From positions 1 through 64,000 of the forward strand of contig JABDLD010000064.1 in NCBI GenBank assembly GCA_013001885.1: a DNA stretch of 64,000 bases, read 5' to 3'. The notes beneath the pieces were generated by a model that saw only the letters and a program-made list of their open reading frames with translations, searched no databases and was not told the DNA's origin. The position numbers and the translations under genes were made by a program. Shown piece by piece: positions 1 to 64,000 of the stretch. Position 1 is the stretch's first letter. Every line of letters starts with the position of its first letter. This DNA is from Lysobacterales bacterium. GTDB lineage: Bacteria; Pseudomonadota; Gammaproteobacteria; Xanthomonadales; SZUA-36.

Positions 1-169
1 GCAGGCTGTCCGTATAGGTATCGATATGGCGGTGCAGCATGATTCCCGACCGAACACCCGTATCGAATTTTTTCAGGGCCTCTCTTCCACGAACGAAATC
101 GCCCAGCATGGCTCCGAGCCGCAGGTCCTCGTTATCGCCAGCGAGTAAAAGGTGGGCCAGAAAATTCAA
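1..169 (-). CDS. acpH: Acyl carrier protein phosphodiesterase AcpH, 5' part only (cut by window edge)
   Basis: Only the first 56 codons are inside the window; the gene continues past base 1. The reading begins LNFLAHLLLAGDNEDLRLG, continues through GDFVRG (residues 23-28), and has HRHIDTYTD near residue 45. This matches the N-terminus of AcpH (YajB), the hydrolase that removes the 4'-phosphopantetheine arm from acyl carrier protein in the cytosol. The family normally starts MNFLAH, so I place the start at the TTG codon at 169-167. No ATG or GTG lies in frame nearby, and the Shine-Dalgarno sequence is poor. Usual family length is about 190 aa. It is divergent from the hydrolase at 294. Confidence 0.75.
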   Translation of the reverse strand, partial: MNFLAHLLLAGDNEDLRLGAMLGDFVRGREALKKFDTGVRSGIMLHRHIDTYTDSL

Positions 170-293
170 ACAGGATGACTCAGGAGCATGTCCGCAAAAG
201 CATCGGCACAATGTACCAGAAAAGAATCCGTCTGGCCTGCCGCTGCCGGTCTGCGGTATCATTGATCTCTCCCGCGAGGTGGGGTAACAGGAC

Positions 294-995
294 ATGACCG
301 GCACCCTGACGATCGAGCAACCAAAGCAATTTCCGGCCGAAAACCAGGAATTCCAGATCCGCGGACCGGCGGGTGCAATTGAATGCGCCACGACCGTTCC
401 GGAACCGGAGGAGGAACGCCCGGCCACAATCATCATTTGTCACCCGCATCCGCTGCACGGCGGCACCATGCGCAACAAAGTAGTTACGATCCTCGAGCGT
501 TCCATGAGAGAGCTGGGTTTACGCACGGTGCGCTTTAATTTCCGCGGCGCCGGTGAAAGCGAAGGGGAACACGACGACGGCTACGGCGAAACCGATGATC
601 TTTTTGCCGTTGCGGAATGGGTGCGCCGAACTCGCCCGGATGACGATTTATGGCTCGGCGGTTTTTCCTTCGGCTCTTTCGTGGCGTTGAGGGCGGCCCT
701 CAACCTGGACATCGGCCAGCTGATTTCCATCGCACCGCCGGTCGAACGCTATCCCTTCGACAGCCTTCACCACCCGGAATGCCCGTGGCTGGTGATCCAG
801 GGTGACGAGGACGAGGTGGTGAACATCGATGCGGTAAGGCAGTGGGTCAGTGTGCTCAAACCGCCGCCGGAACTCGTTGTCATGAAGGAAGCTGACCACT
901 TTTTCCACCGGCGGCTGATGGATCTTCGCGGCCTGCTCAAAAACGGCGTGCGGGCCCAATTGCCGGAACCGGCAGGGGCTGCGGACCTTCCGTAG
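294..995 (+). CDS. Alpha/beta hydrolase (COG2945-like)
   Basis: A 233-aa cytosolic alpha/beta hydrolase with no signal peptide. The nucleophile elbow is G-F-S-F-G with Ser125. An HPHPLHGG loop at residues 50-57 is typical of the small COG2945 hydrolases. Candidate acid residues are Asp171/Asp173 (GDEDEVV) and the histidine is His202 (DHFFHR). The start ATG has a GAGGTGGGG ribosome site about 9 bases upstream. Only 7 bases separate its stop from zapE, so the two are probably cotranscribed. The substrate cannot be told from sequence; small esters or thioesters are usual guesses for the family. Confidence 0.85.
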   Translation: MTGTLTIEQPKQFPAENQEFQIRGPAGAIECATTVPEPEEERPATIIICHPHPLHGGTMRNKVVTILERSMRELGLRTVRFNFRGAGESEGEHDDGYGETDDLFAVAEWVRRTRPDDDLWLGGFSFGSFVALRAALNLDIGQLISIAPPVERYPFDSLHHPECPWLVIQGDEDEVVNIDAVRQWVSVLKPPPELVVMKEADHFFHRRLMDLRGLLKNGVRAQLPEPAGAADLP

Positions 996-1002
996 CTGCG
1001 GT

Positions 1003-2088
1003 TTGCACTCTCCATCCCCGCTGAACCACTACCGAAGTCTTGTCGACCAGGGCAAGATCACTGCCGACCCGGGACAGCGGGCGGTGGCACAATCTCTGGA
1101 CGATCTGTGGCGCGACCTGCAGCGACAAAGGCAATCCCGACTTCTGCATAAGGTCCGCCGGAAAAGGCAACCCTATCAACACGGCCTCTACATCTGGGGT
1201 AGTGTGGGCCGGGGAAAAACCTGGCTGATGGACCTTTTTTTTGAGAGCCTGCCGGTTGAAAAAAAGCAAAGGATTCATTTTCACCGATTCATGCAGCGCG
1301 TGCATAAAAGCCTCAGGTTGGAGGGGAACGTGCGCGACCCGCTGCCCCGGATTGCCGCAGCCTGGGCCAGGCGATGCAAAGTACTCTGCCTGGACGAGTT
1401 TTTCGTATCCGATATAGCCGATGCGATGTTGCTTGGCGGCTTGCTTGAGCACCTGTTCCGGAACGGTGTGACCCTGGTAACGACGTCCAATGTCCCGCCG
1501 GACGGCCTTTATAAGGGCGGCCTGCAGAGAGCCAAATTCCTGCCGGCCATTGAGCTGATCAATCAAAACACGAAAGTCATCGAACTGACGGGCGATACCG
1601 ATCACCGTTTTCGCATTTTGCAGCAATCCGAGATTTTCCACTGTCCGCTGGACGAAGACGCCGACCGGGTGATGACGGAGTGTTTCAATCGCATGTCGGC
1701 CGAGTGCGAGCTTGACCACGACCTGGATATCAATGGGCGCAATTTCCATGCCCAAAGGCGCGGCGACGGGATCATCTGGTTTGAATTCGAAGAACTCTGC
1801 CAAAAGCCCCGGGGCGGCGTCGATTTTATCGAGATTGCGCGGGCATTCAATACCGTGGTGCTCAGCAACGTGCCGCAAATGGGGGAGGAGGACTCCGATG
1901 CAGTCAGGCGGTTCATCACGCTGGTGGACGAGTTTTATGACCGCAACGTGAAGCTGTTGATTTCGGCAGGTGCGCCGGCCAGGAAACTGTACTCCGGGCG
2001 CCGGCTGGAATTTGAGTTTCAACGCACCGCCAGCCGCCTGACGGAGATGCAATCGATTGACTACCTGGCCCGGCCGCACCTGCCCTAA
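1003..2088 (+). CDS. zapE: Cell division ATPase ZapE (AFG1-like)
   Basis: A 361-aa P-loop ATPase of the AFG1/ZapE family, which acts at the Z ring late in division and under stress in Gammaproteobacteria. Walker A is GSVGRGKT at residues 66-73. Walker B is VLCLDE ending at Asp131-Glu132, followed by FFVSDIADAM. Length agrees with the family. The start is TTG (MHSPSPLNHYRSL). There is no better ATG or GTG near the conserved N-terminal segment, so TTG is the most likely start. It lies 7 bases behind the hydrolase gene and is followed by a strong hairpin terminator. Confidence 0.9.
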   Translation: MHSPSPLNHYRSLVDQGKITADPGQRAVAQSLDDLWRDLQRQRQSRLLHKVRRKRQPYQHGLYIWGSVGRGKTWLMDLFFESLPVEKKQRIHFHRFMQRVHKSLRLEGNVRDPLPRIAAAWARRCKVLCLDEFFVSDIADAMLLGGLLEHLFRNGVTLVTTSNVPPDGLYKGGLQRAKFLPAIELINQNTKVIELTGDTDHRFRILQQSEIFHCPLDEDADRVMTECFNRMSAECELDHDLDINGRNFHAQRRGDGIIWFEFEELCQKPRGGVDFIEIARAFNTVVLSNVPQMGEEDSDAVRRFITLVDEFYDRNVKLLISAGAPARKLYSGRRLEFEFQRTASRLTEMQSIDYLARPHLP

Positions 2089-2095
2089 AAAGGTG

Positions 2096-2126
2096 AAAGG
2101 GCCGGTAAGGGGTCAACCGGCCCTTT
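2096..2126. terminator. Intrinsic terminator after zapE
   Basis: An 11-bp perfect inverted repeat, AAAGGGCCGGT (2096-2106) and ACCGGCCCTTT (2116-2126), with a 9-base loop. The flanking A and T bases make it potentially bidirectional. It lies 7 bases after the zapE stop and 150 bases beyond the bioC stop on the other strand. Confidence 0.75.
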
Positions 2127-2278
2127 CGTGAGACTCAGTGCAAGGGGAACACCGGTCTCGAACCGGACACACCGTAAGGGGGACGGCACACCCGGTTTGA
2201 TCAATTCCTGAAGTTACGTGAAATTCTTTGCCCTTTGAATAACTATAGCCCAGCAAATCATTTTTGGCAAAGTCTCGC

Positions 2279-3211
2279 TTAAGGGACTTTCCGGCCGCGC
2301 CGCAGGGCGTCCACCGAAAAAGTAGCAACATCCCCGGCAGCCGTTTTCACGGGCTGGCCATCCTGGGGGCCAAACGCGATTCCGTAGATTATTTCAAAAC
2401 TGAGCAGATACTTCCCGTCCTGCATGTAAGGCGCCCAGGCTTGCTCCAATGCATCCTCCTGACCCGCTCTGCGTTCCCAGCCACGAATCAGCATTGAATT
2501 CCCGGTTGCTTCGATCTCAGCCAGCAGGGATTGCAGATCTCGATAACTCAGGCGGATCACATCCATGTCCATCACAGGCTCTCTGAAGCCGGCTGACACC
2601 AATGCATCGCCGATCTCCATCAGGTCCGGGAATTCAGGCGGTTCAACGCGCGGATCGACAACTGCCCAGGCATCTCTCAGCTCCTGCAGGGTCGCCGGAC
2701 CCAAGGTGCTGAAAAGGAGCATTCCTTCCGGCTTGAGTACCCGGCGAAATTCCGCAAACATGCTCATCGGATCGGGACACCAGTGGGTGGTCAGACTGGA
2801 GAACAGCATGTCTGCGCAGCGTGATGCAAACGGTAAGGCTCCGATGTCTCCACAGACACCTTTCAGAGGCTTGAGAATTCCCGAGCGGCGTTTTAAACGG
2901 GACAACATCGCCATCGAAGTATCCATGCCGATCACCCGTGCCTTTCGAAACTGCTGTTTCAGTTGCGCGCTGCCGCTTCCGGTGCCGCAACCAAGGTCCA
3001 GAATGAGGCCGGGAAGGACGCGGTGAAACGAGGTACGTTCGAGCAAGCGGCTGAATACCTCCTGCTCCAGCGCCGCATGGCGGTCGTACTGGTCAGCGAT
3101 CTGTTCGAATCCGTTGCGTATTTTCGGCAGGTTTGGCAAACGCGAGGCTCCGTATGAAAGGGCGAATTTCCTGCAGATTATCGCACGGGATTCCGGCTGC
3201 GGCACATCCAT
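2279..3211 (-). CDS. bioC: Malonyl-ACP O-methyltransferase BioC
   Basis: A class I SAM-dependent methyltransferase of 310 aa. Motif I is LDLGCGTGSG at residues 71-80, and the downstream PFASRCADMLFSSL and RVLKPEGMLLFSTLG segments are the BioC pattern. BioC methylates malonyl-ACP to start the pimeloyl chain in biotin synthesis. Homology to known BioC begins around residue 32 (RNGFEQIADQYDRHA), so the first 30 residues may be untranslated and the true start could lie downstream of 3211. No other bio gene is in the window. It is divergent from comF, an arrangement seen in other Gammaproteobacteria. The 152 bases past its stop hold only the zapE hairpin. Confidence 0.85.
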   Translation of the reverse strand: MDVPQPESRAIICRKFALSYGASRLPNLPKIRNGFEQIADQYDRHAALEQEVFSRLLERTSFHRVLPGLILDLGCGTGSGSAQLKQQFRKARVIGMDTSMAMLSRLKRRSGILKPLKGVCGDIGALPFASRCADMLFSSLTTHWCPDPMSMFAEFRRVLKPEGMLLFSTLGPATLQELRDAWAVVDPRVEPPEFPDLMEIGDALVSAGFREPVMDMDVIRLSYRDLQSLLAEIEATGNSMLIRGWERRAGQEDALEQAWAPYMQDGKYLLSFEIIYGIAFGPQDGQPVKTAAGDVATFSVDALRRGRKVP

Positions 3212-3262
3212 TGGAGGCCTATGCTCGATCCATTGAAACAGTAAAGGAAAGCCGGAACCCTG

Positions 3263-4006
3263 GTGAACCTACTTCCCGCTGCGCAAGCCTGCATGGAAAG
3301 GGCATTAGACAGCCTGCTGCCGCGGCACTGCATCCTGTGCGGCTGCGCCAGCGGTTCTGAGAACCTGTGTCCGCCCTGTGCCGCCGACCTGCCGCGTATC
3401 GGCCATAGTTGCCGACAGTGTGCCTTGCCGCTCTCCCGGTTCCCGGATGCGTACTGCGGTCAATGCCTGGCGCGGCCGCCTCCGTGGGACTCCGCCGCGG
3501 CAGCCCTGCTCTACCGCTTTCCGGCAGACCAGCTGGTCTGCCGATTCAAGTTTGGCCGAAACCTGGCCTGCGGCCGGGTGCTTTCTCAGGAATTATTGCG
3601 CGCTGTAGGCCATCGCAGCGGCCGCTTGCCCAGTTGTATCCTGCCCGTTCCGCTGCATCGCAGGCGGCACTTGAGCCGCACGTTCAACCAATCCGATCTG
3701 CTTGCCGGTTACCTGGGTAAAGGACTGGGAATCCCGGTTGTCAGATCCGTCTTAAGACGCCGGAGGCAGACCAGCGCCCAATCGGGGCTGGACGCTGCGG
3801 AGCGGAAAAAGAATATAGGAGGTGCATTCGGTTGCCGGATTTCCAGCCGGCGGCAACCCCTGATGGACCGAGTGGTGCTGGTTGATGATGTGATGACGAC
3901 GGGCGCCACTCTGGCTGAATGCACGGCAGTCCTGAAAAAGGCCGGTGCGGGAAGCGTTTGGGTCTGGGTGGCAGCCAGGGCCGAGGGGCCACATCAACTG
4001 GCCTGA
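3263..4006 (+). CDS. comF: ComF family phosphoribosyltransferase-like protein
   Basis: A 247-aa ComF family protein. Two zinc-knuckle-like cysteine groups occupy the N-terminus: Cys23/26 with 36/39, and Cys50/53 with 65/68. The phosphoribosyltransferase PRPP loop is VVLVDDVMTTGAT at residues 204-216. ComF (GntX in E. coli) is linked to DNA uptake and to use of DNA as a nutrient; its biochemical role is unclear. It starts with GTG. It is divergent from bioC, and its last 13 bases overlap the end of ubiA on the other strand. Confidence 0.88.
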   Translation: MNLLPAAQACMERALDSLLPRHCILCGCASGSENLCPPCAADLPRIGHSCRQCALPLSRFPDAYCGQCLARPPPWDSAAAALLYRFPADQLVCRFKFGRNLACGRVLSQELLRAVGHRSGRLPSCILPVPLHRRRHLSRTFNQSDLLAGYLGKGLGIPVVRSVLRRRRQTSAQSGLDAAERKKNIGGAFGCRISSRRQPLMDRVVLVDDVMTTGATLAECTAVLKKAGAGSVWVWVAARAEGPHQLA

Positions 4007-4869
4007 TAAACACCGGACACGAGAAAATGCCCCAGAAGGCCCAGAAAAAGAGCAAATCCCACCCAGTTATTGTTCAGAAAGGCGCGGAAACAGGCATCCC
4101 GGTCACGGTTTCGAATTTGCATGATTTGCCACCCGAACAGCACCATGGAGACCGCCACACCGGCATACCAGGGCCAGGACAACCCAAGCCCTGCGCCCAC
4201 GGCCAGCAGCATCCCGGCCATCAGCACCATCAACAGCCCGGTGATCAGAACATCGAACCGGCCAAAAAGGATGGCGGTCGATTTGATTCCCACGGCAAGG
4301 TCATCGTCCCGGTCGACCATGGCGTAAAGCGTGTCGTAAATCACCGACCACACGGTATTCACCGCCAATAGCACCCACGCCACCAGGGGAACGAAGCCGT
4401 TCTCGGCGGCAAAGGCCATGGGTATTCCCCAGCCAAATGCGATGCCGAGCACGACCTGGGGCAAATGGGTGAATCGTTTGAAAAAGGGGTAGGAGGAAGC
4501 CAGCAGAGCCCCGACAAAAGCAAGCTGTATAGTCAGCACGTTGGTCAGCAGCACCAGCAGGAATGCCAGAAGCATGAGCAGGAAAAACAGGCCGGCCGCC
4601 TGTCTCACGTTCAACTCACCTGATGCCAGGGGGCGTTGTCGCGTTCGTTCAACGTGCGGATCGAAATCACGGTCAGCAATGTCGTTCATCACGCACCCTG
4701 CCGCCCGCATCAATATGACCCCGCAGGTGAAGATCAGCACGTTACGAACCGAGGGGAGGCCCTTGCCGGCCAGCAGTAGGGCCCACCAGGTCGGCCACAA
4801 AAGCAGCAAAATGCCGATCGGCCGGTCAAAACGCATCAGCCGCCAGTACGCATTCCACGGAATAGTCAT
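3994..4869 (-). CDS. ubiA: 4-hydroxybenzoate polyprenyltransferase UbiA
   Basis: A 291-aa integral membrane prenyltransferase with about eight hydrophobic segments. The first Asp-rich motif is NDIADRDFD at residues 62-70. The second is the YDTLYAMVDRDDD region near residue 185. Both coordinate Mg-diphosphate in the family. UbiA prenylates 4-hydroxybenzoate in ubiquinone synthesis. No ubiC lies next to it. Its 3' end overlaps comF by 13 bases, and no terminator is visible between them. Confidence 0.92.
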   Translation of the reverse strand: MTIPWNAYWRLMRFDRPIGILLLLWPTWWALLLAGKGLPSVRNVLIFTCGVILMRAAGCVMNDIADRDFDPHVERTRQRPLASGELNVRQAAGLFFLLMLLAFLLVLLTNVLTIQLAFVGALLASSYPFFKRFTHLPQVVLGIAFGWGIPMAFAAENGFVPLVAWVLLAVNTVWSVIYDTLYAMVDRDDDLAVGIKSTAILFGRFDVLITGLLMVLMAGMLLAVGAGLGLSWPWYAGVAVSMVLFGWQIMQIRNRDRDACFRAFLNNNWVGFALFLGLLGHFLVSGVYQAS

Positions 4870-4946
4870 TCCGATATTCTGACTACTTCAGACAGGAGTG
4901 CAAGCGCACCGTGGAAGCGGGCGTCAAATCCGTTAGAATGCGCGCC

Positions 4947-5750
4947 ATGGAAATGATTGATATCGGCTGCAACCTGACACACGACTCTTTCGACAGCGAT
5001 CGGGACAAGGTGCTGCAGCGGGCCCGTGAAGCCGGAGTGGCCCAGATGATCATAACCGGCGCCAGCGAAGACGGCAGCAAGGCCGCGCTAAAAATTGCCC
5101 GGGAACACGAAGGCGAACTGTTCGCCACGGCCGGAGTTCATCCGCACCGAGCGTCCGTTTTCAGTGATGAAACCGAAGCGTTGCTGAGACAGCTGTGCCA
5201 GGAGAAGGAGGTAGTTGCTGTTGGCGAAACCGGCCTCGATTACTTTCGCGACTTTTCACCCCGCGACGACCAGCGAAAGGCATTCCAGAGGCAGCTTCAG
5301 ATCGGTATCGACTCCGGACTGCCGCTTTTTCTGCACATGAGGGATGCGCACGGGGATTTCCATCCGATAGTGCGCGAAGTCCGTGAACAGCTGAGCAACG
5401 TGGTCGTACATTGCTTTACCGGCAGCCGGGAAGAGTTGCGTGACTATCTCGATCTTGATTGCCACATCGGCATCACCGGTTGGATCTGCGACGAGCGCCG
5501 CGGTACTCACATGAAAGAATTTCTGCAGGACATCCCGGCGAACCGCCTGATGATTGAAACCGACGCTCCGTACCTGAAGCCGCGTAACCTCCGGCCCCGC
5601 GTAAAAAGCCATCGCAATGAACCCTGCTGGCTGCCGTGGATACTCGGCACGCTGGCGGCGGCGCGAAACGAGCATCCCCCGGTTCTTGCGGAACAGACGA
5701 CGGTAAATGCGCGCCGCTTTTTCAGGATTCCCGAATGCGCCTCTAAATGA
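4947..5750 (+). CDS. tatD: TatD family metal-dependent deoxyribonuclease
   Basis: A 267-aa TIM-barrel hydrolase. The N-terminus DIGCNLT is the TatD-proper form, in which the usual HxH is changed, as in E. coli TatD (DIGVNLT). Other metal and catalytic motifs are VGETGLDYF, FLHMRDAH, VHCFTG and ETDAPYLKP. TatD enzymes are 3'-5' exonucleases implicated in repair of oxidative DNA damage. I chose the ATG at 4947 over an upstream in-frame GTG at 4911 because homology begins immediately there; ATG 4953 is also possible. A TAGAAT hexamer at 4934-4939 would put transcription start near the ATG. The 3' end overlaps the desaturase by 8 bases. Confidence 0.9.
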   Translation: MEMIDIGCNLTHDSFDSDRDKVLQRAREAGVAQMIITGASEDGSKAALKIAREHEGELFATAGVHPHRASVFSDETEALLRQLCQEKEVVAVGETGLDYFRDFSPRDDQRKAFQRQLQIGIDSGLPLFLHMRDAHGDFHPIVREVREQLSNVVVHCFTGSREELRDYLDLDCHIGITGWICDERRGTHMKEFLQDIPANRLMIETDAPYLKPRNLRPRVKSHRNEPCWLPWILGTLAAARNEHPPVLAEQTTVNARRFFRIPECASK

Positions 5751-6891
5751 CCTGGGACGTCAGCAGCGCAAGCCGCTTATGCTGCATTTTCAGGCTCATT
5801 TCCAGTTCACGGTAGCGGCTGGCGAAAGATGCTGTCTCGGTTTCGAACCGCTCTGCCAGCTTTTGCCGGCCGGTCTGAACTCGCTCCATCTGCAGTTGCT
5901 GCCATTCCTTGATAGTGTCAACGAACTGAGCGTATTCACGCTCCAGCTGCTCACGCCAGCGCGGACTTACGCCCTCCCGCTCCAGTTTCTCTCTTGCTGC
6001 CTTGAATTCCATGTTCAGCCGCGCGCGCATCACTTTGAACGCCGGCGCCCGTTTGCGATTTTTCACCAGGCCAAGCAAAGCACAGGCGGAGATGAACCAC
6101 TTGTTGATGTCCAGATGCCACCAGCGGATGCCGCAGCGGTAGTCGCTCTGAAACAGGTGATGGTAATTATGATATCCCTCGCCATAGGTAATCAGGGCCA
6201 GGAAATGCTGGTCACGCGCCGAATTTTCGTCCGTGTACGGCTGGCGGCCCCACATGTGTGCCAGAGAGTTGATAAAAAACGTTACGTGATGAGTGACCAC
6301 CAGGCGAGCCACACCCACCAGCAGGAACATGCCGAGCATGTCACCGGTCAGCCAGCCCAGGAACAGGGGCAGGCCGAGGTTGGTCGACCACACCAGCGTC
6401 CCATACCATTTATGCTGCCAGGCGGCGACAGGATCCTGCTCGAGGTCACGCACCACGCTGTAATCAACCTCACCGCTGGGATAGTCTTTCAGCATCCAGC
6501 CGATGTGCGCAAACCAGAAACCACGGCCGATCGAGTATGGGTCCTTGTCGTTATCATCGACTTCCCGATGGTGAATACGGTGCCTTGCCGACCAGACGAT
6601 GATGCTGTTTTGCAGCGACATGCCGCCCATGAACGCCAAAAACCACTTCAGAAGGGGGTGGGCGTCATAGGTCCGGTGAGACCATAGGCGGTGATAGCCG
6701 CTGCCAATCCCGATACCGTTCAGGACAACGAAAATCCCGAAAAAGGCCCATGCCCAACCACTGAAACCATGGACGATTCCGTACCACGGAACGACTGTGA
6801 TGGCGGCGAGAAAAGTGAGCCCAAGAACCGCTGTAACCGCCCAGTTGACCGGGGCGTATTCCTGTTCCTGCGCTTGAGTGACTTCTGACAT
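5743..6891 (-). CDS. Membrane acyl-CoA/acyl-lipid desaturase with C-terminal coiled-coil extension
   Basis: A 382-aa diiron membrane desaturase. The histidine boxes are HRLWSH (67-72), HRIHH (104-108) and HNYHH (241-245), the order and spacing of delta-9 stearoyl-CoA-type desaturases. Hydrophobic segments surround residues 17-60 and 165-210. It inserts a double bond into a saturated acyl chain for membrane fluidity. The last 90 or so residues (from about 290) are charged, rich in Glu, Arg and Lys, and predicted by eye to be helical coiled coil; they lie beyond the catalytic domain. It ends overlapping tatD by 8 bases. Confidence 0.9.
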   Translation of the reverse strand: MSEVTQAQEQEYAPVNWAVTAVLGLTFLAAITVVPWYGIVHGFSGWAWAFFGIFVVLNGIGIGSGYHRLWSHRTYDAHPLLKWFLAFMGGMSLQNSIIVWSARHRIHHREVDDNDKDPYSIGRGFWFAHIGWMLKDYPSGEVDYSVVRDLEQDPVAAWQHKWYGTLVWSTNLGLPLFLGWLTGDMLGMFLLVGVARLVVTHHVTFFINSLAHMWGRQPYTDENSARDQHFLALITYGEGYHNYHHLFQSDYRCGIRWWHLDINKWFISACALLGLVKNRKRAPAFKVMRARLNMEFKAAREKLEREGVSPRWREQLEREYAQFVDTIKEWQQLQMERVQTGRQKLAERFETETASFASRYRELEMSLKMQHKRLALLTSQVI

Positions 6892-6987
6892 TTGAGTACC
6901 TGCAAATAAGGGGACTAAAACTTTAAGGTTTCTATTTTAGATGAACAATGCGCGCGGCGCACGAAGATCACCGGTAACGGTCAGACC

Positions 6988-7761
6988 TCAGGTTCGCAAA
7001 CCCGTTCCCCGGTTGAGTAAAAACATGCACCAGCTGAACAGGACGGCACCGGCGATAACAATCACGACGTAGGTCTTCACCAGGCTGACATCGGACACGC
7101 CCAGCATCCCGTACCGAAAGCCGTTAACCATGTACAGAATGGGATTGGCGACTGAAACGTTCTGCCAGAATACCGGCAGCAGTGCAATCGAGTAGAAAAC
7201 TCCGCCCAGGTAGGTCAGCGGCGCGAGCACAAAGGTTGGAATAATAGCGATATCGTCAAACTTTTGCGCAAAAATGGCGTTGACCATGCCGGCCAGCGCA
7301 AAAACAATTGCCGTCAGCAGCAATACAGTAAACATGACCAGCGGATGCTGCACTTCGATCGGCGTGAAAAACAGTGAAACCCCCATCACGACCGTTCCGA
7401 CCATCAGGCCGCGCGCCAGTGCTCCGGTTACATAGCCGGTGAGGATGACCCAGTTGGGCAATGGCGAAATCAGCAGCTCTTCGATGTGTTTGCCGAACTT
7501 GGCGCCAAAAAAAGAGGAAACCATGTTGCCGTAGGAATTAGTGATCACCGACATGATGACCAGGCCCGGGACAATGTACTGCATGTAAGTAAAGCCACCC
7601 ATTTCACCGATCCGGCGGCCGATTAGCTCACCGAAAATGATGAAGTAAAGCGTCATGGTGATGGCCGGAGGGACGATGGTTTGCCCCCATATTCTCAGTA
7701 TGCGGGTAATTTCCTTGCGCACAATGGTCTTGTACCCGACCCAAATCAAGCTGCTGCTCAT
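6988..7761 (-). CDS. yadH: ABC-2 type transporter permease, YadH family
   Basis: A 257-aa ABC-2 permease with six hydrophobic segments. It follows E. coli YadH closely along its length, including MTLYFIIFG near residue 38, a YIVPGL-MSVITN stretch, SSFFGAKFGKHIEELL, and FVLAPLTYLGGVFYS. The start ATG overlaps the stop of the ATPase gene by four bases (ATGA), so the two are translationally coupled. The substrate of YadGH is unknown; the ABC-2 class usually exports lipids, polysaccharides or drugs. No terminator is obvious after the stop. Confidence 0.9.
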   Translation of the reverse strand: MSSSLIWVGYKTIVRKEITRILRIWGQTIVPPAITMTLYFIIFGELIGRRIGEMGGFTYMQYIVPGLVIMSVITNSYGNMVSSFFGAKFGKHIEELLISPLPNWVILTGYVTGALARGLMVGTVVMGVSLFFTPIEVQHPLVMFTVLLLTAIVFALAGMVNAIFAQKFDDIAIIPTFVLAPLTYLGGVFYSIALLPVFWQNVSVANPILYMVNGFRYGMLGVSDVSLVKTYVVIVIAGAVLFSWCMFLLNRGTGLRT

Positions 7762-8693
7762 GTTCCTGCCCCCTCCTGCCCATGGCCCGTTTCAACCAGG
7801 CCGATGAACAACTCCTCCAGGCGGTTGGCCTTGTTGCGCATGCTGAGCACGTGAATACCCTGCCGTTCCAGCTCCGCAAACAGTGTATTGAGCGATTTTT
7901 GCTTGGGCAGTGACGCCTCGAGTGTTCTCTCGTCACGCACATTGATTTCCATCCCTTCCACGACCGGGCAATGATCGACGGCTTCGCGCAAGTCCAGCAC
8001 GAAAGTTTCGACATCAAGCGTCGCCAGCAGGGACTTCATGTCTGTGTTCTTGATGATTTTCCCGTGATCAATAATCGCGATGTTGCGGCATAGATTCTCG
8101 GCCTCCTCCAGGTAATGGGTGGTCAGGATCACCGTGGTGCCGTTGTCATTGATCTCTCTGATGAATTCCCACATGGATCGGCGGATTTCAATATCCACGC
8201 CGGCTGTGGGCTCGTCGAGAATCAGCAGCCGCGGCTCGTTCACCATCGCCCGCGCAATCATCAAGCGGCGCTTCATGCCGCCTGAAAGCGTGCGGGAAGG
8301 CTTTTCCGCCTTGTCCCACAGGCTCAGTTGTTTCAGGTACTTTTCCGCGCGCTGCAACGCAATATCGCGCGGAATTCCGTAGTAGCCAGCCTGGTTGACC
8401 ACGATTTCGACCGGCTTTTCAAACTGGTTGAAGTTCAGTTCCTGCGGCACGAGGCCAATATACGACATGGCCTTCGAGCGGTCTTTCTGAACGCTGGTGC
8501 CGAACACCAGTGACTCCCCGCTGGTCGAGTTCACCAGAGAAGAAATGATACCGATCAGCGTTGACTTACCGGCCCCGTTCGGGCCCAGCAGGGCAAAAAA
8601 ATCACCCTCGTCAACTTTCAGCGAGATGCCTTTCAGCGCCTGGACACCATTGCTATAGGTTTTCTTGAGATTGTTGACTTCCAGAGCGTACAT
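7758..8693 (-). CDS. yadG: ABC-2 transporter ATP-binding protein, YadG family
   Basis: A 311-aa ATPase: Walker A GPNGAGKST (37-45), signature LSGGM (136-140), Walker B LLILDEP (156-162), H-loop TTHYLEE. The C-terminal 80 residues, ending in VLSMRNKANRLEELFIGL, match the tail typical of YadG. It heads a two-gene unit with the permease gene immediately downstream in a 4-base overlap. The 140-base gap to the divergent S33 peptidase gene should hold both promoters. Confidence 0.92.
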   Translation of the reverse strand: MYALEVNNLKKTYSNGVQALKGISLKVDEGDFFALLGPNGAGKSTLIGIISSLVNSTSGESLVFGTSVQKDRSKAMSYIGLVPQELNFNQFEKPVEIVVNQAGYYGIPRDIALQRAEKYLKQLSLWDKAEKPSRTLSGGMKRRLMIARAMVNEPRLLILDEPTAGVDIEIRRSMWEFIREINDNGTTVILTTHYLEEAENLCRNIAIIDHGKIIKNTDMKSLLATLDVETFVLDLREAVDHCPVVEGMEINVRDERTLEASLPKQKSLNTLFAELERQGIHVLSMRNKANRLEELFIGLVETGHGQEGAGT

Positions 8694-8834
8694 CGGGCTT
8701 TATTCACTTTTATAAGGCGTATCCTTTCAAATGTGAAGCATTCGGCACTGAAATTCAATGACCATTCACCTATGGACAGTACTCCGAAATCGTCCTAACC
8801 TGTTGCGTTCTCAAACGAATCGAATACGATCCTT

Positions 8835-10313
8835 ATGTTTTTCAGACAATTGAGTGTTGCCGCTCTGTTCGGCGCCAGCCTTATCCCGACTGCCCCTGAT
8901 GCGCTCGGGCAGCCGGCGGGGAACGAACCCGGCATCGAAATGGAAAGCTGCGAACTGGTCGTGCCGGGCACGCCCCTGTCGGTCGCAGGCCAGTGCGGAT
9001 GGATGGACGTCGCAGAAAACCCGGACGATCCGGATGGACGGCGAATCGGCATCCACGTTGCGCGGATACCGGCACGAGGCCGGGAAACCGAACCGGACCC
9101 GCTGGTCTTTTTCGCCGGCGGCCCCGGCCAGTCGGCCACCGAAAGCTGGCCCATACTTGCCGGCGCACTGAATAAGGTCAGTGAGAACAGAGACATTCTG
9201 CTGGTTGATCAACGCGGCACCGGTCAATCCAACCCATTGAAATGCCCGCAGATTGAACTGGACGAAGCCCTGGCCCTGGATTGGGATGAGCTGGGGCGCA
9301 CGACCCGGGAATGCCTTGATTCCCTCGATGGCGATCCGCGGTATTACACCACCACGATCGCCATGCACGACATCGATGCGGCACGAGCGGCGCTGGGTTA
9401 TGAACAGGTCAATCTGTATGGCGGCTCCTACGGCACGCGGGCTGCGCAGGTTTACCTCAGGCTTTTTCCTGAACGGGTCCGCTCTGCGGTACTGGACGGG
9501 GTAGTGCCCCAAACACTGGCGCTGGGAACGGAACATGCGGAGAAGCTCGACCAGACCATATACCGGGTGCTGAGAAACTGTGATGACGATGCGCTGTGCA
9601 GCAACGCTTTTCCGGATACCGCCGGCAAACTCTCCCGGCTGATCCAAAAGCTCGAGCAAGACCCGGTCACAGTCACGGTGGAACATCCGACCACGGGGCA
9701 GCCGTTCACGCTGCCCTTCAACCGGGAAGTGCTGTCCACCTCGCTCCGGTTTTTGACCTACTCGGCAGACACCCAGGCCATGCTTCCCCTGTTGATCAAC
9801 GAGGCTGCCGAATCGCAGCGTTTCGACCGCCTGGCCAGCCAGATGCTGATCGCAGCGACCGGACTGCAGCAGAGTATTTCCCAGGGAATGGAACTGTCGG
9901 TGATGTGTGCCGAGGATTTTCCGCTTTTTCCGAAAACGCCCGGCACCGACGGCTACCTGATGGGAGACATGATGCATAGAGCGGTTGGGATTCAGTGCGG
10001 AATCTGGCCACGCGGTCGGGTTCCAATAAACTTTCACGAACCCGTAACAGGTGATTTACCGGTTTTGCTGCTGTCCGGCGAACTGGACCCTGTGACACCT
10101 CCGGAATATGCCGATCAGGTTGCGGTGAATTTTCCAGACAGCCGCCACCTGATCGCACCCGGTCAGGGCCACATTGCGACCACGCGCGGCTGTATGGGAA
10201 AAATCGTGTCCGAATTCATTATTGAAGGCAGCGCTGATGACCTGGAAACGGACTGTATCTCCAACATGCAGGCCACGCCTTTTTTCATCTCCCTGACCGG
10301 GCCAACGCCATGA
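8835..10313 (+). CDS. Exported alpha/beta hydrolase, peptidase S33 / tripeptidyl aminopeptidase-like
   Basis: A 492-aa protein with an N-terminal hydrophobic segment (about residues 4-25, ending near ALG-Q) consistent with Sec export. The alpha/beta-hydrolase oxyanion loop is GGPGQS (95-100), followed by VDQRGTGQS (134-142). The nucleophile is Ser198 in G-G-S-Y-G. The acid is in SGELDPVTPP and the histidine in GQGHIAT near the C-terminus, where a TAP-like domain sits. Such enzymes release N-terminal residues, often proline-rich, from peptides in the periplasm. The stop overlaps the next gene's start by four bases (ATGA), tying it to the NatAB-type transporter. Confidence 0.85.
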   Translation: MFFRQLSVAALFGASLIPTAPDALGQPAGNEPGIEMESCELVVPGTPLSVAGQCGWMDVAENPDDPDGRRIGIHVARIPARGRETEPDPLVFFAGGPGQSATESWPILAGALNKVSENRDILLVDQRGTGQSNPLKCPQIELDEALALDWDELGRTTRECLDSLDGDPRYYTTTIAMHDIDAARAALGYEQVNLYGGSYGTRAAQVYLRLFPERVRSAVLDGVVPQTLALGTEHAEKLDQTIYRVLRNCDDDALCSNAFPDTAGKLSRLIQKLEQDPVTVTVEHPTTGQPFTLPFNREVLSTSLRFLTYSADTQAMLPLLINEAAESQRFDRLASQMLIAATGLQQSISQGMELSVMCAEDFPLFPKTPGTDGYLMGDMMHRAVGIQCGIWPRGRVPINFHEPVTGDLPVLLLSGELDPVTPPEYADQVAVNFPDSRHLIAPGQGHIATTRGCMGKIVSEFIIEGSADDLETDCISNMQATPFFISLTGPTP

Positions 10314-11044
10314 TTGAAGTCAAAAATCTGTATAAGTCTTTTGGTGAAGTCAAGGCGGTCAACGGCGTCTCTTTCGAGGCCAGGGACGGAGAAATTACCG
10401 GCCTGCTCGGCCCCAACGGGGCGGGAAAAACGACCACGCTGCGGATGCTTTATTCGCTGCTGCCGCCGGACCAGGGCGAAATTCGCATCGATGGCCTCGA
10501 CCCGACCCGGGACGCCATGGAAATCAAGCGGACGCTCGGCGTTGTTCCCGACAGCCGCGGGCTCTACTCGCGCCTCACGGCGCGCGAAAACATCATGTAC
10601 TACGGCGAGCTTCACGGCATGGGCAAGCAGGCAATCAAAAGCCGGATCGCGGACCTGGCGGTGACGCTGGACATGGGCGACTTCCTGGACCGGCGCACTG
10701 AAGGATTCTCGCAGGGTCAAAGAGTGAAAGTCGCGATCGCCCGCGCCATGGTGCACGAACCGCAGACAGTCCTGATGGATGAGCCCAGCAACGGGCTCGA
10801 TGTCATGAGCACCCGGGCGCTTCGTCATTATGTGCGCAGCTTGAAAGAAGCCGGCCACTCGGTGGTGCTGTCTACCCACATCATGCAGGAGGTGGGCGCC
10901 CTGTGCGACCGCATCGTTATCATCGCCAAGGGGGAGGTCGCTGCCGACGGCACGGCCCGGGAATTGCTGGACAGGTCCGGTTGTGAATCCCTGGAAGACG
11001 CGTTCGTGAAACTGATTGGTTCGGAAGAGGGACTGCTGGCATGA
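10310..11044 (+). CDS. natA: NatA-like ABC transporter ATP-binding protein
   Basis: A 244-aa ABC ATPase: Walker A GPNGAGKTT near residues 35-43, a FSQGQRVKVAIARA signature in place of the usual LSGGQ, Walker B VLMDEP, and H-loop LSTHIMQEV. The altered signature and the SNGLDVMSTRALR segment fit the NatA branch of ABC-2 exporters (sodium or organic ion efflux in Bacillus). Whether this system moves sodium here is not shown. It is translationally coupled by 4-base overlaps to the peptidase gene upstream and the permease gene downstream. Confidence 0.88.
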   Translation: MIEVKNLYKSFGEVKAVNGVSFEARDGEITGLLGPNGAGKTTTLRMLYSLLPPDQGEIRIDGLDPTRDAMEIKRTLGVVPDSRGLYSRLTARENIMYYGELHGMGKQAIKSRIADLAVTLDMGDFLDRRTEGFSQGQRVKVAIARAMVHEPQTVLMDEPSNGLDVMSTRALRHYVRSLKEAGHSVVLSTHIMQEVGALCDRIVIIAKGEVAADGTARELLDRSGCESLEDAFVKLIGSEEGLLA

Positions 11045-12219
11045 ACGGACTGTCCACCGTTTTTAAAAAAGAAGTGCGGGAAAACATCCGCGACCGGCGG
11101 GCCCTGTTCAACTCACTGTTGCTGGGTCCGCTGCTGTTTCCGCTGCTTTTTGTCGGCTTGATGTGGTTCCTGGAAAGCGCTGAAAAAGAGCGGGCTGAAA
11201 AAACACTCGAATTACCGGTGATTGGCGCCGAGTATGCGCCCAGCCTCATTCGTTTTCTCGAACAACAGGGCACGGTCATTCAGCCGGAACCTGAGAACCC
11301 GGAGGAACTGGTGCTGAGCCAGGAAGTTCCTGTCGTGCTCCGCATTCGTCCGGAATACGCAGAAAAATGGAAAGAAGGCCTGCCGGCCCCGGTCGAAGTG
11401 ATTTCAGATCCGTCCCGCCAGGAGTCCAATGCGCCCATCCGCAAGGTCAAAGGGCTGCTTTACGGGTATGGCCAGCAGATCGGCGCATTGCGGCTGCAAT
11501 TGCGCGGCGTATCGCCGCAGCTGGCCTCGCCCATTATGGTCAAGGATGTAGATCTGTCCACGCCCAAGAGCCGCGCGATCCTGGCCGTCATCTTTCTTCC
11601 GTACGTGCTGATGATCACGGCATTTACCGGCGCGACCCACCTTGCCATGGACACAACGGCCGGTGAAAAGGAACGCAAATCGCTGGAACCCTTGCTGATC
11701 AACCCTGTGCCACGCTGGCAGATCATGACCGGCAAGATGATCACTACCATGGTTTTTGCGATGGCCTCGCTGGCTCTGACTCTGGTCTCTTTCCGGATTG
11801 TGCTGCCTTACCTCCCGGTTGGCGCGTTCGGCATGGACCTCACGCTGGGTCTGGGCACCCTGTTGAACATCCTGCTGATCATTTCTCCGGTGGCCATACT
11901 CGCGGCGGCTCTGCTGACTCTGCTCGCCTCGTTCGCCAAAAGCTACCGCGAAGCGCAAAGTTACATGGGCCTGGTTATCCTTATCCCGATGATACCTAGC
12001 CTTATATTCATGGCTAATCCGATCAAGGCCGAAACCTGGATGATGGGTATTCCGCTGTTCTCCCAGAACCTTTTGATCGGCGAAATTATCCGGGGCGAAT
12101 CAGTAACGATCACATGGTATGGTTTATCGGTGGGCAGCACGCTGGCCATCGGCCTCGCCCTGGCCGCCCTGGCCGCCAATCTTTACAACCGGCCGAAGTT
12201 GATATTCAGCAGTTCATGA
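11041..12219 (+). CDS. natB: NatB-like ABC-2 transporter permease
   Basis: A 392-aa permease with an N-terminal membrane segment (about 22-42), a large extracytoplasmic domain (45-180) and five or six C-terminal segments (about 180-385). The motif TTAGEKERKSLEPLL is the characteristic intracellular loop of the NatB/ABC-2 (PF12698-type) family. It starts ATGA, overlapping natA. It forms an exporter with NatA; the substrate is not deducible. Confidence 0.87.
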   Translation: MNGLSTVFKKEVRENIRDRRALFNSLLLGPLLFPLLFVGLMWFLESAEKERAEKTLELPVIGAEYAPSLIRFLEQQGTVIQPEPENPEELVLSQEVPVVLRIRPEYAEKWKEGLPAPVEVISDPSRQESNAPIRKVKGLLYGYGQQIGALRLQLRGVSPQLASPIMVKDVDLSTPKSRAILAVIFLPYVLMITAFTGATHLAMDTTAGEKERKSLEPLLINPVPRWQIMTGKMITTMVFAMASLALTLVSFRIVLPYLPVGAFGMDLTLGLGTLLNILLIISPVAILAAALLTLLASFAKSYREAQSYMGLVILIPMIPSLIFMANPIKAETWMMGIPLFSQNLLIGEIIRGESVTITWYGLSVGSTLAIGLALAALAANLYNRPKLIFSSS

Positions 12220-12242
12220 CCGACAGCCGCAGGAGACCCGCA

Positions 12243-12788
12243 ATGAAAAAGCTTATTTTTACCCTGGCGCTGATAGCGCTGATAGCGCTGATATCGATTG
12301 CAGCAACCCTGAATGCAGATGACGCTCCCGCCGTGGGAAGCACCGCACCCGCCTTCAATCTGCAGGACCAGAACGGAGACTGGCACAAGCTCGAGGATTT
12401 TCGCGGAACCTGGCTGGCCGTCTATTTCTATCCCAAAAACGATACACCCGGCTGCACCACGGAAGCCTGCAATTTTCGCGACAACATCTACGCGTTCAAG
12501 GCGATCGGCGCGTCCGTTGTAGGCATCAGCGTGGATGACGTTGACTCACACAAAGAGTTTTCCGACAAATACAAACTGCCGTTCACGATCCTCGCTGATG
12601 AAAACGGCGAAACCGCCCGTTCCTACGGTGTGCTGAGAGACTGGAAGCTGGTCAAGATCGCCAGCCGCCAGTCATTCCTGGTGAACCCGGAAGGCGTGAT
12701 CGCAAAGCACTACGAAGACGTCGATCCGGATACGCACACCATGCAGGTGCTGGCGGACCTGGAAAAACTGATGGACGCAACCGGTTAG
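12243..12788 (+). CDS. Exported PrxQ/Bcp-type peroxiredoxin
   Basis: A 181-aa thioredoxin-fold peroxiredoxin. The peroxidatic Cys71 lies in TPGCTTEAC and the resolving Cys76 is five residues on, the atypical 2-Cys pattern of Bcp/PrxQ. Unlike cytosolic Bcp it begins with a signal peptide (MKKLIF followed by a Leu/Ile/Ala stretch to about residue 24), so it probably detoxifies peroxides in the periplasm or at the membrane. I chose the ATG at 12243, preceded by CAGGAGA, over an in-frame upstream start inside natB. The signal core contains three exact copies of a 9-base unit (12267-12293). Confidence 0.88.
   Translation: MKKLIFTLALIALIALISIAATLNADDAPAVGSTAPAFNLQDQNGDWHKLEDFRGTWLAVYFYPKNDTPGCTTEACNFRDNIYAFKAIGASVVGISVDDVDSHKEFSDKYKLPFTILADENGETARSYGVLRDWKLVKIASRQSFLVNPEGVIAKHYEDVDPDTHTMQVLADLEKLMDATG
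12267..12293 (+). repeat. Three tandem 9-bp repeats in the peroxiredoxin signal peptide
   Basis: GCGCTGATA occurs three times head to tail and encodes Ala-Leu-Ile three times in the hydrophobic core of the signal peptide. Slippage here would change the core length in steps of three residues without a frameshift. Confidence 0.9.
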
Positions 12789-12806
12789 GGCGCGAGCCCC
12801 CGCTGC

Positions 12807-14408
12807 CTATTCCGTCACGTAGGGCAACCGGTTGAGCTCCGGGCCGGCTCCTGACGCTTCCCTTGCTTTACGCACCATCTCCCGGACGTCCGCGAGCAAC
12901 TCTCTGGCGTCGTAAACGATGCCGTCCTTGATTGTGTAGCGAACGCCGCCCATCCGCGCGGGCTGATTCTCATCGTTCAGGCGAAAGTGCCCGGTACCGT
13001 AAAGCACCTTGAAGTTTTCCAGCGGGTTTTGCTCGGTAATGACCAGGTCTGCGAGCTTTCCGGGGCGGACCGACCCGATACGGTCGTCCATGCCAAGCAC
13101 CTCTGCACCGAGGATGGTGGCCGATCGCAGAACTTCCAGCGGGCTGAATCCGGCTTCCTGCAGTAATTCCATTTCTCGAATGTAGCCAAAGCCGTACAGC
13201 TTCCAGATGTAACCCGAGTCGGATCCCAGGGTCACCCTGCCACCATGGTTCTTGTAATCATCGAGGAACCGCATCCATAACCTGAAATTCTCCTTCCAGG
13301 CAATTTCATCCGCCGTGGTCCAGTCAAACCAGTAAGATCCATGAGCTTTGCGCGATGGCTGGAAAAAATCCCACAGGTTCGGATGCGCGTAGTCTGCCTG
13401 CCAGTCGGCATTCATTTCACGCATCAGGTCCCGGCTGGCCTCGTAGATGGTCAGCGTTGGATTGAGGGTGAATTTCAATTCGATCAGCTCATCACGTACA
13501 GCGTTCCACCTGACGGAGCCGGGCGCAGCCGCCTGCTGCCAAAGCCGGCCGGCCTGCCCAAACCGGTGTTGTTCGTTGCTGTAGTTATAGTCAGCAGGGT
13601 AATCCTGAATGACCTGGTCCTCGAACATGGCTTCCGGCAGACCGTACCAATGCTCCATCGTCGTCAGGCCCGCGCGCGCAGAGTCCAGCACATTCCAGTG
13701 TGTTACGTTCAACTGCGCATGGTGCATGGCCGAACCGAGGCCCTGCTTTCGGGCCTCGTCCAGCGCCGCCGTCATAATGGCAGGCGTCGCACCGAAAAAC
13801 TTGATGCCGCTGGCGCCTTGACGGCTGATTTCCCGAACCCACTTGCGGGCTTCCTCAGGTTCCAGGAACGGGCCGTCCGAACCCATCCCAAAACCCACGT
13901 AGGGCACAATGCGCGGTGCCGTAATCGTGTTATTTGCGCTCTTGCGCTGGTGTTCCTGTACCCAGCCAAGCCCGTTGAAGCTACCCGGCTCCCTGAGGGT
14001 CGTGATTCCGTGGGCCATCCAGAGCTTGGCCGGATACTCCGCCGGCACCCCCTGATCGTCGCCGCCAAAGTGTGCGTGCATGTCCACGAAACCCGGTAGA
14101 ACGTAGTGTCCTTCCAGTTCAAGCACGCGATCGCCTTCCTCAGCCTTGGGCCTGTCGGCCTCCTCGATGGGCACACCCGGAAACCCGACATTATGGATGG
14201 AGGCAATTCGATTCCCCTCGATCACGACATCCATCGGGCCGATGGGGGGCGCACCTTCACCGTTCACAACGATAACGCCGCGCAAGATCAGACGCTTGAA
14301 AGGACCCTCACCTCGCTCGCGGTCAGGAGCGGACTCGGGGGCGCTAAAAACCGGCTGGCTCAGAAAAAACACCGCTGCCACCGTCAACAACTTGATCAAA
14401 TCCCGCAC
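12807..14408 (-). CDS. Secreted metal-dependent amidohydrolase (imidazolonepropionase-like family)
   Basis: A TIM-barrel amidohydrolase. Metal-site motifs are FVDMHAHFGG (near residue 112), a GIKFFG lysine segment, MHHAQ, TMEHWYG and LGSDSGY. The C-terminus has the GSVRPGKLADLV seal typical of the superfamily. It has a signal peptide, RDLIKLLTVAAVFFLSQ. I prefer the GTG start at 14408, which gives 533 aa and a compact n-region; an in-frame TTG at 14435 would add nine residues. Many exported relatives act on peptides or hydrolyse N-acyl amino acids; the substrate cannot be assigned. It is divergent from the CDGSH gene. Confidence 0.85.
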   Translation of the reverse strand: MRDLIKLLTVAAVFFLSQPVFSAPESAPDRERGEGPFKRLILRGVIVVNGEGAPPIGPMDVVIEGNRIASIHNVGFPGVPIEEADRPKAEEGDRVLELEGHYVLPGFVDMHAHFGGDDQGVPAEYPAKLWMAHGITTLREPGSFNGLGWVQEHQRKSANNTITAPRIVPYVGFGMGSDGPFLEPEEARKWVREISRQGASGIKFFGATPAIMTAALDEARKQGLGSAMHHAQLNVTHWNVLDSARAGLTTMEHWYGLPEAMFEDQVIQDYPADYNYSNEQHRFGQAGRLWQQAAAPGSVRWNAVRDELIELKFTLNPTLTIYEASRDLMREMNADWQADYAHPNLWDFFQPSRKAHGSYWFDWTTADEIAWKENFRLWMRFLDDYKNHGGRVTLGSDSGYIWKLYGFGYIREMELLQEAGFSPLEVLRSATILGAEVLGMDDRIGSVRPGKLADLVITEQNPLENFKVLYGTGHFRLNDENQPARMGGVRYTIKDGIVYDARELLADVREMVRKAREASGAGPELNRLPYVTE

Positions 14409-14480
14409 ATTTTTTCTCGCACTTGTAAAAAACAACTGCTACAGTATATGTGGGAAAAGGATTTCCTGGAGGATATTGTC

Positions 14481-15116
14481 ATGGATGACAACACCAAAAA
14501 TGCGGCATCAGCCGCTGCGCGGATCGATAAAGATCCAGAAGCTACCAGCCAAAAATCCGGTGCGGCGTTCGTCGCGTACATGGACGATTCTACCGAGCAG
14601 GTCGAATCCAAAGGCGCTGGTCCTCAGAATCACTCCACCTCTGCCAAGGCATTGGACCGCTGGTTTACCGAGCGGCAGAAAAACCAGGGCGCCCCCAGGC
14701 TGCTCGAAGTCCCTAACGAGGCGCTGGTGAGCAATGCCGGCCCGCTTCAGCTCACCGGCAACATCACCCTGGTCAATGAAGACGGAACGGTTCAATACGC
14801 CAATCATCTGACCCTTTGCCGTTGCGGACATACAAATGCCGGGCCGACATGCGACGGAAAACATCTTGACGTGGAATTTCTGAATCCCGGCAAGATTTCC
14901 GAAGCTTCTGAAATCGCAGCATCTCAAAGACCGAGCAAAATCACCATTTCCTGCATCAAGGACGGTCCGATAACGTTTCGGGGCCGGTTACGGTTGCACA
15001 ACCAGTTCGGCCAGGAATGCGTGAAGATGCGTGGTTCGCTTTGCCGTTGCGGACAGTCCGCCAGCAAGCCATTTTGCGACGGATCGCACTCAAGGACGGG
15101 CTTCAAGACCGGTTAA
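14481..15116 (+). CDS. Tandem CDGSH iron-sulfur domain protein
   Basis: A 211-aa protein with two CDGSH motifs. The first is Cys113, Cys115, Cys124, His128 (CRCGHTNAGPTCDGKH). The second is Cys188, Cys190, Cys199, His203 (CRCGQSASKPFCDGSH). Each should bind a [2Fe-2S] cluster through three Cys and one His. Residues 1-65 form a polar region without cysteine. The ATG at 14481 is chosen because GGAGGA (14468-14473) lies 7 bases upstream. It is divergent from the amidohydrolase and 39 bases before queD. CDGSH proteins are used in redox or cluster transfer; the specific role is unknown. Confidence 0.88.
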   Translation: MDDNTKNAASAAARIDKDPEATSQKSGAAFVAYMDDSTEQVESKGAGPQNHSTSAKALDRWFTERQKNQGAPRLLEVPNEALVSNAGPLQLTGNITLVNEDGTVQYANHLTLCRCGHTNAGPTCDGKHLDVEFLNPGKISEASEIAASQRPSKITISCIKDGPITFRGRLRLHNQFGQECVKMRGSLCRCGQSASKPFCDGSHSRTGFKTG

Positions 15117-15155
15117 GCTGTTGCGCAGGCACGCCACGATCGGCACAATTCGCTG

Positions 15156-15512
15156 ATGGATGTGTTTCGTGTGTTTCAAATTGAAGCCGCTCACCGGCTT
15201 CCCAACGTTCCTGCAGGTCACAAATGTGCCCGTCTTCATGGGCATTCATTCCGGATCGAGGTTCATGTCAGCGGCTCTGTGGGCGAGGAATCCGGCTGGG
15301 TGATGGATTTCGCTGATCTGCGCACAGCGTTCCAACCGCTGTTCGACCAGCTCGACCACCATTGCCTGAATGACATTGACGGGCTCGATAACCCGACGAG
15401 CGAAAACCTGGCCCGCTGGATCTGGGACCGTTTGCTGCCCCGTTTACCGGGACTCTCGAAGATCGCAGTGCAGGAAACCTGCAATGCCGGGTGTATCTAT
15501 ACCGGCGAATGA
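15156..15512 (+). CDS. queD: 6-carboxytetrahydropterin synthase QueD
   Basis: A 118-aa member of the PTPS/QueD family. Zinc ligands His13, His28 and His30 and the catalytic Cys24 lie in AAHRLPNVPAGHKCARLHGH. The glutamate motif PTSENLA and the C-terminal VQETCNAGCIY are present. It makes 6-carboxy-5,6,7,8-tetrahydropterin for queuosine and other deazapurines. No queC, queE or queF is adjacent. It is followed by a hairpin terminator. Confidence 0.92.
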   Translation: MDVFRVFQIEAAHRLPNVPAGHKCARLHGHSFRIEVHVSGSVGEESGWVMDFADLRTAFQPLFDQLDHHCLNDIDGLDNPTSENLARWIWDRLLPRLPGLSKIAVQETCNAGCIYTGE

Positions 15513-15548
15513 GCGGACCGCCGGCCTCTGTGCGCTCCCCAAAAAAGA

Positions 15549-15570
15549 AGGCCAGACGAGAGTCTGGCCT
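15549..15570 (+). terminator. Hairpin terminator after queD
   Basis: A 9-bp inverted repeat, AGGCCAGAC and GTCTGGCCT, with a 4-base loop (GAGA), 36 bases after the queD stop. It is followed by the weakly T-rich AAATTCTT, with an A-run on the 5' side. From here to hemN (to 15846) I see no gene; the interval holds the two FNR-like boxes listed separately. Confidence 0.65.
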
Positions 15571-15676
15571 AAATTCTTGAGACTTGGAGAGTCTTCACAC
15601 AATCGTATTCATTCGAAAAACCGATGTTTTGGCTCGTCGACGAAAACCAGTTTACGGGGGCGTAGGTTGTGGGTAA

Positions 15677-15690
15677 TTGACCTGAGTCAT
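15677..15690. promoter_or_regulatory. Upstream FNR-like box
   Basis: TTGAC CTGA GTCAT, one mismatch from perfect dyad symmetry, 95 bases upstream of the second box. It resembles the FNR/Anr consensus TTGAT-N4-ATCAA. Lower confidence than the proximal box. Confidence 0.4.
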
Positions 15691-15771
15691 GTTTTACGTT
15701 TCCATTTCCCGCAGAATTGTTGCCAGATTTTGAATTTAATTCGAGGGCGCTGAACAACAAAGGCTGAGATT

Positions 15772-15785
15772 TTGACACGGGTCAA
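15772..15785. promoter_or_regulatory. FNR/Anr box in the hemN promoter
   Basis: TTGAC ACGG GTCAA is a perfect 14-bp dyad in FNR half-site format, 61 bases before the hemN start codon. If FNR acts as a class II activator (centre near -41), transcription would start around 15820, with TTTACGCT (15806-15813) as the -10 region. The fnr gene lies directly downstream of hemN, which supports the reading. Confidence 0.65.
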
Positions 15786-15846
15786 TTTTGTGCCGACCAG
15801 CATCGTTTACGCTTCACTAATAACACATCAGAGCCAGAGACATTCA

Positions 15847-17238
15847 ATGGAACAGCGAGTCAGATTCAACACGGAATTGATCAAGACATACGACATAGCC
15901 GGACCGCGCTACACGTCGTATCCGACCGCTGTTCAATTCATGGAAGGTTTCGACGCGGAGGCTTACCGCCGCTTTACTGCGACCAGCAACAGTGAGCTGA
16001 TTCCCAAACCGCTGTCGCTTTACATTCATCTGCCGTTCTGCAAGTCACTTTGCTACTACTGCGGCTGCATGAAGAAGGTGACCCGCCACACGCATCAGGC
16101 AGACCAATACCTGGAGTTGCTGGAGCGCGAAATAGAAATGCAGGGTCAGTTATTCGACCATGACCGCGAGGTCGTGCAGCTGCATTTTGGAGGAGGAACG
16201 CCCACTTTCCACGACGACGAACAGCTCAGCCGGCTGGTCAATTGCCTGGGAGAACATTTCTCACTCAGCGGCGACGACAGCCGTGAGTTTTCGATAGAAG
16301 TCGATCCCAGGACCGTGGGTAACGAACGCCTGGCTCACCTCGCCAGCATGGGGTTCAACCGGATAAGCCTCGGTATCCAGGACATCGAGCCAAAAGTCCA
16401 GCAGGCGGTGAACCGGGTTCAGGATCCCGAGGCCACACTCGATATGATCGAGGCCTCGCGGGAGCTCGGATTCAACTCTGTCTCGGTCGATCTGATTTAC
16501 GGCCTGCCCCTGCAGACGGCGGAAAGTTTCAGCAAAACCATTGATACCGTGGTAAGCGCAAAACCAAACCGCCTGGCGGTTTACAACTACGCTCACCTGC
16601 CGCACATCTTCCGCGCCCAGCGCATGATCGATGCAAAAGACATTCCGTCTCCGGAAACCAAGCTCCAGTTGATGGAACTGACCATCGACAAGCTGACTTC
16701 AGCCGGCTATGTATACATCGGTATGGATCACTTTGCGCTGCCCGATGACGAACTGACGATTGCGCAGCGTGAAGGCGGTCTGCAGCGTAATTTCCAGGGA
16801 TATTCAACGCGCCGCGAATGCGATCTCGTTGGCCTTGGCGTCAGCGCGATCGGAAAAGTCGGTGACTGCTATGCGCAGAATATCAAGGATATACCCACCT
16901 GGCAGTCCGTTGTGGCAGAAGGGCAACTACCCATCTGGCGCGGCGTGAAGCTGAACACGGAAGACCGCCTGCGGCGCCGTGTGATCGAATCCATCATGTG
17001 CCATGGTGAAGTACGGTTTCATGAATTTGAATCAGATTTCGCCCTTGATTTCCATGACCATTTCGCATTGGAACTGGGCAACCTTGCCCAATTGGAAAAA
17101 GACGGCCTGATCGAGATGGGTGATGACGAATTCAGGGCGACACCCGAGGGGCGGCTGCTGCTCAGGGCTATCGCCATGATCTTCGACGAGTACATGCAAA
17201 CCCCGGAATCCAAACCAAAATTCTCCCGGGTTATATAA
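15847..17238 (+). CDS. hemN: Oxygen-independent coproporphyrinogen III dehydrogenase HemN
   Basis: A 463-aa radical SAM enzyme. The cluster motif is Cys65-x3-Cys69-x2-Cys72 with Cys74 following, in PFCKSLCYYCGC, as in E. coli HemN. It is preceded by the HLPF segment and followed by FGGGTPTF. It oxidatively decarboxylates coproporphyrinogen III to protoporphyrinogen IX without oxygen, allowing anaerobic heme synthesis. I chose the ATG at 15847 because MEQRVRFNTELIKTYD aligns with family N-termini; an upstream in-frame start at 15772 would overlap the FNR box. Promoter control by Fnr is likely. Confidence 0.95.
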   Translation: MEQRVRFNTELIKTYDIAGPRYTSYPTAVQFMEGFDAEAYRRFTATSNSELIPKPLSLYIHLPFCKSLCYYCGCMKKVTRHTHQADQYLELLEREIEMQGQLFDHDREVVQLHFGGGTPTFHDDEQLSRLVNCLGEHFSLSGDDSREFSIEVDPRTVGNERLAHLASMGFNRISLGIQDIEPKVQQAVNRVQDPEATLDMIEASRELGFNSVSVDLIYGLPLQTAESFSKTIDTVVSAKPNRLAVYNYAHLPHIFRAQRMIDAKDIPSPETKLQLMELTIDKLTSAGYVYIGMDHFALPDDELTIAQREGGLQRNFQGYSTRRECDLVGLGVSAIGKVGDCYAQNIKDIPTWQSVVAEGQLPIWRGVKLNTEDRLRRRVIESIMCHGEVRFHEFESDFALDFHDHFALELGNLAQLEKDGLIEMGDDEFRATPEGRLLLRAIAMIFDEYMQTPESKPKFSRVI

Positions 17239-17263
17239 TGTAATACGCCGCATGCCGGCATTG

Positions 17264-17277
17264 GAAATACGTATTTC
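17264..17277. promoter_or_regulatory. 14-bp palindrome upstream of fnr
   Basis: GAAATACGTATTTC is a perfect palindrome 72 bases before the fnr start codon. It does not match the FNR consensus. A second perfect palindrome, ACGCATGCGT, follows at 17279-17288. They may be operator sites for another regulator; no function is shown. Confidence 0.4.
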
Positions 17278-17304
17278 TACGCATGCGTGGAGGTGCGCTC
17301 GCGC

Positions 17305-17336
17305 AATATAATGCATTTAAAAGCATTAATTATATT
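17305..17336 (+). promoter_or_regulatory. Hairpin directly before the fnr ribosome-binding site
   Basis: AATATAATGC (17305-17314) can pair with GCAT (17323-17326) and TATATT (17331-17336), with a four-base bulge and an 8-base loop. The GGAG ribosome site (17337-17340) begins at the next base, and the fnr ATG is at 17349. An AU-rich stem in this place could modulate translation; alternatively it is part of the promoter. Confidence 0.35.
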
Positions 17337-17348
17337 GGAGAGCGCATC

Positions 17349-18092
17349 ATGGAAAGTTCCTTAAGAGTCGCCAACATCAGAGATTATCGCAGAGAACCGT
17401 CCCGCGCCCAGGTTGCCTGTAGTCGATGCGCCCTCGGCGAACTGTGTCTGCCTCGGGGCCTCACACCCGACGAAACTGAGCGTTTTGAACAGATCGTTCA
17501 CCGCTCCCGTCCGATCCAGCCGGGGGAACACCTGTTCCGGGCAGGAGACGAATTCCGCTCGGTAGCCTCCGTCCGCACCGGGTGTTTCAAAAGTTACGTG
17601 ATTGACCATGAAGGACAGGAGCAGGTGCTCGGGTTCCACCTTCCCGGTGAAATCATCGGGCTGGACGCGATCCATTCCTGCAAACACGTTGCCAACGTGG
17701 TCGCACTGGACACCAGCGCCGTATGCGGCCTGACTTTCGAAACCGTCACCAGCATGGCGCGGCACATGCCCGAATTGCAGTCGGAACTGTTTCGCGTCAT
17801 GAGCCACCGCATCAGCGAACTGGAGACCATCGCCGGCGACCTGAGTGCAGACGAGCGGATCGCGATGTTTCTGCTGTCTTTATCCGACCGTTTTTCAAGA
17901 CGGGGCTATTCCGACAAGGAATTCATTCTCGCCATGTCACGGCGGGATATCGCGAGTTACCTGAGGCTTGCGACGGAAACAGTCAGCCGCGTACTCGCGC
18001 GCTTCCAGAAAGCAGGCGTGGTCAAGGTGGACCGCAAACAGGTTCGAATCATGGATCTGGACGCACTGAAGGCTACTGCCCGTAAGTCCTAG
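17349..18092 (+). CDS. fnr: Oxygen-sensing transcription factor Fnr (Anr/EtrA type)
   Basis: A 247-aa CRP/FNR family regulator. Cys24, Cys27, Cys33 (C-x2-C-x5-C) plus Cys126 in SAVC reproduce the four ligands of the E. coli FNR [4Fe-4S] cluster, so it should sense oxygen. The helix-turn-helix at about residues 197-216 carries the FNR recognition pattern E210-T-V-S213-R214. The ATG at 17349 has GGAG 8 bases upstream. It follows hemN by 110 bases. Its TAG stop shares the palindrome CTAG with the stop of slyD on the opposite strand. Confidence 0.95.
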   Translation: MESSLRVANIRDYRREPSRAQVACSRCALGELCLPRGLTPDETERFEQIVHRSRPIQPGEHLFRAGDEFRSVASVRTGCFKSYVIDHEGQEQVLGFHLPGEIIGLDAIHSCKHVANVVALDTSAVCGLTFETVTSMARHMPELQSELFRVMSHRISELETIAGDLSADERIAMFLLSLSDRFSRRGYSDKEFILAMSRRDIASYLRLATETVSRVLARFQKAGVVKVDRKQVRIMDLDALKATARKS

Positions 18093-18571
18093 TGGTTAAC
18101 GCCTCCGGGACCGTGCACGTGTCCGTGGGAAATTTCCTCAGCTGTCGCGTCACGCACGTCGGTAATTTCAACATCAAAAGTCAGTGACTGCCCTGCCAAC
18201 GGGTGGTTTCTGTCAATGTCCACGTTAAAGCGGCCTACTTTCACGACGGTCACCTGCACCTGGCCCTGTTCGGTGTGCATGATCACGGGCTGGCCCGGCT
18301 CCAGCCGGCCGACGTTTTTGAAATGCTTGGCCGGAACCCGCTGAATCCCGTTTTCGTCGCGCTCGCCATAGGCATCCGCGGGCTCGACGGTTACTTCGAA
18401 CTGCTCGCCTTTGGTCTTTCCCGCCATGGCCTTTTCCAGGCCAGGAATGATGTTGCCGGCGCCGTGCAAATAGCTCATTGGATCGCGTTCTCGCGAGGTT
18501 TCCATCTCCTCACCCTCTGCGTTGCTCAATGTGTAATGAAAAGACACGACCTTTTTGTCTTCGATGTTCAT
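18089..18571 (-). CDS. slyD: FKBP-type peptidyl-prolyl isomerase SlyD
   Basis: A 160-aa SlyD-type FKBP with the insert-in-flap domain: GAGNIIPGLEKAM, then the EPADAYGERDE and GRFNVDIDRNHPLAGQ segments. The C-terminus is short and histidine-containing (HGHVHGPGGVNH), a weak version of the metal-binding tail. It acts as a cytosolic prolyl isomerase and chaperone. I prefer the ATG at 18571, with GAGG upstream, to an in-frame TTG at 18583. It lies 8 bases behind the DUF885 gene, in the same run as the hydroxyproline genes. Confidence 0.92.
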   Translation of the reverse strand: MNIEDKKVVSFHYTLSNAEGEEMETSRERDPMSYLHGAGNIIPGLEKAMAGKTKGEQFEVTVEPADAYGERDENGIQRVPAKHFKNVGRLEPGQPVIMHTEQGQVQVTVVKVGRFNVDIDRNHPLAGQSLTFDVEITDVRDATAEEISHGHVHGPGGVNH

Positions 18572-18579
18572 AAGCTGCC

Positions 18580-20337
18580 TCAACCCTTTTTCTGTTGTTC
18601 GTTAATCCAGATCGCCGTTTCCTCGCTCAACACATCCAGCGGGACAGAGCCCAGCGAAAGAATGAAATCATGGAACGCGCGGATGTCGAACGCATCACCC
18701 AGATCCTGCTCAGCGCCGGCGCGCAGCTTCCAGATCGTATATTCGCCCAGCTTGTAGCTCAATGCCTGGCCCGGCCAGGAAATATAGCGATCGATCTCGG
18801 TCGTCACCTCATGCAGGGAGAGCGCGGTATGGGAGGCCAGGAAGTCCCGGGCCTGTTCCCGGGTCCAGCCCATCGCATGGATGCCGGTGTCGATCACCAG
18901 CCGGCAGGCGCGCCACATTTCGTAAGTCAGTCTTCCAAAATGTTCGTAAGGCGTTTCGTAAATGTCCATTTCCAGGCCCAGCTTCTCCGAATAAAGACCC
19001 CACCCTTCCCCGTATGCGGAGATGTAGTCATATCGCCGGAACGGCGGCTGGCCGGCCTGCTCCATGGCCAGGGCACCCTGCGTGTGGTGTCCCGGAGCCC
19101 CCTCGTGCAGGGTTAACGCCGGGATCGCATATAGCGGACGGCTGGGAAGATCATAAGTATTGACCCAGTAGTAGCCGCCGCGGTGCGAATCGAGAGGAGA
19201 AGAAACATAACGCCCCGCGGTGTAAAACGGGGCGATATCCTCGGGAACCGGCGCCACGCCGTAAGGCTGTCTGGGAAGATGCCCGATAATCATTGGCAGC
19301 CGACCGTCGATTTTCTTCGCATAGTATGAAGCAAAAGCCAGCAGTTCCTTCGGCGTCTTCGCATAGAACTGTTCATCGGTGCGCAGGAACTCAAGAAATG
19401 CGGCAAAGTCTCCCTCGAAGTCAACTTCTTCGATAATCGAGTCCATTTCACCGCGAATTCGGGCAACCTGTTCCCGGCCAATCCGATGAATTTCATCCGC
19501 GCCCATATCCAGCGTCACGTACTTGCTGATCTGTGACCGGTAGAAACGCTCCCCGCCAGGCAGTGCGCTGGCGCCAAGCGTTTTTCTTGCGCCAGGGACG
19601 TACTCCTCCTGAAAAAAGTCGTAAAGGCGCTGGTATGCGGGAATGACTCCGCCGGAAATAACTTGCTCCGCGGTGGCCAGTAATTCCGCCTTTTCGCCCC
19701 CGGCAACCGATTCCGGGATGGACTGGAACGGGCTGTAGAACGGGCTTTGTTCGGCGGCTTCGACCAGCTGAGCCTTGATCGGCTCATCACGGCCGTCCAG
19801 TACGACCCGCGGCTGCGTGATTCCAAGCTCCAGGCCTTTACGCATCAGGGCAATATATTGGTCCATGACCCGCGGCAGCTGATGCAGCCGGCCCAGGTAA
19901 TTCCGGTAATCCTGTAGGCTCGAAAAACTGGCATCCTTGGGCAGCCTCGCCAGCTCCATGTAAAAACCCCAGTCGCTGTTAAACGGCATCAGGTACGAGC
20001 GGGTTTCGTAATCAGCGATAAAATTATCGATCTGCTTGATGAAAATCCGGTAGTTGATGCAGTCCTCCCGCTGAAGGCGCTGACAGGAAACGGCTTGCAA
20101 CTCTTCCCGGATACCTTTCCAGAATTCGTTTCGGGCGGCTTGTGCTTCCTCGCTGACGTCTCCCAACTGATCCGCGTAATCATGCACGCCGACCCAGGAT
20201 GCAAACATCGGAAACTGCTGCAGCCTGAACGCCCACTCCTTTTCGTAGATTTGCCTGAACTGTTCGCTGTCGTCTGCGGCAACGGCCGGCAGTACGAATG
20301 ACAGGAGAAGAAAAAGCACCGTTGCATATTTGATCAT
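18580..20337 (-). CDS. Exported DUF885 family peptidase-like protein
   Basis: A 585-aa protein with a signal peptide (MIKYATVLFLLLSFVLPAVAA, cleavage near residue 21). The helical DUF885 fold carries the zinc-type motif LHEGAPGHH at about residues 415-425, followed by YGEGWGLYSE, as in the family. Members are thought to be zinc metallopeptidases acting on dipeptides; direct biochemistry is limited. The ATG at 20337 is selected because the signal peptide begins there. Thirty-one bases separate it from the epimerase gene upstream, so a link with hydroxyproline-containing peptides is possible but inferred. Confidence 0.85.
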   Translation of the reverse strand: MIKYATVLFLLLSFVLPAVAADDSEQFRQIYEKEWAFRLQQFPMFASWVGVHDYADQLGDVSEEAQAARNEFWKGIREELQAVSCQRLQREDCINYRIFIKQIDNFIADYETRSYLMPFNSDWGFYMELARLPKDASFSSLQDYRNYLGRLHQLPRVMDQYIALMRKGLELGITQPRVVLDGRDEPIKAQLVEAAEQSPFYSPFQSIPESVAGGEKAELLATAEQVISGGVIPAYQRLYDFFQEEYVPGARKTLGASALPGGERFYRSQISKYVTLDMGADEIHRIGREQVARIRGEMDSIIEEVDFEGDFAAFLEFLRTDEQFYAKTPKELLAFASYYAKKIDGRLPMIIGHLPRQPYGVAPVPEDIAPFYTAGRYVSSPLDSHRGGYYWVNTYDLPSRPLYAIPALTLHEGAPGHHTQGALAMEQAGQPPFRRYDYISAYGEGWGLYSEKLGLEMDIYETPYEHFGRLTYEMWRACRLVIDTGIHAMGWTREQARDFLASHTALSLHEVTTEIDRYISWPGQALSYKLGEYTIWKLRAGAEQDLGDAFDIRAFHDFILSLGSVPLDVLSEETAIWINEQQKKG

Positions 20338-20368
20338 TTCATTACACCTTATCGCGATGGAGTCTCCA

Positions 20369-21379
20369 TCAAGTGACCGCAAACCCTTCCCAGAACGGAT
20401 CATCGTCGGGGTCCACAGTGATTAAATTATGGCCGTAAACACGGGCCCAACCCTCAATACTGGGCACAATGGCCGGAAATTCGCCGACTCGGGCCAGCGC
20501 TTCGACGCGGCCGGTAAACTGGCTGCCGATATAACTCTCGTGCACGAAGCTGTCACCGACAGCGAGGTCGCCACGCGCAGCCAGCTGCGCCATGCGCGAG
20601 GAGGTGCCCGTACCGCAGGGTGAGCGATCGATCGCTGCTTCGCCGTAAAAGACCGCGTTGCGGGCATCGGAATCCGGTTTAATCGGTTTGCCCGCCCACA
20701 GCACATGCCGCATGTGGGACAAGCGTTCATCCTGGGGATGTGAAAATGAATAACGCTGATTGACCCGGTCCCGAATGATGGGACTCAGGCGCACAATATC
20801 GGCCGCACTAAGCTGCGCGAGATCTGGGTAGATTTCCTGCGGTTCAATGATCGCATAGAAATTTCCGCCGTATGCAATATCAAACTGCAGGGTTCCGCCC
20901 AATTCCGGGCAGTCGACCTCAAGCCCACTGGAATGGAGGAAAGACGGCACATTGGTCAGGCGAACCGAGCGTACTTTTCGGCCCTGCTGGCGGTAGGTAA
21001 CGGTTACCTTTCCCGCAGGCGTCTCAAGGCTCAGCTGTCCCGGCACCCGGGGGGTTACCAGCCCGTTTTCGATCGCTATTGTTACCGTTCCTATCATGCC
21101 ATGGCCACACATCGGCAGGCACCCGGACGTTTCAATGAACAGCACGCCGATGTCGCAATCGTCCCGGCAGCTCGGATAGAGGATGCTGCCGGACATCATC
21201 GCGTGCCCCCGGGGCTCAAACATCAACGAGGTCCGTATCCAGTCATACTCGGCGATGAAATGCTGCTGGCGGTCGAGCATACTCTCACCTGCGAGCTCGG
21301 GACCGCCGCGATAAACCAGGCGCACCGGATTACCGCAGGTGTGCGCGTCGATGCAATGAAAAGTCGTTTTTTCAGCCAT
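20369..21379 (-). CDS. 4-hydroxyproline 2-epimerase (proline racemase family)
   Basis: A 336-aa proline racemase superfamily enzyme. Both catalytic cysteines are present: Cys91 in PMCGHG and Cys255 in SPCGTGTS. The Cys/Cys pair excludes trans-3-hydroxyproline dehydratase, where one is Thr or Ser. With a DapA-family deaminase and GntR regulator adjacent, 4-hydroxyproline 2-epimerase is more likely than proline racemase. It would turn trans-4-hydroxy-L-proline into cis-4-hydroxy-D-proline. The ATG at 21379 lies 6 bases after the gntR stop. Confidence 0.88.
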   Translation of the reverse strand: MAEKTTFHCIDAHTCGNPVRLVYRGGPELAGESMLDRQQHFIAEYDWIRTSLMFEPRGHAMMSGSILYPSCRDDCDIGVLFIETSGCLPMCGHGMIGTVTIAIENGLVTPRVPGQLSLETPAGKVTVTYRQQGRKVRSVRLTNVPSFLHSSGLEVDCPELGGTLQFDIAYGGNFYAIIEPQEIYPDLAQLSAADIVRLSPIIRDRVNQRYSFSHPQDERLSHMRHVLWAGKPIKPDSDARNAVFYGEAAIDRSPCGTGTSSRMAQLAARGDLAVGDSFVHESYIGSQFTGRVEALARVGEFPAIVPSIEGWARVYGHNLITVDPDDDPFWEGFAVT

Positions 21380-21385
21380 GAGTCA

Positions 21386-22030
21386 TCAGTGCGCGAAGGT
21401 CGCCGCGAAACGCTCCATTATCCCGATCATCAAATCCGAAGCCTTCTGCGCTCCTATGTAATCCCGCCTCGCCACCAGCCGGGCCATTTTTGAATGCGCT
21501 GATATGGGATCCGCCAACGGTATCTGATGGCGGTGAAAATACCAGAACCGACGGCAATGACTGCGCAGCGGCGCTGCCGCCGCAGTGGCGTAGTGGTTGC
21601 CGGAACACTCATCGATCAGCCTATCCAGCTGACTGTCCAGTTTCAAGAATCCTTCAAAATCGTCATGCATAAACGTGAACTTTCGCGCGATAGCAGAAAT
21701 CTCGCTGCGCTGGTCATCCCGCGCATTCAGCGCTGCGCGATGCACGATGACCCGCTCTATCGGCTTCCGGGCTTCCAGCACATAGACCATGCCGGCGCGG
21801 TCAACCGGCGTCACGACCAGGCCTTTACGCGGCAGAACGACAAACAATTCCTGCTGGGCAAGCCGCTGGATGGCTTCCCGCACCGGAGTGCGGCCGAAAC
21901 CGGTCATTTTGATCAGTTCTCCTTCGGACACCTGCTGACCCGGAGGCAAAGCGAGCGTCACGAGTTTCTGTTCGAGCACGTCGAATGCCTGTTCGGCCAG
22001 ACTGGTGGGAGTGGTCGCGGCTGGGACCAT
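21386..22030 (-). CDS. GntR family regulator (FadR/FCD type)
   Basis: A 214-aa regulator. A winged helix-turn-helix covers about residues 10-75 (LPPGQQVSEGELIKMTGFGRTPVREAI region). An FCD ligand domain follows, with metal-type histidines in DECSGNHY and HRHQIPLADPI. Its ATG overlaps the stop of the upstream deaminase gene in TGATG, so they are coupled. It is probably the local regulator of the hydroxyproline genes; I found no clear operator upstream of 22929. Confidence 0.88.
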   Translation of the reverse strand: MVPAATTPTSLAEQAFDVLEQKLVTLALPPGQQVSEGELIKMTGFGRTPVREAIQRLAQQELFVVLPRKGLVVTPVDRAGMVYVLEARKPIERVIVHRAALNARDDQRSEISAIARKFTFMHDDFEGFLKLDSQLDRLIDECSGNHYATAAAAPLRSHCRRFWYFHRHQIPLADPISAHSKMARLVARRDYIGAQKASDLMIGIMERFAATFAH

Positions 22031-22929
22031 CAGATGTCCGGCTTGTTTTCCATCGCGTCGGCCAGGATCTTCTCGACCCGAGAAGCCTCCGCCTCACTCA
22101 GCTGCAGCCTGGGTGCTCTCACCTTGGCGCTGCCCACACCTTTCAAAGCTTCCACCAGCTTGATCTGCTGAACAAACTTCGGTCCGATATCCAGGTGCAA
22201 CAGCGGCAGGAACCACTCGTACAGGACTCTTGCTTCATCCCAGCGCCCGGCCTGGCATAGATCCCAGATCCGCACGGTTTCATGCGGAAAGGCGACTACC
22301 AGGCCGGCCACCCAGCCATCTGCGCCAAGTGCAAGGCACTCGAAAGCAAGGTCGTCAACACCGCAAAACAGGGCGAAACGGTCGCCCACTTGCCGGCGGA
22401 TTTCGGGAAACCGGCGGGTATCCGCCGCTGACTCCTTGATTGCCTCGAAACGGGGGTTATCCGCCAGGCGCGCAAAGTCGTCCGGCGTGAGGTCAGTGCC
22501 GTAGGCGATCGGATTGTTGTACAGCATCAGCGGCAGTGAGGTTGCAGCGGCAACATCATTCAGATAGGTAAGCGTTTCCCGTCGATCACTTGGATAGCGC
22601 ATGGGGGGAAGCAGCATGAACCCGTCACAACCGGCGTCTTCTGCAGCCGTTGCAAATTCTTTGGCTTCACGCGTCGAAGATTCGGCGATGCAGCTGATAA
22701 GCGGTAAACCCCGGCGGTCGGCGCGGGCAAAAAAACGAACCATTTCGAGCTTTTCTTCTGCACTGAGCGTCGAATTTTCACCCAGTGAACCGAGAATGAT
22801 CAACCCGTGCACGCCGGCGTCCAACTGGAACTCGAGGTGCCGCTCCATCGATAGCCAATCAATTTCATCCGCTGCGGTAAATTTCGTCGTCAGGGCTGGA
22901 AAAACCCCGCGCCATTGTACTTTTGACAT
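22030..22929 (-). CDS. DapA-family lyase, probable 1-pyrroline-4-hydroxy-2-carboxylate deaminase
   Basis: A 299-aa TIM-barrel protein of the dihydrodipicolinate synthase/N-acetylneuraminate lyase family. The Schiff-base lysine is Lys165 (EAIKESAAD) and the conserved tyrosine is Tyr137 in LMLYNNP. The GSLGEN loop at 47-52 replaces the GTTGE of DapA. Next to hydroxyproline epimerase, the best guess is the deaminase that gives alpha-ketoglutarate semialdehyde. The D-hydroxyproline oxidase/dehydrogenase and the semialdehyde dehydrogenase needed to complete the route are not in this window. It is the first gene of the minus-strand run. Confidence 0.8.
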   Translation of the reverse strand: MSKVQWRGVFPALTTKFTAADEIDWLSMERHLEFQLDAGVHGLIILGSLGENSTLSAEEKLEMVRFFARADRRGLPLISCIAESSTREAKEFATAAEDAGCDGFMLLPPMRYPSDRRETLTYLNDVAAATSLPLMLYNNPIAYGTDLTPDDFARLADNPRFEAIKESAADTRRFPEIRRQVGDRFALFCGVDDLAFECLALGADGWVAGLVVAFPHETVRIWDLCQAGRWDEARVLYEWFLPLLHLDIGPKFVQQIKLVEALKGVGSAKVRAPRLQLSEAEASRVEKILADAMENKPDI

Positions 22930-22984
22930 GTTTTTGCACCGCTTGGCCAGGTGAGGAGCTTGATGATATATCAGAGCAGGCGAT

Positions 22985-23010
22985 AAAAAAACCCGGCCTT
23001 CCGGCCGGGC
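22985..23010 (-). terminator. Intrinsic terminator of the DUF4097 gene
   Basis: Arms CCCGGCC (22992-22998) and GGCCGGG (23003-23009) enclose a 4-base loop. On the minus strand the stem is followed by seven T (22991-22985). It sits 25 bases beyond the DUF4097 stop and separates that gene from the deaminase promoter. Confidence 0.85.
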
Positions 23011-23034
23011 TTCTTCTGCGTCTGCTTTGCGCCG

Positions 23035-23799
23035 CTATTTTTTCGATATTTTGATCGAACCGTTCACCGTATCAAGCGAAATCCTCGCGTCCCCGCCACC
23101 GATCTGGCCAGAGAGGCTTCTTCCAACAAATCCTTTCTCAGGCTTCAGTCCAAAATCTTCAGCATCAATGCTGCCGTTCACCGTTTCCGCCTCTACCCTG
23201 GCGCTGGCGTCACCGGGCACCACCAGCCTGATTTTACCGTTCACCGCTTCCGCGGAAACTCTCTGCCCGGAATCCAACTGGTCAAATTCAGCCGTTACGC
23301 TGCCGTTGACCGTCTCCAGGTCAACGTCTCCCGTCAATCCCCTGGCGTTGAGCGATCCGTTGACCGTCTCGGCCTTGACCTTGCCGTTCACTTCGCTGAT
23401 CGACACATCGCCATTGACGGTTGAGATGGTATCGAGGTTGATGTATGCCGGAACATTCAGTTCATAGGAAACGCTGCCGCTGCTTTCGTTATTGCCCCAG
23501 TTGAACCAGCCACGCTCGCTCCTCGGGTGCTTGGTCTCGATACGCACATAGTCATCATCCGCATCCACAACGATTTTCAGGCCGTCAAGGTACTCCTCGC
23601 TGCCGGCTTTCTTTTTCGCCAGAAGATACACTTCACCATCGGAACCGCGGGTGATGCGGATGTCCCCGTTGATGTTTTCCAGGCTTATACGCGCCCCTTC
23701 AGACACGTTAAACGTCATTTCCTCAGTGTCGCTGACCCCGGCGCACAACGGCGGAGAGAGAAACAACAGGGCCGCACCGACTATTAAACCAGCTTTCAT
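23035..23799 (-). CDS. Exported DUF4097 family beta-helix repeat protein
   Basis: A 254-aa protein with a signal peptide (MKAGLIVGAALLFLSPPLCA). The body is built of about eight short beta repeats containing V-N-G, for example LENINGDI, STVNGDV, ETVNGSL, ETVNGSV, EAVNGKI, ETVNGSI and DTVNGSI, the DUF4097 (putative adhesin) pattern. It is probably periplasmic or surface exposed; the function is unknown. The ATG at 23799 is chosen over an upstream in-frame start because the signal peptide begins there. It is divergent from the his regulator. Confidence 0.85.
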   Translation of the reverse strand: MKAGLIVGAALLFLSPPLCAGVSDTEEMTFNVSEGARISLENINGDIRITRGSDGEVYLLAKKKAGSEEYLDGLKIVVDADDDYVRIETKHPRSERGWFNWGNNESSGSVSYELNVPAYINLDTISTVNGDVSISEVNGKVKAETVNGSLNARGLTGDVDLETVNGSVTAEFDQLDSGQRVSAEAVNGKIRLVVPGDASARVEAETVNGSIDAEDFGLKPEKGFVGRSLSGQIGGGDARISLDTVNGSIKISKK

Positions 23800-23886
23800 T
23801 TCATTCGCTCCCGTTTCAAGGTTTTTACTTGATTCCTGTAGCTTTGATGCAAACATTCCGGGCTTGGTTTAAACCGAAATAAATAT

Positions 23887-23915
23887 TTGTCTTCTAAAGC
23901 GCCATCGCGTATCAT
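23887..23915 (+). promoter_or_regulatory. Sigma70-like promoter of the his operon
   Basis: TTGTCT (23887-23892) and TATCAT (23910-23915) are separated by exactly 17 bases, giving a predicted start near 23922. This lies inside the palindrome at 23917-23936 and 29 bases before the first gene. No leader peptide or attenuator with His codons is seen in the 151-base gap. Confidence 0.55.
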
Positions 23916-23916
23916 T

Positions 23917-23936
23917 CTAATGTATTAATGCATTAG
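23917..23936. promoter_or_regulatory. Candidate operator for the YerC/TrpR-like his regulator
   Basis: CTAATG-TATTAATG-CATTAG is self-complementary at 18 of 20 positions. GTACACTAG follows directly (23936-23944); CTAG and GTAC elements recall the TrpR operator. The site covers the predicted transcription start, the usual place for a repressor of this fold. The dyad is seen; the regulator that binds it is inferred. Confidence 0.55.
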
Positions 23937-23950
23937 TACACTAGAACAAT

Positions 23951-24265
23951 ATGAAGCAACACGACCAGTCTCAAAAAATCGAACTGAAGTCAGCTGCCCG
24001 GTCGCTTTCCGAAGCGTTACTCTCACTGGAAACAACCGAGGAAGTAAAACAGTTCCTGGAAGACCTGTGCACGCCGGCGGAAATCGAGGCCATGGTAGAC
24101 CGCTGGCGCGTCGTACAGCTGGTCGACCAGGGCCATTCCTACCGCGATATAAGAGATTTGACCGAGGTCAGCCTCACTACCATCGGCCGGGTCGCGCGTT
24201 TCATGGAACACGGCACGGGCGGCTACCGCACCGTGTTGGACCGCCTGGAGAAAAATGAATCATGA
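23951..24265 (+). CDS. YerC/YecD family TrpR-like regulator, likely his operon repressor
   Basis: A 104-aa all-helical protein of the TrpR superfamily. Residues 34-92 hold the LCTPAEIEAMVDRWRVVQLVD helices and a helix-turn-helix, HSYRDIRDLTEVSLTTIGRVAR. Its stop overlaps the hisG start (ATGA), so it is the first gene of the his operon. Relatives in this position have been proposed as histidine-responsive repressors (HisR). The dyad over the promoter supports autorepression. The ligand is not proven by sequence. Confidence 0.85.
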   Translation: MKQHDQSQKIELKSAARSLSEALLSLETTEEVKQFLEDLCTPAEIEAMVDRWRVVQLVDQGHSYRDIRDLTEVSLTTIGRVARFMEHGTGGYRTVLDRLEKNES

Positions 24266-25140
24266 GTCGTTTAAGAGTAGCCATCCAGAAATCCGGCCGC
24301 CTGTCTGAGAAGTCGCTGGACGTCCTGAAGCGTTGCGGCCTGAGCTTTGCACGCAGCAAAGACAAGCTGTTCTGGTATGGCAGGGATTTTCCGGTTGACG
24401 TACTGCTGGTCCGGGATGACGACATCCCACGCATGTTGCTGGACGGTGTATGCGAACTCGGGATTGTGGGCGAAAACATCGCCAGGGAAGTGATGCTGGA
24501 ACGAGAAAGCGAGTCGCAGCTCAACTGCCTGCGCAAACTGGGTTTTGGCCACTGCCGCTTATCGATTGCAGTGCCTGAGAACCGCGATATTGCCGGAATT
24601 GAAGCACTCGAAGGTACACGCATTGCGACCAGCTACCCCGCATTGACCCGCAATCTCATGATGCAACAGGGGATCAGCACAAGCATCGTCGAGCTTTCCG
24701 GTTCAGTGGAGATCGCACCGGGCCTGGGCACGGCTGACGCCATTTCGGACCTGGTATCCACCGGCACCACGCTCAGGGCCAATCACTTGCGTGAGCTGGA
24801 TGTATTGTTCGAAAGCCAGGCCGCACTCTATGGGCGCGTAAACGATATCTCCGATGAAAAGAAAGTCTTGCTTGACCGTCTGCTTGCGCGCCTGGAGGGC
24901 GTCATGCAGGCTGCGGAAAGCAAATACGTGATGCTGCACGCTCCGCGCGAGGCGCTGGAGAAAATAACCGAACTGCTTCCCGGTGTGGAGCACCCTTCCG
25001 TCATGCCGCTGGAGGGATCGGACCGAATCGCGATCCACGCAGTGTGCGGCGAGGCGGTGTTCTGGGAGCACCTCGAGGCGTTAAAGGCGGCCGGGGCTTC
25101 AGCAATACTCGTGCTCCCGGTCGAAAAAATGCTGGCCTGA
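24262..25140 (+). CDS. hisG: ATP phosphoribosyltransferase HisG (long form)
   Basis: A 292-aa HisG. The catalytic half includes the IAIQKSGRLSEKS start, the GIVGEN segment, and the PRPP loop E-L-S-G-S-V-E-I-A-P-G-L-G-T-A-D-A near residue 155. A C-terminal 75-residue regulatory ACT-like domain makes it the long form, feedback inhibited by histidine without HisZ. It catalyses ATP + PRPP to PR-ATP, the committed step. It overlaps the regulator gene by 4 bases and is 34 bases before hisD. Confidence 0.96.
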   Translation: MSRLRVAIQKSGRLSEKSLDVLKRCGLSFARSKDKLFWYGRDFPVDVLLVRDDDIPRMLLDGVCELGIVGENIAREVMLERESESQLNCLRKLGFGHCRLSIAVPENRDIAGIEALEGTRIATSYPALTRNLMMQQGISTSIVELSGSVEIAPGLGTADAISDLVSTGTTLRANHLRELDVLFESQAALYGRVNDISDEKKVLLDRLLARLEGVMQAAESKYVMLHAPREALEKITELLPGVEHPSVMPLEGSDRIAIHAVCGEAVFWEHLEALKAAGASAILVLPVEKMLA

Positions 25141-25174
25141 AAGGGGCGCATCCAGCTTAAAGGTCATTATCAAA

Positions 25175-26479
25175 ATGCTTGAATTCAACATTCTCGACTG
25201 GTCAAACCTGGACCAGGACCAGCAGGAAAAGCTGCTGGAGCGCCCGGTGTTCAACGAACCCGGGCTGGCAGCATCAGTTGCGGCAATAGTGAATCGCGTG
25301 CGCGAGGGCGGCGACGCGGCTCTTGCCGAATTGACTCTTGAACTGGACCGCACCACCCCCGACCCGTTCGAGTATGGCCAGAAAGAACTGGAGAACGCTT
25401 CACGGTGGGCCGATCCAGGCCTGATCGACGCCATCAGCGACGCCTCTCAGCGCATCAGAACATTTCATTCAGCAGACAAACCCCGTGACAACTCGGTTGA
25501 AACGGCCCCCGGACTGACCTGCGAGGTGCGTTACCAGGCTCTCTCCCCGGTGGGGCTTTATATTCCAGGCGGCAGTGCGCCACTGGTATCGACCGTACTG
25601 ATGCTGGCGATTCCTGCGGTGCTGGCCGGCTGCGAGGATATCGTCATGTGCTCCCCCCCCGGCAAAAACGGCAGGATTGCCGACGAAGTGCTGGTCGCGG
25701 CCCGGCTGTGCGGCGTCACGCGCCTGTTTTGCGCCGGCGGCGCCCAGGCAATCGCGGCGATGGCCTACGGTACAGAGACCATTCCGCGGTGTGCGAAAAT
25801 TTTCGGACCGGGCAACGCCTGGGTCACAGAAGCCAAGCAACAGGTGTCGCAGGATCCTGCCGGCGCCGCGATCGACATGCCCGCCGGGCCGTCGGAAGTG
25901 CTGGTTGTCGCAGACGATACGGCCAACCCTGAATTCATTGCCTGGGACCTGCTGTCGCAGGCGGAGCACGGACCCGACTCCCAGGTGGTGCTGGTGACCG
26001 ACAGCCCCGAACTGGCGCACAACGTAATCCGCCAGCTGGAAGTACTTGCACCGCAGTCGCCGCGCGCATCAATCCTGGAAAAGTCGCTTGTCGAGTCACG
26101 TATCATCCTGGTCGATGACATGGAGTGCGCCATCGGTTTGTCGAATCACTACGCACCGGAGCACCTGATCCTGAATACCGCTGACGCCGGCGGCCTGGCG
26201 GGCCGGGTGAAAAACGCCGGCTCGGTTTTCATTGGCCCCTGGACACCGGAGTCACTGGGAGACTACTGCTCAGGGACCAATCACGTGCTCCCGACCTACG
26301 GCTGGGCCCGTTCTCACGGTGCATTGGGCACCGGAGATTTTATGCGCCGCATGACCCTGCAGCAGGCCAGCCCGGCGGCGCTGCGCCATGTCGGACCCGC
26401 GGCCGAAAAACTGGCTGAAGTGGAGGGTCTGGACGCACACCGCATGGCGGTGCGCGCCCGGCTGGATTCGCAGGGGTGA
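25175..26479 (+). CDS. hisD: Histidinol dehydrogenase HisD
   Basis: A 434-aa zinc enzyme that performs the last two oxidations, histidinol to histidine, with NAD. Recognisable segments are the VGLYIPGG loop, FGPGNAWVTEAK, DMPAGPSEVLV, the zinc-binding SQAEHGPDSQ, and GTNHVLPT near the C-terminus. The length is standard. It is followed after 4 bases by hisC. Confidence 0.97.
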   Translation: MLEFNILDWSNLDQDQQEKLLERPVFNEPGLAASVAAIVNRVREGGDAALAELTLELDRTTPDPFEYGQKELENASRWADPGLIDAISDASQRIRTFHSADKPRDNSVETAPGLTCEVRYQALSPVGLYIPGGSAPLVSTVLMLAIPAVLAGCEDIVMCSPPGKNGRIADEVLVAARLCGVTRLFCAGGAQAIAAMAYGTETIPRCAKIFGPGNAWVTEAKQQVSQDPAGAAIDMPAGPSEVLVVADDTANPEFIAWDLLSQAEHGPDSQVVLVTDSPELAHNVIRQLEVLAPQSPRASILEKSLVESRIILVDDMECAIGLSNHYAPEHLILNTADAGGLAGRVKNAGSVFIGPWTPESLGDYCSGTNHVLPTYGWARSHGALGTGDFMRRMTLQQASPAALRHVGPAAEKLAEVEGLDAHRMAVRARLDSQG

Positions 26480-26483
26480 AGTG

Positions 26484-27560
26484 ATGGGGATTGAAGACCT
26501 GGCCAGGCCCGAAATCGTGGCAATGAAACCCTACTCCTCCGCCCGCAAGGAAGCCCCCGGACAGGGCATATTGCTGAACGCCAACGAGGCGCCGAGACCT
26601 CTGCTGAGCCAACCCGGACGGTTGAACAGGTACCCGGAACCGCAACCGGCTGAACTGGTCGCGCGATTGGCATCACTCTATGATGTGCGACCAGACCAGA
26701 TATTGGTAACCCGGGGCAGCGACGAAGGCATCGATCTCCTGGTTCGGGTCTTTTGCCGGGCCGGACAGGACGCAATCATGCAATGCCCGCCTACCTTTGG
26801 AATGTACCGCATCGCGGCCCGAACACAGGGCGCCGATACAGTCTCCGTGTTGCGGAGCGCAGGCCAGGAATTCAAACTGGATCAAGAGTCGGTGCTGGAG
26901 GCCTTCGCCGGTGATTCACGCATCAAGCTGGTTTTTCTCACTTCGCCAAACAACCCGACGGGGGATTCGATCGGACGGGATTTTCTGCGGCGGTTGCTCG
27001 AGCTCAGCCGCAACCGGGCTATCGTGGTTCTGGACGAGGCGTACATCGAGTTCTGTGCTTCACCCTCCGCTTCCGATCTGATTGCAGAATACGAAAATCT
27101 CGTGGTGCTGCGCACGATGTCAAAAGCATGGGCCGCCGCCGGATTGCGTTGCGGGTCAGTGTTGGCCCAAAGTTCTGTGATTGCTCTGCTGCAACGCGTG
27201 ATAGCCCCTTATCCCCTGCCCAGCCCAGTGCTGAGCCTTGCCCTGCGCATGCTGGATGAGACCATGCTTGAGCAGCAACAGCTTCTGATGCAGGAAATTC
27301 GGGAAAATAAAGGCGTGCTGATCCATTTGTTGGATAATCGCAAGTTCATTCGGCAAGTGATTCCGGGCGACGCCAACTTCGTGCTGGTCGCCGTTGATGA
27401 TGCAGCCGGCCTGCTCTCGTATTGCGCCAGAAAAGGCGTTATTCTCCGGGGCTTTCCAGCCGATCCGCTGCTGCAGAATTACCTTCGGATTTCGGTCGGC
27501 TCGAAGCCTGAGCTCGAAAAACTCGCGTCGGTGTTCGACGCATGGGAGAACGGCAGGTGA
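26484..27560 (+). CDS. hisC: Histidinol-phosphate aminotransferase HisC
   Basis: A 358-aa fold-type I PLP aminotransferase. The Schiff-base Lys214 is in TMSKAW, Asp184 of VVLDEAYIEF contacts the PLP nitrogen, and SPNNPTG is at 154-160. It converts imidazole acetol phosphate to histidinol phosphate. The start is either GTG 26481 or ATG 26484, both just after the hisD stop; I use the ATG. Its stop overlaps the GTGA start of hisB. Confidence 0.96.
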   Translation: MGIEDLARPEIVAMKPYSSARKEAPGQGILLNANEAPRPLLSQPGRLNRYPEPQPAELVARLASLYDVRPDQILVTRGSDEGIDLLVRVFCRAGQDAIMQCPPTFGMYRIAARTQGADTVSVLRSAGQEFKLDQESVLEAFAGDSRIKLVFLTSPNNPTGDSIGRDFLRRLLELSRNRAIVVLDEAYIEFCASPSASDLIAEYENLVVLRTMSKAWAAAGLRCGSVLAQSSVIALLQRVIAPYPLPSPVLSLALRMLDETMLEQQQLLMQEIRENKGVLIHLLDNRKFIRQVIPGDANFVLVAVDDAAGLLSYCARKGVILRGFPADPLLQNYLRISVGSKPELEKLASVFDAWENGR

Positions 27561-28630
27561 GTTCCGCAAAAAGACGAATTCTTTTTATCGACCGCGACGG
27601 CACGCTGATCGTCGAACCGCCAGATGAACAGGTGGATTCGCTTGAAAAACTGGCCCTGGTGGAAGGCGTTATTCCTGCCCTGTTGAAACTCAAACAGGCA
27701 GGTTACGAATTCATCATCGTCAGCAACCAGGATGGCCTGGGAACAGACTCGTATCCAACCGGCGATTACGAAGTCCCACAGAAAAAAATGCTCGACCTGT
27801 TCGAATCACAGGGGGTTACCTTCAGTGATGTGCTGGTAGACCCGCATTTCGAGCACCAGAACGCTCCGACCCGGAAACCCGGCATCGGGCTGGTACTGGA
27901 TTATCTCAAGTCCGGCGAACTGGACCTTGCGGACAGCTGGGTGATAGGAGACCGTGAAACCGACCTGCAACTGGCCGCCAACATGGGGATCGGCGGGTTA
28001 CGCCTGGAAGAGGGCCTGGAAACCTGGGAGTCCATTGCCCACCGATTGGTCAACCGGCCCCGCCAGGCTTCGGTCGAGCGCAAGACCAACGAGACCGATA
28101 TTCGGGTCGAAGTCGACCTTGATGCCGGCGGAGCCTGCCGCGCAGACACCGGCATCGGTTTCTTCGATCACATGCTGGATCAACTCGCAAGCCACGGCGG
28201 ATTCACTCTGGACATCCGCTGCAGGGGCGATCTGGACATCGACGAGCACCACACCGTAGAAGATTGCGCCCTGGCCCTGGGACAGGCGTTGAACTCCGCG
28301 CTGGGTGAACGCCGCGGTATCGGACGCTATGGTTTCCTTCTGCCGATGGATGAGTCCCTGGCGGAGGTGGCCATTGACCTGTCCGGCCGGCCCGCGATCG
28401 TGTTCGAGGCGTCGTTTCCGCGCGATTTTGTCGGTGAGTTTTCAACCGAGATGGTACGGCACTTTTTTGCCTCGCTGAGCCAGTCGCTCGGCGCAGCAAT
28501 TCATTTGAAGGTCCGGGGCGAGAACACGCACCACATGATCGAAGCGTTGTTCAAGGGGGCCGGACGCGCCCTCAAGCCGGCACTGGCCCGACAGGGCAGC
28601 GACCTGCCCAGCACCAAAGGCATACTCTGA
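27557..28630 (+). CDS. hisB: Bifunctional histidinol phosphatase / imidazoleglycerol-phosphate dehydratase HisB
   Basis: A 357-aa fusion. The N-terminal HAD phosphatase has DRDGT with Asp12 and Asp14. The C-terminal dehydratase has ETDIRVEVDLD, FFDHMLDQLASHGG and two metal-binding DEHHTVED / NTHHMIEA motifs. In E. coli HisB-N a zinc loop uses three Cys and one His; here the matching stretch is DPHFEHQNAPTRKP with no cysteine, so that zinc site is absent. I chose the GTG at 27557, whose GTGA overlaps the hisC stop; an ATG at 27542 lies in frame upstream. Confidence 0.95.
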   Translation: MSSAKRRILFIDRDGTLIVEPPDEQVDSLEKLALVEGVIPALLKLKQAGYEFIIVSNQDGLGTDSYPTGDYEVPQKKMLDLFESQGVTFSDVLVDPHFEHQNAPTRKPGIGLVLDYLKSGELDLADSWVIGDRETDLQLAANMGIGGLRLEEGLETWESIAHRLVNRPRQASVERKTNETDIRVEVDLDAGGACRADTGIGFFDHMLDQLASHGGFTLDIRCRGDLDIDEHHTVEDCALALGQALNSALGERRGIGRYGFLLPMDESLAEVAIDLSGRPAIVFEASFPRDFVGEFSTEMVRHFFASLSQSLGAAIHLKVRGENTHHMIEALFKGAGRALKPALARQGSDLPSTKGIL

Positions 28631-29223
28631 TGTCGATCGCGGTCGTCAACAGCGGGGGCGCCAATATTTCCTCGGTCTTGCACGCGCTGCGGCGCCTCGG
28701 CGCCGATCCGAAATTCACAGCCGATGCAGCGGAGATACGCACCGCCGACCGCGTGATTCTGCCCGGAGTGGGCGCTGCCGGCAGCGCCATGGAAATGCTC
28801 GAAGAACGGCGGTTAACGCAGGTTATCCGGCAGCTCGAGCAACCCGTGCTCGGCATCTGTCTCGGGATGCAGTTGCTGTTTGAGTCATCGGAAGAGGATG
28901 ACGCCCGGATGCTGGGGATCATCCCCGGCCGTTTGCTGCGGCTTGAGGAGGGCGATGGGTTGCGTGTGCCGCACATGGGATGGAATTCGATCACCAATCA
29001 GGCGCCGGACGCAGTGACCGAAATGATCGACGGAAAATGGTTCTATTTCGTACATTCATACGCCGCGCCGGTCAGTGAGTGGACCCTCTCGACCAGCATA
29101 CACGGCATCGAATTCAGCGCCATTGTACGCAAGGGCAACTTTTTCGGCGCGCAATTTCATCCGGAACGTTCCGCACAGGCCGGTGCCGCGCTGTTGAACT
29201 CTTTCCTGGAGACGCCTCTGTGA
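28630..29223 (+). CDS. hisH: Imidazole glycerol phosphate synthase glutaminase subunit HisH
   Basis: A 197-aa class I glutamine amidotransferase. The nucleophile is Cys77 in GICLGMQLLFE, with the His and Glu of the triad in QFHPERS near residue 178. It supplies ammonia to HisF. The start overlaps the hisB stop in TGATG and the stop overlaps hisA. Confidence 0.96.
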   Translation: MSIAVVNSGGANISSVLHALRRLGADPKFTADAAEIRTADRVILPGVGAAGSAMEMLEERRLTQVIRQLEQPVLGICLGMQLLFESSEEDDARMLGIIPGRLLRLEEGDGLRVPHMGWNSITNQAPDAVTEMIDGKWFYFVHSYAAPVSEWTLSTSIHGIEFSAIVRKGNFFGAQFHPERSAQAGAALLNSFLETPL

Positions 29224-29963
29224 AGAACCTGCAAATCCTGCCGGCAATTGACCTGCTCGACGGTAGTTGTGTGCGCCTGCTGCACGGCGACTTCAAGAAA
29301 TGCAAGGTGTACGAAATGGACGCGGTCAAGCTGGCTGATACTTATGCCCAACAGGGCGCAAAATGGCTGCACGTAGTCGATCTGGCGGCCTCCCGCGACG
29401 GCGAAAGCGCGGACATCCGTCCGCTGCTTCGCTTGCTCGGCAAGGCGCAACAGTCCGTTCAAACCGGAGGCGGCGTTCGCGACCGGGAAGACATCCGTGA
29501 ACGCCTCGATCACGGCGCCAGCCGCGTCGTCGTGGGCAGCGTGTCGGTGACCCAACCGGACACTTTCTCCGAGTGGTTGACAGAATTCGGTACCGACAGA
29601 CTGGTTGCAGCACTGGACGTGCGAATGGACGAAAACGGCATCCCCTGGCCGCGCACGCACGGCTGGACACGGGGTTCGGGCCAGACGCTCTGGCAGTTGC
29701 TGGACTTCTACGCCGACAAAGGTTTGAAGCACCTGCTGTGCACGGATATTGGCAGAGATGGCGCAATGTCCGGACCCAATATCCCCCTTTACCAGGAACT
29801 TGCGGCGCGCTATCCGGAGCTCGCGTTACAGGCTTCCGGAGGTGTCAGCGGTCTGCAGGATCTGCGCAAACTGGCGCGCACCGGTGCAGATTCCGCGATC
29901 ACCGGGAAGGCTTTGCTGGAAGGCTGTTTCACCGTCGCTGAGGCGATTGAGGCCCTATCATGA
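29220..29963 (+). CDS. hisA: ProFAR isomerase HisA
   Basis: A 247-aa (beta/alpha)8 barrel. The first catalytic aspartate is in [12 protein letters not shown] and the second in [14 protein letters not shown]. Phosphate loops are TGGGVRD and ASGGVSG. The start is GTG in GTGA, overlapping the hisH stop. It isomerises ProFAR to PRFAR for HisF. Confidence 0.96.
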
Positions 29964-30751
29964 GCCAAATCGTGAACAGCGGGGTGGCCCGGCGCATCAT
30001 TCCCTGCCTGGATGTGCGCGACGGCCTGGTGGTCAAGGGTGTCCAGTTCCGAGACCATCGCGTGATGGGCGACATCATTGAACTGGCAGCCCGTTACCGT
30101 GATGAGGGCGCAGACGAGCTCGTTTTTTACGACATCACGGCCAGCCCCGAAGGCCGCAGCGTGGATACCCGCTGGGTAAGGCGTGTTTCCGAGACCATCG
30201 ATATACCCTTCTGTGTTGCCGGCGGCATCCGCAGCGTGGAGAGCGCCGGCCGGATTCTCTCCCAGGGCGCGGACAAAATATCGATCAACACGCCGGCGCT
30301 CGAGGACCCCAGCCTGATCAATCAACTGGTGAAGGCGTTCGGCAGTCAATGCGTCGTAATCGGAGTCGATTCGATTGCCGACGAGGGCGTTTTTACCGTG
30401 AGATCACACACCGGCACTCCGGACGCTATGAAAACGCCCGGCCGGCAAACGCTCGACTGGCTGACCGAAGTGGTCGACCGCGGCGCGGGTGAGGTCGTAC
30501 TCAACTGCATGTCGGCGGACGGCACGCGGGCCGGCTACGATATCGCGCAACTCGCGGCTGCCAGGCAGATTTTGCCCATTCCCCTGGTGGCTTCCGGCGG
30601 CGCCGGCGCCGTAGAACACTTCATTTCGGTGTTCGAGGAAGCAGACGTGGACGCAGCTCTGGCCGCAACGGTATTCCACTCGGGCCAGATCCCGATTCCA
30701 GAACTGAAACGAACGCTGGCTGCCGCCGGCATCGAGGTACGGCCATGCTGA
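29960..30751 (+). CDS. hisF: Imidazole glycerol phosphate synthase cyclase subunit HisF
   Basis: A 263-aa barrel paralogous to HisA. Catalytic aspartates are in [15 protein letters not shown] and VIGVDS. The remaining phosphate-binding loops AGGIRS and [10 protein letters not shown] are present. It joins PRFAR and ammonia from HisH to give imidazole glycerol phosphate and AICAR. ATGA overlaps the hisA stop. Confidence 0.97.
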
Positions 30752-31377
30752 TAACCCATACTACGGATATTGAGAATCTCGACTGGGCCAAGACCGAGGG
30801 GCTGTTGCCCGCCATCGTCCAGGACGCGTTTGACGGCCGGGTGCTGATGCAGGCGTTCATGAGTCGAGAAGCACTTGAGAAAACCCTGGAGAGCGGCAGC
30901 GTCACGTTTTGGAGCCGCAGCCGCCGGCAGCTCTGGACCAAGGGCGAAACCTCCGGCAACACGCTCGCACTGGCCGCGGTTCATGCGGATTGCGACAGAG
31001 ACTGCCTGCTGGTGATGGCGGTTCCGTCAGGCCCCGCCTGCCACCGGAACACCGATACCTGTTTTGACGGCGACAACAATACCCAGCCCCAACTCGCCTT
31101 CCTGGCCGGCCTGGAGCGTTTAATCGCACAGCGTGAAATTGACCGGCCGGAGGGCAGTTACACCACCCGGCTTTTCGAGGCCGGGATCAAGCGCATTTCC
31201 CAGAAGGTGGGTGAGGAAGGCGTAGAAACTGCGCTGGCGGCAACTTCAGGTGATATCGAGGAACTCGCCAACGAGTCTGCCGATTTGCTTTATCACCTGC
31301 TGGTGCTGCTCAGGGCCAGCGGCCTGACCCTGGCTGACGTCACCGCCGTGCTGCAGGCGCGGCACGGCGGACAATAA
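30745..31377 (+). CDS. hisI: Bifunctional PR-AMP cyclohydrolase / PR-ATP pyrophosphatase HisIE
   Basis: A 210-aa fusion. The HisI domain (about 1-115) has WTKGETSGN and the zinc cysteines in [10 protein letters not shown] and [11 protein letters not shown]. The HisE domain (about 120-205) has the [10 protein letters not shown] and [14 protein letters not shown] helices. It is the last gene of the operon, overlapping hisF by 7 bases. The stop is one base from the stop of the convergent acyl-CoA dehydrogenase gene, with no terminator between. Confidence 0.96.
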
Positions 31378-31378
31378 T

Positions 31379-33121
31379 TCAAATCGTATCCCAGCGATAG
31401 CGTTCCGCCTCGAATGCATCCACCGCCAGGGCCTTCAGCAACTCGTCCTCGTTGTTGTCGATGCGGCGGAAATTCCGCTTGATGCGGATCCTTGCCTCAC
31501 GCGTGAAGACCTTCAGGATTTCTATCTCCCGGGAGGCTTTCTCAACGCCGTTGGCGTCAATCGAAGCCTGAACGCGGCTGAGGGTGCAGGCCATCACGAA
31601 CAAGTCGATCATGATGTCGGCCAGTCGCTTGGTTGCAAACTGTTTGCCGATGATGTTTTTGCCGTGCTTGCGCAGTATCCGGTCAGCCGCCTGCGCCAGG
31701 TTGCGCGTCTTTTTCTCGAAGATATCCACCTGCGGCTGTATGGACGGATCGAGGCCCGTCATTTTACCGATATCACCGCGCCTGATTCTCAATCCGGCGT
31801 GCTTGCGGGCATAGTCCGACATCACCCCAAAACCCTTGATCGGATCATTGAAAACACCTTTCATCGAGCGGGACAACTCTTTCAACTGCGTCGCCACGTC
31901 GTTCATTGCCGTCAGTGCAATGAACAGACGCAGAATTTCATTGGTGCCTTCGAAGATCCTATTGATCCGGCAGTCGCGCACGATCCGTTCATACGGATAT
32001 TCACGCATGAAACCGTTACCTCCTGCGATCTGCAGCGCCTCGTCGGCACTGCGCGCCAGGCACTCGGTCGCGTAGACCTTGGAGATCGCGGCCTCGACCG
32101 CATACTCTTCGCAGCCTTCGTCGATCAGACCGCCCACCATCGTCACTACGGCCTCGGAGGTATAACAGTCCACCACCATCTGGCCAACTTTTTCCTTGAT
32201 CAGGCCATAACTGGAGATGGGCTGGCCAAAGGTCTTGCGTTCGTTGGCCTGTCGGGTCGACAGTTCTATCAGGTGTTTCATGCCGCCAACCGATCCGCCG
32301 CCCAAACCGGTACGGCCGCTGTTCAGGATCTGCATGGCTGCCTTGAAACCCAGGCCCTCCTCGCCCAGCACGTTTTCCCCCGGCACGTGTACGTCGTCAA
32401 ACAGGACCGAGGTGGTCGAACTGGCGCGCAAACCCATTTTGTCCTCATGCGGCCCGATGCTGACCCCATCCATGTCTTTGGTCACGATAAAGGCGGTCAT
32501 TTTGCCTTGCCCGTCCCCGGTGCCCGTGCGGGCGAATACCGTGAAGAATTCAGCAAATCCGCCGTTGGTAATCCAGAGCTTGCTGCCGTTGAGCACCCAG
32601 CCGCCGTCCTTCCTGACCGCGGTGGTCTTGATCGCCGCGGCGTCGGAACCGGCGCCAGGCTCGGTCAGGCAAAAGGCCGCGATCATCTCGCCACTGGCCA
32701 GCTTCGGCATGTAGCGGCTTTTTTGCTCATCGGTGCCGAACAAGAGAAGACCGCGCATACCGATGGAACTGTGCGCTCCGATCGTGACCGCGACGGAAGC
32801 ATCATAACGGCCCACTTCCTGCAGCGTGCGGGAATAAGCCATGTTGCCCAGACCCATGCCGCCATGCTCTTCCGGAATGATCAACCCGAACATGCCGAAT
32901 TCTTTCAGTTCCTCGATGAACTGGGCCGGCATATCGCCATCGGCATCCCACTGGCTAAAATCCTCCGTGCGCGATCCCAGCAGGCCCTCGAGCGCTCCGG
33001 CAATTTCATGCAGCATCTCCTTTTGATCCGCAGACAACACCGGGAAGGGAAAAAGACAGTCCTGTTCAATCCGCCCCATGCACAGGGAGCGCATGAAACT
33101 GGTAGTGGTTTTATCAGACAT
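31379..33121 (-). CDS. Acyl-CoA dehydrogenase (VLCAD/ACAD9-like, long C-terminal extension)
   Basis: A 580-aa flavoprotein. The FAD and substrate segments FCLTEPGAGSDA and WITNGG are at about 150-195, the FGQPIS and RDCRINRIFEGTNEI region follows, and the catalytic Glu is in FEGTNE. Beyond residue 415 a helical extension of about 165 aa makes it resemble very-long-chain acyl-CoA dehydrogenases. It oxidises acyl-CoA in the first step of beta-oxidation, passing electrons to ETF. No other beta-oxidation gene is adjacent. It lies 9 bases downstream of the RNase gene. Confidence 0.9.
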   Translation of the reverse strand: MSDKTTTSFMRSLCMGRIEQDCLFPFPVLSADQKEMLHEIAGALEGLLGSRTEDFSQWDADGDMPAQFIEELKEFGMFGLIIPEEHGGMGLGNMAYSRTLQEVGRYDASVAVTIGAHSSIGMRGLLLFGTDEQKSRYMPKLASGEMIAAFCLTEPGAGSDAAAIKTTAVRKDGGWVLNGSKLWITNGGFAEFFTVFARTGTGDGQGKMTAFIVTKDMDGVSIGPHEDKMGLRASSTTSVLFDDVHVPGENVLGEEGLGFKAAMQILNSGRTGLGGGSVGGMKHLIELSTRQANERKTFGQPISSYGLIKEKVGQMVVDCYTSEAVVTMVGGLIDEGCEEYAVEAAISKVYATECLARSADEALQIAGGNGFMREYPYERIVRDCRINRIFEGTNEILRLFIALTAMNDVATQLKELSRSMKGVFNDPIKGFGVMSDYARKHAGLRIRRGDIGKMTGLDPSIQPQVDIFEKKTRNLAQAADRILRKHGKNIIGKQFATKRLADIMIDLFVMACTLSRVQASIDANGVEKASREIEILKVFTREARIRIKRNFRRIDNNEDELLKALAVDAFEAERYRWDTI

Positions 33122-33130
33122 TACCCGCTC

Positions 33131-34507
33131 CTACAGTTCGAGGAAATCCCCCGGCTTTGGAAGGTGAATTTCGGCGCCGTTGCGCTTGCCGAGGTAGTTC
33201 CGAAAATCTTCCTGCGAATCAACTTCACCATGCACCAGGTACACGGGAGGCCGGTTTTCCATGCATTCGTACCAGCGCGCCAGGTCGTCCTGATCACCGT
33301 GGGCGGACAGCCCGCCCACCGTGTGAACGGTGGCCCTGACCGGGATTGTACGGCCATGAATCCGCACCGACTGTTCACGGTTGACCAAGCGCCGGCCCAG
33401 GGATCCATTGGCCTGGTAACCGGTGATCAGCACCTGGGTCTCTTCGCGAGCCAGGTTGTATTTGAGGTGATGAATGATCCGGCCGCCGTTGCACATTCCG
33501 CTGCCGGCAATGACGATTGCGCCCGACCTGATCCGGTTGATGGCCATCGATTCCTCCGGATGCCGGCTGAGCTTCAGGTTGGGAAGCAGGGGCATGCCCC
33601 CGTTTTCGGAGCGCAGCCGCGTGGCTTCTTCGTCGTATAAATGGGTATTCGACCAGTAAACCTTCGAAGCTTCGATTGCCATCGGGCTGTCGAGATAGAT
33701 TTGAAAACGTCCCAGGTCCCACTCGTCGAAATGTTTGCCGAGCTGGTACATGATCTCCTGGCTGCGGCCGATGGAAAATGCGGGCACCAGGATGTTGCCC
33801 TTGCGGCTGCGCTCTGAGGTGAGTATCTCGCCGAGTTCCTTGACGGTCTCTGCACGATCCCGATGGCGGCGGCCGCCGTAGGTGCTCTCCATCAACACGA
33901 AGTCGGCCCGGTCAATGGGTTCCGGATCCCGCAAAATCGGCGTGTCGTATTGGCCCAGGTCGCCGGAAAACACGATCTTCCGCTCGGCGCCGTTCTCGCT
34001 CAGCCAGACTTCAACCGAGGCGGAACCCAGGATATGCCCGGCATCCCTGAACCGTACCTTCATGCCGTCCACCACTTCGAAAATTTCGCGGTATTTCCGG
34101 TTTTGCAGTTGGCGGATCACACGCTCGCCCTCGGCGACAGTGTAAAGCGGCTTGACTTTTTTACCGGTTTTCCGGCTCTTATACTCGGCGTCCCTTTCGG
34201 CCAGGTGCGCCGCATCCGCGAGCAGGATCGCAACCAGCTCGCAGCTGGCGTCCTGCGTGTAAATGGGACCTTTGAAGCCCCTTTTCACCAACAGCGGAAG
34301 ACGCCCGCAATGATCCAGGTGGGCGTGGCTCAGCACGACGGCGTCAATTCCGGAGGCGTCGAATGGAAACGGGTCGCGGTTGCGCTCTTCATCCCGCCGG
34401 CTACCCTGGATCAGGCCGCAGTCCAGCAGAACCTGCCGGCCACCGATATGCAAAATATGGCAGGAGCCGGTTACCTCGGCGGCAGCGCCGAAAAATTCAA
34501 GTTTCAT
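33131..34507 (-). CDS. Metallo-beta-lactamase / beta-CASP family RNase
   Basis: A 458-aa two-domain nuclease. The MBL signature is SHAHLDHCG near residues 59-67, with further zinc ligands in RDAGHILGSA and FSGDLGQYD. Beta-CASP motifs follow: STYGGRRHRD, PAFSIGRSQE, SGMCNGGRI and the final VHTVGGLSAHGD / LVHGE. This is the KH-free single-chain type related to archaeal and bacterial CPSF-like RNases. A role in mRNA processing is inferred from the family. Confidence 0.9.
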   Translation of the reverse strand: MKLEFFGAAAEVTGSCHILHIGGRQVLLDCGLIQGSRRDEERNRDPFPFDASGIDAVVLSHAHLDHCGRLPLLVKRGFKGPIYTQDASCELVAILLADAAHLAERDAEYKSRKTGKKVKPLYTVAEGERVIRQLQNRKYREIFEVVDGMKVRFRDAGHILGSASVEVWLSENGAERKIVFSGDLGQYDTPILRDPEPIDRADFVLMESTYGGRRHRDRAETVKELGEILTSERSRKGNILVPAFSIGRSQEIMYQLGKHFDEWDLGRFQIYLDSPMAIEASKVYWSNTHLYDEEATRLRSENGGMPLLPNLKLSRHPEESMAINRIRSGAIVIAGSGMCNGGRIIHHLKYNLAREETQVLITGYQANGSLGRRLVNREQSVRIHGRTIPVRATVHTVGGLSAHGDQDDLARWYECMENRPPVYLVHGEVDSQEDFRNYLGKRNGAEIHLPKPGDFLEL

Positions 34508-34539
34508 ATCTCAGGAGTATAACCCAGCCTTGCCGGCCG

Positions 34540-36066
34540 TTATTCATCCAATGCGTCCAGAAATCGCTCAGCCTGCTCCACGATGTCACTCTGTTGATCC
34601 GGGTCCATTCTGTCCAGGTTCCGGTAGGCCAGGCCCATTCGGGGATTCGACTTCAGCGGGTCCTGATTTCGGATCAGGAAATGCCAGTAAAGATAGTTGA
34701 AGGGACAGGCCTTCTCACCCAGTTTCTGTTTCGGGTCGAATTTGCAGTCGGCGCAATAGTCAGACATCCGGTTGATGTAAGCACCGGAGGCCGCATAAGG
34801 CTTGGACGCCATGACTCCGCCGTCTGCGTAAAGAGCCATGCCGTGGGTATTCGGCAATTCAACCCACTCGAACGCATCGGCGTAAACCCGCAGATACCAG
34901 TCCTCGACTTCGGCGGGCTCAAGGCCGGCCAGCAAGGCGAAGTTCCCGGTGACCATCAGCCGTTGGATGTGGTGTGCGTAGGCATTGTCCCGGGTCGATT
35001 CTATGGTTTGGCGCAGGCAGTTCAATTCGGTCCGTGCGGTCCAGTAGAACTCAGGCAACGGCCGTTTGGCATTCAGGTAGTTGCTCTGGGCATAGTCCGG
35101 CATTTTCAACCAGTAAAGACCGCGCACGTACTCGCGCCAGCCCAGAATCTGGCGCACAAACCCCTCTACGGCGGCCAGCGGCGCTTCTTCGTGCTCCAGG
35201 GCTTGCAACGCAGCCTCGCACACTTCGCGCGGCAGCAACAGGCCAAGGTTCAGATAGGGCGACACCAGCCCGTGGAACAGGAAGTCCTCGCCGCTTTTCA
35301 TCGCGTCCTGGTAGTTACCGAAGTCGGGCAGGCAGACACTAACGAAATCATCCAGAGCCTGCAGTGCGTCCTCACGCGTGACCGCCCAGCCAAAATGCTC
35401 CAGCTCACCGAAATGGTCTCCAAAGCGGTCGCTGACCAGCTTGATGACTTCCTGCGTTATCGGGTCCGGCTCAAAGCGATTCCGGCGCGGAAGCGCTTTG
35501 TCCTTCGGCAGGGATTTACGATTCTCGCTGTCGTAGTTCCAGCGTTCGCCCAGCGGCTTGTCGCCCTCCATCAGCCAACCCGTCTCGCGCCGCATCTGGC
35601 GATAGAAGAACTCCATGCGCAAATTTTTGCGGCCCTCCGCCCAGTCCGCGAATCCGTCAAGGGAACAAAAGAAACGGTTGTCCTGTCGGATTTCAACCGG
35701 AACGCCCAGACACGCCTCCCATTTTTGCATCATTTGATCGACCCGCCATTCGCCGGGTTCGGTCACCACTACGCGCTCACACTGGTTCCGCTTGAGCGCC
35801 CGCTCCAACTCGCCGGTGAACGACCCGGTATTGCCTTCATCCGACATGCGCACGTAGTCAACAGTAATGCTTTCGCAGGCCAGTAACTCCGCAAAATGGC
35901 GCATGGCGGACAGTACCAGCACGATTTTTTGCTGGTGGTGCGGCACATAGGTTGCCTCATCGTGAACCTCCGCCATCAGGACGACATCACGTTTTGGGTC
36001 GATGTCATCCAGCGAGCTGATGGACCGGTTGAGTTGATCGCCCAGTACCAGGCGCAGTGTTTTCAT
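34540..36066 (-). CDS. Iron-sulfur cryptochrome/photolyase (FeS-BCP, PhrB/CryB type)
   Basis: A 508-aa protein. The N-terminal part is a photolyase-related Rossmann domain (LVLGDQLN, residues 6-13) and the C-terminal part is the FAD-binding helical domain. Cys350, Cys438, Cys441 and Cys454 (C-x2-C-x12-C at the end) match the four [4Fe-4S] ligands of the bacterial (6-4) photolyase PhrB group. QILGWREYVRGLYW and NTHGMALYADGG are family signatures. It probably repairs (6-4) photoproducts under light. The ATG at 36066 is the only strong start. It is divergent from the att-like operon. Confidence 0.9.
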   Translation of the reverse strand: MKTLRLVLGDQLNRSISSLDDIDPKRDVVLMAEVHDEATYVPHHQQKIVLVLSAMRHFAELLACESITVDYVRMSDEGNTGSFTGELERALKRNQCERVVVTEPGEWRVDQMMQKWEACLGVPVEIRQDNRFFCSLDGFADWAEGRKNLRMEFFYRQMRRETGWLMEGDKPLGERWNYDSENRKSLPKDKALPRRNRFEPDPITQEVIKLVSDRFGDHFGELEHFGWAVTREDALQALDDFVSVCLPDFGNYQDAMKSGEDFLFHGLVSPYLNLGLLLPREVCEAALQALEHEEAPLAAVEGFVRQILGWREYVRGLYWLKMPDYAQSNYLNAKRPLPEFYWTARTELNCLRQTIESTRDNAYAHHIQRLMVTGNFALLAGLEPAEVEDWYLRVYADAFEWVELPNTHGMALYADGGVMASKPYAASGAYINRMSDYCADCKFDPKQKLGEKACPFNYLYWHFLIRNQDPLKSNPRMGLAYRNLDRMDPDQQSDIVEQAERFLDALDE

Positions 36067-36133
36067 AAATCTCCCCGTTTGACGTCATTCGGCCACCGGA
36101 TCTCTTCACTGTTCATTCACCGTTGCCGTGCGA

Positions 36134-36142
36134 TGCTATGAT
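36134..36142 (+). promoter_or_regulatory. Extended -10 promoter for the att-like operon
   Basis: TGCTATGAT fits the extended -10 form TGnTATAAT, ending 26 bases before the ATG of the ATPase gene. A clear -35 is not visible; TTCATT at 36112-36117 is at a poor spacing. Confidence 0.4.
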
Positions 36143-36168
36143 TCCGGAATCACCCCGAAACCTATCCC

Positions 36169-36834
36169 ATGCTTGAACTCAAGTCCATTTCCAAGTCATT
36201 TCACGATGGAGAGAGCGAACTCCTCGTGCTCGATGGAATCGACCTGACTCTGAAGCCCGGTGAGAGTCTGGCCCTGCTGGGCGCCAGCGGCAACGGCAAG
36301 AGCACTCTGCTGCAAATTGCGGCCGGACTGGAAGACCCCGATGCGGGCAGTGTACAGGTCCTCGGACAGGACCTTTCGACCCTGAACGAGAGTGGGCTCG
36401 CCTTGATGAGGCGGAAACACCTGGGCTTCGTGTTCCAGCAATTCAACCTGCTTCCGGGCTTGAATGTACGGAATAACATCCTGTTTCAGCGCCGTCTCAA
36501 CGGACTGGGGGACAGGGATGCCTGGATTGACGAGCTGACCGGCGTTCTCGAACTGGCGCCGCTGCTGAACCGGCCGGTGGAGGTGTTATCGGGCGGACAA
36601 CAACAACGTGTCGCCATTGCGCGGGCGCTGGCACATCAGCCAAAGCTGGTTTTTGCAGACGAACCGACCGGAAATCTGCACGACACGCTGAGTCGCCAGG
36701 TCATGAAACTGATGGCGCGCCTCGTGGAGGAATCGGGTTGCAGCCTGCTGCTGGTAACGCACAATCGCGCAATGGCCGAGTTCGCCAACCGCCGCCTGCT
36801 GCTGGAAGAAGGGCATTTACATGCTCTGCGGTAA
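36169..36834 (+). CDS. ABC transporter ATPase, AttE/LolD-like
   Basis: A 221-aa MacB/LolD-class ATPase: Walker A GASGNGKS (38-45), FQQFNLLPG Q-loop, LSGGQQQR (140-147), Walker B VFADEPTGNL. This class works with FtsX-type permeases, often to move lipids or lipoproteins across the periplasm. The permease gene follows after 15 bases. With the calycin lipoprotein gene behind it, the order matches AttEFGH rather than LolCDE. Confidence 0.88.
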   Translation: MLELKSISKSFHDGESELLVLDGIDLTLKPGESLALLGASGNGKSTLLQIAAGLEDPDAGSVQVLGQDLSTLNESGLALMRRKHLGFVFQQFNLLPGLNVRNNILFQRRLNGLGDRDAWIDELTGVLELAPLLNRPVEVLSGGQQQRVAIARALAHQPKLVFADEPTGNLHDTLSRQVMKLMARLVEESGCSLLLVTHNRAMAEFANRRLLLEEGHLHALR

Positions 36835-36849
36835 AGGTATTCCGGGGCT

Positions 36850-39333
36850 GTGACGATTTTTTGGACATTGCTGAGTCACTACCGGCGCCATCCGGTGCAG
36901 GGATTGTTTTTGTTGACGGGTATCGTGATTGCCAACGTTTTGCTGGTTGGCACGCTGTTGATCAACGCACAGGCGCGGGCCAGCTATAGCGACGGTGAAC
37001 GGATACTCGGTGCCGGACCGGTCGCACAGATTCAGAGCACGGCCGAACGGGAGCCGGTATCCGCAAGAGACTACGTCCGCCTGCGCCGCGAGGGTTTCGA
37101 CATGGTCGCGCCTGTGCTGCGCCGGATGGTGCGCACGGCGGGCGGTGAGCCGCTGGAATTACTGGGTATCGACCTGTTCGCTATGACCGGCATGGCCGCC
37201 GCGGGAGCAGACAGCGAATCGGCACCGGGCGGTAACGGTTTTGCGGACTTCCCTTTCCCGCCCTACCAGACCTGGGCCGCCCCGGGCCGGCTCGAGCAAC
37301 TGGGCTGGAGCGAGGGCGAGCCGATTGAGCTGGACTCGGGCGATGTACTTCCCGGGATCGTCCCTGTTCCGGACCGGCAGCTTGGCCACCGCATGCTGCT
37401 GGACATTGGCGCACTGCAGGCTCTGACTGACAGCGACGGGGAGATTTCCTACCTGGCCGTGTTTCCGGCAGCAAGCGGCCGCCTGGCTGACTTGAGAGCG
37501 GCATTGCCTGATTATCTCGAATTCGTCACCGGCGCCGAGGCTCCCGACCCCGCCGAACTGACCCGGAGTTTCCACCTGAACCTGGCGGCAATGGGTCTGC
37601 TGGCATTCGTCGTGGGCATTTTCCTCACGTACAACGCCCTGGCATTCAGCTATACAGACCGGCGTGAACTGATCCGGAAGCTGCGCCTGGCCGGCGTTAC
37701 CCGCAGTGAGTTGAAAACGGGCCTGTCACTCGAGCTCCTTATTTTCCTGCTCGGCGGCAGCCTGATCGGATTTCTGCTGGGCGCTCAAATGGCTGCCTGG
37801 CTGCTGCCCGGTGTGGGACGAACCCTGGCGCAACTTTACGGTGTTTACATCGCTTATCCGGACGGCCTGGTGCCCGCGGGCATCTGGCTGCCGTTGCTGA
37901 TGACGGCCATTGCCGCCGGCCTGTGCGCCCTGTTTCCGCTGCGCGAATCGCTGGACACGCCTCTGCTGGAGCGCTGGCAAACCCGCTGGCAGGAGCAGGT
38001 CGTGGTCCGCCGTGACCGTCTCATGTTGCTCGCGTCCGTAGTATTTTTGCTGGCGGCCCTGGTGCTCGGAGTCACGGCGGGCTCACTCTGGCTGGCCCTG
38101 GCTGGAATGGCCAGTCTGCTGCTGGGCGCCGCGCTGCTGCTGCCCACGGTACTGCGCATCCTGTTGGCGGGTCTGCAGCGGCTGATCCCGGCCCGAAAGG
38201 CCCGATTGTCCTGGCTGATTGCCGACAGCCGGTGGCTCCTCGGCCCGGCCTCGCTGGCCCTGATGGCCATGACGCTGGCCCTGGTCGCAAACAGCGGGCT
38301 GAACACCATGATCAGTAGCTTCCGGGTCGCCACGGATGAATGGCTGGACCAGAGGCTGGCGGCGGACCTGTACCTGCGCAGCCGGCAGGAACCGGCTGAA
38401 TTGCGGGCGTGGCTCGCCGGTCAGTCGCCCGAGCTCAGCATGGCCGAACGCTACCGAACCAGCCTGACCGCGGAGAACCCCCGAGGGAATGCGGTGCAGA
38501 TCGAAGTGGTCAGTCTGCAGCCGGGAAATCGATTTGAGAACAGTGTCGACCTTATCCGGTCGGAGCAGAATGCCCAGCAGAGGTTCAGGGCCGGCGAGGG
38601 CGTCTATATCAGTGAACGCGCCTGGCGCCTCGATGGCTGGCAATCCGGTCAACCGTTGAACGTGTGTGAGAACCGCCCGGATCTGCCCGTATTAGGCGTG
38701 TATCACGACTATGGAAATCCGCAATCACAATGGATGCTCGACCAGGCTTTATTCGAAAATTGCTGGCCGCGGCTTGCGTCTGCCGGGCAGGCGATTTACG
38801 GACCGAAAGATACTGCGTGGGAATCGGTAAGCGCTCAATTGAGTGAAGCATTCGAACTGGATGAAGGGCAGTTGATCGACCAGGTCGAGCTCAAGCAGAT
38901 CGGCCTTGCAGTTTTCGACCGCACGTTCACCGTCACTCACGCGCTCAATGCGCTGACCTTGCTGGTGGCCGGCATCGGCATGTTCTGTGCCGTCAGCGCC
39001 ATCCACCATCACCGCGTCGGGCAACAGGCCCTGCTCGCAAGCCTTGGGGTGAGCCGCAGGGAGAGAGGCTGGCTGCTGTTGTCGCAATGGGGGTTGCTGG
39101 GGTTGCTGTGCATGTCGCTGGTGTGGCCGTTCGGAACGGTCCTGGCTGCCTATCTTGCGGCGATCGTAACACCGGTGGCTTTCGGCTGGAGTTTTCCGCT
39201 GCACCCGGACTTGCAGCATTACATTTTGCTGGCAGTAATCGCCTCGGGCAGCCTGATCCTGGCGGTCGCCCTGCCCTCGTTTCGACTGTTGAAAACATCA
39301 CCGGCCGCGCTATTGCGGGAACAGGCGCTGTGA
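36850..39333 (+). CDS. Large FtsX-family permease (AttF-AttG fusion type)
   Basis: An 827-aa membrane protein. One helix near residues 15-38 is followed by a periplasmic MacB-like domain (40-240), then three FtsX helices (about 250-370). After extra hydrophobic segments at 390-445 and 460-480, a second periplasmic domain (490-690) and three more FtsX helices (about 700-820) follow. It is therefore a double-unit permease in one chain. It starts with GTG; no upstream ATG is available. The stop overlaps the GTG start of the lipoprotein gene. Confidence 0.85.
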   Translation: MTIFWTLLSHYRRHPVQGLFLLTGIVIANVLLVGTLLINAQARASYSDGERILGAGPVAQIQSTAEREPVSARDYVRLRREGFDMVAPVLRRMVRTAGGEPLELLGIDLFAMTGMAAAGADSESAPGGNGFADFPFPPYQTWAAPGRLEQLGWSEGEPIELDSGDVLPGIVPVPDRQLGHRMLLDIGALQALTDSDGEISYLAVFPAASGRLADLRAALPDYLEFVTGAEAPDPAELTRSFHLNLAAMGLLAFVVGIFLTYNALAFSYTDRRELIRKLRLAGVTRSELKTGLSLELLIFLLGGSLIGFLLGAQMAAWLLPGVGRTLAQLYGVYIAYPDGLVPAGIWLPLLMTAIAAGLCALFPLRESLDTPLLERWQTRWQEQVVVRRDRLMLLASVVFLLAALVLGVTAGSLWLALAGMASLLLGAALLLPTVLRILLAGLQRLIPARKARLSWLIADSRWLLGPASLALMAMTLALVANSGLNTMISSFRVATDEWLDQRLAADLYLRSRQEPAELRAWLAGQSPELSMAERYRTSLTAENPRGNAVQIEVVSLQPGNRFENSVDLIRSEQNAQQRFRAGEGVYISERAWRLDGWQSGQPLNVCENRPDLPVLGVYHDYGNPQSQWMLDQALFENCWPRLASAGQAIYGPKDTAWESVSAQLSEAFELDEGQLIDQVELKQIGLAVFDRTFTVTHALNALTLLVAGIGMFCAVSAIHHHRVGQQALLASLGVSRRERGWLLLSQWGLLGLLCMSLVWPFGTVLAAYLAAIVTPVAFGWSFPLHPDLQHYILLAVIASGSLILAVALPSFRLLKTSPAALLREQAL

Positions 39334-40454
39334 ACGTCTTGCGTGTTGTCCTGGCGGGCTTGTTCGGGGCAATTGCGGCGGCCTGCGACCGGCCGCCGCA
39401 ACAAGAGCCAGCGTCCGATTTTGCGGTGCTGGCGCAGGCAGCCGAGGGTTACACCCGGGCTGAAAAAGGCCGTGTGCCGCGATTTCCGGAGGATCACGGC
39501 GCGCATCCTGACTACCGGATCGAGTGGTGGTACCTGACGGCCAATCTGCAGGACGCAAAAGGGCGGGCGTACGGAGCCCAGTGGACCCTGTTCCGCACTG
39601 CTGTGAGCCCGCCGGACCCGGTCGAACCGCCCGTCGCAACCCAGCATTCGCAGATATACATGGCCCATTTCGCGCTGACGTGGCCGGACGGCCACACGGC
39701 TTTTCAACGCTACGCAAGAGGTGAACGTGAGCCGGATGAATCCCGTGCGGGGGTCATCGCGTCGCCCTTTGCCGCCTGGCTGGATGACTGGAGCCTGCAC
39801 AGCACGTCTTCCGGATGGCTGCCGCTGAAGGCGCAAGCCAGGCAGGAATCCCACAAGCTGGAACTGAGCCTCGACAGCGACCGGCCGCTGGTTTTGCAGG
39901 GCGAGCAAGGATTCTCTCAGAAACACCCGCAAGGCGGGGGATCCTATTACTACAGCCAGCCTTTCCTGCAAGCCGCCGGGGAGTTGACGATAGGGGGTGA
40001 GTCCGTCGCTGTCAGCGGGCGCGCCTGGCTGGACCATGAATGGAGCAGCCAGTTCCTGCAACCGGACCAGGCCGGCTGGGACTGGTTCGCGCTGCACCTG
40101 GAAAGCGGCGAAAAACTGATGCTGTTCCGGCTGCGTCAACACGAGAGCAGTCAGCAAAGCAATTACCGGCACGGCGTACTGATAAGCCCGGAAGGCATTT
40201 CATTCGCGCTGGAACCATCCTTGATCAACTTTAGGGTGCTCGAAACCGAAATGGTCGCCGGGCGTGCATTACCCCTGTACTGGAAAATTGAGTTGCCGGA
40301 GATTGGGCGCGAAGTCGAGGTCCGGGCTACCCATCCGGATCAATGGATGGAAGTGGATTTTCCCTACTGGGAGGGCTCGGTAACCGTGTCAGGCAAAGAT
40401 CCGGGCAGCCGTGGCGTAGGCTATCTTGAATTGACAGGTTACCCGGTCAAATGA
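39330..40454 (+). CDS. AttH-like calycin lipoprotein (CrtC/hydroxyneurosporene synthase-like family)
   Basis: A 374-aa protein. The N-terminus MNVLRVVLAGLFGAIAAAC has a lipoprotein-type signal with Cys19, so it is probably anchored to a membrane. Family signatures are HPDYRIEWWYLTANL near residue 55, YYSQPFLQ, and GRAWLDHEWSSQFL near 230. Related structures have a two-part calycin fold linked to lipophilic substrates. The start GTG overlaps the permease stop (GTGA). It is the third gene of the system, followed by a strong terminator. Confidence 0.87.
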   Translation: MNVLRVVLAGLFGAIAAACDRPPQQEPASDFAVLAQAAEGYTRAEKGRVPRFPEDHGAHPDYRIEWWYLTANLQDAKGRAYGAQWTLFRTAVSPPDPVEPPVATQHSQIYMAHFALTWPDGHTAFQRYARGEREPDESRAGVIASPFAAWLDDWSLHSTSSGWLPLKAQARQESHKLELSLDSDRPLVLQGEQGFSQKHPQGGGSYYYSQPFLQAAGELTIGGESVAVSGRAWLDHEWSSQFLQPDQAGWDWFALHLESGEKLMLFRLRQHESSQQSNYRHGVLISPEGISFALEPSLINFRVLETEMVAGRALPLYWKIELPEIGREVEVRATHPDQWMEVDFPYWEGSVTVSGKDPGSRGVGYLELTGYPVK

Positions 40455-40538
40455 CTGGCCGCCGGGGAAGGCCAGGAGAACAGCCGAAACTGTGCTGATC
40501 CACCTCAGAAGTTTCCCCCTCAAATCTCAGGCAGGCAT

Positions 40539-40577
40539 AAAAAAAACCGCGGGACCAGGAAGTCCCGCGGTTTTTTT
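40539..40577. terminator. Bidirectional terminator between the attH-like gene and the POT transporter
   Basis: A 9-bp perfect stem, CCGCGGGAC (40547-40555) and GTCCCGCGG (40562-40570), is flanked by eight A and seven T. It can stop transcription from both convergent genes. This is the strongest terminator in the window. Confidence 0.92.
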
Positions 40578-40594
40578 AATACAGACATCTGTTG

Positions 40595-42109
40595 CTACTT
40601 CACGCCATGCATCAGCTTGTTGATCAACGGCGCAACGATCAGGTAAGCCAGACCAAACCCGAGGCCAACCCAGAACAGCAGCATGTAAGTGTCGGAATAC
40701 TGGCTAATGGCAGCGCCGGCTTCCGGCCCGTGGCCGCCGCCGGAGGCGATCGCCGCAATAAGGCCGGCCACGTACTGGGCCATAGCGATCGACAGGAACC
40801 AGCCGCCCATGGCCATGCCGGTTTCTTTCTCCGCGGCCAGCTTGGTAACCATGGAGAGACCAATCGGGGAGAGGCACAGCTCGCCGGTGGTGTGCAGCAA
40901 GTAACAGAATGCCAGGAAGAACCACGGCACCAGGCCGGCGGCATTCTGGAAATTGGCGATGGCGAACACCAGCACGTAGAAGCCCAGTGAAACCTGGATC
41001 AGGCCCAGCGCAAATTTGCGTGGAATAGACGGATTCATGTTGCGCTTGTCCAGCCACGGCCAGATGGCGGCGAACAGCGGTGCAAACAGCAGGATATACA
41101 GCGGGTTCAATGACTGGAAGATACCAAAACCGCCGGCCTGCCAGGTTTCCATGCTGCCAACCATGGGCGTGACGAATTCCCGCGCAAAGAAATTCATGGA
41201 GCTTCCGGCCTGCTCGAACAGGGCCCAGAAACAGGCGTTGGCCACGAACAGGATGATCATGGCAATGTACCGCTGGAGCTGGACTTTGTCTCCGCTCCTG
41301 ATCCCGGAAACAACGAAATAGATGATCAGGCCAATCATGATGGCGCCCAGTAACCATCCCAGGATCTCGCTTTCCGAGAGCAGGAAAAACACGCCCACTG
41401 ACATCACCAAGGCGCCGATACCCACCAGGAAAAACCGCCCCCAGCCGTCTTTTCCCTTGGCCGGAAGCCCAACGTGGCCGAGTGATTTCTTGGCTACTTC
41501 AAGGAAAAGGGTGGACAGGATCATGCCGATTGCGGCCGCGAAGAAACCCCATTTCAGACCCCATGTGGCCCCGATCCACGTCGCGGTGACCAGGGGAGCG
41601 ATCAGGGCTCCAAGATTGATGCCCATGTAGAAAATCGTGAAGCCGGAGTCCCTGCGGACGTCACCCGGCGCGTACAGTTTGCCGATCATGGTTGAGATGT
41701 TGGGTTTGAACAGGCCGTTGCCGGCGACAATCAGAGACAGGCCGACCAGGAACCAGTTCAGGTCCTCGATCAGCAGAAGGAATAACCCCGCCGCCATGAT
41801 CAGGGCGCCCAGAAGAATCGATCGCTGGTAACCCAGGACGTGATCGGCGATGTAGCCGCCGATGATGCCGGTTGCATAAACCATTGCCGTATAACCGCCA
41901 TAGACCAGGCTCGCTTCCGCATTGGCCTGGTCGCCCATATGGCTGAAAAAGGTGGTGGCGACATAAACGGCGAGCAAAGCGCGCATGCCATAGTAGGAAA
42001 AACGCTCCCACATTTCGATATTGGAAAGCTGCCAGAGTGCCTTCGGGTGCCCCATGATCTCGCCGGGTGGAATATCCGGTTGTTTCAATGCTTCGCTTTG
42101 GGTGTTCAC
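40595..42109 (-). CDS. POT/PTR2 family proton-dependent peptide transporter
   Basis: A 504-aa transporter with 12-14 hydrophobic segments. The proton-coupling motif ExxERFSYYGMR appears as EMWERFSYYGMRA (residues 32-44), and GNGLFKPNIS near residue 135 is the second POT signature. It imports di- and tripeptides at the inner membrane. The start is GTG (MNTQSEAL); the ATG at residue 19 is a less likely alternative. It is divergent from the M20 dipeptidase gene, so the two may form a peptide uptake and hydrolysis pair. Confidence 0.92.
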   Translation of the reverse strand: MNTQSEALKQPDIPPGEIMGHPKALWQLSNIEMWERFSYYGMRALLAVYVATTFFSHMGDQANAEASLVYGGYTAMVYATGIIGGYIADHVLGYQRSILLGALIMAAGLFLLLIEDLNWFLVGLSLIVAGNGLFKPNISTMIGKLYAPGDVRRDSGFTIFYMGINLGALIAPLVTATWIGATWGLKWGFFAAAIGMILSTLFLEVAKKSLGHVGLPAKGKDGWGRFFLVGIGALVMSVGVFFLLSESEILGWLLGAIMIGLIIYFVVSGIRSGDKVQLQRYIAMIILFVANACFWALFEQAGSSMNFFAREFVTPMVGSMETWQAGGFGIFQSLNPLYILLFAPLFAAIWPWLDKRNMNPSIPRKFALGLIQVSLGFYVLVFAIANFQNAAGLVPWFFLAFCYLLHTTGELCLSPIGLSMVTKLAAEKETGMAMGGWFLSIAMAQYVAGLIAAIASGGGHGPEAGAAISQYSDTYMLLFWVGLGFGLAYLIVAPLINKLMHGVK

Positions 42110-42249
42110 TCGTTATCTCCGAGTCTTGTTTGAAGTGCCGCCAGCATAACAGACACTTCAGGGCAATGGGAGCAGGGTATTCATGGCAGGTAAAAACGCT
42201 GCGTGTAATAATCACACCAACGCATATCAATCTCAATCAGGACGAAATT

Positions 42250-43665
42250 ATGGATCATCAATCAGTGCAGAAATTTGTCGATGAAGTGTGGACCGACTCG
42301 ATCGTTCCCGAGTTGGTCGAGTACATAAAAATCCCGGCCAAGTCACCCCATTTCGACCCGGACTGGGAGAAAAACGGCTACATCGAAGACGCCATTCAAC
42401 AGATTTTTGCCTGGTGCAGGAACCAGGATGTCAAAGGCATGGAGTGCGAGATCGTTCGACTGCCGGGAAGAACCCCGCTCATTTTCATGGACATCCCGGG
42501 CAGTGGTGATGACACCATCCTGATGTACGGGCATATGGACAAGCAGCCCGAAATGACCGGCTGGGCTGATGACCTGGGTCCATGGTTGCCGGTCATGAAG
42601 GACGGTAAATTGTATGGCCGCGGCGGCGCGGATGACGGTTATGCCGCCTACGCATCGCTGACCGCCTTAATGGCGCTGCAGCTTGAAGGCCGTCCGCACG
42701 CCCGTTGCGTGGTTATCATCGAGGCCTGTGAGGAATCCGGCAGTTATGACCTGCCCTTTTACATCGATCATCTTCGGAGCCGGATCGGCACACCCTCGCT
42801 GGTGGTGTGCCTTGATTCCGGAGCCGGTAACTACGACCAACTGTGGCTGACGGTATCACTCCGCGGCATGGCGGCCGGCACGCTCAGTGCGGACGTGCTC
42901 GAGGAAGGTGTGCATTCAGGTTACGCCTCTGGGGTAGTACCCTCCAGTTTCAGGGTTCTGCGCCGGCTTCTCAGCCGCCTGGAGGACGAGAACACCGGAA
43001 AAATCCTGCCGGATTACCTTCACGCTGAGATTCCGGAACAACGCAAAGAGCAAAACCAGCTTATGGCCGAGGCACTGGGCGACGGAGTTTTCAACGCCTA
43101 CCCGTTCTGTGAGGGCGTCCAGCCGCAGGCGGACAACAACCTGGAACGACTTCTGAACCGAACCTGGCGCCCGGCCCTGTCGGTCACCGGAGCCGAGGGA
43201 ATGCCGGCGCTGGCATCAGCCGGAAATGTACTGCGCCCCCATACGGCACTCAAACTTTCGATGCGCCTGCCGCCCACTGTCGACGGGGAACAGGCGACAC
43301 GTAAAATGCGGGCTACGCTGGAGGCTGATCCGCCAGACAATGCGAGGGTCTCTTTCGAACCGGACCATGCTGCTTCCGGTTGGAATGCGCCAGACATCGC
43401 TCCCTGGCTGCATGAATCACTGGAAAAAGCTTCCCAGGATGCCTATGGCCAGGGCGTAATGTACATGGGTGAAGGCGGCACCATCCCGTTCATGGCGATG
43501 CTGGGTGATTTTTTTCCGGAGGCCCAGTTCATGATCACCGGCGTACTGGGGCCGAACTCCAACGCGCATGGACCCAACGAGTTCATCCACATTCCGTTCG
43601 CCCGGAAACTCACGTCCTGTGTCGCCCAGGTACTTGCTGACCATTACGAACGCCCTAAAAGCTGA
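42250..43665 (+). CDS. M20 family metallopeptidase (carnosinase/CNDP-like dipeptidase)
   Basis: A 471-aa cytosolic dinuclear zinc peptidase. Metal ligands are in MYGHMDKQ, GRGGADDGYA, EACEESGS and CLDSGAG, and the dimerisation (lid) domain lies at about 200-350. The C-terminal histidine is in NAHGPNEF. The ATG at 42250 is chosen because AGGA lies 9 bases upstream; a longer frame runs upstream but has no family homology. It cleaves dipeptides, plausibly those imported by the adjacent transporter. Confidence 0.9.
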   Translation: MDHQSVQKFVDEVWTDSIVPELVEYIKIPAKSPHFDPDWEKNGYIEDAIQQIFAWCRNQDVKGMECEIVRLPGRTPLIFMDIPGSGDDTILMYGHMDKQPEMTGWADDLGPWLPVMKDGKLYGRGGADDGYAAYASLTALMALQLEGRPHARCVVIIEACEESGSYDLPFYIDHLRSRIGTPSLVVCLDSGAGNYDQLWLTVSLRGMAAGTLSADVLEEGVHSGYASGVVPSSFRVLRRLLSRLEDENTGKILPDYLHAEIPEQRKEQNQLMAEALGDGVFNAYPFCEGVQPQADNNLERLLNRTWRPALSVTGAEGMPALASAGNVLRPHTALKLSMRLPPTVDGEQATRKMRATLEADPPDNARVSFEPDHAASGWNAPDIAPWLHESLEKASQDAYGQGVMYMGEGGTIPFMAMLGDFFPEAQFMITGVLGPNSNAHGPNEFIHIPFARKLTSCVAQVLADHYERPKS

Positions 43666-43679
43666 AGCGCAAAAGTATG

Positions 43680-43703
43680 GCCTGCGGCTCTAAAGCCGCA
43701 GGC
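43680..43703. terminator. GC-rich hairpin between convergent M20 peptidase and Kef-type genes
   Basis: A 10-bp perfect stem, GCCTGCGGCT and AGCCGCAGGC, has the four-base loop CTAA. A second dyad, CAGCCG-C-CGGCTG, follows. No T-run is present on either strand, so termination is uncertain. Confidence 0.4.
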
Positions 43704-43741
43704 GACCCGCGGCCAGCCGCCGGCTGATGGTGGATTCATCG

Positions 43742-45625
43742 TCAGCCTTCAGGAAACCGGCGTTTTTCCGCGCCCCTCATTTGCTGCCATGCCTGGCGAA
43801 AATCCTCCACCGACTCCTCGCTGTCATCTTTGAGCACTTTTTCCAGCTGCTCGATACTTTGCCTGACTTGTAATCCGTACGCATGGTCATCACCCCAGAC
43901 TTCATAGAGCTTGCTCAAGCCTTCCTCATCGTGCTTTTTAAACGATCGCATCAGGCGGTAGGCGCGGGCATCGTCATAGCCGAGAAGTTTCAGCGCCTCC
44001 TCGCCCATGATCAGTGCTGACCCAAAGGTTTCCCGCGTGATGACATCCGCCCCGGCTTCCATCAGACGGTAGTTGTGCGACCGGTCGTAAGCCCGGGCGA
44101 GGATCTGCAAGTGCGGAAAGAACTTCTTGGCCGCAGTGACCATCTGCACGGCCTTGTCGCGCTCGTCGATCGCAATGACCAGCAGTTTGGCTTCTTCCGC
44201 ACCAGCGGCCTGCAGCAACTGCAACCGGCTGGCGTCTCCATAGAAAACCTTGTTGCCGAAACGGGCAGTCAATTCAATCTGGCTGGAGTCATGATCGAGC
44301 AAAGTGGTTTGGATCCCATCGGCGCTCAGCATTCTAGAGACGATCTGGCCGAAACGGCCGTATCCGGCCACGATCACCGGATTGGGCTCAGCGGCGATCT
44401 CATCATCCTCCGGCGGCGATACACAATCGGTAAAGCGTGGCCGTACCCATTTTTCATAGGCGATGATCAACAGCGGGGTCAACATCATCGTCAGGACAAC
44501 AACGACGTTGAGCAGATTGGATATCTCACTGCTGACGACCCTGTTCTGGGTCGCGAAGGAGAACAGCAGGAATGCGAATTCGCCCCCCTGGGCCAACAGG
44601 AAGGCAAACATCAGATTGTCCGCCAAATTCAGCTTGAACAGCTTGCCCAGCATCAGCAGCACGAAGAACTTGCTGAGGATCAGCGCAGCCATCAGCATCA
44701 GCACGAGGGCGGGCTGACCGACGACAATTCCGAAATCCAGACTGGCGCCCACGGAGATGAAAAACAGACCCAACAGCAGCCCCTTGAATGGCTCGATGTT
44801 GGATTCCAACTCGTGCTTGAACTCGCTTTCAGCCAGCACGACGCCGGCCAGGAAAGTGCCGAGAGCGGGACTCAGCCCGACGTACTCCATTGCGAGCGTG
44901 ATGCCAACGATCAATGTAAGCGCGGTGGCAATAAACAGCTCGAGGCTCCGGGTTGAGGCAATCCAGTGAAAAACAGGCCGCATCAGGAAACGTCCGCTGA
45001 TGACGATTGCCAGCACAACTCCCAGCACCACCAGCCCGCGCAACCATCCGGCCAGACCCGCCTGCGCGCCGTGGGCGGCGTCCACCGCGGTTGTGGATAC
45101 GGCCCCTTCCAGCGCGAGAAACGGCAGAAGGGCCAGAATGGGGATGACCGCGATATCCTGGAACAGCAGCACGGCAAAACCCGCCCGGCCTGCTCGCGTG
45201 CCCGTCCACGATTTTTCATTAAGCGTCTGCAGAACAATGGCGGTCGATGACAGCGCAAGGATCAACCCAATCGCCGTGGCCGTCTGCCATGGCAGCCCGA
45301 AATACCAGGCCGCTCCTCCAATCACGGATGCCGAGATGATGACCTGTGACCCGCCCAGTCCCAGGATGGGCACGCGCATCCGCCACAACACTTCCGGTTC
45401 CAGTTCCAGGCCCACCAGGAACAACATCAGCACCACGCCGAACTCGGCGAAATGCATCACGTCCTGGCCTTCCGGCCCGATCAGGCCGAGCACGAAGGGA
45501 CCGATCACGACCCCGGCCAATAAATAGCCCAGGGCGGAACCTAGCCCCAGGCGTTTCGCAAGCGGCACGGCCAGTACTGCCGCCAGCAGATAAACCAATG
45601 CCTGGGAAAAAAGTTCGCTGTACAT
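43742..45625 (-). CDS. KefB/KefC-type monovalent cation:proton antiporter
   Basis: A 627-aa CPA2 antiporter. Twelve or thirteen hydrophobic segments span residues 5-385, with the GLELEPEVLWRMR and FLLAQGGEFAFLLF signatures. An RCK_N domain follows (VIVAGYGRFGQIVSRML near residue 410) that should bind NAD(H) or nucleotides. It probably exports K+ in exchange for protons. No KefF/KefG ancillary gene is next to it, so glutathione gating is not supported here. Confidence 0.9.
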   Translation of the reverse strand: MYSELFSQALVYLLAAVLAVPLAKRLGLGSALGYLLAGVVIGPFVLGLIGPEGQDVMHFAEFGVVLMLFLVGLELEPEVLWRMRVPILGLGGSQVIISASVIGGAAWYFGLPWQTATAIGLILALSSTAIVLQTLNEKSWTGTRAGRAGFAVLLFQDIAVIPILALLPFLALEGAVSTTAVDAAHGAQAGLAGWLRGLVVLGVVLAIVISGRFLMRPVFHWIASTRSLELFIATALTLIVGITLAMEYVGLSPALGTFLAGVVLAESEFKHELESNIEPFKGLLLGLFFISVGASLDFGIVVGQPALVLMLMAALILSKFFVLLMLGKLFKLNLADNLMFAFLLAQGGEFAFLLFSFATQNRVVSSEISNLLNVVVVLTMMLTPLLIIAYEKWVRPRFTDCVSPPEDDEIAAEPNPVIVAGYGRFGQIVSRMLSADGIQTTLLDHDSSQIELTARFGNKVFYGDASRLQLLQAAGAEEAKLLVIAIDERDKAVQMVTAAKKFFPHLQILARAYDRSHNYRLMEAGADVITRETFGSALIMGEEALKLLGYDDARAYRLMRSFKKHDEEGLSKLYEVWGDDHAYGLQVRQSIEQLEKVLKDDSEESVEDFRQAWQQMRGAEKRRFPEG

Positions 45626-45650
45626 GGCTCAAACCTCGAAGCGGCTGCGA

Positions 45651-46565
45651 TCAATCAGCACAATACACCGACTGGCTGCAAACGATATCACTATCGTGTC
45701 GTTCCAGCTGTATGGTCGGATGCTTGATGGAAAATTGTTCCTGCAGTTCCCTAGCGACCTCATTAAGAAATTGATCACTGTCTGGAAATTGCGTCATGAC
45801 CAGGTGGGCCGTCAGCGCCGTATCGGTCGTACTCATTGGCCAGATATGCAGGTCGTGCAGTTCCTTCACCCCCTCAAGGCCCGACAAATATTCCCGCACA
45901 GCGGCGGGATCCACATTCCTCGGCACCGCATCTACGGCGAGGTTCAGCGAGTCCCTGAGCAGACTCCAGGTCGAGATGAAGATCACCGCCGCAATCACCA
46001 GGCTGACCAGCGGGTCAATCCAGTTCAAACCGTAGAACAGGATCAGGGCGCCTGAGACAACCACGCCAAGTGAAACCACGGCGTCGGCGGCCATGTGCAG
46101 AAAAGCGCCGCGAATATTCAGGTCAACGTCTTTGCCTGACAGGAATAACAAAGCGGTGAGTGTATTGATCACGACCCCGATACCCGCCACCAGCATGATG
46201 GTCATGCCAGCAGGCTGTGGCGGGTCCATGAGCCGGCCGACCGCCTCCCAGCCAATGGCGCCCACGGCGCCCATCAGCAGCAAGCCGCTGAAAACTGAAG
46301 CGATGATGGTTGCCCTGGAAAATCCGTAAGTGCGGCGCGGCGACGGCTTTTTTTTGGCCAGGGCGGCGGCGCCCCATGCCAGCAACAGGCCAAGCACATC
46401 ACTCAGGTTGTGGCCCGCGTCGGTCAACAGCGCCAGAGAGCCGGAAAGCACGCCAAAAACGGCCTCTACAATGACGAAACCGACGTTCAGCGTTACGCCC
46501 AGGGCGAATGCCCTGCTGTAATCCGGCGGCGCGTGGTGGTGGTGATGAGTGACCTGACGATTCAA
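45651..46565 (-). CDS. CDF family zinc/cation efflux protein (ZitB/CzcD-like)
   Basis: A 304-aa cation diffusion facilitator with six membrane segments. Metal-site residues are Asp49 (His at 52, Asp at 56, in DAGHNLSD) and His157/Asp161 (HMAADAVVS). The cytoplasmic C-terminal domain begins near residue 205. The N-terminus holds a five-His run. The start is TTG at 46565 with GGAGCAGGG upstream; no ATG lies nearby in frame. It exports Zn2+ or similar ions using protons. It is divergent from ilvE and 25 bases before the Kef-type gene. Confidence 0.9.
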   Translation of the reverse strand: MNRQVTHHHHHAPPDYSRAFALGVTLNVGFVIVEAVFGVLSGSLALLTDAGHNLSDVLGLLLAWGAAALAKKKPSPRRTYGFSRATIIASVFSGLLLMGAVGAIGWEAVGRLMDPPQPAGMTIMLVAGIGVVINTLTALLFLSGKDVDLNIRGAFLHMAADAVVSLGVVVSGALILFYGLNWIDPLVSLVIAAVIFISTWSLLRDSLNLAVDAVPRNVDPAAVREYLSGLEGVKELHDLHIWPMSTTDTALTAHLVMTQFPDSDQFLNEVARELQEQFSIKHPTIQLERHDSDIVCSQSVYCAD

Positions 46566-46672
46566 GTATGAACCCTGCTCCAGTACTTAGTATCATAGAT
46601 TGTATCAGCGCAGCCCAATCTTCTTTAACATGGCGCACTGTCGATACACTCAATTCAAAACAGGTACTGGTC

Positions 46673-47593
46673 ATGAGCAACGAAAGACGAATCTGGTTCA
46701 ACGGCAAACTGCGCGAATCTAAAGACTGCATGGTGCATGTTGCCAGTCACGCACTACACTATGGTTCATCCGTTTTCGAGGGTATCCGTGCTTATGAAAC
46801 ACCGGACGGCACGATGATTTTTCGCGGCATGGACCACCTCGAGCGCCTGAAATATTCTGCTGCAGTTTATCGAATTCCCGTGCCTTACAGCGTTGAGGAA
46901 CTCCACCAGGCATGCTGTGAAACCGTCCGTGACAGCGGGCTTGCCAGCGCTTACATCAGGCCGCTGGTTGCGCGCGGAAATTGCGGACTGGGAGTCATGC
47001 CGAAAGACATGAGCGTGGTTGACGTCTCCATTATTGTCAGCCCGTGGGGCGCTTACCTGGGAGAGGAAGGGCTCAGGAACGGCATCAAGGCCTGCATTAC
47101 TTCGTGGCAGCGGCTTGCCCCCAACACCATGCCGCCCGGGGTCAAAGCCGGCGGTAATTACCTTTCCAGCCAGTTGATCGGGATGGAAGCGCGAGACCGG
47201 GGCTTTGAAGAAGGAATCGGTCTGGGCAGCGACGGCCTGTTGAGTGAAGGGGCGGGCGAAAATATTTTTATCGTGCAAAAAGGCCGGCTGCTCACTCCGC
47301 CGGCTTCTTCTTCGATCCTCAGCGGCCTTACCCGGGAAACGGTCATCATACTCGCCAGCGAATTGGGCATAAGCACGCAGGAAAGCACCATTTCCCGTGA
47401 ACAGCTTTACGCTGCGGACGAAGTTTTCATGACCGGCACCGCGGCCGAGGTTACGCCCGTGCGGCAAGTGGACCACATGACCATCGGCAACGGCGGCTGT
47501 GGCCCCGTCACCCAGGTATTGCAGGATGAATTTTTTGGCCTCTTCGATGGCCGCACCCGCGACAAGTGGTCGTGGCTGGAACCGGTCCGTTGA
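46673..47593 (+). CDS. ilvE: Branched-chain amino acid aminotransferase IlvE
   Basis: A 306-aa fold-type IV PLP enzyme. The PLP lysine is Lys158 in PGVKAGGNYL. It has the HALHYGSSVFEGIRAY and GLLSEGAGENIF motifs typical of IlvE. It performs the last step in Val, Leu and Ile synthesis and the first in their breakdown. The ATG at 46673 gives the standard MSNERRIWFNGKL N-terminus. No other ilv gene is nearby. Confidence 0.95.
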   Translation: MSNERRIWFNGKLRESKDCMVHVASHALHYGSSVFEGIRAYETPDGTMIFRGMDHLERLKYSAAVYRIPVPYSVEELHQACCETVRDSGLASAYIRPLVARGNCGLGVMPKDMSVVDVSIIVSPWGAYLGEEGLRNGIKACITSWQRLAPNTMPPGVKAGGNYLSSQLIGMEARDRGFEEGIGLGSDGLLSEGAGENIFIVQKGRLLTPPASSSILSGLTRETVIILASELGISTQESTISREQLYAADEVFMTGTAAEVTPVRQVDHMTIGNGGCGPVTQVLQDEFFGLFDGRTRDKWSWLEPVR

Positions 47594-47696
47594 CAGCGTA
47601 ACAGGTCAATCTGAATGAAGCAGCCTGAATACCAGGCTATGTGACAAAATGCGTCAGTTCTACTGACACTTATCGACACTTTTGCTAACTTTTCAA

Positions 47697-47714
47697 ATTC
47701 TGAGTTCTCAGAAT
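47697..47714. promoter_or_regulatory. Perfect 18-bp inverted repeat (possible activator site)
   Basis: ATTCTGAG-TT-CTCAGAAT is perfectly symmetrical (8+2+8). It is centred about 85 bases before the start predicted for the sigma54-like promoter at 47764. A second dyad, GTCAG-TTCTA-CTGAC, lies at 47653-47667. Such placing is usual for enhancer-binding proteins; the protein is unknown. Confidence 0.45.
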
Positions 47715-47763
47715 AAAACCCTATACCTCTGTTTTACATAGTAAATTCACGTTTTTTATATTT

Positions 47764-47779
47764 TGGCTCGAATCTTGTA
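47764..47779 (+). promoter_or_regulatory. Sigma54-like promoter
   Basis: TGGCTCG-AATC-TTGTA aligns without gaps to TGGCACG-N4-TTGCW, with mismatches at position 5 (T for A) and at the -12 C (T). The predicted start is about 47790. An overlapping sigma70-like TATATA/TATAAG hexamer (47778-47785) is an alternative; no good -35 accompanies it. Confidence 0.4.
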
Positions 47780-47797
47780 TATAAGTAGGTGAAGTAA

Positions 47798-47890
47798 CTA
47801 ACTGACTGGTAGCAGTTAGCGGGAGAAACCGGAGCTCCGCCCCTCTTTGCCCAATCGGGGCTCCGGCCTCCCTCCTTCACAACCGGAGGA
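47798..47890 (+). promoter_or_regulatory. Structured leader with competing hairpins
   Basis: CTAACTG and CAGTTAG (47798-47804 and 47813-47819) form a first stem. CCGGAG (47829-47834) can pair with CTCCGG (47861-47866), reinforced by CCCC (47840-47843) with GGGG (47857-47860). CCGGAG recurs at 47883-47888, inside GGAGGA, and can pair with the same CTCCGG. The two pairings exclude each other. I recognise no named riboswitch. Confidence 0.4.
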
Positions 47891-47923
47891 TTTTCTGCCA
47901 CTGAAATCAATGGAGCTTCTGTC

Positions 47924-48127
47924 ATGGATGACAAGCTGAAGAAATTTTTCGACTTTCTTACCCGGCAACAAAAACATAAGAATCATCGCCACCTGCAATC
48001 TGACGACAGAGCAGCAGGCACAAGCCTATTCCTTGAGTCTGCTGTCCGTCCACACATCAGCTTGAAAGCCCGAATGCTTGGGGGACGAGCAAAAACGGTC
48101 ATGCGCCTAGGGGGTTCAATGCGCTGA
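47924..48127 (+). CDS. Hypothetical short basic protein (67 aa), uncertain
   Basis: The ATG has GGAG 8 bases upstream and begins MDDKLKKFFDFLTRQQKHKNHRH, an amphipathic, strongly basic start. About one third of all residues are Lys, Arg or His. Codon use is normal for the first 25 codons and then turns to rare codons (AGA, CTA, GGG, GGA, CGA), so only part may be coding, or the transcript may be a non-coding RNA. I recognise no domain. It sits between the structured leader and the terminator at 48193. Confidence 0.35.
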   Translation: MDDKLKKFFDFLTRQQKHKNHRHLQSDDRAAGTSLFLESAVRPHISLKARMLGGRAKTVMRLGGSMR

Positions 48128-48192
48128 TCACCAACAAGTGTCCGCTGTGATCTGAACACCGCGCAGGACAGGACATTGCTTTTACTATTCCG

Positions 48193-48218
48193 ACCCGGCG
48201 TAAGCCGGGTTTCTTTTT
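48193..48218 (+). terminator. Intrinsic terminator before truC
   Basis: ACCCGGC and GCCGGGT form a 7-bp stem with loop GTAA, followed by TTCTTTTT. It ends whatever is transcribed from the 47.6-48.2 kb interval and separates it from truC, whose ATG is 28 bases further. Confidence 0.85.
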
Positions 48219-48245
48219 GCGCCGTATGCATGGAAACTGCAGCAC

Positions 48246-49010
48246 ATGACGCATGCAGTTCTTCGGCCGCAAGATATCCTGTACCGCGATGACCAACTCC
48301 TGGGCATCAACAAGCCCGCCGGCGTGCCCGTTCATGGCAGTCGCATCCTGGAGGATACGCCTGAAACGCTTTTGGCCATGGTGCGCAAATCCCGGGGGAA
48401 ACTGGCTCACGTGGCGCACCGCCTGGACCGTCCGGTGTCCGGCGTCGTTCTATTCGCCGCCAACAAAGAAATGCTTCGGAAGCTGGGACAGTGCTTCGAA
48501 GACCGGGCGGTCAACAAACGTTATCTCGCTGTAGTCAGGGGCTGGATAGACTCGGGCGGAACGGTAACGCACCCGTTGCGCCCGCCCCGGGACACGCGGA
48601 AGACGATTTCCGAAGCCCGCGACGCCGTGACGCATTTCGAGCCCATCGCGCAGGTGGAGTTGCCTTACCCGGTGCATCCCTACGCCACGTCGCGTTACAG
48701 CCTGCTTGGCCTGTACCCCGAGACCGGCAGACGTCACCAATTACGCATGCACATGAAGCACATCAGCCACCACCTGATTGGTGATACGACCTACGGACGG
48801 GGCGAGCACAATCGGTTGTTTCAGCAAAAACTGGGGTGCCGCCGCCTGCTTTTGCACGCCTGGTCGCTTGAGTTTATCCACCCGGGGAACGGCCGGCAGT
48901 TACGGATCGAGGCTCCGCTTGACGTCTCTTTCAGCGAGGTCATCAGGAAATTGGGGTGGGTTGAGGCTTTGTTATCCTGGAAAGACAATAAAAAGACCGG
49001 TGCTAGCTGA
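48246..49010 (+). CDS. truC: tRNA pseudouridine(65) synthase TruC (RluA family)
   Basis: A 254-aa RluA-family pseudouridine synthase without an S4 domain. The catalytic aspartate is in HRLDRPVSG near residue 59, followed by YLAVVRGW, GLYPETGRRHQLRMH and IGDTTYGRGEHNR, the last being characteristic of TruC. It isomerises U65 in tRNAs. The 3' end overlaps the NYN gene on the other strand by 8 bases. Confidence 0.9.
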   Translation: MTHAVLRPQDILYRDDQLLGINKPAGVPVHGSRILEDTPETLLAMVRKSRGKLAHVAHRLDRPVSGVVLFAANKEMLRKLGQCFEDRAVNKRYLAVVRGWIDSGGTVTHPLRPPRDTRKTISEARDAVTHFEPIAQVELPYPVHPYATSRYSLLGLYPETGRRHQLRMHMKHISHHLIGDTTYGRGEHNRLFQQKLGCRRLLLHAWSLEFIHPGNGRQLRIEAPLDVSFSEVIRKLGWVEALLSWKDNKKTGAS

Positions 49011-49809
49011 CTCCGGTGATGATGTAGCTTCCCGATTTCTGATCATGCTCCAGCGAGATCATGCCTTCGGCTTCCATCTTCTCCAGCATTTTTCCGAAGG
49101 AACGGAAACCGTGATAGCTTTCGCTGAATCCGGGTTTGCGCCGCTTCAGTGCCTGTTTGACCATTGAGCCCCATATCTTGTCTTCATCGGAGCGCTCTGA
49201 AAACAGTCCGTCAATCGTTTCCAGCACTTCCTCGAAGCCTTTTTCGGCACGGTCATCCTGCTTCTTTTTCTGTGGCGTCCGCGCTTCGCCTTCCTTGCGC
49301 CCGCTGGTCTTTTTCTTCACCGGCTTGCGGCGCTTGGCGTTGCGGATCAGGTCGTCGTAGTAGATGAACTCATCGCAATTGGCGATCAACAGATCCGAGG
49401 TGGAGTTTTTGACACCGATCCCAATCACCAGCTTGTTGTTTTCCCGCAGCTTGGAGACCAGCGGAGAAAAGTCAGAATCTCCGGAAATAATCACGAAGGT
49501 GTCCACATGCGCCTTGGTGTAACAAAGATCCAGTGCGTCAACCACCATCCTGATGTCAGCAGAATTCTTGCCGGACTGACGTACATGGGGAATTTCGATC
49601 AACTCAAACGATGCTTCATGCATGGCAGCCTTGAAGCCTTTGTAACGATCCCAGTCGCAGTAAGCCTTCTTGACGACGATATTGCCTTTGACCAGCAAGC
49701 GCTCGAGCACCTCCCCTATTTCAAACCGTGCGTAATTCGCGTCCCGCACACCCAGCGCGATATTTTCAAAGTCACAGTAAAGGGCAAGATTTCTGGTTTC
49801 GGTGGTCAT
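49003..49809 (-). CDS. NYN domain ribonuclease-like protein with C-terminal OST-HTH (LOTUS) domain
   Basis: A 268-aa protein. The N-terminal NYN/PIN-like domain (about 5-155, LabA/DUF88 type) has acidic residues Asp13 (YCDFENIALG), Asp85, Asp91 and Asp111/113 (SGDSDF), the metal-dependent nuclease pattern. A Lys/Arg-rich linker spans about 158-192. The C-terminal 70 residues match the OST-HTH/LOTUS winged helix, thought to bind RNA. It is therefore probably an RNA-degrading or RNA-binding protein; targets are unknown. It ends in an 8-base overlap with truC. Confidence 0.87.
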   Translation of the reverse strand: MTTETRNLALYCDFENIALGVRDANYARFEIGEVLERLLVKGNIVVKKAYCDWDRYKGFKAAMHEASFELIEIPHVRQSGKNSADIRMVVDALDLCYTKAHVDTFVIISGDSDFSPLVSKLRENNKLVIGIGVKNSTSDLLIANCDEFIYYDDLIRNAKRRKPVKKKTSGRKEGEARTPQKKKQDDRAEKGFEEVLETIDGLFSERSDEDKIWGSMVKQALKRRKPGFSESYHGFRSFGKMLEKMEAEGMISLEHDQKSGSYIITGVS

Positions 49810-49899
49810 GAATGAAGTACCTGGTGAGAGACTACAATTCTACGCGAATACGCTCAATAGCGCTGCATGTTTGGGTTCAAATACCGTTATCATGCCCGC

Positions 49900-50892
49900 A
49901 TGAAGGCAGCTGCCACCGACCCGACACCTTACTACCGCCTGGACCCGGATACCGTCCTGCATGCCGTTGACACCGCCGGACTGATTACTGACGGCCGTTT
50001 GTTGGCGCTGAACAGTTATGAAAACCGTGTTTATCAGGTTGGTATTGAGGAGACCGACCCGGTAATCGCGAAGTTTTATCGGCCGGGTCGCTGGACTGAC
50101 GAACAAATCCTGGAAGAGCACGCATTTTCTCTGGAACTGGCTGAAGCAGAAATACCGTTAATCGCCCCGTCCGCAATCGAGGGACACACGCTGTTTCATC
50201 ACGACGGATTCCGCTTCGCGCTTTTTCGGCGCCAGGGCGGCCATGCCCCGGAATTGGAAGACCGGGAAACCCGTATGTGGCTGGGCCGGTTTATCGGCCG
50301 GATTCACGCGGTCGCGCGGTCCAGGCCATTTGCTTTCAGACCCGCACTGACCCCGGAGCGCTTTGGTTGCGAGTCCGTGGCGACCGTTGTCGACGGGCAA
50401 TGGCTGCCGCCTCACATGGAAGACGCATTTGAGAGCCTGGCTGACGACCTGATGATGAATATTCGGGCAGCCTTCGAACGCGCTGGAGAGGTCCAATCGA
50501 TCCGGCTGCACGGGGACTGCCACCCGGGCAACCTGTTGTGGCGTGACGGTCCGTATTTCGTGGACATGGACGATTGCCAATCCGGGCCGGCCGTGCAGGA
50601 CCTGTGGATGCTGCTTTCCGGGGAGCGCGCGGAAATGGAAGCCCAATTGGCTGATATCGTGGAGGGCTACTGCCAGTTCTGTGATTTCGATGTGCGTGAA
50701 CTGCAACTCGTCGAGGCCCTCAGGACCTTGCGCATGCTGCACCACGCGGCCTGGCTCGCACGCCGCTGGGAAGACCCCGCGTTTCCGATTGCCTTTCCGT
50801 GGTTCGACAGCCCCCGCTACTGGGAGGACCTGGTGCTCAGCCTGCGCGAGCAGCTTTCCGCCCTGCAGGAACCCGCACTGCAATTGCGCTGA
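49900..50892 (+). CDS. srkA: Stress response kinase SrkA (YihE/RdoA)
   Basis: A 330-aa APH-fold Ser/Thr protein kinase, close to E. coli SrkA in the NSYENRVYQ, KFYRPGRWT-EQILEEH, LHGDCHPGNLLWRDGP and VDMDDC-GPAVQDLWMLL segments. The catalytic Asp196 is in HGDCH and the metal Asp in VDMDD (211-215). It limits MazEF-dependent death under stress in E. coli. The ATG at 49900 fits the family better than the in-frame ATG at 49867. A TATCAT hexamer (49888-49893) would place transcription start at or next to the ATG. Confidence 0.92.
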   Translation: MKAAATDPTPYYRLDPDTVLHAVDTAGLITDGRLLALNSYENRVYQVGIEETDPVIAKFYRPGRWTDEQILEEHAFSLELAEAEIPLIAPSAIEGHTLFHHDGFRFALFRRQGGHAPELEDRETRMWLGRFIGRIHAVARSRPFAFRPALTPERFGCESVATVVDGQWLPPHMEDAFESLADDLMMNIRAAFERAGEVQSIRLHGDCHPGNLLWRDGPYFVDMDDCQSGPAVQDLWMLLSGERAEMEAQLADIVEGYCQFCDFDVRELQLVEALRTLRMLHHAAWLARRWEDPAFPIAFPWFDSPRYWEDLVLSLREQLSALQEPALQLR

Positions 50893-50910
50893 GCGTGCAG
50901 ACCGGCATCG

Positions 50911-51135
50911 TCAGTAGTGCGGCGGAACCTCCTGCTCTGGGGAAGAGCCGGATGCGCCGGCAGACTCTCCAATATCCCGAAGTTTGTCGGCCAGTGTATT
51001 TACGCTCAACTGCAGGCGGGCCAGATCGCGGTCCTGGCGTGCGATGATCTCGTTCAGGCTCTCAATCAGGTCGTCCTGAAACGCCAGTTTGCTCTCCAGT
51101 TCATCCAGTCTTGCCTCAATTGCGGAATTCATCAT
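50911..51135 (-). CDS. slyX: SlyX family protein
   Basis: A 74-aa coiled-coil protein. The heptad pattern EARLDELESKLAFQDDLIESL, the QDRDLARLQ repeat and the terminal PPHY are diagnostic of SlyX. Function is unknown. The ATG ATG at 51135/51132 follows the VOC gene stop by two bases, with a GGAG inside the end of that gene, so the two are coupled. Confidence 0.9.
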   Translation of the reverse strand: MMNSAIEARLDELESKLAFQDDLIESLNEIIARQDRDLARLQLSVNTLADKLRDIGESAGASGSSPEQEVPPHY

Positions 51136-51137
51136 CG

Positions 51138-51539
51138 TTACTCCGCGGCAGGCGGTTCCCACAGTTCCACCCGGTTGCCGTCCGGGTCGACAAACCAGCC
51201 AAAACGGCCAAAATCATGCTCCTCTCTTTCCTCCAGGACTTCAGCGTCCCCTGCGGCCACGTTATCAAGCGCAGCATCGAGGTCGTCAACCACAAGGTTG
51301 ATCATGTAGCCCTGGCCGGACGCGCCAAAGTAATCGGTTTTGGACGCAAACGCGCTCCACACGGTGAATGCAGTCTCAGGCATGTCTGCCGGGGCAAAAC
51401 TGGTGCCCCGGGTATCGCCCCATTCTTCGACCTTGAAGCCCAGGTATTTCTCGTACCAGCTTCCCAGGGCGGCAGGATCCCTGGAACGAAAAAATACGCC
51501 GCCAACACCCAGAACCCTGCCTTTTGCTGATTCACTCAT
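51138..51539 (-). CDS. Glyoxalase/VOC superfamily protein
   Basis: A 133-aa single VOC module-pair protein with RDPAALGSWYEKYLGF at the first beta-alpha unit and FGWFVDPDGNRVELWEP at the end. The glutamate of ELWEP is a typical metal ligand, but I cannot assign a substrate. The ATG at 51539 is preceded by GAGGAGG and preferred over an upstream in-frame start. It is coupled to slyX. Confidence 0.85.
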   Translation of the reverse strand: MSESAKGRVLGVGGVFFRSRDPAALGSWYEKYLGFKVEEWGDTRGTSFAPADMPETAFTVWSAFASKTDYFGASGQGYMINLVVDDLDAALDNVAAGDAEVLEEREEHDFGRFGWFVDPDGNRVELWEPPAAE

Positions 51540-51692
51540 GCGATTACCCTCCTCGACCTGACTATGGTAACTCACTCACCCTGGCTTGTGAGCACCGGCC
51601 CGGCACTGTAGGATTTTCAAATTCGAGAGACACAGCGGGAGTGGGGGCGGGATGCCGACCATCGATAAATTTTGCGACAACCGGATTTCTAC

Positions 51693-53240
51693 ATGAAGAG
51701 CCTTGCTCTGTTCCGGCCCTTCATCCTGATCTTGCTGCTGCTTGGAGGTTGCGCCAGCCTGCCGGATGATCTGGAACAGGTTCCAAGCCAGGGTAACAGC
51801 AACCCCGAGCAGACTTTCCTCGGCGCTTTCATCGCCGAGAAGGCACCGACGGATAAAACACTATCGGGTGTCGAGTTGCTGAGCGCGTCAGGCGAGGCGT
51901 TTTCATCACGATTTGCCATTGCGGGGTTCGCCGACAAAACGCTGGATATCCAGTACTACCTTTGGAAAGGCGACCTGGCGGGGCAGCTCCTGATGTGGCG
52001 CGTCCTGGAAGCGGCAGACCGCGGCGTGCGGGTACGATTCCTGATCGACGATATTTATCATTCGGGCCGTGACGATGTTTATGCCTTGCTCGACACACAT
52101 CCCCACTTCGAATTGCGTGTGTTCAACCCGATGGCCAATCGCGGACTTGCCCGCAACCTCAATTTCCTGGCCAAGAAACGCCAACTCAACCACCGCATGC
52201 ACAACAAGATTTTTCTGGCCGACAACGCGGTGGCTGTGCTCGGAGGCCGTAACATTGGGAACGACTATTTCGGTGTTGATACCCAGGCCAATTTCTTCGA
52301 CCTTGATGTCCTGACGGTCGGCCAGGGAGCCAGGGAAGCAGGCGCTGCTTTTGATGAGTACTGGAACAGCCGTTACGCGGTACCCATTGCAACGCTTCAT
52401 CGCCAGCAGTATTCGGCAGCAGACTTGCAGGCTTTGCGCCAACAACTGCAGGAATCTTTGCTCGAAAAGGGCGCCTTACCTTTTGTCCTGGCGCTGGAAG
52501 CTGAAGAGAACCTGGAAAACCTGAAGCGCTGGCGGGAAGGACTGCTCTGGACCCGGGCACAGGTCGTGGTCGATCCTTTGGAGCGATTTGAAGGCCAGGG
52601 CGAATCGGCTATCGTGGAATTCGCGTCGGGTCAGATTGAAGACATCGAATCTGAATTCCTTGCTCAATCGGCCTACCTGATCCCTTCGCCACAAGGCCTG
52701 GTATTCATCAAGGACAAGGTCGACCAGGGCGTACGGGTCCGCCTGATGACCAACTCGCTGATGTCCAACAACCACCTCACCGCCCACTCCGGTTATATGA
52801 AGTATCGCAAGGCTCTTTTGCAAGCCGGCGCCGAGCTGCACGAATTGCGTGCTGACGCAGCCATGCGGGAACACTTCAAAGCCAACGATGATGATGAGGA
52901 AATTCCTGCCGGCATCCACACCAAATCGTTTGTCATCGATGGAAACCAGGCGCTGATCGGTTCTTTCAACTTCGATCCCCGTTCGCGCGACCTGAACTCG
53001 GAAATCGGCCTTGTTATTTCCGACCGCGCATTTGCGCAGAAGGTTGTTGCGGAAATGAACAAATATTTTGACCCACAGAACAGCTACCGGCTATACCTGA
53101 ACGAGAACGGCAAACTTCGCTGGGAACTGCAAAACCCGGACGGCAGCATCACAATCCATAAACACGACCCAGGAGCATCCATTTGGAAACGGATGGGCGC
53201 CCGCATTCTATCGTGGCTGCCTATTGAGCAGGAGTTGTAA
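51693..53240 (+). CDS. Phospholipase D family lipoprotein, cardiolipin synthase ClsC-like
   Basis: A 515-aa protein. The signal ends in the lipobox LLGGC (Cys20). Two HKD motifs are present: His170-x-Lys172 (HNKIFLAD, with GGRNIGNDYF) and His409-x-Lys411 (HTKSFVIDG, with GSFNFDPRS). This matches the ClsC/YmdC group that makes cardiolipin from phosphatidylglycerol and phosphatidylethanolamine. A lipid anchor suggests the periplasmic face. The ATG at 51693 starts the signal peptide. It overlaps metF by 20 bases at the 3' end. Confidence 0.87.
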   Translation: MKSLALFRPFILILLLLGGCASLPDDLEQVPSQGNSNPEQTFLGAFIAEKAPTDKTLSGVELLSASGEAFSSRFAIAGFADKTLDIQYYLWKGDLAGQLLMWRVLEAADRGVRVRFLIDDIYHSGRDDVYALLDTHPHFELRVFNPMANRGLARNLNFLAKKRQLNHRMHNKIFLADNAVAVLGGRNIGNDYFGVDTQANFFDLDVLTVGQGAREAGAAFDEYWNSRYAVPIATLHRQQYSAADLQALRQQLQESLLEKGALPFVLALEAEENLENLKRWREGLLWTRAQVVVDPLERFEGQGESAIVEFASGQIEDIESEFLAQSAYLIPSPQGLVFIKDKVDQGVRVRLMTNSLMSNNHLTAHSGYMKYRKALLQAGAELHELRADAAMREHFKANDDDEEIPAGIHTKSFVIDGNQALIGSFNFDPRSRDLNSEIGLVISDRAFAQKVVAEMNKYFDPQNSYRLYLNENGKLRWELQNPDGSITIHKHDPGASIWKRMGARILSWLPIEQEL

Positions 53241-54063
53241 GCCTCTGCCAGAGCAGGAAGCTTGCGTTGGCCCGGTTGAGTGTATAGACGTGCAATCCGG
53301 GAGCGCCGCCGGCCAGCAACCGCTCACATAATTGGGTTACAACGTCGAGCCCAAAGGCGCGGATCGAGGCGCCGTCATCGCCGTACCCTTCCAGTCGCCG
53401 GCGAATCCATTGGGGAATCTCTGCACCGCACATGTCGGAAAATCGGGCCAGCTGTCGGTAATTCGTAATCGGCATGATGCCGGGAGTAATCGGAATGTCC
53501 ACACCAATTCGGCAGCACTCATCGCGGAATCTGAAATAGCTGTCGGCGTTGTAGAAATACTGGGTGACCGCGCCGTCGGCGCCCGCCTCGACTTTCTGTT
53601 TGAAGTAGAACAATTCGCTCTGGGGCGACTCTGATTCGGGGTGGAATTCCGGATAGCAGGCCACTTCGATATGGAATTGATTTCCGAATTCGCGCCGGAT
53701 GTAGCCGACCAGTTCATTGGCATACTGAAAAGGCCCCGGGCCGGCGAGTCCTTCCGGCCGGTCGCCGCGCAGGACGACCAGGCGATTGATCCCCCGATCC
53801 CGGTAACCTTCCAGAATCCGACGCAGCATGTCTTCGCTTTGCGCCATGCAGGAAATATGCGGCGCTACCGGAACATCGGTTTGCGCCGCCAGTGCTTCCA
53901 CGGCGTCCCGGGTCGCTTCCAGAGTTGAACCGCCCGCGCCGAATGTCACAGAAAGATAGTCCGGTTTCAATGGCGCGAGTTTTTGCCAGGTCGACTCCAG
54001 GATGAGGTTCTGTTCCGCCGTCCGTGGCGGAAAGAACTCAAATGAAATTCGTGGAGTCGCCAA
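53221..54063 (-). CDS. metF: 5,10-methylenetetrahydrofolate reductase MetF
   Basis: A 280-aa FAD-dependent TIM barrel. The N-terminal SFEFFPPRT, VTFGAGGST, and the catalytic Asp/Thr segments VLRGD and GADGAVTQYFYN are present. It reduces methylene-THF to methyl-THF for methionine synthesis. It is the last gene of metK-ahcY-metF, 3 bases after ahcY. No metE or metH is in the window. Confidence 0.95.
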   Translation of the reverse strand: MATPRISFEFFPPRTAEQNLILESTWQKLAPLKPDYLSVTFGAGGSTLEATRDAVEALAAQTDVPVAPHISCMAQSEDMLRRILEGYRDRGINRLVVLRGDRPEGLAGPGPFQYANELVGYIRREFGNQFHIEVACYPEFHPESESPQSELFYFKQKVEAGADGAVTQYFYNADSYFRFRDECCRIGVDIPITPGIMPITNYRQLARFSDMCGAEIPQWIRRRLEGYGDDGASIRAFGLDVVTQLCERLLAGGAPGLHVYTLNRANASFLLWQRLTTPAQ

Positions 54064-54066
54064 GGG

Positions 54067-55497
54067 TCAGTAGCGGTAGTGATCCGGTTTGTACGGACCC
54101 TGTTTTTCCACACCTATGTACTGAGCCTGGACATCCGTCAATTCGGTGAGCTGAGCGCCGATACGGTCCAGGTGCAGAAGCGCCACCTTTTCATCGAGGT
54201 GCTTGGGCAGCACATAGACCTGGTTCTCATAGCGGTCGCCATGGTTCCACAACTCCATCTGCGCCAGTACCTGGTTAGTAAAGGAGTTGGACATCACGAA
54301 ACTGGGATGTCCGGTGGCACAGCCGAGGTTCACCAGGCGGCCTTCAGCCAGCAAAATAATCCGTTTGCCGTCCGGGAAAATGATGTGATCCACCTGGGCC
54401 TTGATGTTATCCCACTCGTACTTCTTCAGGCTGGCAACATCTATTTCATTGTCAAAATGCCCGATGTTGCAGACGATCGCCTGGTGCTTCATGGCGGCCA
54501 TGTGATCGTGCGTGATCACGTGGTAGTTACCGGTCGCGCTTACAAAAATGTCGGCCTTGTCAGCGGCATGTTCCATGGTCACGATGCGAAATCCTTCCAT
54601 CGCAGCCTGCAGTGCGCAAATCGGATCGACTTCAGTGATCCAGACCGTGGCGCCAAGTCCTTTCAGTGACTGGGCACAACCCTTGCCAACGTCGCCGTAA
54701 CCGGCCACGACTGCAATTTTTCCGGCGACCATGACGTCGGTGGCGCGCTTGATGCCGTCGACCAGCGACTCGCGACAGCCGTACAAATTATCGAATTTGG
54801 ACTTGGTGACCGAATCGTTGACATTGATGGCCGGAAACGGCAATTGACCGTCCCGCGCCATCTGGTAAAGGCGTTTCACACCGGTAGTCGTTTCCTCGGT
54901 CACACCCTTGATCTGGGCCAGGGCTTTTGAATACCAGCCCGGCCGCGTTCCGATTCGTTTGCGGATTGAGTTGAACAAGGCCACCTCTTCCTCGCTGGTC
55001 GGGTTGTCCAGGACCGAGAGATCCTCTTCCGCCCTGGCGCCCAGGTACAGCAGCAGCGTTGCATCACCGCCGTCGTCAAGGATCATGTTGGCAAAATCCT
55101 CGTCCTTTTCGCCGGGGCCCCAGTTAAAAATCTGATGCGTGAATTCCCAATAGTCTTCGAGCGACTCGCCCTTGAATGCAAACACCGGGGTGCCGCCGGC
55201 TGCAATGGCGGCTGCGGCATGATCCTGTGTGGAGTAAATGTTGCACGACGCCCAGCGGACATCGGCGCCCAGTTCGGTCAGCGTCTCGATCAGCATGGCC
55301 GTCTGGATCGTCATGTGCAGGCTGCCCGCGATCCGCGTGCCCTTGAGCGGCTTTGAATCGCCATATTCCTCCCGCAGCGCCATCAAACCGGGCATTTCAG
55401 ACTCGGCGATGGCAATTTCCTTGCGCCCAAATTCTGCCTGGTCGATATCGGCAACGAAATAATCGTGTTTCTTCAGTTCTTCAAGTACTGCATTCAT
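54067..55497 (-). CDS. ahcY: Adenosylhomocysteinase AhcY
   Basis: A 476-aa NAD-dependent SAH hydrolase. The NAD loop is [10 protein letters not shown], with [25 protein letters not shown] and the C-terminal KPDHYRY, whose Lys and Tyr reach into the partner subunit. It splits SAH to homocysteine and adenosine, removing the methyltransferase inhibitor. It starts 30 bases after metK; that gap is too short for an SAH riboswitch. Confidence 0.96.
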
Positions 55498-55527
55498 GTG
55501 TAATTTCTCCTGGTGGTGGAAGCCTGA

Positions 55528-56691
55528 TCAGAGGCCGGCGGCTGAGCGCAGGTGCTCAACACGGTCGACGGCTTCCCACTTGACGTTCAAATCTTCACGG
55601 CCCATGTGGCCATAGGCGGATAAGGGCTGATAAATCGGTTGGATGAGGTCGAGCATCTTGATGATGCTGTACGGACGGAGATCGAATTCCTGCCGTACAA
55701 TTTGCTCGATCCGCTTGGCAGGAATGTGCTCCGTTCCAAATGTATCGACCGTTACTGAGGTCGGTTCCGCCACGCCAATGGCGTAGGAAACCTGTATTTC
55801 AAGTCGGTCCGCAAGGCCCGCAGCGACGATGTTCTTGGCAACGTAACGGGCGGCGTAGGCAGCCGAGCGATCGACTTTAGACGGGTCTTTTCCGGAAAAA
55901 GCGCCTCCGCCATGGCGCGCCATTCCGCCGTAGGTGTCCACGATGATCTTGCGCCCTGTCAGCCCGGCATCGCCCACCGGCCCACCCACTTCGAAACGGC
56001 CCGTTGGATTGATGTGGTACTTGGTTGCACCATTCAGCCAGCTTGCCGGAAGCACCGGTTTGATGATTTCTTCCATCACCAGCTCGCGCAAATCCGATTG
56101 GCTCGATTCGGCGTTATGCTGGGTTGACAGCACCACGGCATCAATGCCGACCGGCTTGCCGTCTTTGTAGCGAAACGTTACCTGGCTCTTGGCGTCCGGG
56201 CGGAGGTGATAGCGCCCATCCTCCGTCGTGCGGCGAATAACGCTCTGGCGCTTGACCAGTTCGTGGGCGTAGTAGATGGGCGCGGGCATCAGTACATCGG
56301 TCTCGTTGGTGGCGTAACCAAACATCAATCCCTGATCGCCGGCGCCCTGGTCTTCCGGACGCTCCCTGGAGACGCCGAGGTCGATATCCGGCGACTGCTT
56401 GCCGATGATGTTCATTACCGCACAGGTGTGGCCGTCGTAGCCGACTTCCGAGGAATCGTAACCAATATCCACAATGACCTTACGGATCAATTCTTCGAGA
56501 TCAACCCACGCGCTGGTGGTGATCTCGCCGCCAACGATGGCAACACCGGTTTTCACCAGGGTTTCACAGGCTACGTGTGCCTGCGGATCCTGCCGCAATA
56601 TGGCATCAAGAACGGCGTCTGAAATCTGGTCCGCCACCTTGTCAGGATGACCTTCGGACACCGATTCGGATGTAAATAAATAATCACTCAT
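55528..56691 (-). CDS. metK: S-adenosylmethionine synthetase MetK
   Basis: A 387-aa enzyme. ATP and Mg motifs are [13 protein letters not shown] (residues 13-25), [12 protein letters not shown], and [16 protein letters not shown]. It makes SAM from ATP and methionine. The ATG at 56691 gives the standard [15 protein letters not shown] start; the frame extends upstream without homology. It leads the methyl-cycle operon metK-ahcY-metF. Confidence 0.97.
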
Positions 56692-56730
56692 TTGTTGTTC
56701 CTCGCACGTCGGGGCCAGCCCGAATCGAAT

Positions 56731-56766
56731 AATACATCTTTCAATCAAGATATAGAGATATGTATT
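56731..56766. promoter_or_regulatory. AT-rich inverted repeat upstream of metK
   Basis: AATACAT (56731-56737) and ATGTATT (56760-56766) flank an AT-rich segment containing GATATAGAGATATG. It lies in the 202-base gap between metK and nhaB. It may carry the metK promoter and an operator, for example for a SahR-type regulator, but no match to a known operator is clear. Confidence 0.3.
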
Positions 56767-56893
56767 CTATCCAACTTAAACCGACAACGCAAAATTGTCC
56801 CTACAGGAAAGTGATTGTTTTCGGGGCTGGTGCAAAACCACTCCAACCCATTAGAATGACTCGCTATAACTCTCAGGCCTCCCAGGGACATTC

Positions 56894-58396
56894 ATGCCAC
56901 AAACACTCGCCCGATCTTTTCTTGATAATTTTTTGGGTCAGGCTGCCGACTGGTACAAGCTGACTATCGTTCTGTTCCTGGTGCTGAACCCGGTCGTAAT
57001 GATCACGATGGGCACATTCGTCGCCGGCTGGCTGCTGGTACTGGAATTTATTTTCTGCCTGGCGATGGCCCTGAAGTGTTACCCGCTGCAACCGGGTGGC
57101 TTGCTGGCGCTGGAGGCGGTTGTTCTGGGCCTGACTTCCCCCTTAACGGTCTATCACGAGACTGAGGCAAACTTCGCCGTCGTTCTGCTGCTGATCTTTA
57201 TGGTTGCCGGCATTTTTTTCCTGAAGGACCTGTTGCTCTACATCTTTACGAAGTTATTGATCCGGGTGCGCTCCAAGACTGCTCTGTCACTCCTGTTCTC
57301 AATGGTTGCCGCCGTGTTGTCCGCCTTTCTCGATGCGCTGACGGTGACCGCGGTCATCATCACGGTTGCCGCCGGGCTCTACGGTGTGTACCACAAAGTG
57401 ACTTCAGGCAAGGGTTTTGACGATGACCACGACCATGCGGACGACACCGGCATCGGCGCGGAAACCCGGGACGACCTGGAGAAATACCGCTCCTTTCTGC
57501 GCAACCTGATGATGCACGGTGCGGTGGGCACGGCGCTGGGCGGTGTGTGCACCCTGGTCGGCGAACCACAGAACCTGCTGATCGGAGAGCTTGCCGGCTG
57601 GCAGTTCGGCGAGTTTTTTATCCGGATGGCGCCCGTGAGCCTGCCGGTGGTCGTCGTGGGATTGCTGACCTGTGTCGCCGTGGAGAGGTTCAAGATTCTG
57701 GGCTACGGGGCCCAGCTACCGGTCGCCGCGCGACGCATCCTGGAGGAATACGACCGCATCGAGGACGAGAAAAGAACACCGCGACAGACGGCTGCATTGA
57801 TCGTACAGGGTGCCGTCGTGCTGTTCCTGGTGGTCGCCCTTGCCTTTCACTGGGCCGAAGTCGGATTGATCGGGCTTGCCGTCATTGTTCTGGCAACGGC
57901 GTTCACGGGCATCATCGAGGAACATCAACTGGGCCATGCGTTCTCCGAAGCCTTGCCTTTTACCGCCCTGCTGGTGGTGTTTTTTGCGGTGGTCGCCGTT
58001 ATTCACGACCAGCACCTGTTCCAGCCGGTCATCGAGTTCGTCTTTTCACTTGACCAGGAAGCCCAGGTTCCGGTTTTCTTCATGGCCAACGGCGTGCTTT
58101 CAGCGATCTCTGATAATGTCTTCGTGGCGACCGTGTACATCAACGAAGTTCATGCGGCGCTGCAGGCCGGTGAAATTTCGCGTGAACATTTCGATGAACT
58201 CACGGTGGCCATCAACACCGGTACGAATATCCCGTCCGTCGCGACACCGAACGGCCAGGCTGCTTTTCTGTTCCTGCTGACGTCCGCCCTGGCTCCGCTG
58301 ATCCGTCTGAGCTACGGCCGCATGGTGATCCTGGCCCTGCCGTATACGATAACGATGACCATTGGCGGCCTGCTGGCCACGATATACATCCTGTAA
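56894..58396 (+). CDS. nhaB: Na+/H+ antiporter NhaB
   Basis: A 500-aa antiporter with about 12 hydrophobic segments. It matches NhaB in the [15 protein letters not shown] start, the DALTVTAV segment, [10 protein letters not shown], and the C-terminal [20 protein letters not shown] signature. It exports sodium in exchange for protons, consistent with a saline habitat. TTAGAAT at about 56852 is a possible -10. It ends 12 bases from the convergent small gene at 58409. Confidence 0.94.
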
Positions 58397-58408
58397 TGTT
58401 AAAAACGG

Positions 58409-58702
58409 CTACCTGAAAATCAGCCAGGAAAGATAGATCACGAGAAAAAACACAATCGGCAGAATAACAACCATGGCTTTTCGGGCGGTTGACACCATCC
58501 GTGCGCTGGTTTCCTGAATTTTTTCAGCCCGGTCATTGAGCCGTTCGGCCCGCTCGAACTGGGTTCGGGCCATTTCAACCTGTTCGCGCTGAAGCTTCCA
58601 CGCTTGCTGCTGGCCTTCCAGCAATTTTTCCTGGTTGTGACTGATTTGCTTCAGCACCTCCAGTATTTCCTGACCCGTGTTCGCTTGAATTTGTTCACTC
58701 AT
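58409..58702 (-). CDS. Small tail-anchored coiled-coil protein, unknown function
   Basis: A 97-aa protein. Residues 8-70 are heptad-rich and charged (EVLKQISHNQEKLLEGQQQ and following), and residues 76-95 form a single C-terminal membrane helix (VVILPIVFFLVIYLSWLIF). It looks like a tail-anchored cytoplasmic coiled coil. Its ATG overlaps the stop of the VOC gene in TAATG, so it is translated with it. I recognise no family. Confidence 0.75.
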   Translation of the reverse strand: MSEQIQANTGQEILEVLKQISHNQEKLLEGQQQAWKLQREQVEMARTQFERAERLNDRAEKIQETSARMVSTARKAMVVILPIVFFLVIYLSWLIFR

Positions 58703-59121
58703 TACCAGATCCCGCTGTTTTCCATGGAAGCCCAGGGCTCCATCGGAGGCAGTGCATCGCCCTGCTGCAGAAGCTCAACGGAAATCCCGTCGGGCGAACG
58801 CACAAAGGCCATGTAGCCGTCGCGGGGCGGACGATTGATCGTGACCCCGCCGTCCATCAGTTTTTGGCACGCCTGATAAATGTTTTCAACCGAGTAGGCC
58901 AGGTGCCCGAAATTGCGGCCGCCACTGTATTCTTCTGGATCCCAGTTGTACGTCAATTCAACCTGGGCATCCTCGTTGCCGGGGGCCGCCAGGAAAATCA
59001 GCGTGAACCGGCCCTGCGGTGCTTCCTTGCGGCGCAATTCGACAAGCCCCAGGTGATTGCAGTAAAAATCCAGTGATTCCTCAAGGTCGGTGACTCTGAC
59101 CATGGTGTGCAGGTATTTCAT
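58702..59121 (-). CDS. Glyoxalase I-like VOC protein
   Basis: A 139-aa VOC protein resembling lactoylglutathione lyase: [26 protein letters not shown], then [23 protein letters not shown], and [11 protein letters not shown]. Candidate metal ligands are His6, the Glu of ELTYN, the His of GHLAY and the Glu of VELL, all in the GloA pattern. The ATG at 59121 is preferred over an upstream in-frame start because homology begins there. Methylglyoxal detoxification is likely but not certain. Confidence 0.8.
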
Positions 59122-59171
59122 CGAGCGCCTCCGGGAGTTACGATGGTTCAAACACTAACATTATCCATGCC

Positions 59172-59579
59172 ATGAACAACACAAATCAAAGCCCCCGGAT
59201 CAAATTGGCCAGGGAAGCAGCGGTACTGCAGCTTAAACTCCTTGCGGACGGTATACGCGACGCCATGCTGATCCCGATATCCCTGCTGGCCGCGCTGATC
59301 GGCCTGGTCGAAGGCGGCAAGGATTGCGACGAAAAATTCCGGAGGGTGATCAAGCTGGGCCGACGCAGCGAACGCTGGATCAACCTGTTCGGGCAGCAAC
59401 CCCCTATTGGGGCTTCGCACCCGGCAGGCTCGATGGACACCATCCTCAACCAGGTCGAGGCTGTTGTCATGGAGCAGTACAAAAAAGGACGGACGGCGGC
59501 AGAAACCCGGGTAGCCGTGAGGGAAGCGATGAAGAACGATTCACCGGAAAATTCCGGCGAACCGGTCGATAAGGGTTGA
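59172..59579 (+). CDS. Hypothetical protein with one membrane helix
   Basis: A 135-aa protein. Residues 14-47 are hydrophobic with a membrane-length segment (MLIPISLLAALIGLVEGG). A cytosolic tail with KLGRRSERWINLFG and a helical MDTILNQVEAVVMEQYKKG segment follows. I recognise no family. It lies 50 bases from the divergent VOC gene, and its stop is one base from the stop of the convergent CBS gene. Confidence 0.75.
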   Translation: MNNTNQSPRIKLAREAAVLQLKLLADGIRDAMLIPISLLAALIGLVEGGKDCDEKFRRVIKLGRRSERWINLFGQQPPIGASHPAGSMDTILNQVEAVVMEQYKKGRTAAETRVAVREAMKNDSPENSGEPVDKG

Positions 59580-59580
59580 G

Positions 59581-60015
59581 TTAGTAATTACCGGAAATAT
59601 AGCTGGAAAGTTGTTCAACCTCCGCTTCTTTTTCCTGCAGCATGTGTTTTACCAGGTCGCCGAGAGAAACGATGCCCACCATTTTTGCGCTTTCGGTGAC
59701 GACCAGGTGCCGGCAGCGGCGTTCCGTCATGGTCTCCATGGCGTCACGGGTCGCTGTCGAGGGTTCGACCGTAATGAGCGGCGAAGACATGACATCTGAA
59801 ATAACGGTATCCACCGAGGAACGGCCCTGTAGAGAGATTTTTCTCAGGTAGTCTCGCTCCGTGAATATGCCGGCGGGGATATCGCCATCCTGAATAACTA
59901 TGGCGCCCACGTTTGCCTCTGACATCGTGCCGATAGCGTCCCGAACAGATGCCGAACCCGATATCGTCAAAACTTCGCTGCCCTTGCTGTTCAGAATATC
60001 CTGGATTATTGACAT
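59581..60015 (-). CDS. CBS domain pair protein
   Basis: A 144-aa protein made of two CBS modules (about 8-58 and 70-130), with SVRDAIGTMSEANVGAIVIQDG, GIFTERDYLRKI and MVGIVSLGDLVKHML. It should bind adenine nucleotides as a dimer. No enzymatic domain is attached; the partner is unknown. Confidence 0.88.
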   Translation of the reverse strand: MSIIQDILNSKGSEVLTISGSASVRDAIGTMSEANVGAIVIQDGDIPAGIFTERDYLRKISLQGRSSVDTVISDVMSSPLITVEPSTATRDAMETMTERRCRHLVVTESAKMVGIVSLGDLVKHMLQEKEAEVEQLSSYISGNY

Positions 60016-60060
60016 ATTTATTCCCTGCTGTTGTTTCAGTTCATTATAAGAGCGAAATTT

Positions 60061-60369
60061 CTAATCTTCATCCCGCCGGGACACCACAGTATACTCGGCA
60101 TCGATGATGTCCCCATTGCTGTCGCCCGGTTCGGATGCACGACCTCGCCTGTCTGCCTGCCCGGACCCGGATGCGGCGCCGCCAAATTTCCTTTGAAGCC
60201 ACCAAACACGCAGTGAAAATGCCAGCCAGGCGATCAGACCGAGCCCGGCCACCAGGGCGAGCACGATCAGGCCAAAGAAGAACGCTCCTGCCAGCACCAG
60301 AACGCCCAGGACCGCAGCCAGAAGGCGCGACACAGGGTTCATGGGGGGCGGAGAAATGTAATGCGGCAT
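60061..60369 (-). CDS. Small membrane protein, unknown function
   Basis: A 102-aa protein with two hydrophobic segments (about 14-32 and 35-55), followed by WWLQRKFGG and a polar tail ending in IDAEYTVVSRRDED. The IDAEYxVV ending recurs in small proteobacterial inner membrane proteins; no function is known to me. The ATG at 60369 (MPHYISPPP) is preceded by AGGA; it overlaps the end of the SLC13 gene (stop at 60380) only if a longer start is used. Confidence 0.7.
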   Translation of the reverse strand: MPHYISPPPMNPVSRLLAAVLGVLVLAGAFFFGLIVLALVAGLGLIAWLAFSLRVWWLQRKFGGAASGSGQADRRGRASEPGDSNGDIIDAEYTVVSRRDED

Positions 60370-60379
60370 TCGATTCGTC

Positions 60380-62218
60380 CTAGAACAGCAAGTTGACAAC
60401 GGTCAACATGACCACGATGAAGATCACGCTCATGGGGCTTCCCACCCGAATAAAGTCAGCAACTCGGTAACCACCCGGCCCCATGATCAGCGCGTTCACC
60501 TGGTGGGTCGGAAGAATGAAGGCATTGGATGTGGAAAGCGCAATGATGAGGGCATACATCGTCGGGTCGGCGCCGGTGGCAAGTGCGATACTTACCGCGA
60601 TGGGCACGAGGATGGTGGTTGCTCCGACATTGGACATAACCAGGCTGAAAACAGTCGCCAGAACCGCCAGCGCGATCTGGATGGTCAATTCCGGCACATC
60701 ACCCAGGATATGCATAATTTCCTGCGCAATCCAGGCAGCCGTTCCCGTCCGTTCCATCGCCTGGCCGAAAGGGATCAGGCTGGCGAGCAGGAAAACCGTC
60801 TTCCAGCTCACCGAGCGATAGGCCTCGTCCATGCTGATGACGCCGGTCAACACCATTCCCATGGCACCGACCAGCAGAGACACCGACAAGCGGTACTCGG
60901 TAAAAATGATCATGCCCATGGAAATTCCGAAAAAGACCAGCGCGTGGGAAACTTTGTGCGGACGTTGTTCTTCCGTTGGAATATCCGAGGCAACGACAAA
61001 ATCCCGTTCCTGGCCTACTGCGGACAGCTCGCGCCAGGTACTGTGTGAAACCAGGCAATCACCGGTTTCCAGCTGCAGATCCCTGACTCCTTCGGTTAAA
61101 ACTTCCCCCCTCCGGTTAATCGCCAGAACGCTGATGCCATAACGGCTTCGAAGGCGCGCCTCGCCGACAGTCTGCCCAACCAGCCGGGACCCTGGAGGAA
61201 TAACGACTTCGGAAATACCCGCCCTGCTTGGATTGAACAATCCGCCAAACGTGCGCAGCCTCGGTTGGACACGGCACTGGTTTTCCAGCGCGAAACGGCC
61301 CACCACGTCACGCGTACCCATGACGCCAAGGATGGTGCCGACCCAGATCATTTCATCCGACGGCGGAGCCAATCTCGGCTCATCTGTGTTTCGGATAGCC
61401 AGCAGCATGGGCGCATTTTCCATCTGTTCCGCATCGGCAATCGTCATTCCCACGAGGGGGCTGTCGACCGTTACCAGCAATTCGTAGATGTCGCCCTTGA
61501 TTCCATAGACGTCCGCGAAATAGGTCTTGGTCCGGGCCGGCACACCGCTGGCCTTTTCCGTAGTCTTCGGAAGGAGAAACTTGCCGGCGATGAGAAAGTA
61601 GAGAATACCCGAAAAAAGCAGCGCGATTCCGATCGGCGTGACGTCAAACAGGTGGAAGGTTTCCAGCGTTTCCACCCCGGGCGGCAGGGACTGGTTGGCG
61701 TTTTCAATCAGATCGTTGAGCAGTATCAGTGGGGAAGAGCCGACCATGGTCAACGTCCCGCCGAGGATCGCACAGGTACCCATCGGCATCAGCAACCGCG
61801 ATAGCGGGATCTTCGTGCGGGTTGAAATCCGCGACATGACCGGCATGAACAATGCCGTTGCGCCCACGTTCTGCATGACGCCTGAGATCAGGCCGACGGT
61901 GCCGGACACCAACGGCATGATCCGCGTCACGGTATTGCCCCCGATTTTGAGGATAAAAGCTGAAACCACGGTCATGACGCCGGTCCGGTCCAGGCCGGCC
62001 CCTAGGATCATGACCGCGATGATCGAGAGCACCGCGTTGGATGCAAATCCATCAAACAGGTCGGAAGCAGGAACCAGGTTGGTCAGGCCAATGACGACCA
62101 TGACCAGGATGGCCGCGATATCGACTCTCACCAGCTCGGATACGAACAACCCGATCGTCGCGGAAAGAATCAGCAGAACCAGAATCATATCGGCCGAAAG
62201 TGTGAGTCCGGTTTCCAT
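60380..62218 (-). CDS. SLC13/DASS family permease with RCK_C (TrkA-C) domains
   Basis: A 612-aa transporter. Membrane segments cover about residues 8-215 and 410-612. A central cytosolic part (about 215-405) holds two TrkA-C-like domains (YELLVTVDSPLVGMTIADAE and ISEVVIPPGSRLVGQTVGEARLRSRYG). Hairpin motifs VGSSPLILL and SNVGATTILVP are those of the divalent anion:sodium symporter class. The likely substrate is sulfate, a dicarboxylate or another anion; it cannot be resolved. It lies 19 bases from trmB. Confidence 0.87.
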   Translation of the reverse strand: METGLTLSADMILVLLILSATIGLFVSELVRVDIAAILVMVVIGLTNLVPASDLFDGFASNAVLSIIAVMILGAGLDRTGVMTVVSAFILKIGGNTVTRIMPLVSGTVGLISGVMQNVGATALFMPVMSRISTRTKIPLSRLLMPMGTCAILGGTLTMVGSSPLILLNDLIENANQSLPPGVETLETFHLFDVTPIGIALLFSGILYFLIAGKFLLPKTTEKASGVPARTKTYFADVYGIKGDIYELLVTVDSPLVGMTIADAEQMENAPMLLAIRNTDEPRLAPPSDEMIWVGTILGVMGTRDVVGRFALENQCRVQPRLRTFGGLFNPSRAGISEVVIPPGSRLVGQTVGEARLRSRYGISVLAINRRGEVLTEGVRDLQLETGDCLVSHSTWRELSAVGQERDFVVASDIPTEEQRPHKVSHALVFFGISMGMIIFTEYRLSVSLLVGAMGMVLTGVISMDEAYRSVSWKTVFLLASLIPFGQAMERTGTAAWIAQEIMHILGDVPELTIQIALAVLATVFSLVMSNVGATTILVPIAVSIALATGADPTMYALIIALSTSNAFILPTHQVNALIMGPGGYRVADFIRVGSPMSVIFIVVMLTVVNLLF

Positions 62219-62237
62219 CTACTCGCTGATCTCCTGC

Positions 62238-62960
62238 TCAGGCGATACGCCTGAATACCAGGTCGAAAACGCCGTGTCCGAGGCGCTCGCCCCGCTTTTC
62301 GTACTTGGTCGCCGGACGCCATTCGGGTTTTGGAACAGCCCCGCCGTCGGGCGCAAAATTTTCAAAATCACCGCTATTGTGCATCACTTCGAGGATATGT
62401 TCAGAATACGGTTCCCAATCCGTGGCCAGGTGCAGTATGCCACCGGACTGCATTTTCTCCGCCAGCAAGGCAATGAAAGGCGGCTGGATCAAACGCCTCT
62501 TGTGGTGTCTTTTTTTCGGCCAGGGATCGGGGAAATAAATTCTTACGCCGGCAAGGGTTCGCGAAAGAATCCGATGGCGCAGCAATTCAACCGCATCTTC
62601 ACGGGCAATCCGAACATTGGCGAGCCCATGTTCTTCAATTTTAAGCAGCAGGTGTCCAATGCCGGGCTTGTGCACTTCGACCGCGAGGAAATTCTCATCC
62701 GGGCGTGCGGCGGCCATTTGCCAGGTCGCCTCACCGTTACCGAAGCCGATCTCCATGATGACCGGGTGGTCATTGGAAAATATCGCTTTCAGGTCCAGGG
62801 GCTCCGAAGCCTCGGCAATGCCGTAAAGCGGCCATAACTCGTTGAGCGCGCGCTTCTGCCCCTCGGTCAACCGGCCCGCACGCAACACGAAACTACGCAC
62901 GTGACGCCTGCTTTCGTCCGCATTCCGGGACTTTTGCTGTTCCGTGGAAACGTTGACCAT
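62238..62960 (-). CDS. trmB: tRNA (guanine-N7)-methyltransferase TrmB
   Basis: A 240-aa SAM methyltransferase with EIGFGNGEATWQMA as motif I and the diagnostic IYFPDPWPKKRHHKRRL segment followed by HLATDWEPY. It makes m7G46 in tRNA. I use the ATG at 62960; 62966 (ATG) and 63005 (TTG) are in frame upstream but have no homology. It is divergent from yqgE. Confidence 0.94.
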   Translation of the reverse strand: MVNVSTEQQKSRNADESRRHVRSFVLRAGRLTEGQKRALNELWPLYGIAEASEPLDLKAIFSNDHPVIMEIGFGNGEATWQMAAARPDENFLAVEVHKPGIGHLLLKIEEHGLANVRIAREDAVELLRHRILSRTLAGVRIYFPDPWPKKRHHKRRLIQPPFIALLAEKMQSGGILHLATDWEPYSEHILEVMHNSGDFENFAPDGGAVPKPEWRPATKYEKRGERLGHGVFDLVFRRIA

Positions 62961-63022
62961 GATCATCTCATTGTAGCAAGCGCTACTTGAAAAATGTTCC
63001 TCCAACGCCCAATCTGGACATC

Positions 63023-63604
63023 ATGAGTGAACAATCGAACACGGCACCCGAAGGCTACCTTGAACGCCAGATGTTGATCGCAATGCCCGGCATGCTGGAT
63101 GCAAATTTTGCCGGCAGTGTCACGCTACTCTGCCAGCACAACGAGGCCGGCGCTATCGGTATCACCATTAACCGCCTGTCCAACTTCACCCTGGGGGAGA
63201 TTTTTTCCCAGCTGCAAATTGATTGCCGTGACGACATCACCCGCAACCTGCCTGTCCTCGAGGGCGGCCCGGTCGCTCCCGACCGCGGATTCGTGCTGCA
63301 CAGCCCGACAGAGGGCTACGAATCCAGCATGGAAGTCGGGCAGGAAATTATGGTGACAACCTCCCGTGACGTGCTCGCAGACATTGCCGCGGGATCCGGG
63401 CCGGACAAATTCGTCGTCGCCCTGGGATACGCCGGATGGGGCGGCGGTCAACTGGAGGGCGAAATGCTGGCCAACGCCTGGCTCTCCGTTTCAGCTGACA
63501 CCGACATCATCTTCGACCTGCCGCTTCCAAGCCGATTCGATCAGGCGCTCGGGCGCCTGGGTATCAAGATCGATCAGCTGCTGCCGGACGCCGGCCATGC
63601 CTGA
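63023..63604 (+). CDS. yqgE: YqgE/AlgH family protein
   Basis: A 193-aa UPF0301 protein with YLERQMLIAMPGMLDANF, GAIGITINR, LEGGPV and VALGYAGWGGGQLEGEM, all family signatures. Function is not established. The ATG at 63023 starts the conserved part; a TTG at 62987 in frame overlaps the trmB upstream region. It overlaps yqgF by 8 bases, the usual yqgE-yqgF order. Confidence 0.93.
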   Translation: MSEQSNTAPEGYLERQMLIAMPGMLDANFAGSVTLLCQHNEAGAIGITINRLSNFTLGEIFSQLQIDCRDDITRNLPVLEGGPVAPDRGFVLHSPTEGYESSMEVGQEIMVTTSRDVLADIAAGSGPDKFVVALGYAGWGGGQLEGEMLANAWLSVSADTDIIFDLPLPSRFDQALGRLGIKIDQLLPDAGHA

Positions 63605-64000
63605 ACCCGCTTCACGCAGCGGTTACATCATGGGGTTCGATTTTGGATTTCGACGCATAGGCGTCGCCGTCGGCCAGACAACCACGCACACCGCAAGCTG
63701 CCTGGAGACTGTGAGCCATGGGCAACAGCCGGACTGGGCGGCGATTGACCGCCTGGTCGGAGATTGGAAACCCGCCGTTTTGGTAGTCGGTTTACCGCTT
63801 GGCGCCGACGGCGAGGAAACGGACATGTCCCGGGCAGCCCGTCACTTCGGTGAAACACTTCGTTCCCGTTATCACCTGGATGTCGAATACGCCGACGAGC
63901 GGCTGACCTCCCAGGCTGCCGGCAGCCGTTTTGCAGAGCAGAGGTCCAGCGGTAACCTGCGGCGCAAGGATGCAGGCAAGCTGGACGCGATGGCCGCCCG
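63597..64000 (+). CDS. yqgF: YqgF/RuvX family nuclease, 3' end cut by the window
   Basis: The first 134 codons are present; the gene continues beyond base 64000. The N-terminal GFDFGFRRIGVAVGQ carries the catalytic aspartate (Asp15). VVGLPLGADGEET and YADERLTSQAA (Glu) follow, and KLDAMAA gives the third acidic residue, so the RNase H-fold active site is complete. It is linked to pre-16S rRNA 5'-end maturation. The start is ATG 63597, overlapping the yqgE stop; ATG 63630 is an alternative. Confidence 0.92.
   Translation, partial: MPEPASRSGYIMGFDFGFRRIGVAVGQTTTHTASCLETVSHGQQPDWAAIDRLVGDWKPAVLVVGLPLGADGEETDMSRAARHFGETLRSRYHLDVEYADERLTSQAAGSRFAEQRSSGNLRRKDAGKLDAMAA

Follow-up and report, generated by a model that had tools for sequence, protein, structure and literature searches.

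Sigma-54-dependent small RNAs are well known (GlmY/GlmZ, Qrr and CrcZ), and the sites of GlrR/QseF upstream of glmY and glmZ follow the pattern TGTC-N10-GACA. In Pseudomonas aeruginosa, PilR sites have been described as TGT-N11-AGA with nearby GTCT elements, and until 2018 pilA was the single known target of this regulator (PMC6058289). A search of the open-licence literature returned no PilR-controlled small RNA. RsmU of Xanthomonas in turn illustrates that an RNA without an Rfam match can bind RsmA (PMC7694677).

The stretch of DNA analysed here (the window, 64,000 nucleotides from a Lysobacterales bacterium) contains an interval at 47594-48245, between ilvE (NCBIfam ilvE_I) and truC, in which direct reading recovered every element that an initial annotation had placed there; all features below lie on the forward strand. 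That annotation had proposed an orphan, regulated and terminated transcription unit, and its promoter, an upstream site, a structured RNA and the terminator all proved to be conserved. Judging from sequence comparison, the interval very probably encodes a folded regulatory RNA of about 430 nt, apparently belonging to an undescribed RNA family that spans one gammaproteobacterial family. That it is such an RNA gene under the control of PilR and sigma-54 we consider likely, a grading that does not extend to the mode of action of the RNA. The predicted transcript runs from 47790, a start placed at the usual distance from the -12 element, to 48222, and it is conserved from promoter to terminator. 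The intrinsic terminator at 48193-48218 (ACCCGGC-GTAA-GCCGGGT followed by a T-run) was found as described, and its stem is retained in nearly all copies.

A sequence search with the interval as query yielded matches in 12 of 41 genomes (the window's own and 40 relatives), and in most matching relatives conservation sets in at the sigma-54 element or close to it and extends toward the terminator. Over the longer matches, the unit and its copies in other family genomes share 69-80% DNA identity. The lack of conservation in relatives that had been named as evidence against the proposal was not what we observed: other genomes of the family have kept the unit, and its own genome contains it a second time. 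When the core DNA pattern was compared with a public genome collection, it returned seven members of the window's group and one chance-like match within a coding-like stretch.

A search of 39 genomes from the window's GTDB family showed that the interval between ilvE, an optional truC and an NYN gene holds a stand-alone unit composed of a double upstream site, a -24/-12 promoter, a structured RNA and a terminator. Translation of the neighbours revealed the gene order ilvE-[unit]-(truC)-NYN-srkA in R1-type loci and most class B loci, and the ilvE-NYN placement is kept even in loci whose RNA carries a 5′ half unrelated to the window's. Because this order persists despite an unrelated 5′ half, the RNA gene looks ancient within the family. 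Since truC lies downstream in the same orientation in the window and in loci L005, L007 and L011, the transcript might be a long 5′ leader or attenuator of truC. However, a strong terminator separates the unit from truC, the paralog elsewhere in the genome stands before a terminator of its own, and in most relatives (the family genomes being mostly drafts) truC was not found in the fetched flank, where the NYN gene lies on the opposite strand instead. On the grounds of terminator and synteny we therefore rejected the truC leader, which we hold to be highly improbable, and truC looks like an optional neighbour of the unit.

The sigma-54-like promoter claimed at 47764-47779 (TGGCTCGAATCTTGTA) shows the conserved TGGC-N7-TTG at a fixed distance from the upstream site. 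Tested against TGGC(A/C)CG-N4-TTGC(A/T), its spacing is exact and TGGC-N7-TTG is invariant in 14 copies, for which the family consensus is TGGCCCGATTCTTGCA. The mismatch noted earlier at -12 is real: the window carries GT for GC, which is common to the four orthologues of the window's genus, while L008 has GA and both the other relatives and the second copy in the same genome have the canonical TTGC. Because GT is confined to the window's genus, it represents a clade-specific change, and it should weaken the predicted promoter there. The genome encodes both kinds of protein that the initial annotation had proposed to look for, namely rpoN (PF04552 match) and enhancer-binding proteins (PF00158 matches); by gene context and sequence, the latter were named as NtrC-, NtrX-, PilR- and PspF-like, plus two others.

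Further upstream, alignment of the upstream region of the 14 copies (A1) revealed an invariant TGACA-N6-GTCA at 47642-47656 (site 1, a predicted PilR box) and, at a nearly fixed distance from it, a second TGAC. The latter opens site 2 (TGACACTTATCGACA, TGAC..GACA) at 47664-47678, in which TGAC is invariant and GACA mostly retained. Of the two inverted repeats noted earlier as dyad sites, the first (GTCAG-N5-CTGAC at 47653-47667) forms part of this strictly conserved double site. The second, at 47697-47714, is indeed a perfect 8+2+8 repeat ATTCTGAGTTCTCAGAAT (ATTCTGAG-TT-CTCAGAAT), but we rejected it as a regulator site since it is not conserved in the 14-copy alignment. The predicted activator site is thus larger than the dyad seen at first, and it is common to the pilin promoter.

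This sharing emerged from a screen of the genome for -24/-12 sites, the upstream DNA of which was then compared. The pilin promoter near a PilS/PilR-type gene pair (C52:98317) carries CTGACGTTTTTTGTCAC, which on the complementary strand reads exactly as GTGACAAAAAACGTCAG of the RNA loci L005 and L006, and a PilR-type activator is encoded near pilA in this genome. Across the family, the joined pattern of site and promoter falls into two spacing classes. At short spacing (111-116 bp, one case of 123), a type IV pilin lies directly downstream in all 14 loci checked, including the genome's own pilSR-pilA, and site 1 precedes each of these promoters. At long spacing (135-139 bp), the pattern is mostly followed by RNA-type units; a few long-spacing loci drive short ORFs or a secreted-like protein rather than RNA, and the same holds for genus g7 loci with a spacing of 125-126 bp. 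The strict pattern of double site and promoter gave no control matches in 300 genomes of the order, and its real matches fall nearly all in the window's family; two of the four outside it are pilin promoters, in two genomes of another family. Because the unit and the pilA promoters carry the same pattern, its most likely assignment is to the PilR/RpoN (type IV pilus) regulon, although we infer PilR binding only from the site shared with pilA.

The unit could also answer to another enhancer-binding protein, such as GlrR, NtrC or PspF, and share half-site letters with pilA by chance. The genome does hold NtrC, NtrX, PspF and two further activators, and the TGTC-N10-GACA site of GlrR/QseF resembles that of the unit. 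We nevertheless judge this unlikely, as it is the whole site, second half included, that equals the pilA site in many genomes.

The same type of promoter was also encountered before protein-coding genes. In genus g7, the upstream site and promoter (spacing 125-126) of L180, L181 and L182 precede a short protein, of 66 aa in L180 and L181 (MNTELSLMAAEVTFLRDTLRQ...) and with a related frame in L182. L151, L158, L152 and L184 have small proteins (MIVLKPPVEKQELVFGDF.., MLMLKTPEAPKKELLLGDY..) or a secreted-like protein downstream, and are candidate additional members of the PilR regulon. L149 (G045:C53) precedes a repetitive protein with LVDKLERYRKARELK repeats; the idea that this locus makes a CsrB-like RNA rich in ANGGA hairpins was rejected because the repeat (LVDKLERYRKARELK) is protein-coding.

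The predicted RNA folds better than 100 of 100 dinucleotide shuffles (z -2.5), and it comprises a 5′ and a 3′ domain, which were described by covariance models. The 5′ domain (model R1, 47786-47879) consists of a hairpin ACUAACUG..CAGUUAG followed by a long hairpin with the C-rich loop CCCCUCUUUGCCCAAUC. In its alignment (A3) seven pairs are changed on both sides, a number reached in none of 500 shuffles and dropping strongly when the pairing is slid. R1 finds 12 of the 39 family genomes as well as the paralog of about 200 nt in the same genome, and among 300 genomes of the order no R1 5′ domain was found outside the family. The hairpin that follows this domain differs among relatives, and we found no support for the conformational switch that the term "switching leader" had implied.

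The 3′ domain (models R2/R3, 48057-48191) reaches further. R2, built from nine sequences, is sufficient to find units of another genus (L157, L160 and L150); the extended model R3, which matches the window at 1.8e-37, adds L159, L161, L153 and L148, plus weaker matches in L164 and L163. All of these fall within units, and the window gave one further match outside its unit, at chance level. Covariation supports 16 of 27 pairs in the extended alignment, which was itself fitted to the model. Two features are the most widely retained, namely a hairpin of the GCUUGGGGRACAAGC type and a compound hairpin whose apex reads GGGG. In the window, the first (UGCUUGGGGGACGAGCA, 48075-48091) exposes the loop GGGGGA, is nearly invariant and also occurs in non-coding units of other genera; the second (48097-48129) has the apical loop AGGGGG, comprises helices 2-3 of the covariation alignment and likewise keeps its GGGG apex in other genera. 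The loops rank among the best-conserved stretches of the RNA. At Rfam gathering scores, neither the window nor 15 related loci gave a match, and relaxed matches within the unit were weak and scattered, so that a known riboswitch or sRNA was rejected. Beside the RNA gene in L009, L012 and L013, sub-threshold matches to the Rfam cspA thermoregulator (51-61 bits, gathering 78) overlap a cold-shock-like gene encoded on the opposite strand.

The second copy in the same genome (L003 4163-4385; G000:C76:74162-74385), on another contig, is a complete short unit of about 200 nt. Its promoter TGGCTCATATCTTGCA has the canonical TTGC at -12, and it retains the 5′ domain and a terminator but is devoid of the 3′ domain and of an ORF; its terminator follows about 200 nt after the promoter and leaves no room for one. 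Multiplied units were also observed elsewhere. In L159 1639-2102 (G051:C367), a short unit with promoter and 3′ domain occurs twice in tandem, while G015 has three clear copies of the 5′ domain (L008, L017 and L019) and a weak match at C47. In L017 and L019 of this genome the G-rich hairpins of the 3′ domain are lost and the C-rich loop is altered.

The short basic ORF claimed for the unit is present, with its ribosome site, as 67 codons at 47924-48127 (ATG at 47924, GGAG upstream), but it is retained only in some relatives. The frame is open in seven of the 14 copies, being the four members of the genus, L008 (where AAG occupies the ATG position and two in-frame ATGs follow within a few codons), L009 and L010 (ATC instead of ATG). 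In the other seven, among them the second copy of the same genome as well as L011, L012, L013 and L018 with their good RNA domain, it is absent or broken. A hairpin UGUCAUGGAUGACA at 47920-47933, with ANGGA in its loop, overlaps the ORF start; this GUC-ANGGA-GAC hairpin and its GGA survive the loss of the ATG in three copies (L008, L017 and L018), and the GGA is lost in L010.

An excess of synonymous change, and with it a modest coding signal, is confined to the last 26-28 codons. There, the minimum changes over 26 codons are 13 synonymous to 10 non-synonymous, compared to 7:15 and 3:21 in the other frames, and the last 26 codons differ from the first 41 (Fisher p 0.016), the first 38 or so displaying no clear excess. 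Within the genus, 25 synonymous pairs were observed against 10.1 +- 2.7 simulated. The unit might accordingly be read as a small-protein or dual-function mRNA, expressing a 67-aa basic protein the translation of which is regulated by the leader; the well-placed SD and ATG, the seven open copies, the synonymous excess near the 3′ end and the existence of same-type promoters that do drive short ORFs would all fit. Yet the first 38 or so codons are without coding signal, half of the copies dispense with the ORF, its product has no Pfam or NCBIfam match, and no conserved ORF is apparent in g8 units, which makes this an improbable account of the unit as a whole. A clade-limited small protein is possible, but it is not the conserved core. 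The initial annotation had left open a regulatory RNA, a small protein or both; what stays constant across the family is the predicted RNA rather than the ORF.

As to how the RNA would act, we tentatively rank sequestration of CsrA/RsmA through GGA loops first, because GGA tops the loop triplets, csrA is present in the genome (PF02599 match, 76-aa frame), and RsmU lacks an Rfam match yet binds RsmA. GGA is the most enriched of the 64 triplets in hairpin loops (79 against 44.9 expected, a statistic inflated by the relatedness of the copies), with GGG next and almost as enriched. Over entire transcripts it is not enriched (245 against 242), and both counts include the protein-coding L149, which slightly favours GGA. 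Since overall enrichment is lacking and the copies are related, the loop enrichment is only suggestive; the short paralog in the same genome has hardly any GGA.

A base-pairing or sponge role under the same control is as likely as CsrA/RsmA sequestration, and hence equally tentative. The C-rich 5′ loop CCCCUCUUUGCCCAAUC would then pair with G-rich ribosome sites of target mRNAs, and/or the G-rich 3′ loops would titrate an sRNA that has a C-rich loop and represses pilus mRNAs. Such a role would suit the strong conservation of the loops, and sX13 of Xanthomonas represses G-rich mRNAs, pilus genes among them, via its C-rich loops (PMC3771888). The C-rich loop is, however, absent from the units of other genera, and its complements in the genome amount to four one-mismatch sites against eight control sites, three of the four lying inside ORFs and away from start codons. 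Antisense targets of this loop were consequently rejected, as nothing in the genome exceeded the control.

In the reading that we prefer, PilR, activated by PilS, would occupy the double TGACA/GTCA site some 110 bp upstream, driving sigma-54 RNA polymerase from the -24/-12 promoter. The resulting heavily folded RNA of about 430 nt, ending at the terminator, would come under common control with the pilin. Through its exposed GGA/GGGG hairpin loops it may sequester a partner, CsrA/RsmA being the first candidate, and pilus signalling would thereby gain a post-transcriptional branch. The RNA of the window's clade may code for a small basic protein as well. That PilS/PilR and sigma-54 directly make, together with pilin, a CsrA/RsmA-antagonising RNA (in one clade also protein-coding) which replaces the usual GacA route and constitutes a new, family-confined RNA is, as a complete proposition, more speculative. 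A conserved RNA gene with the pilin-type upstream site would in itself mean that pilin or surface sensing by PilSR feeds a post-transcriptional arm as well. With the covariance models, a promoter rule without control matches and the paralogs at hand, the finding is directly testable.

Compared with GlmY/GlmZ, Qrr and CrcZ, the unit is likewise a stand-alone RNA gene with a -24/-12 promoter, distant activator sites and a terminator, but its activator site is of the pilin type and its sequence and structure match no Rfam family. CsrB, RsmX/Y/Z and RsmU of Xanthomonas share with it the GGA in hairpin loops, in a genome that has csrA. They differ from it in that the unit has few GGA sites, GGGG loops and a promoter of PilR type rather than GacA type, its binding of CsrA being hypothetical. 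With sX13 of Xanthomonas it has in common an exposed C-rich loop and a possible link to type IV pili (PMC3771888), but it carries one such loop instead of three, lies at the ilvE-NYN locus instead of polA, measures about 430 nt and bears G-rich loops in addition. The PilR/RpoN promoter of pilA has the same TGAC..GTCA upstream site and -24/-12 promoter, whereas the output of the unit is an RNA and its site stands about 25 bp further from the promoter (135-139 bp versus mostly 111-116 bp).
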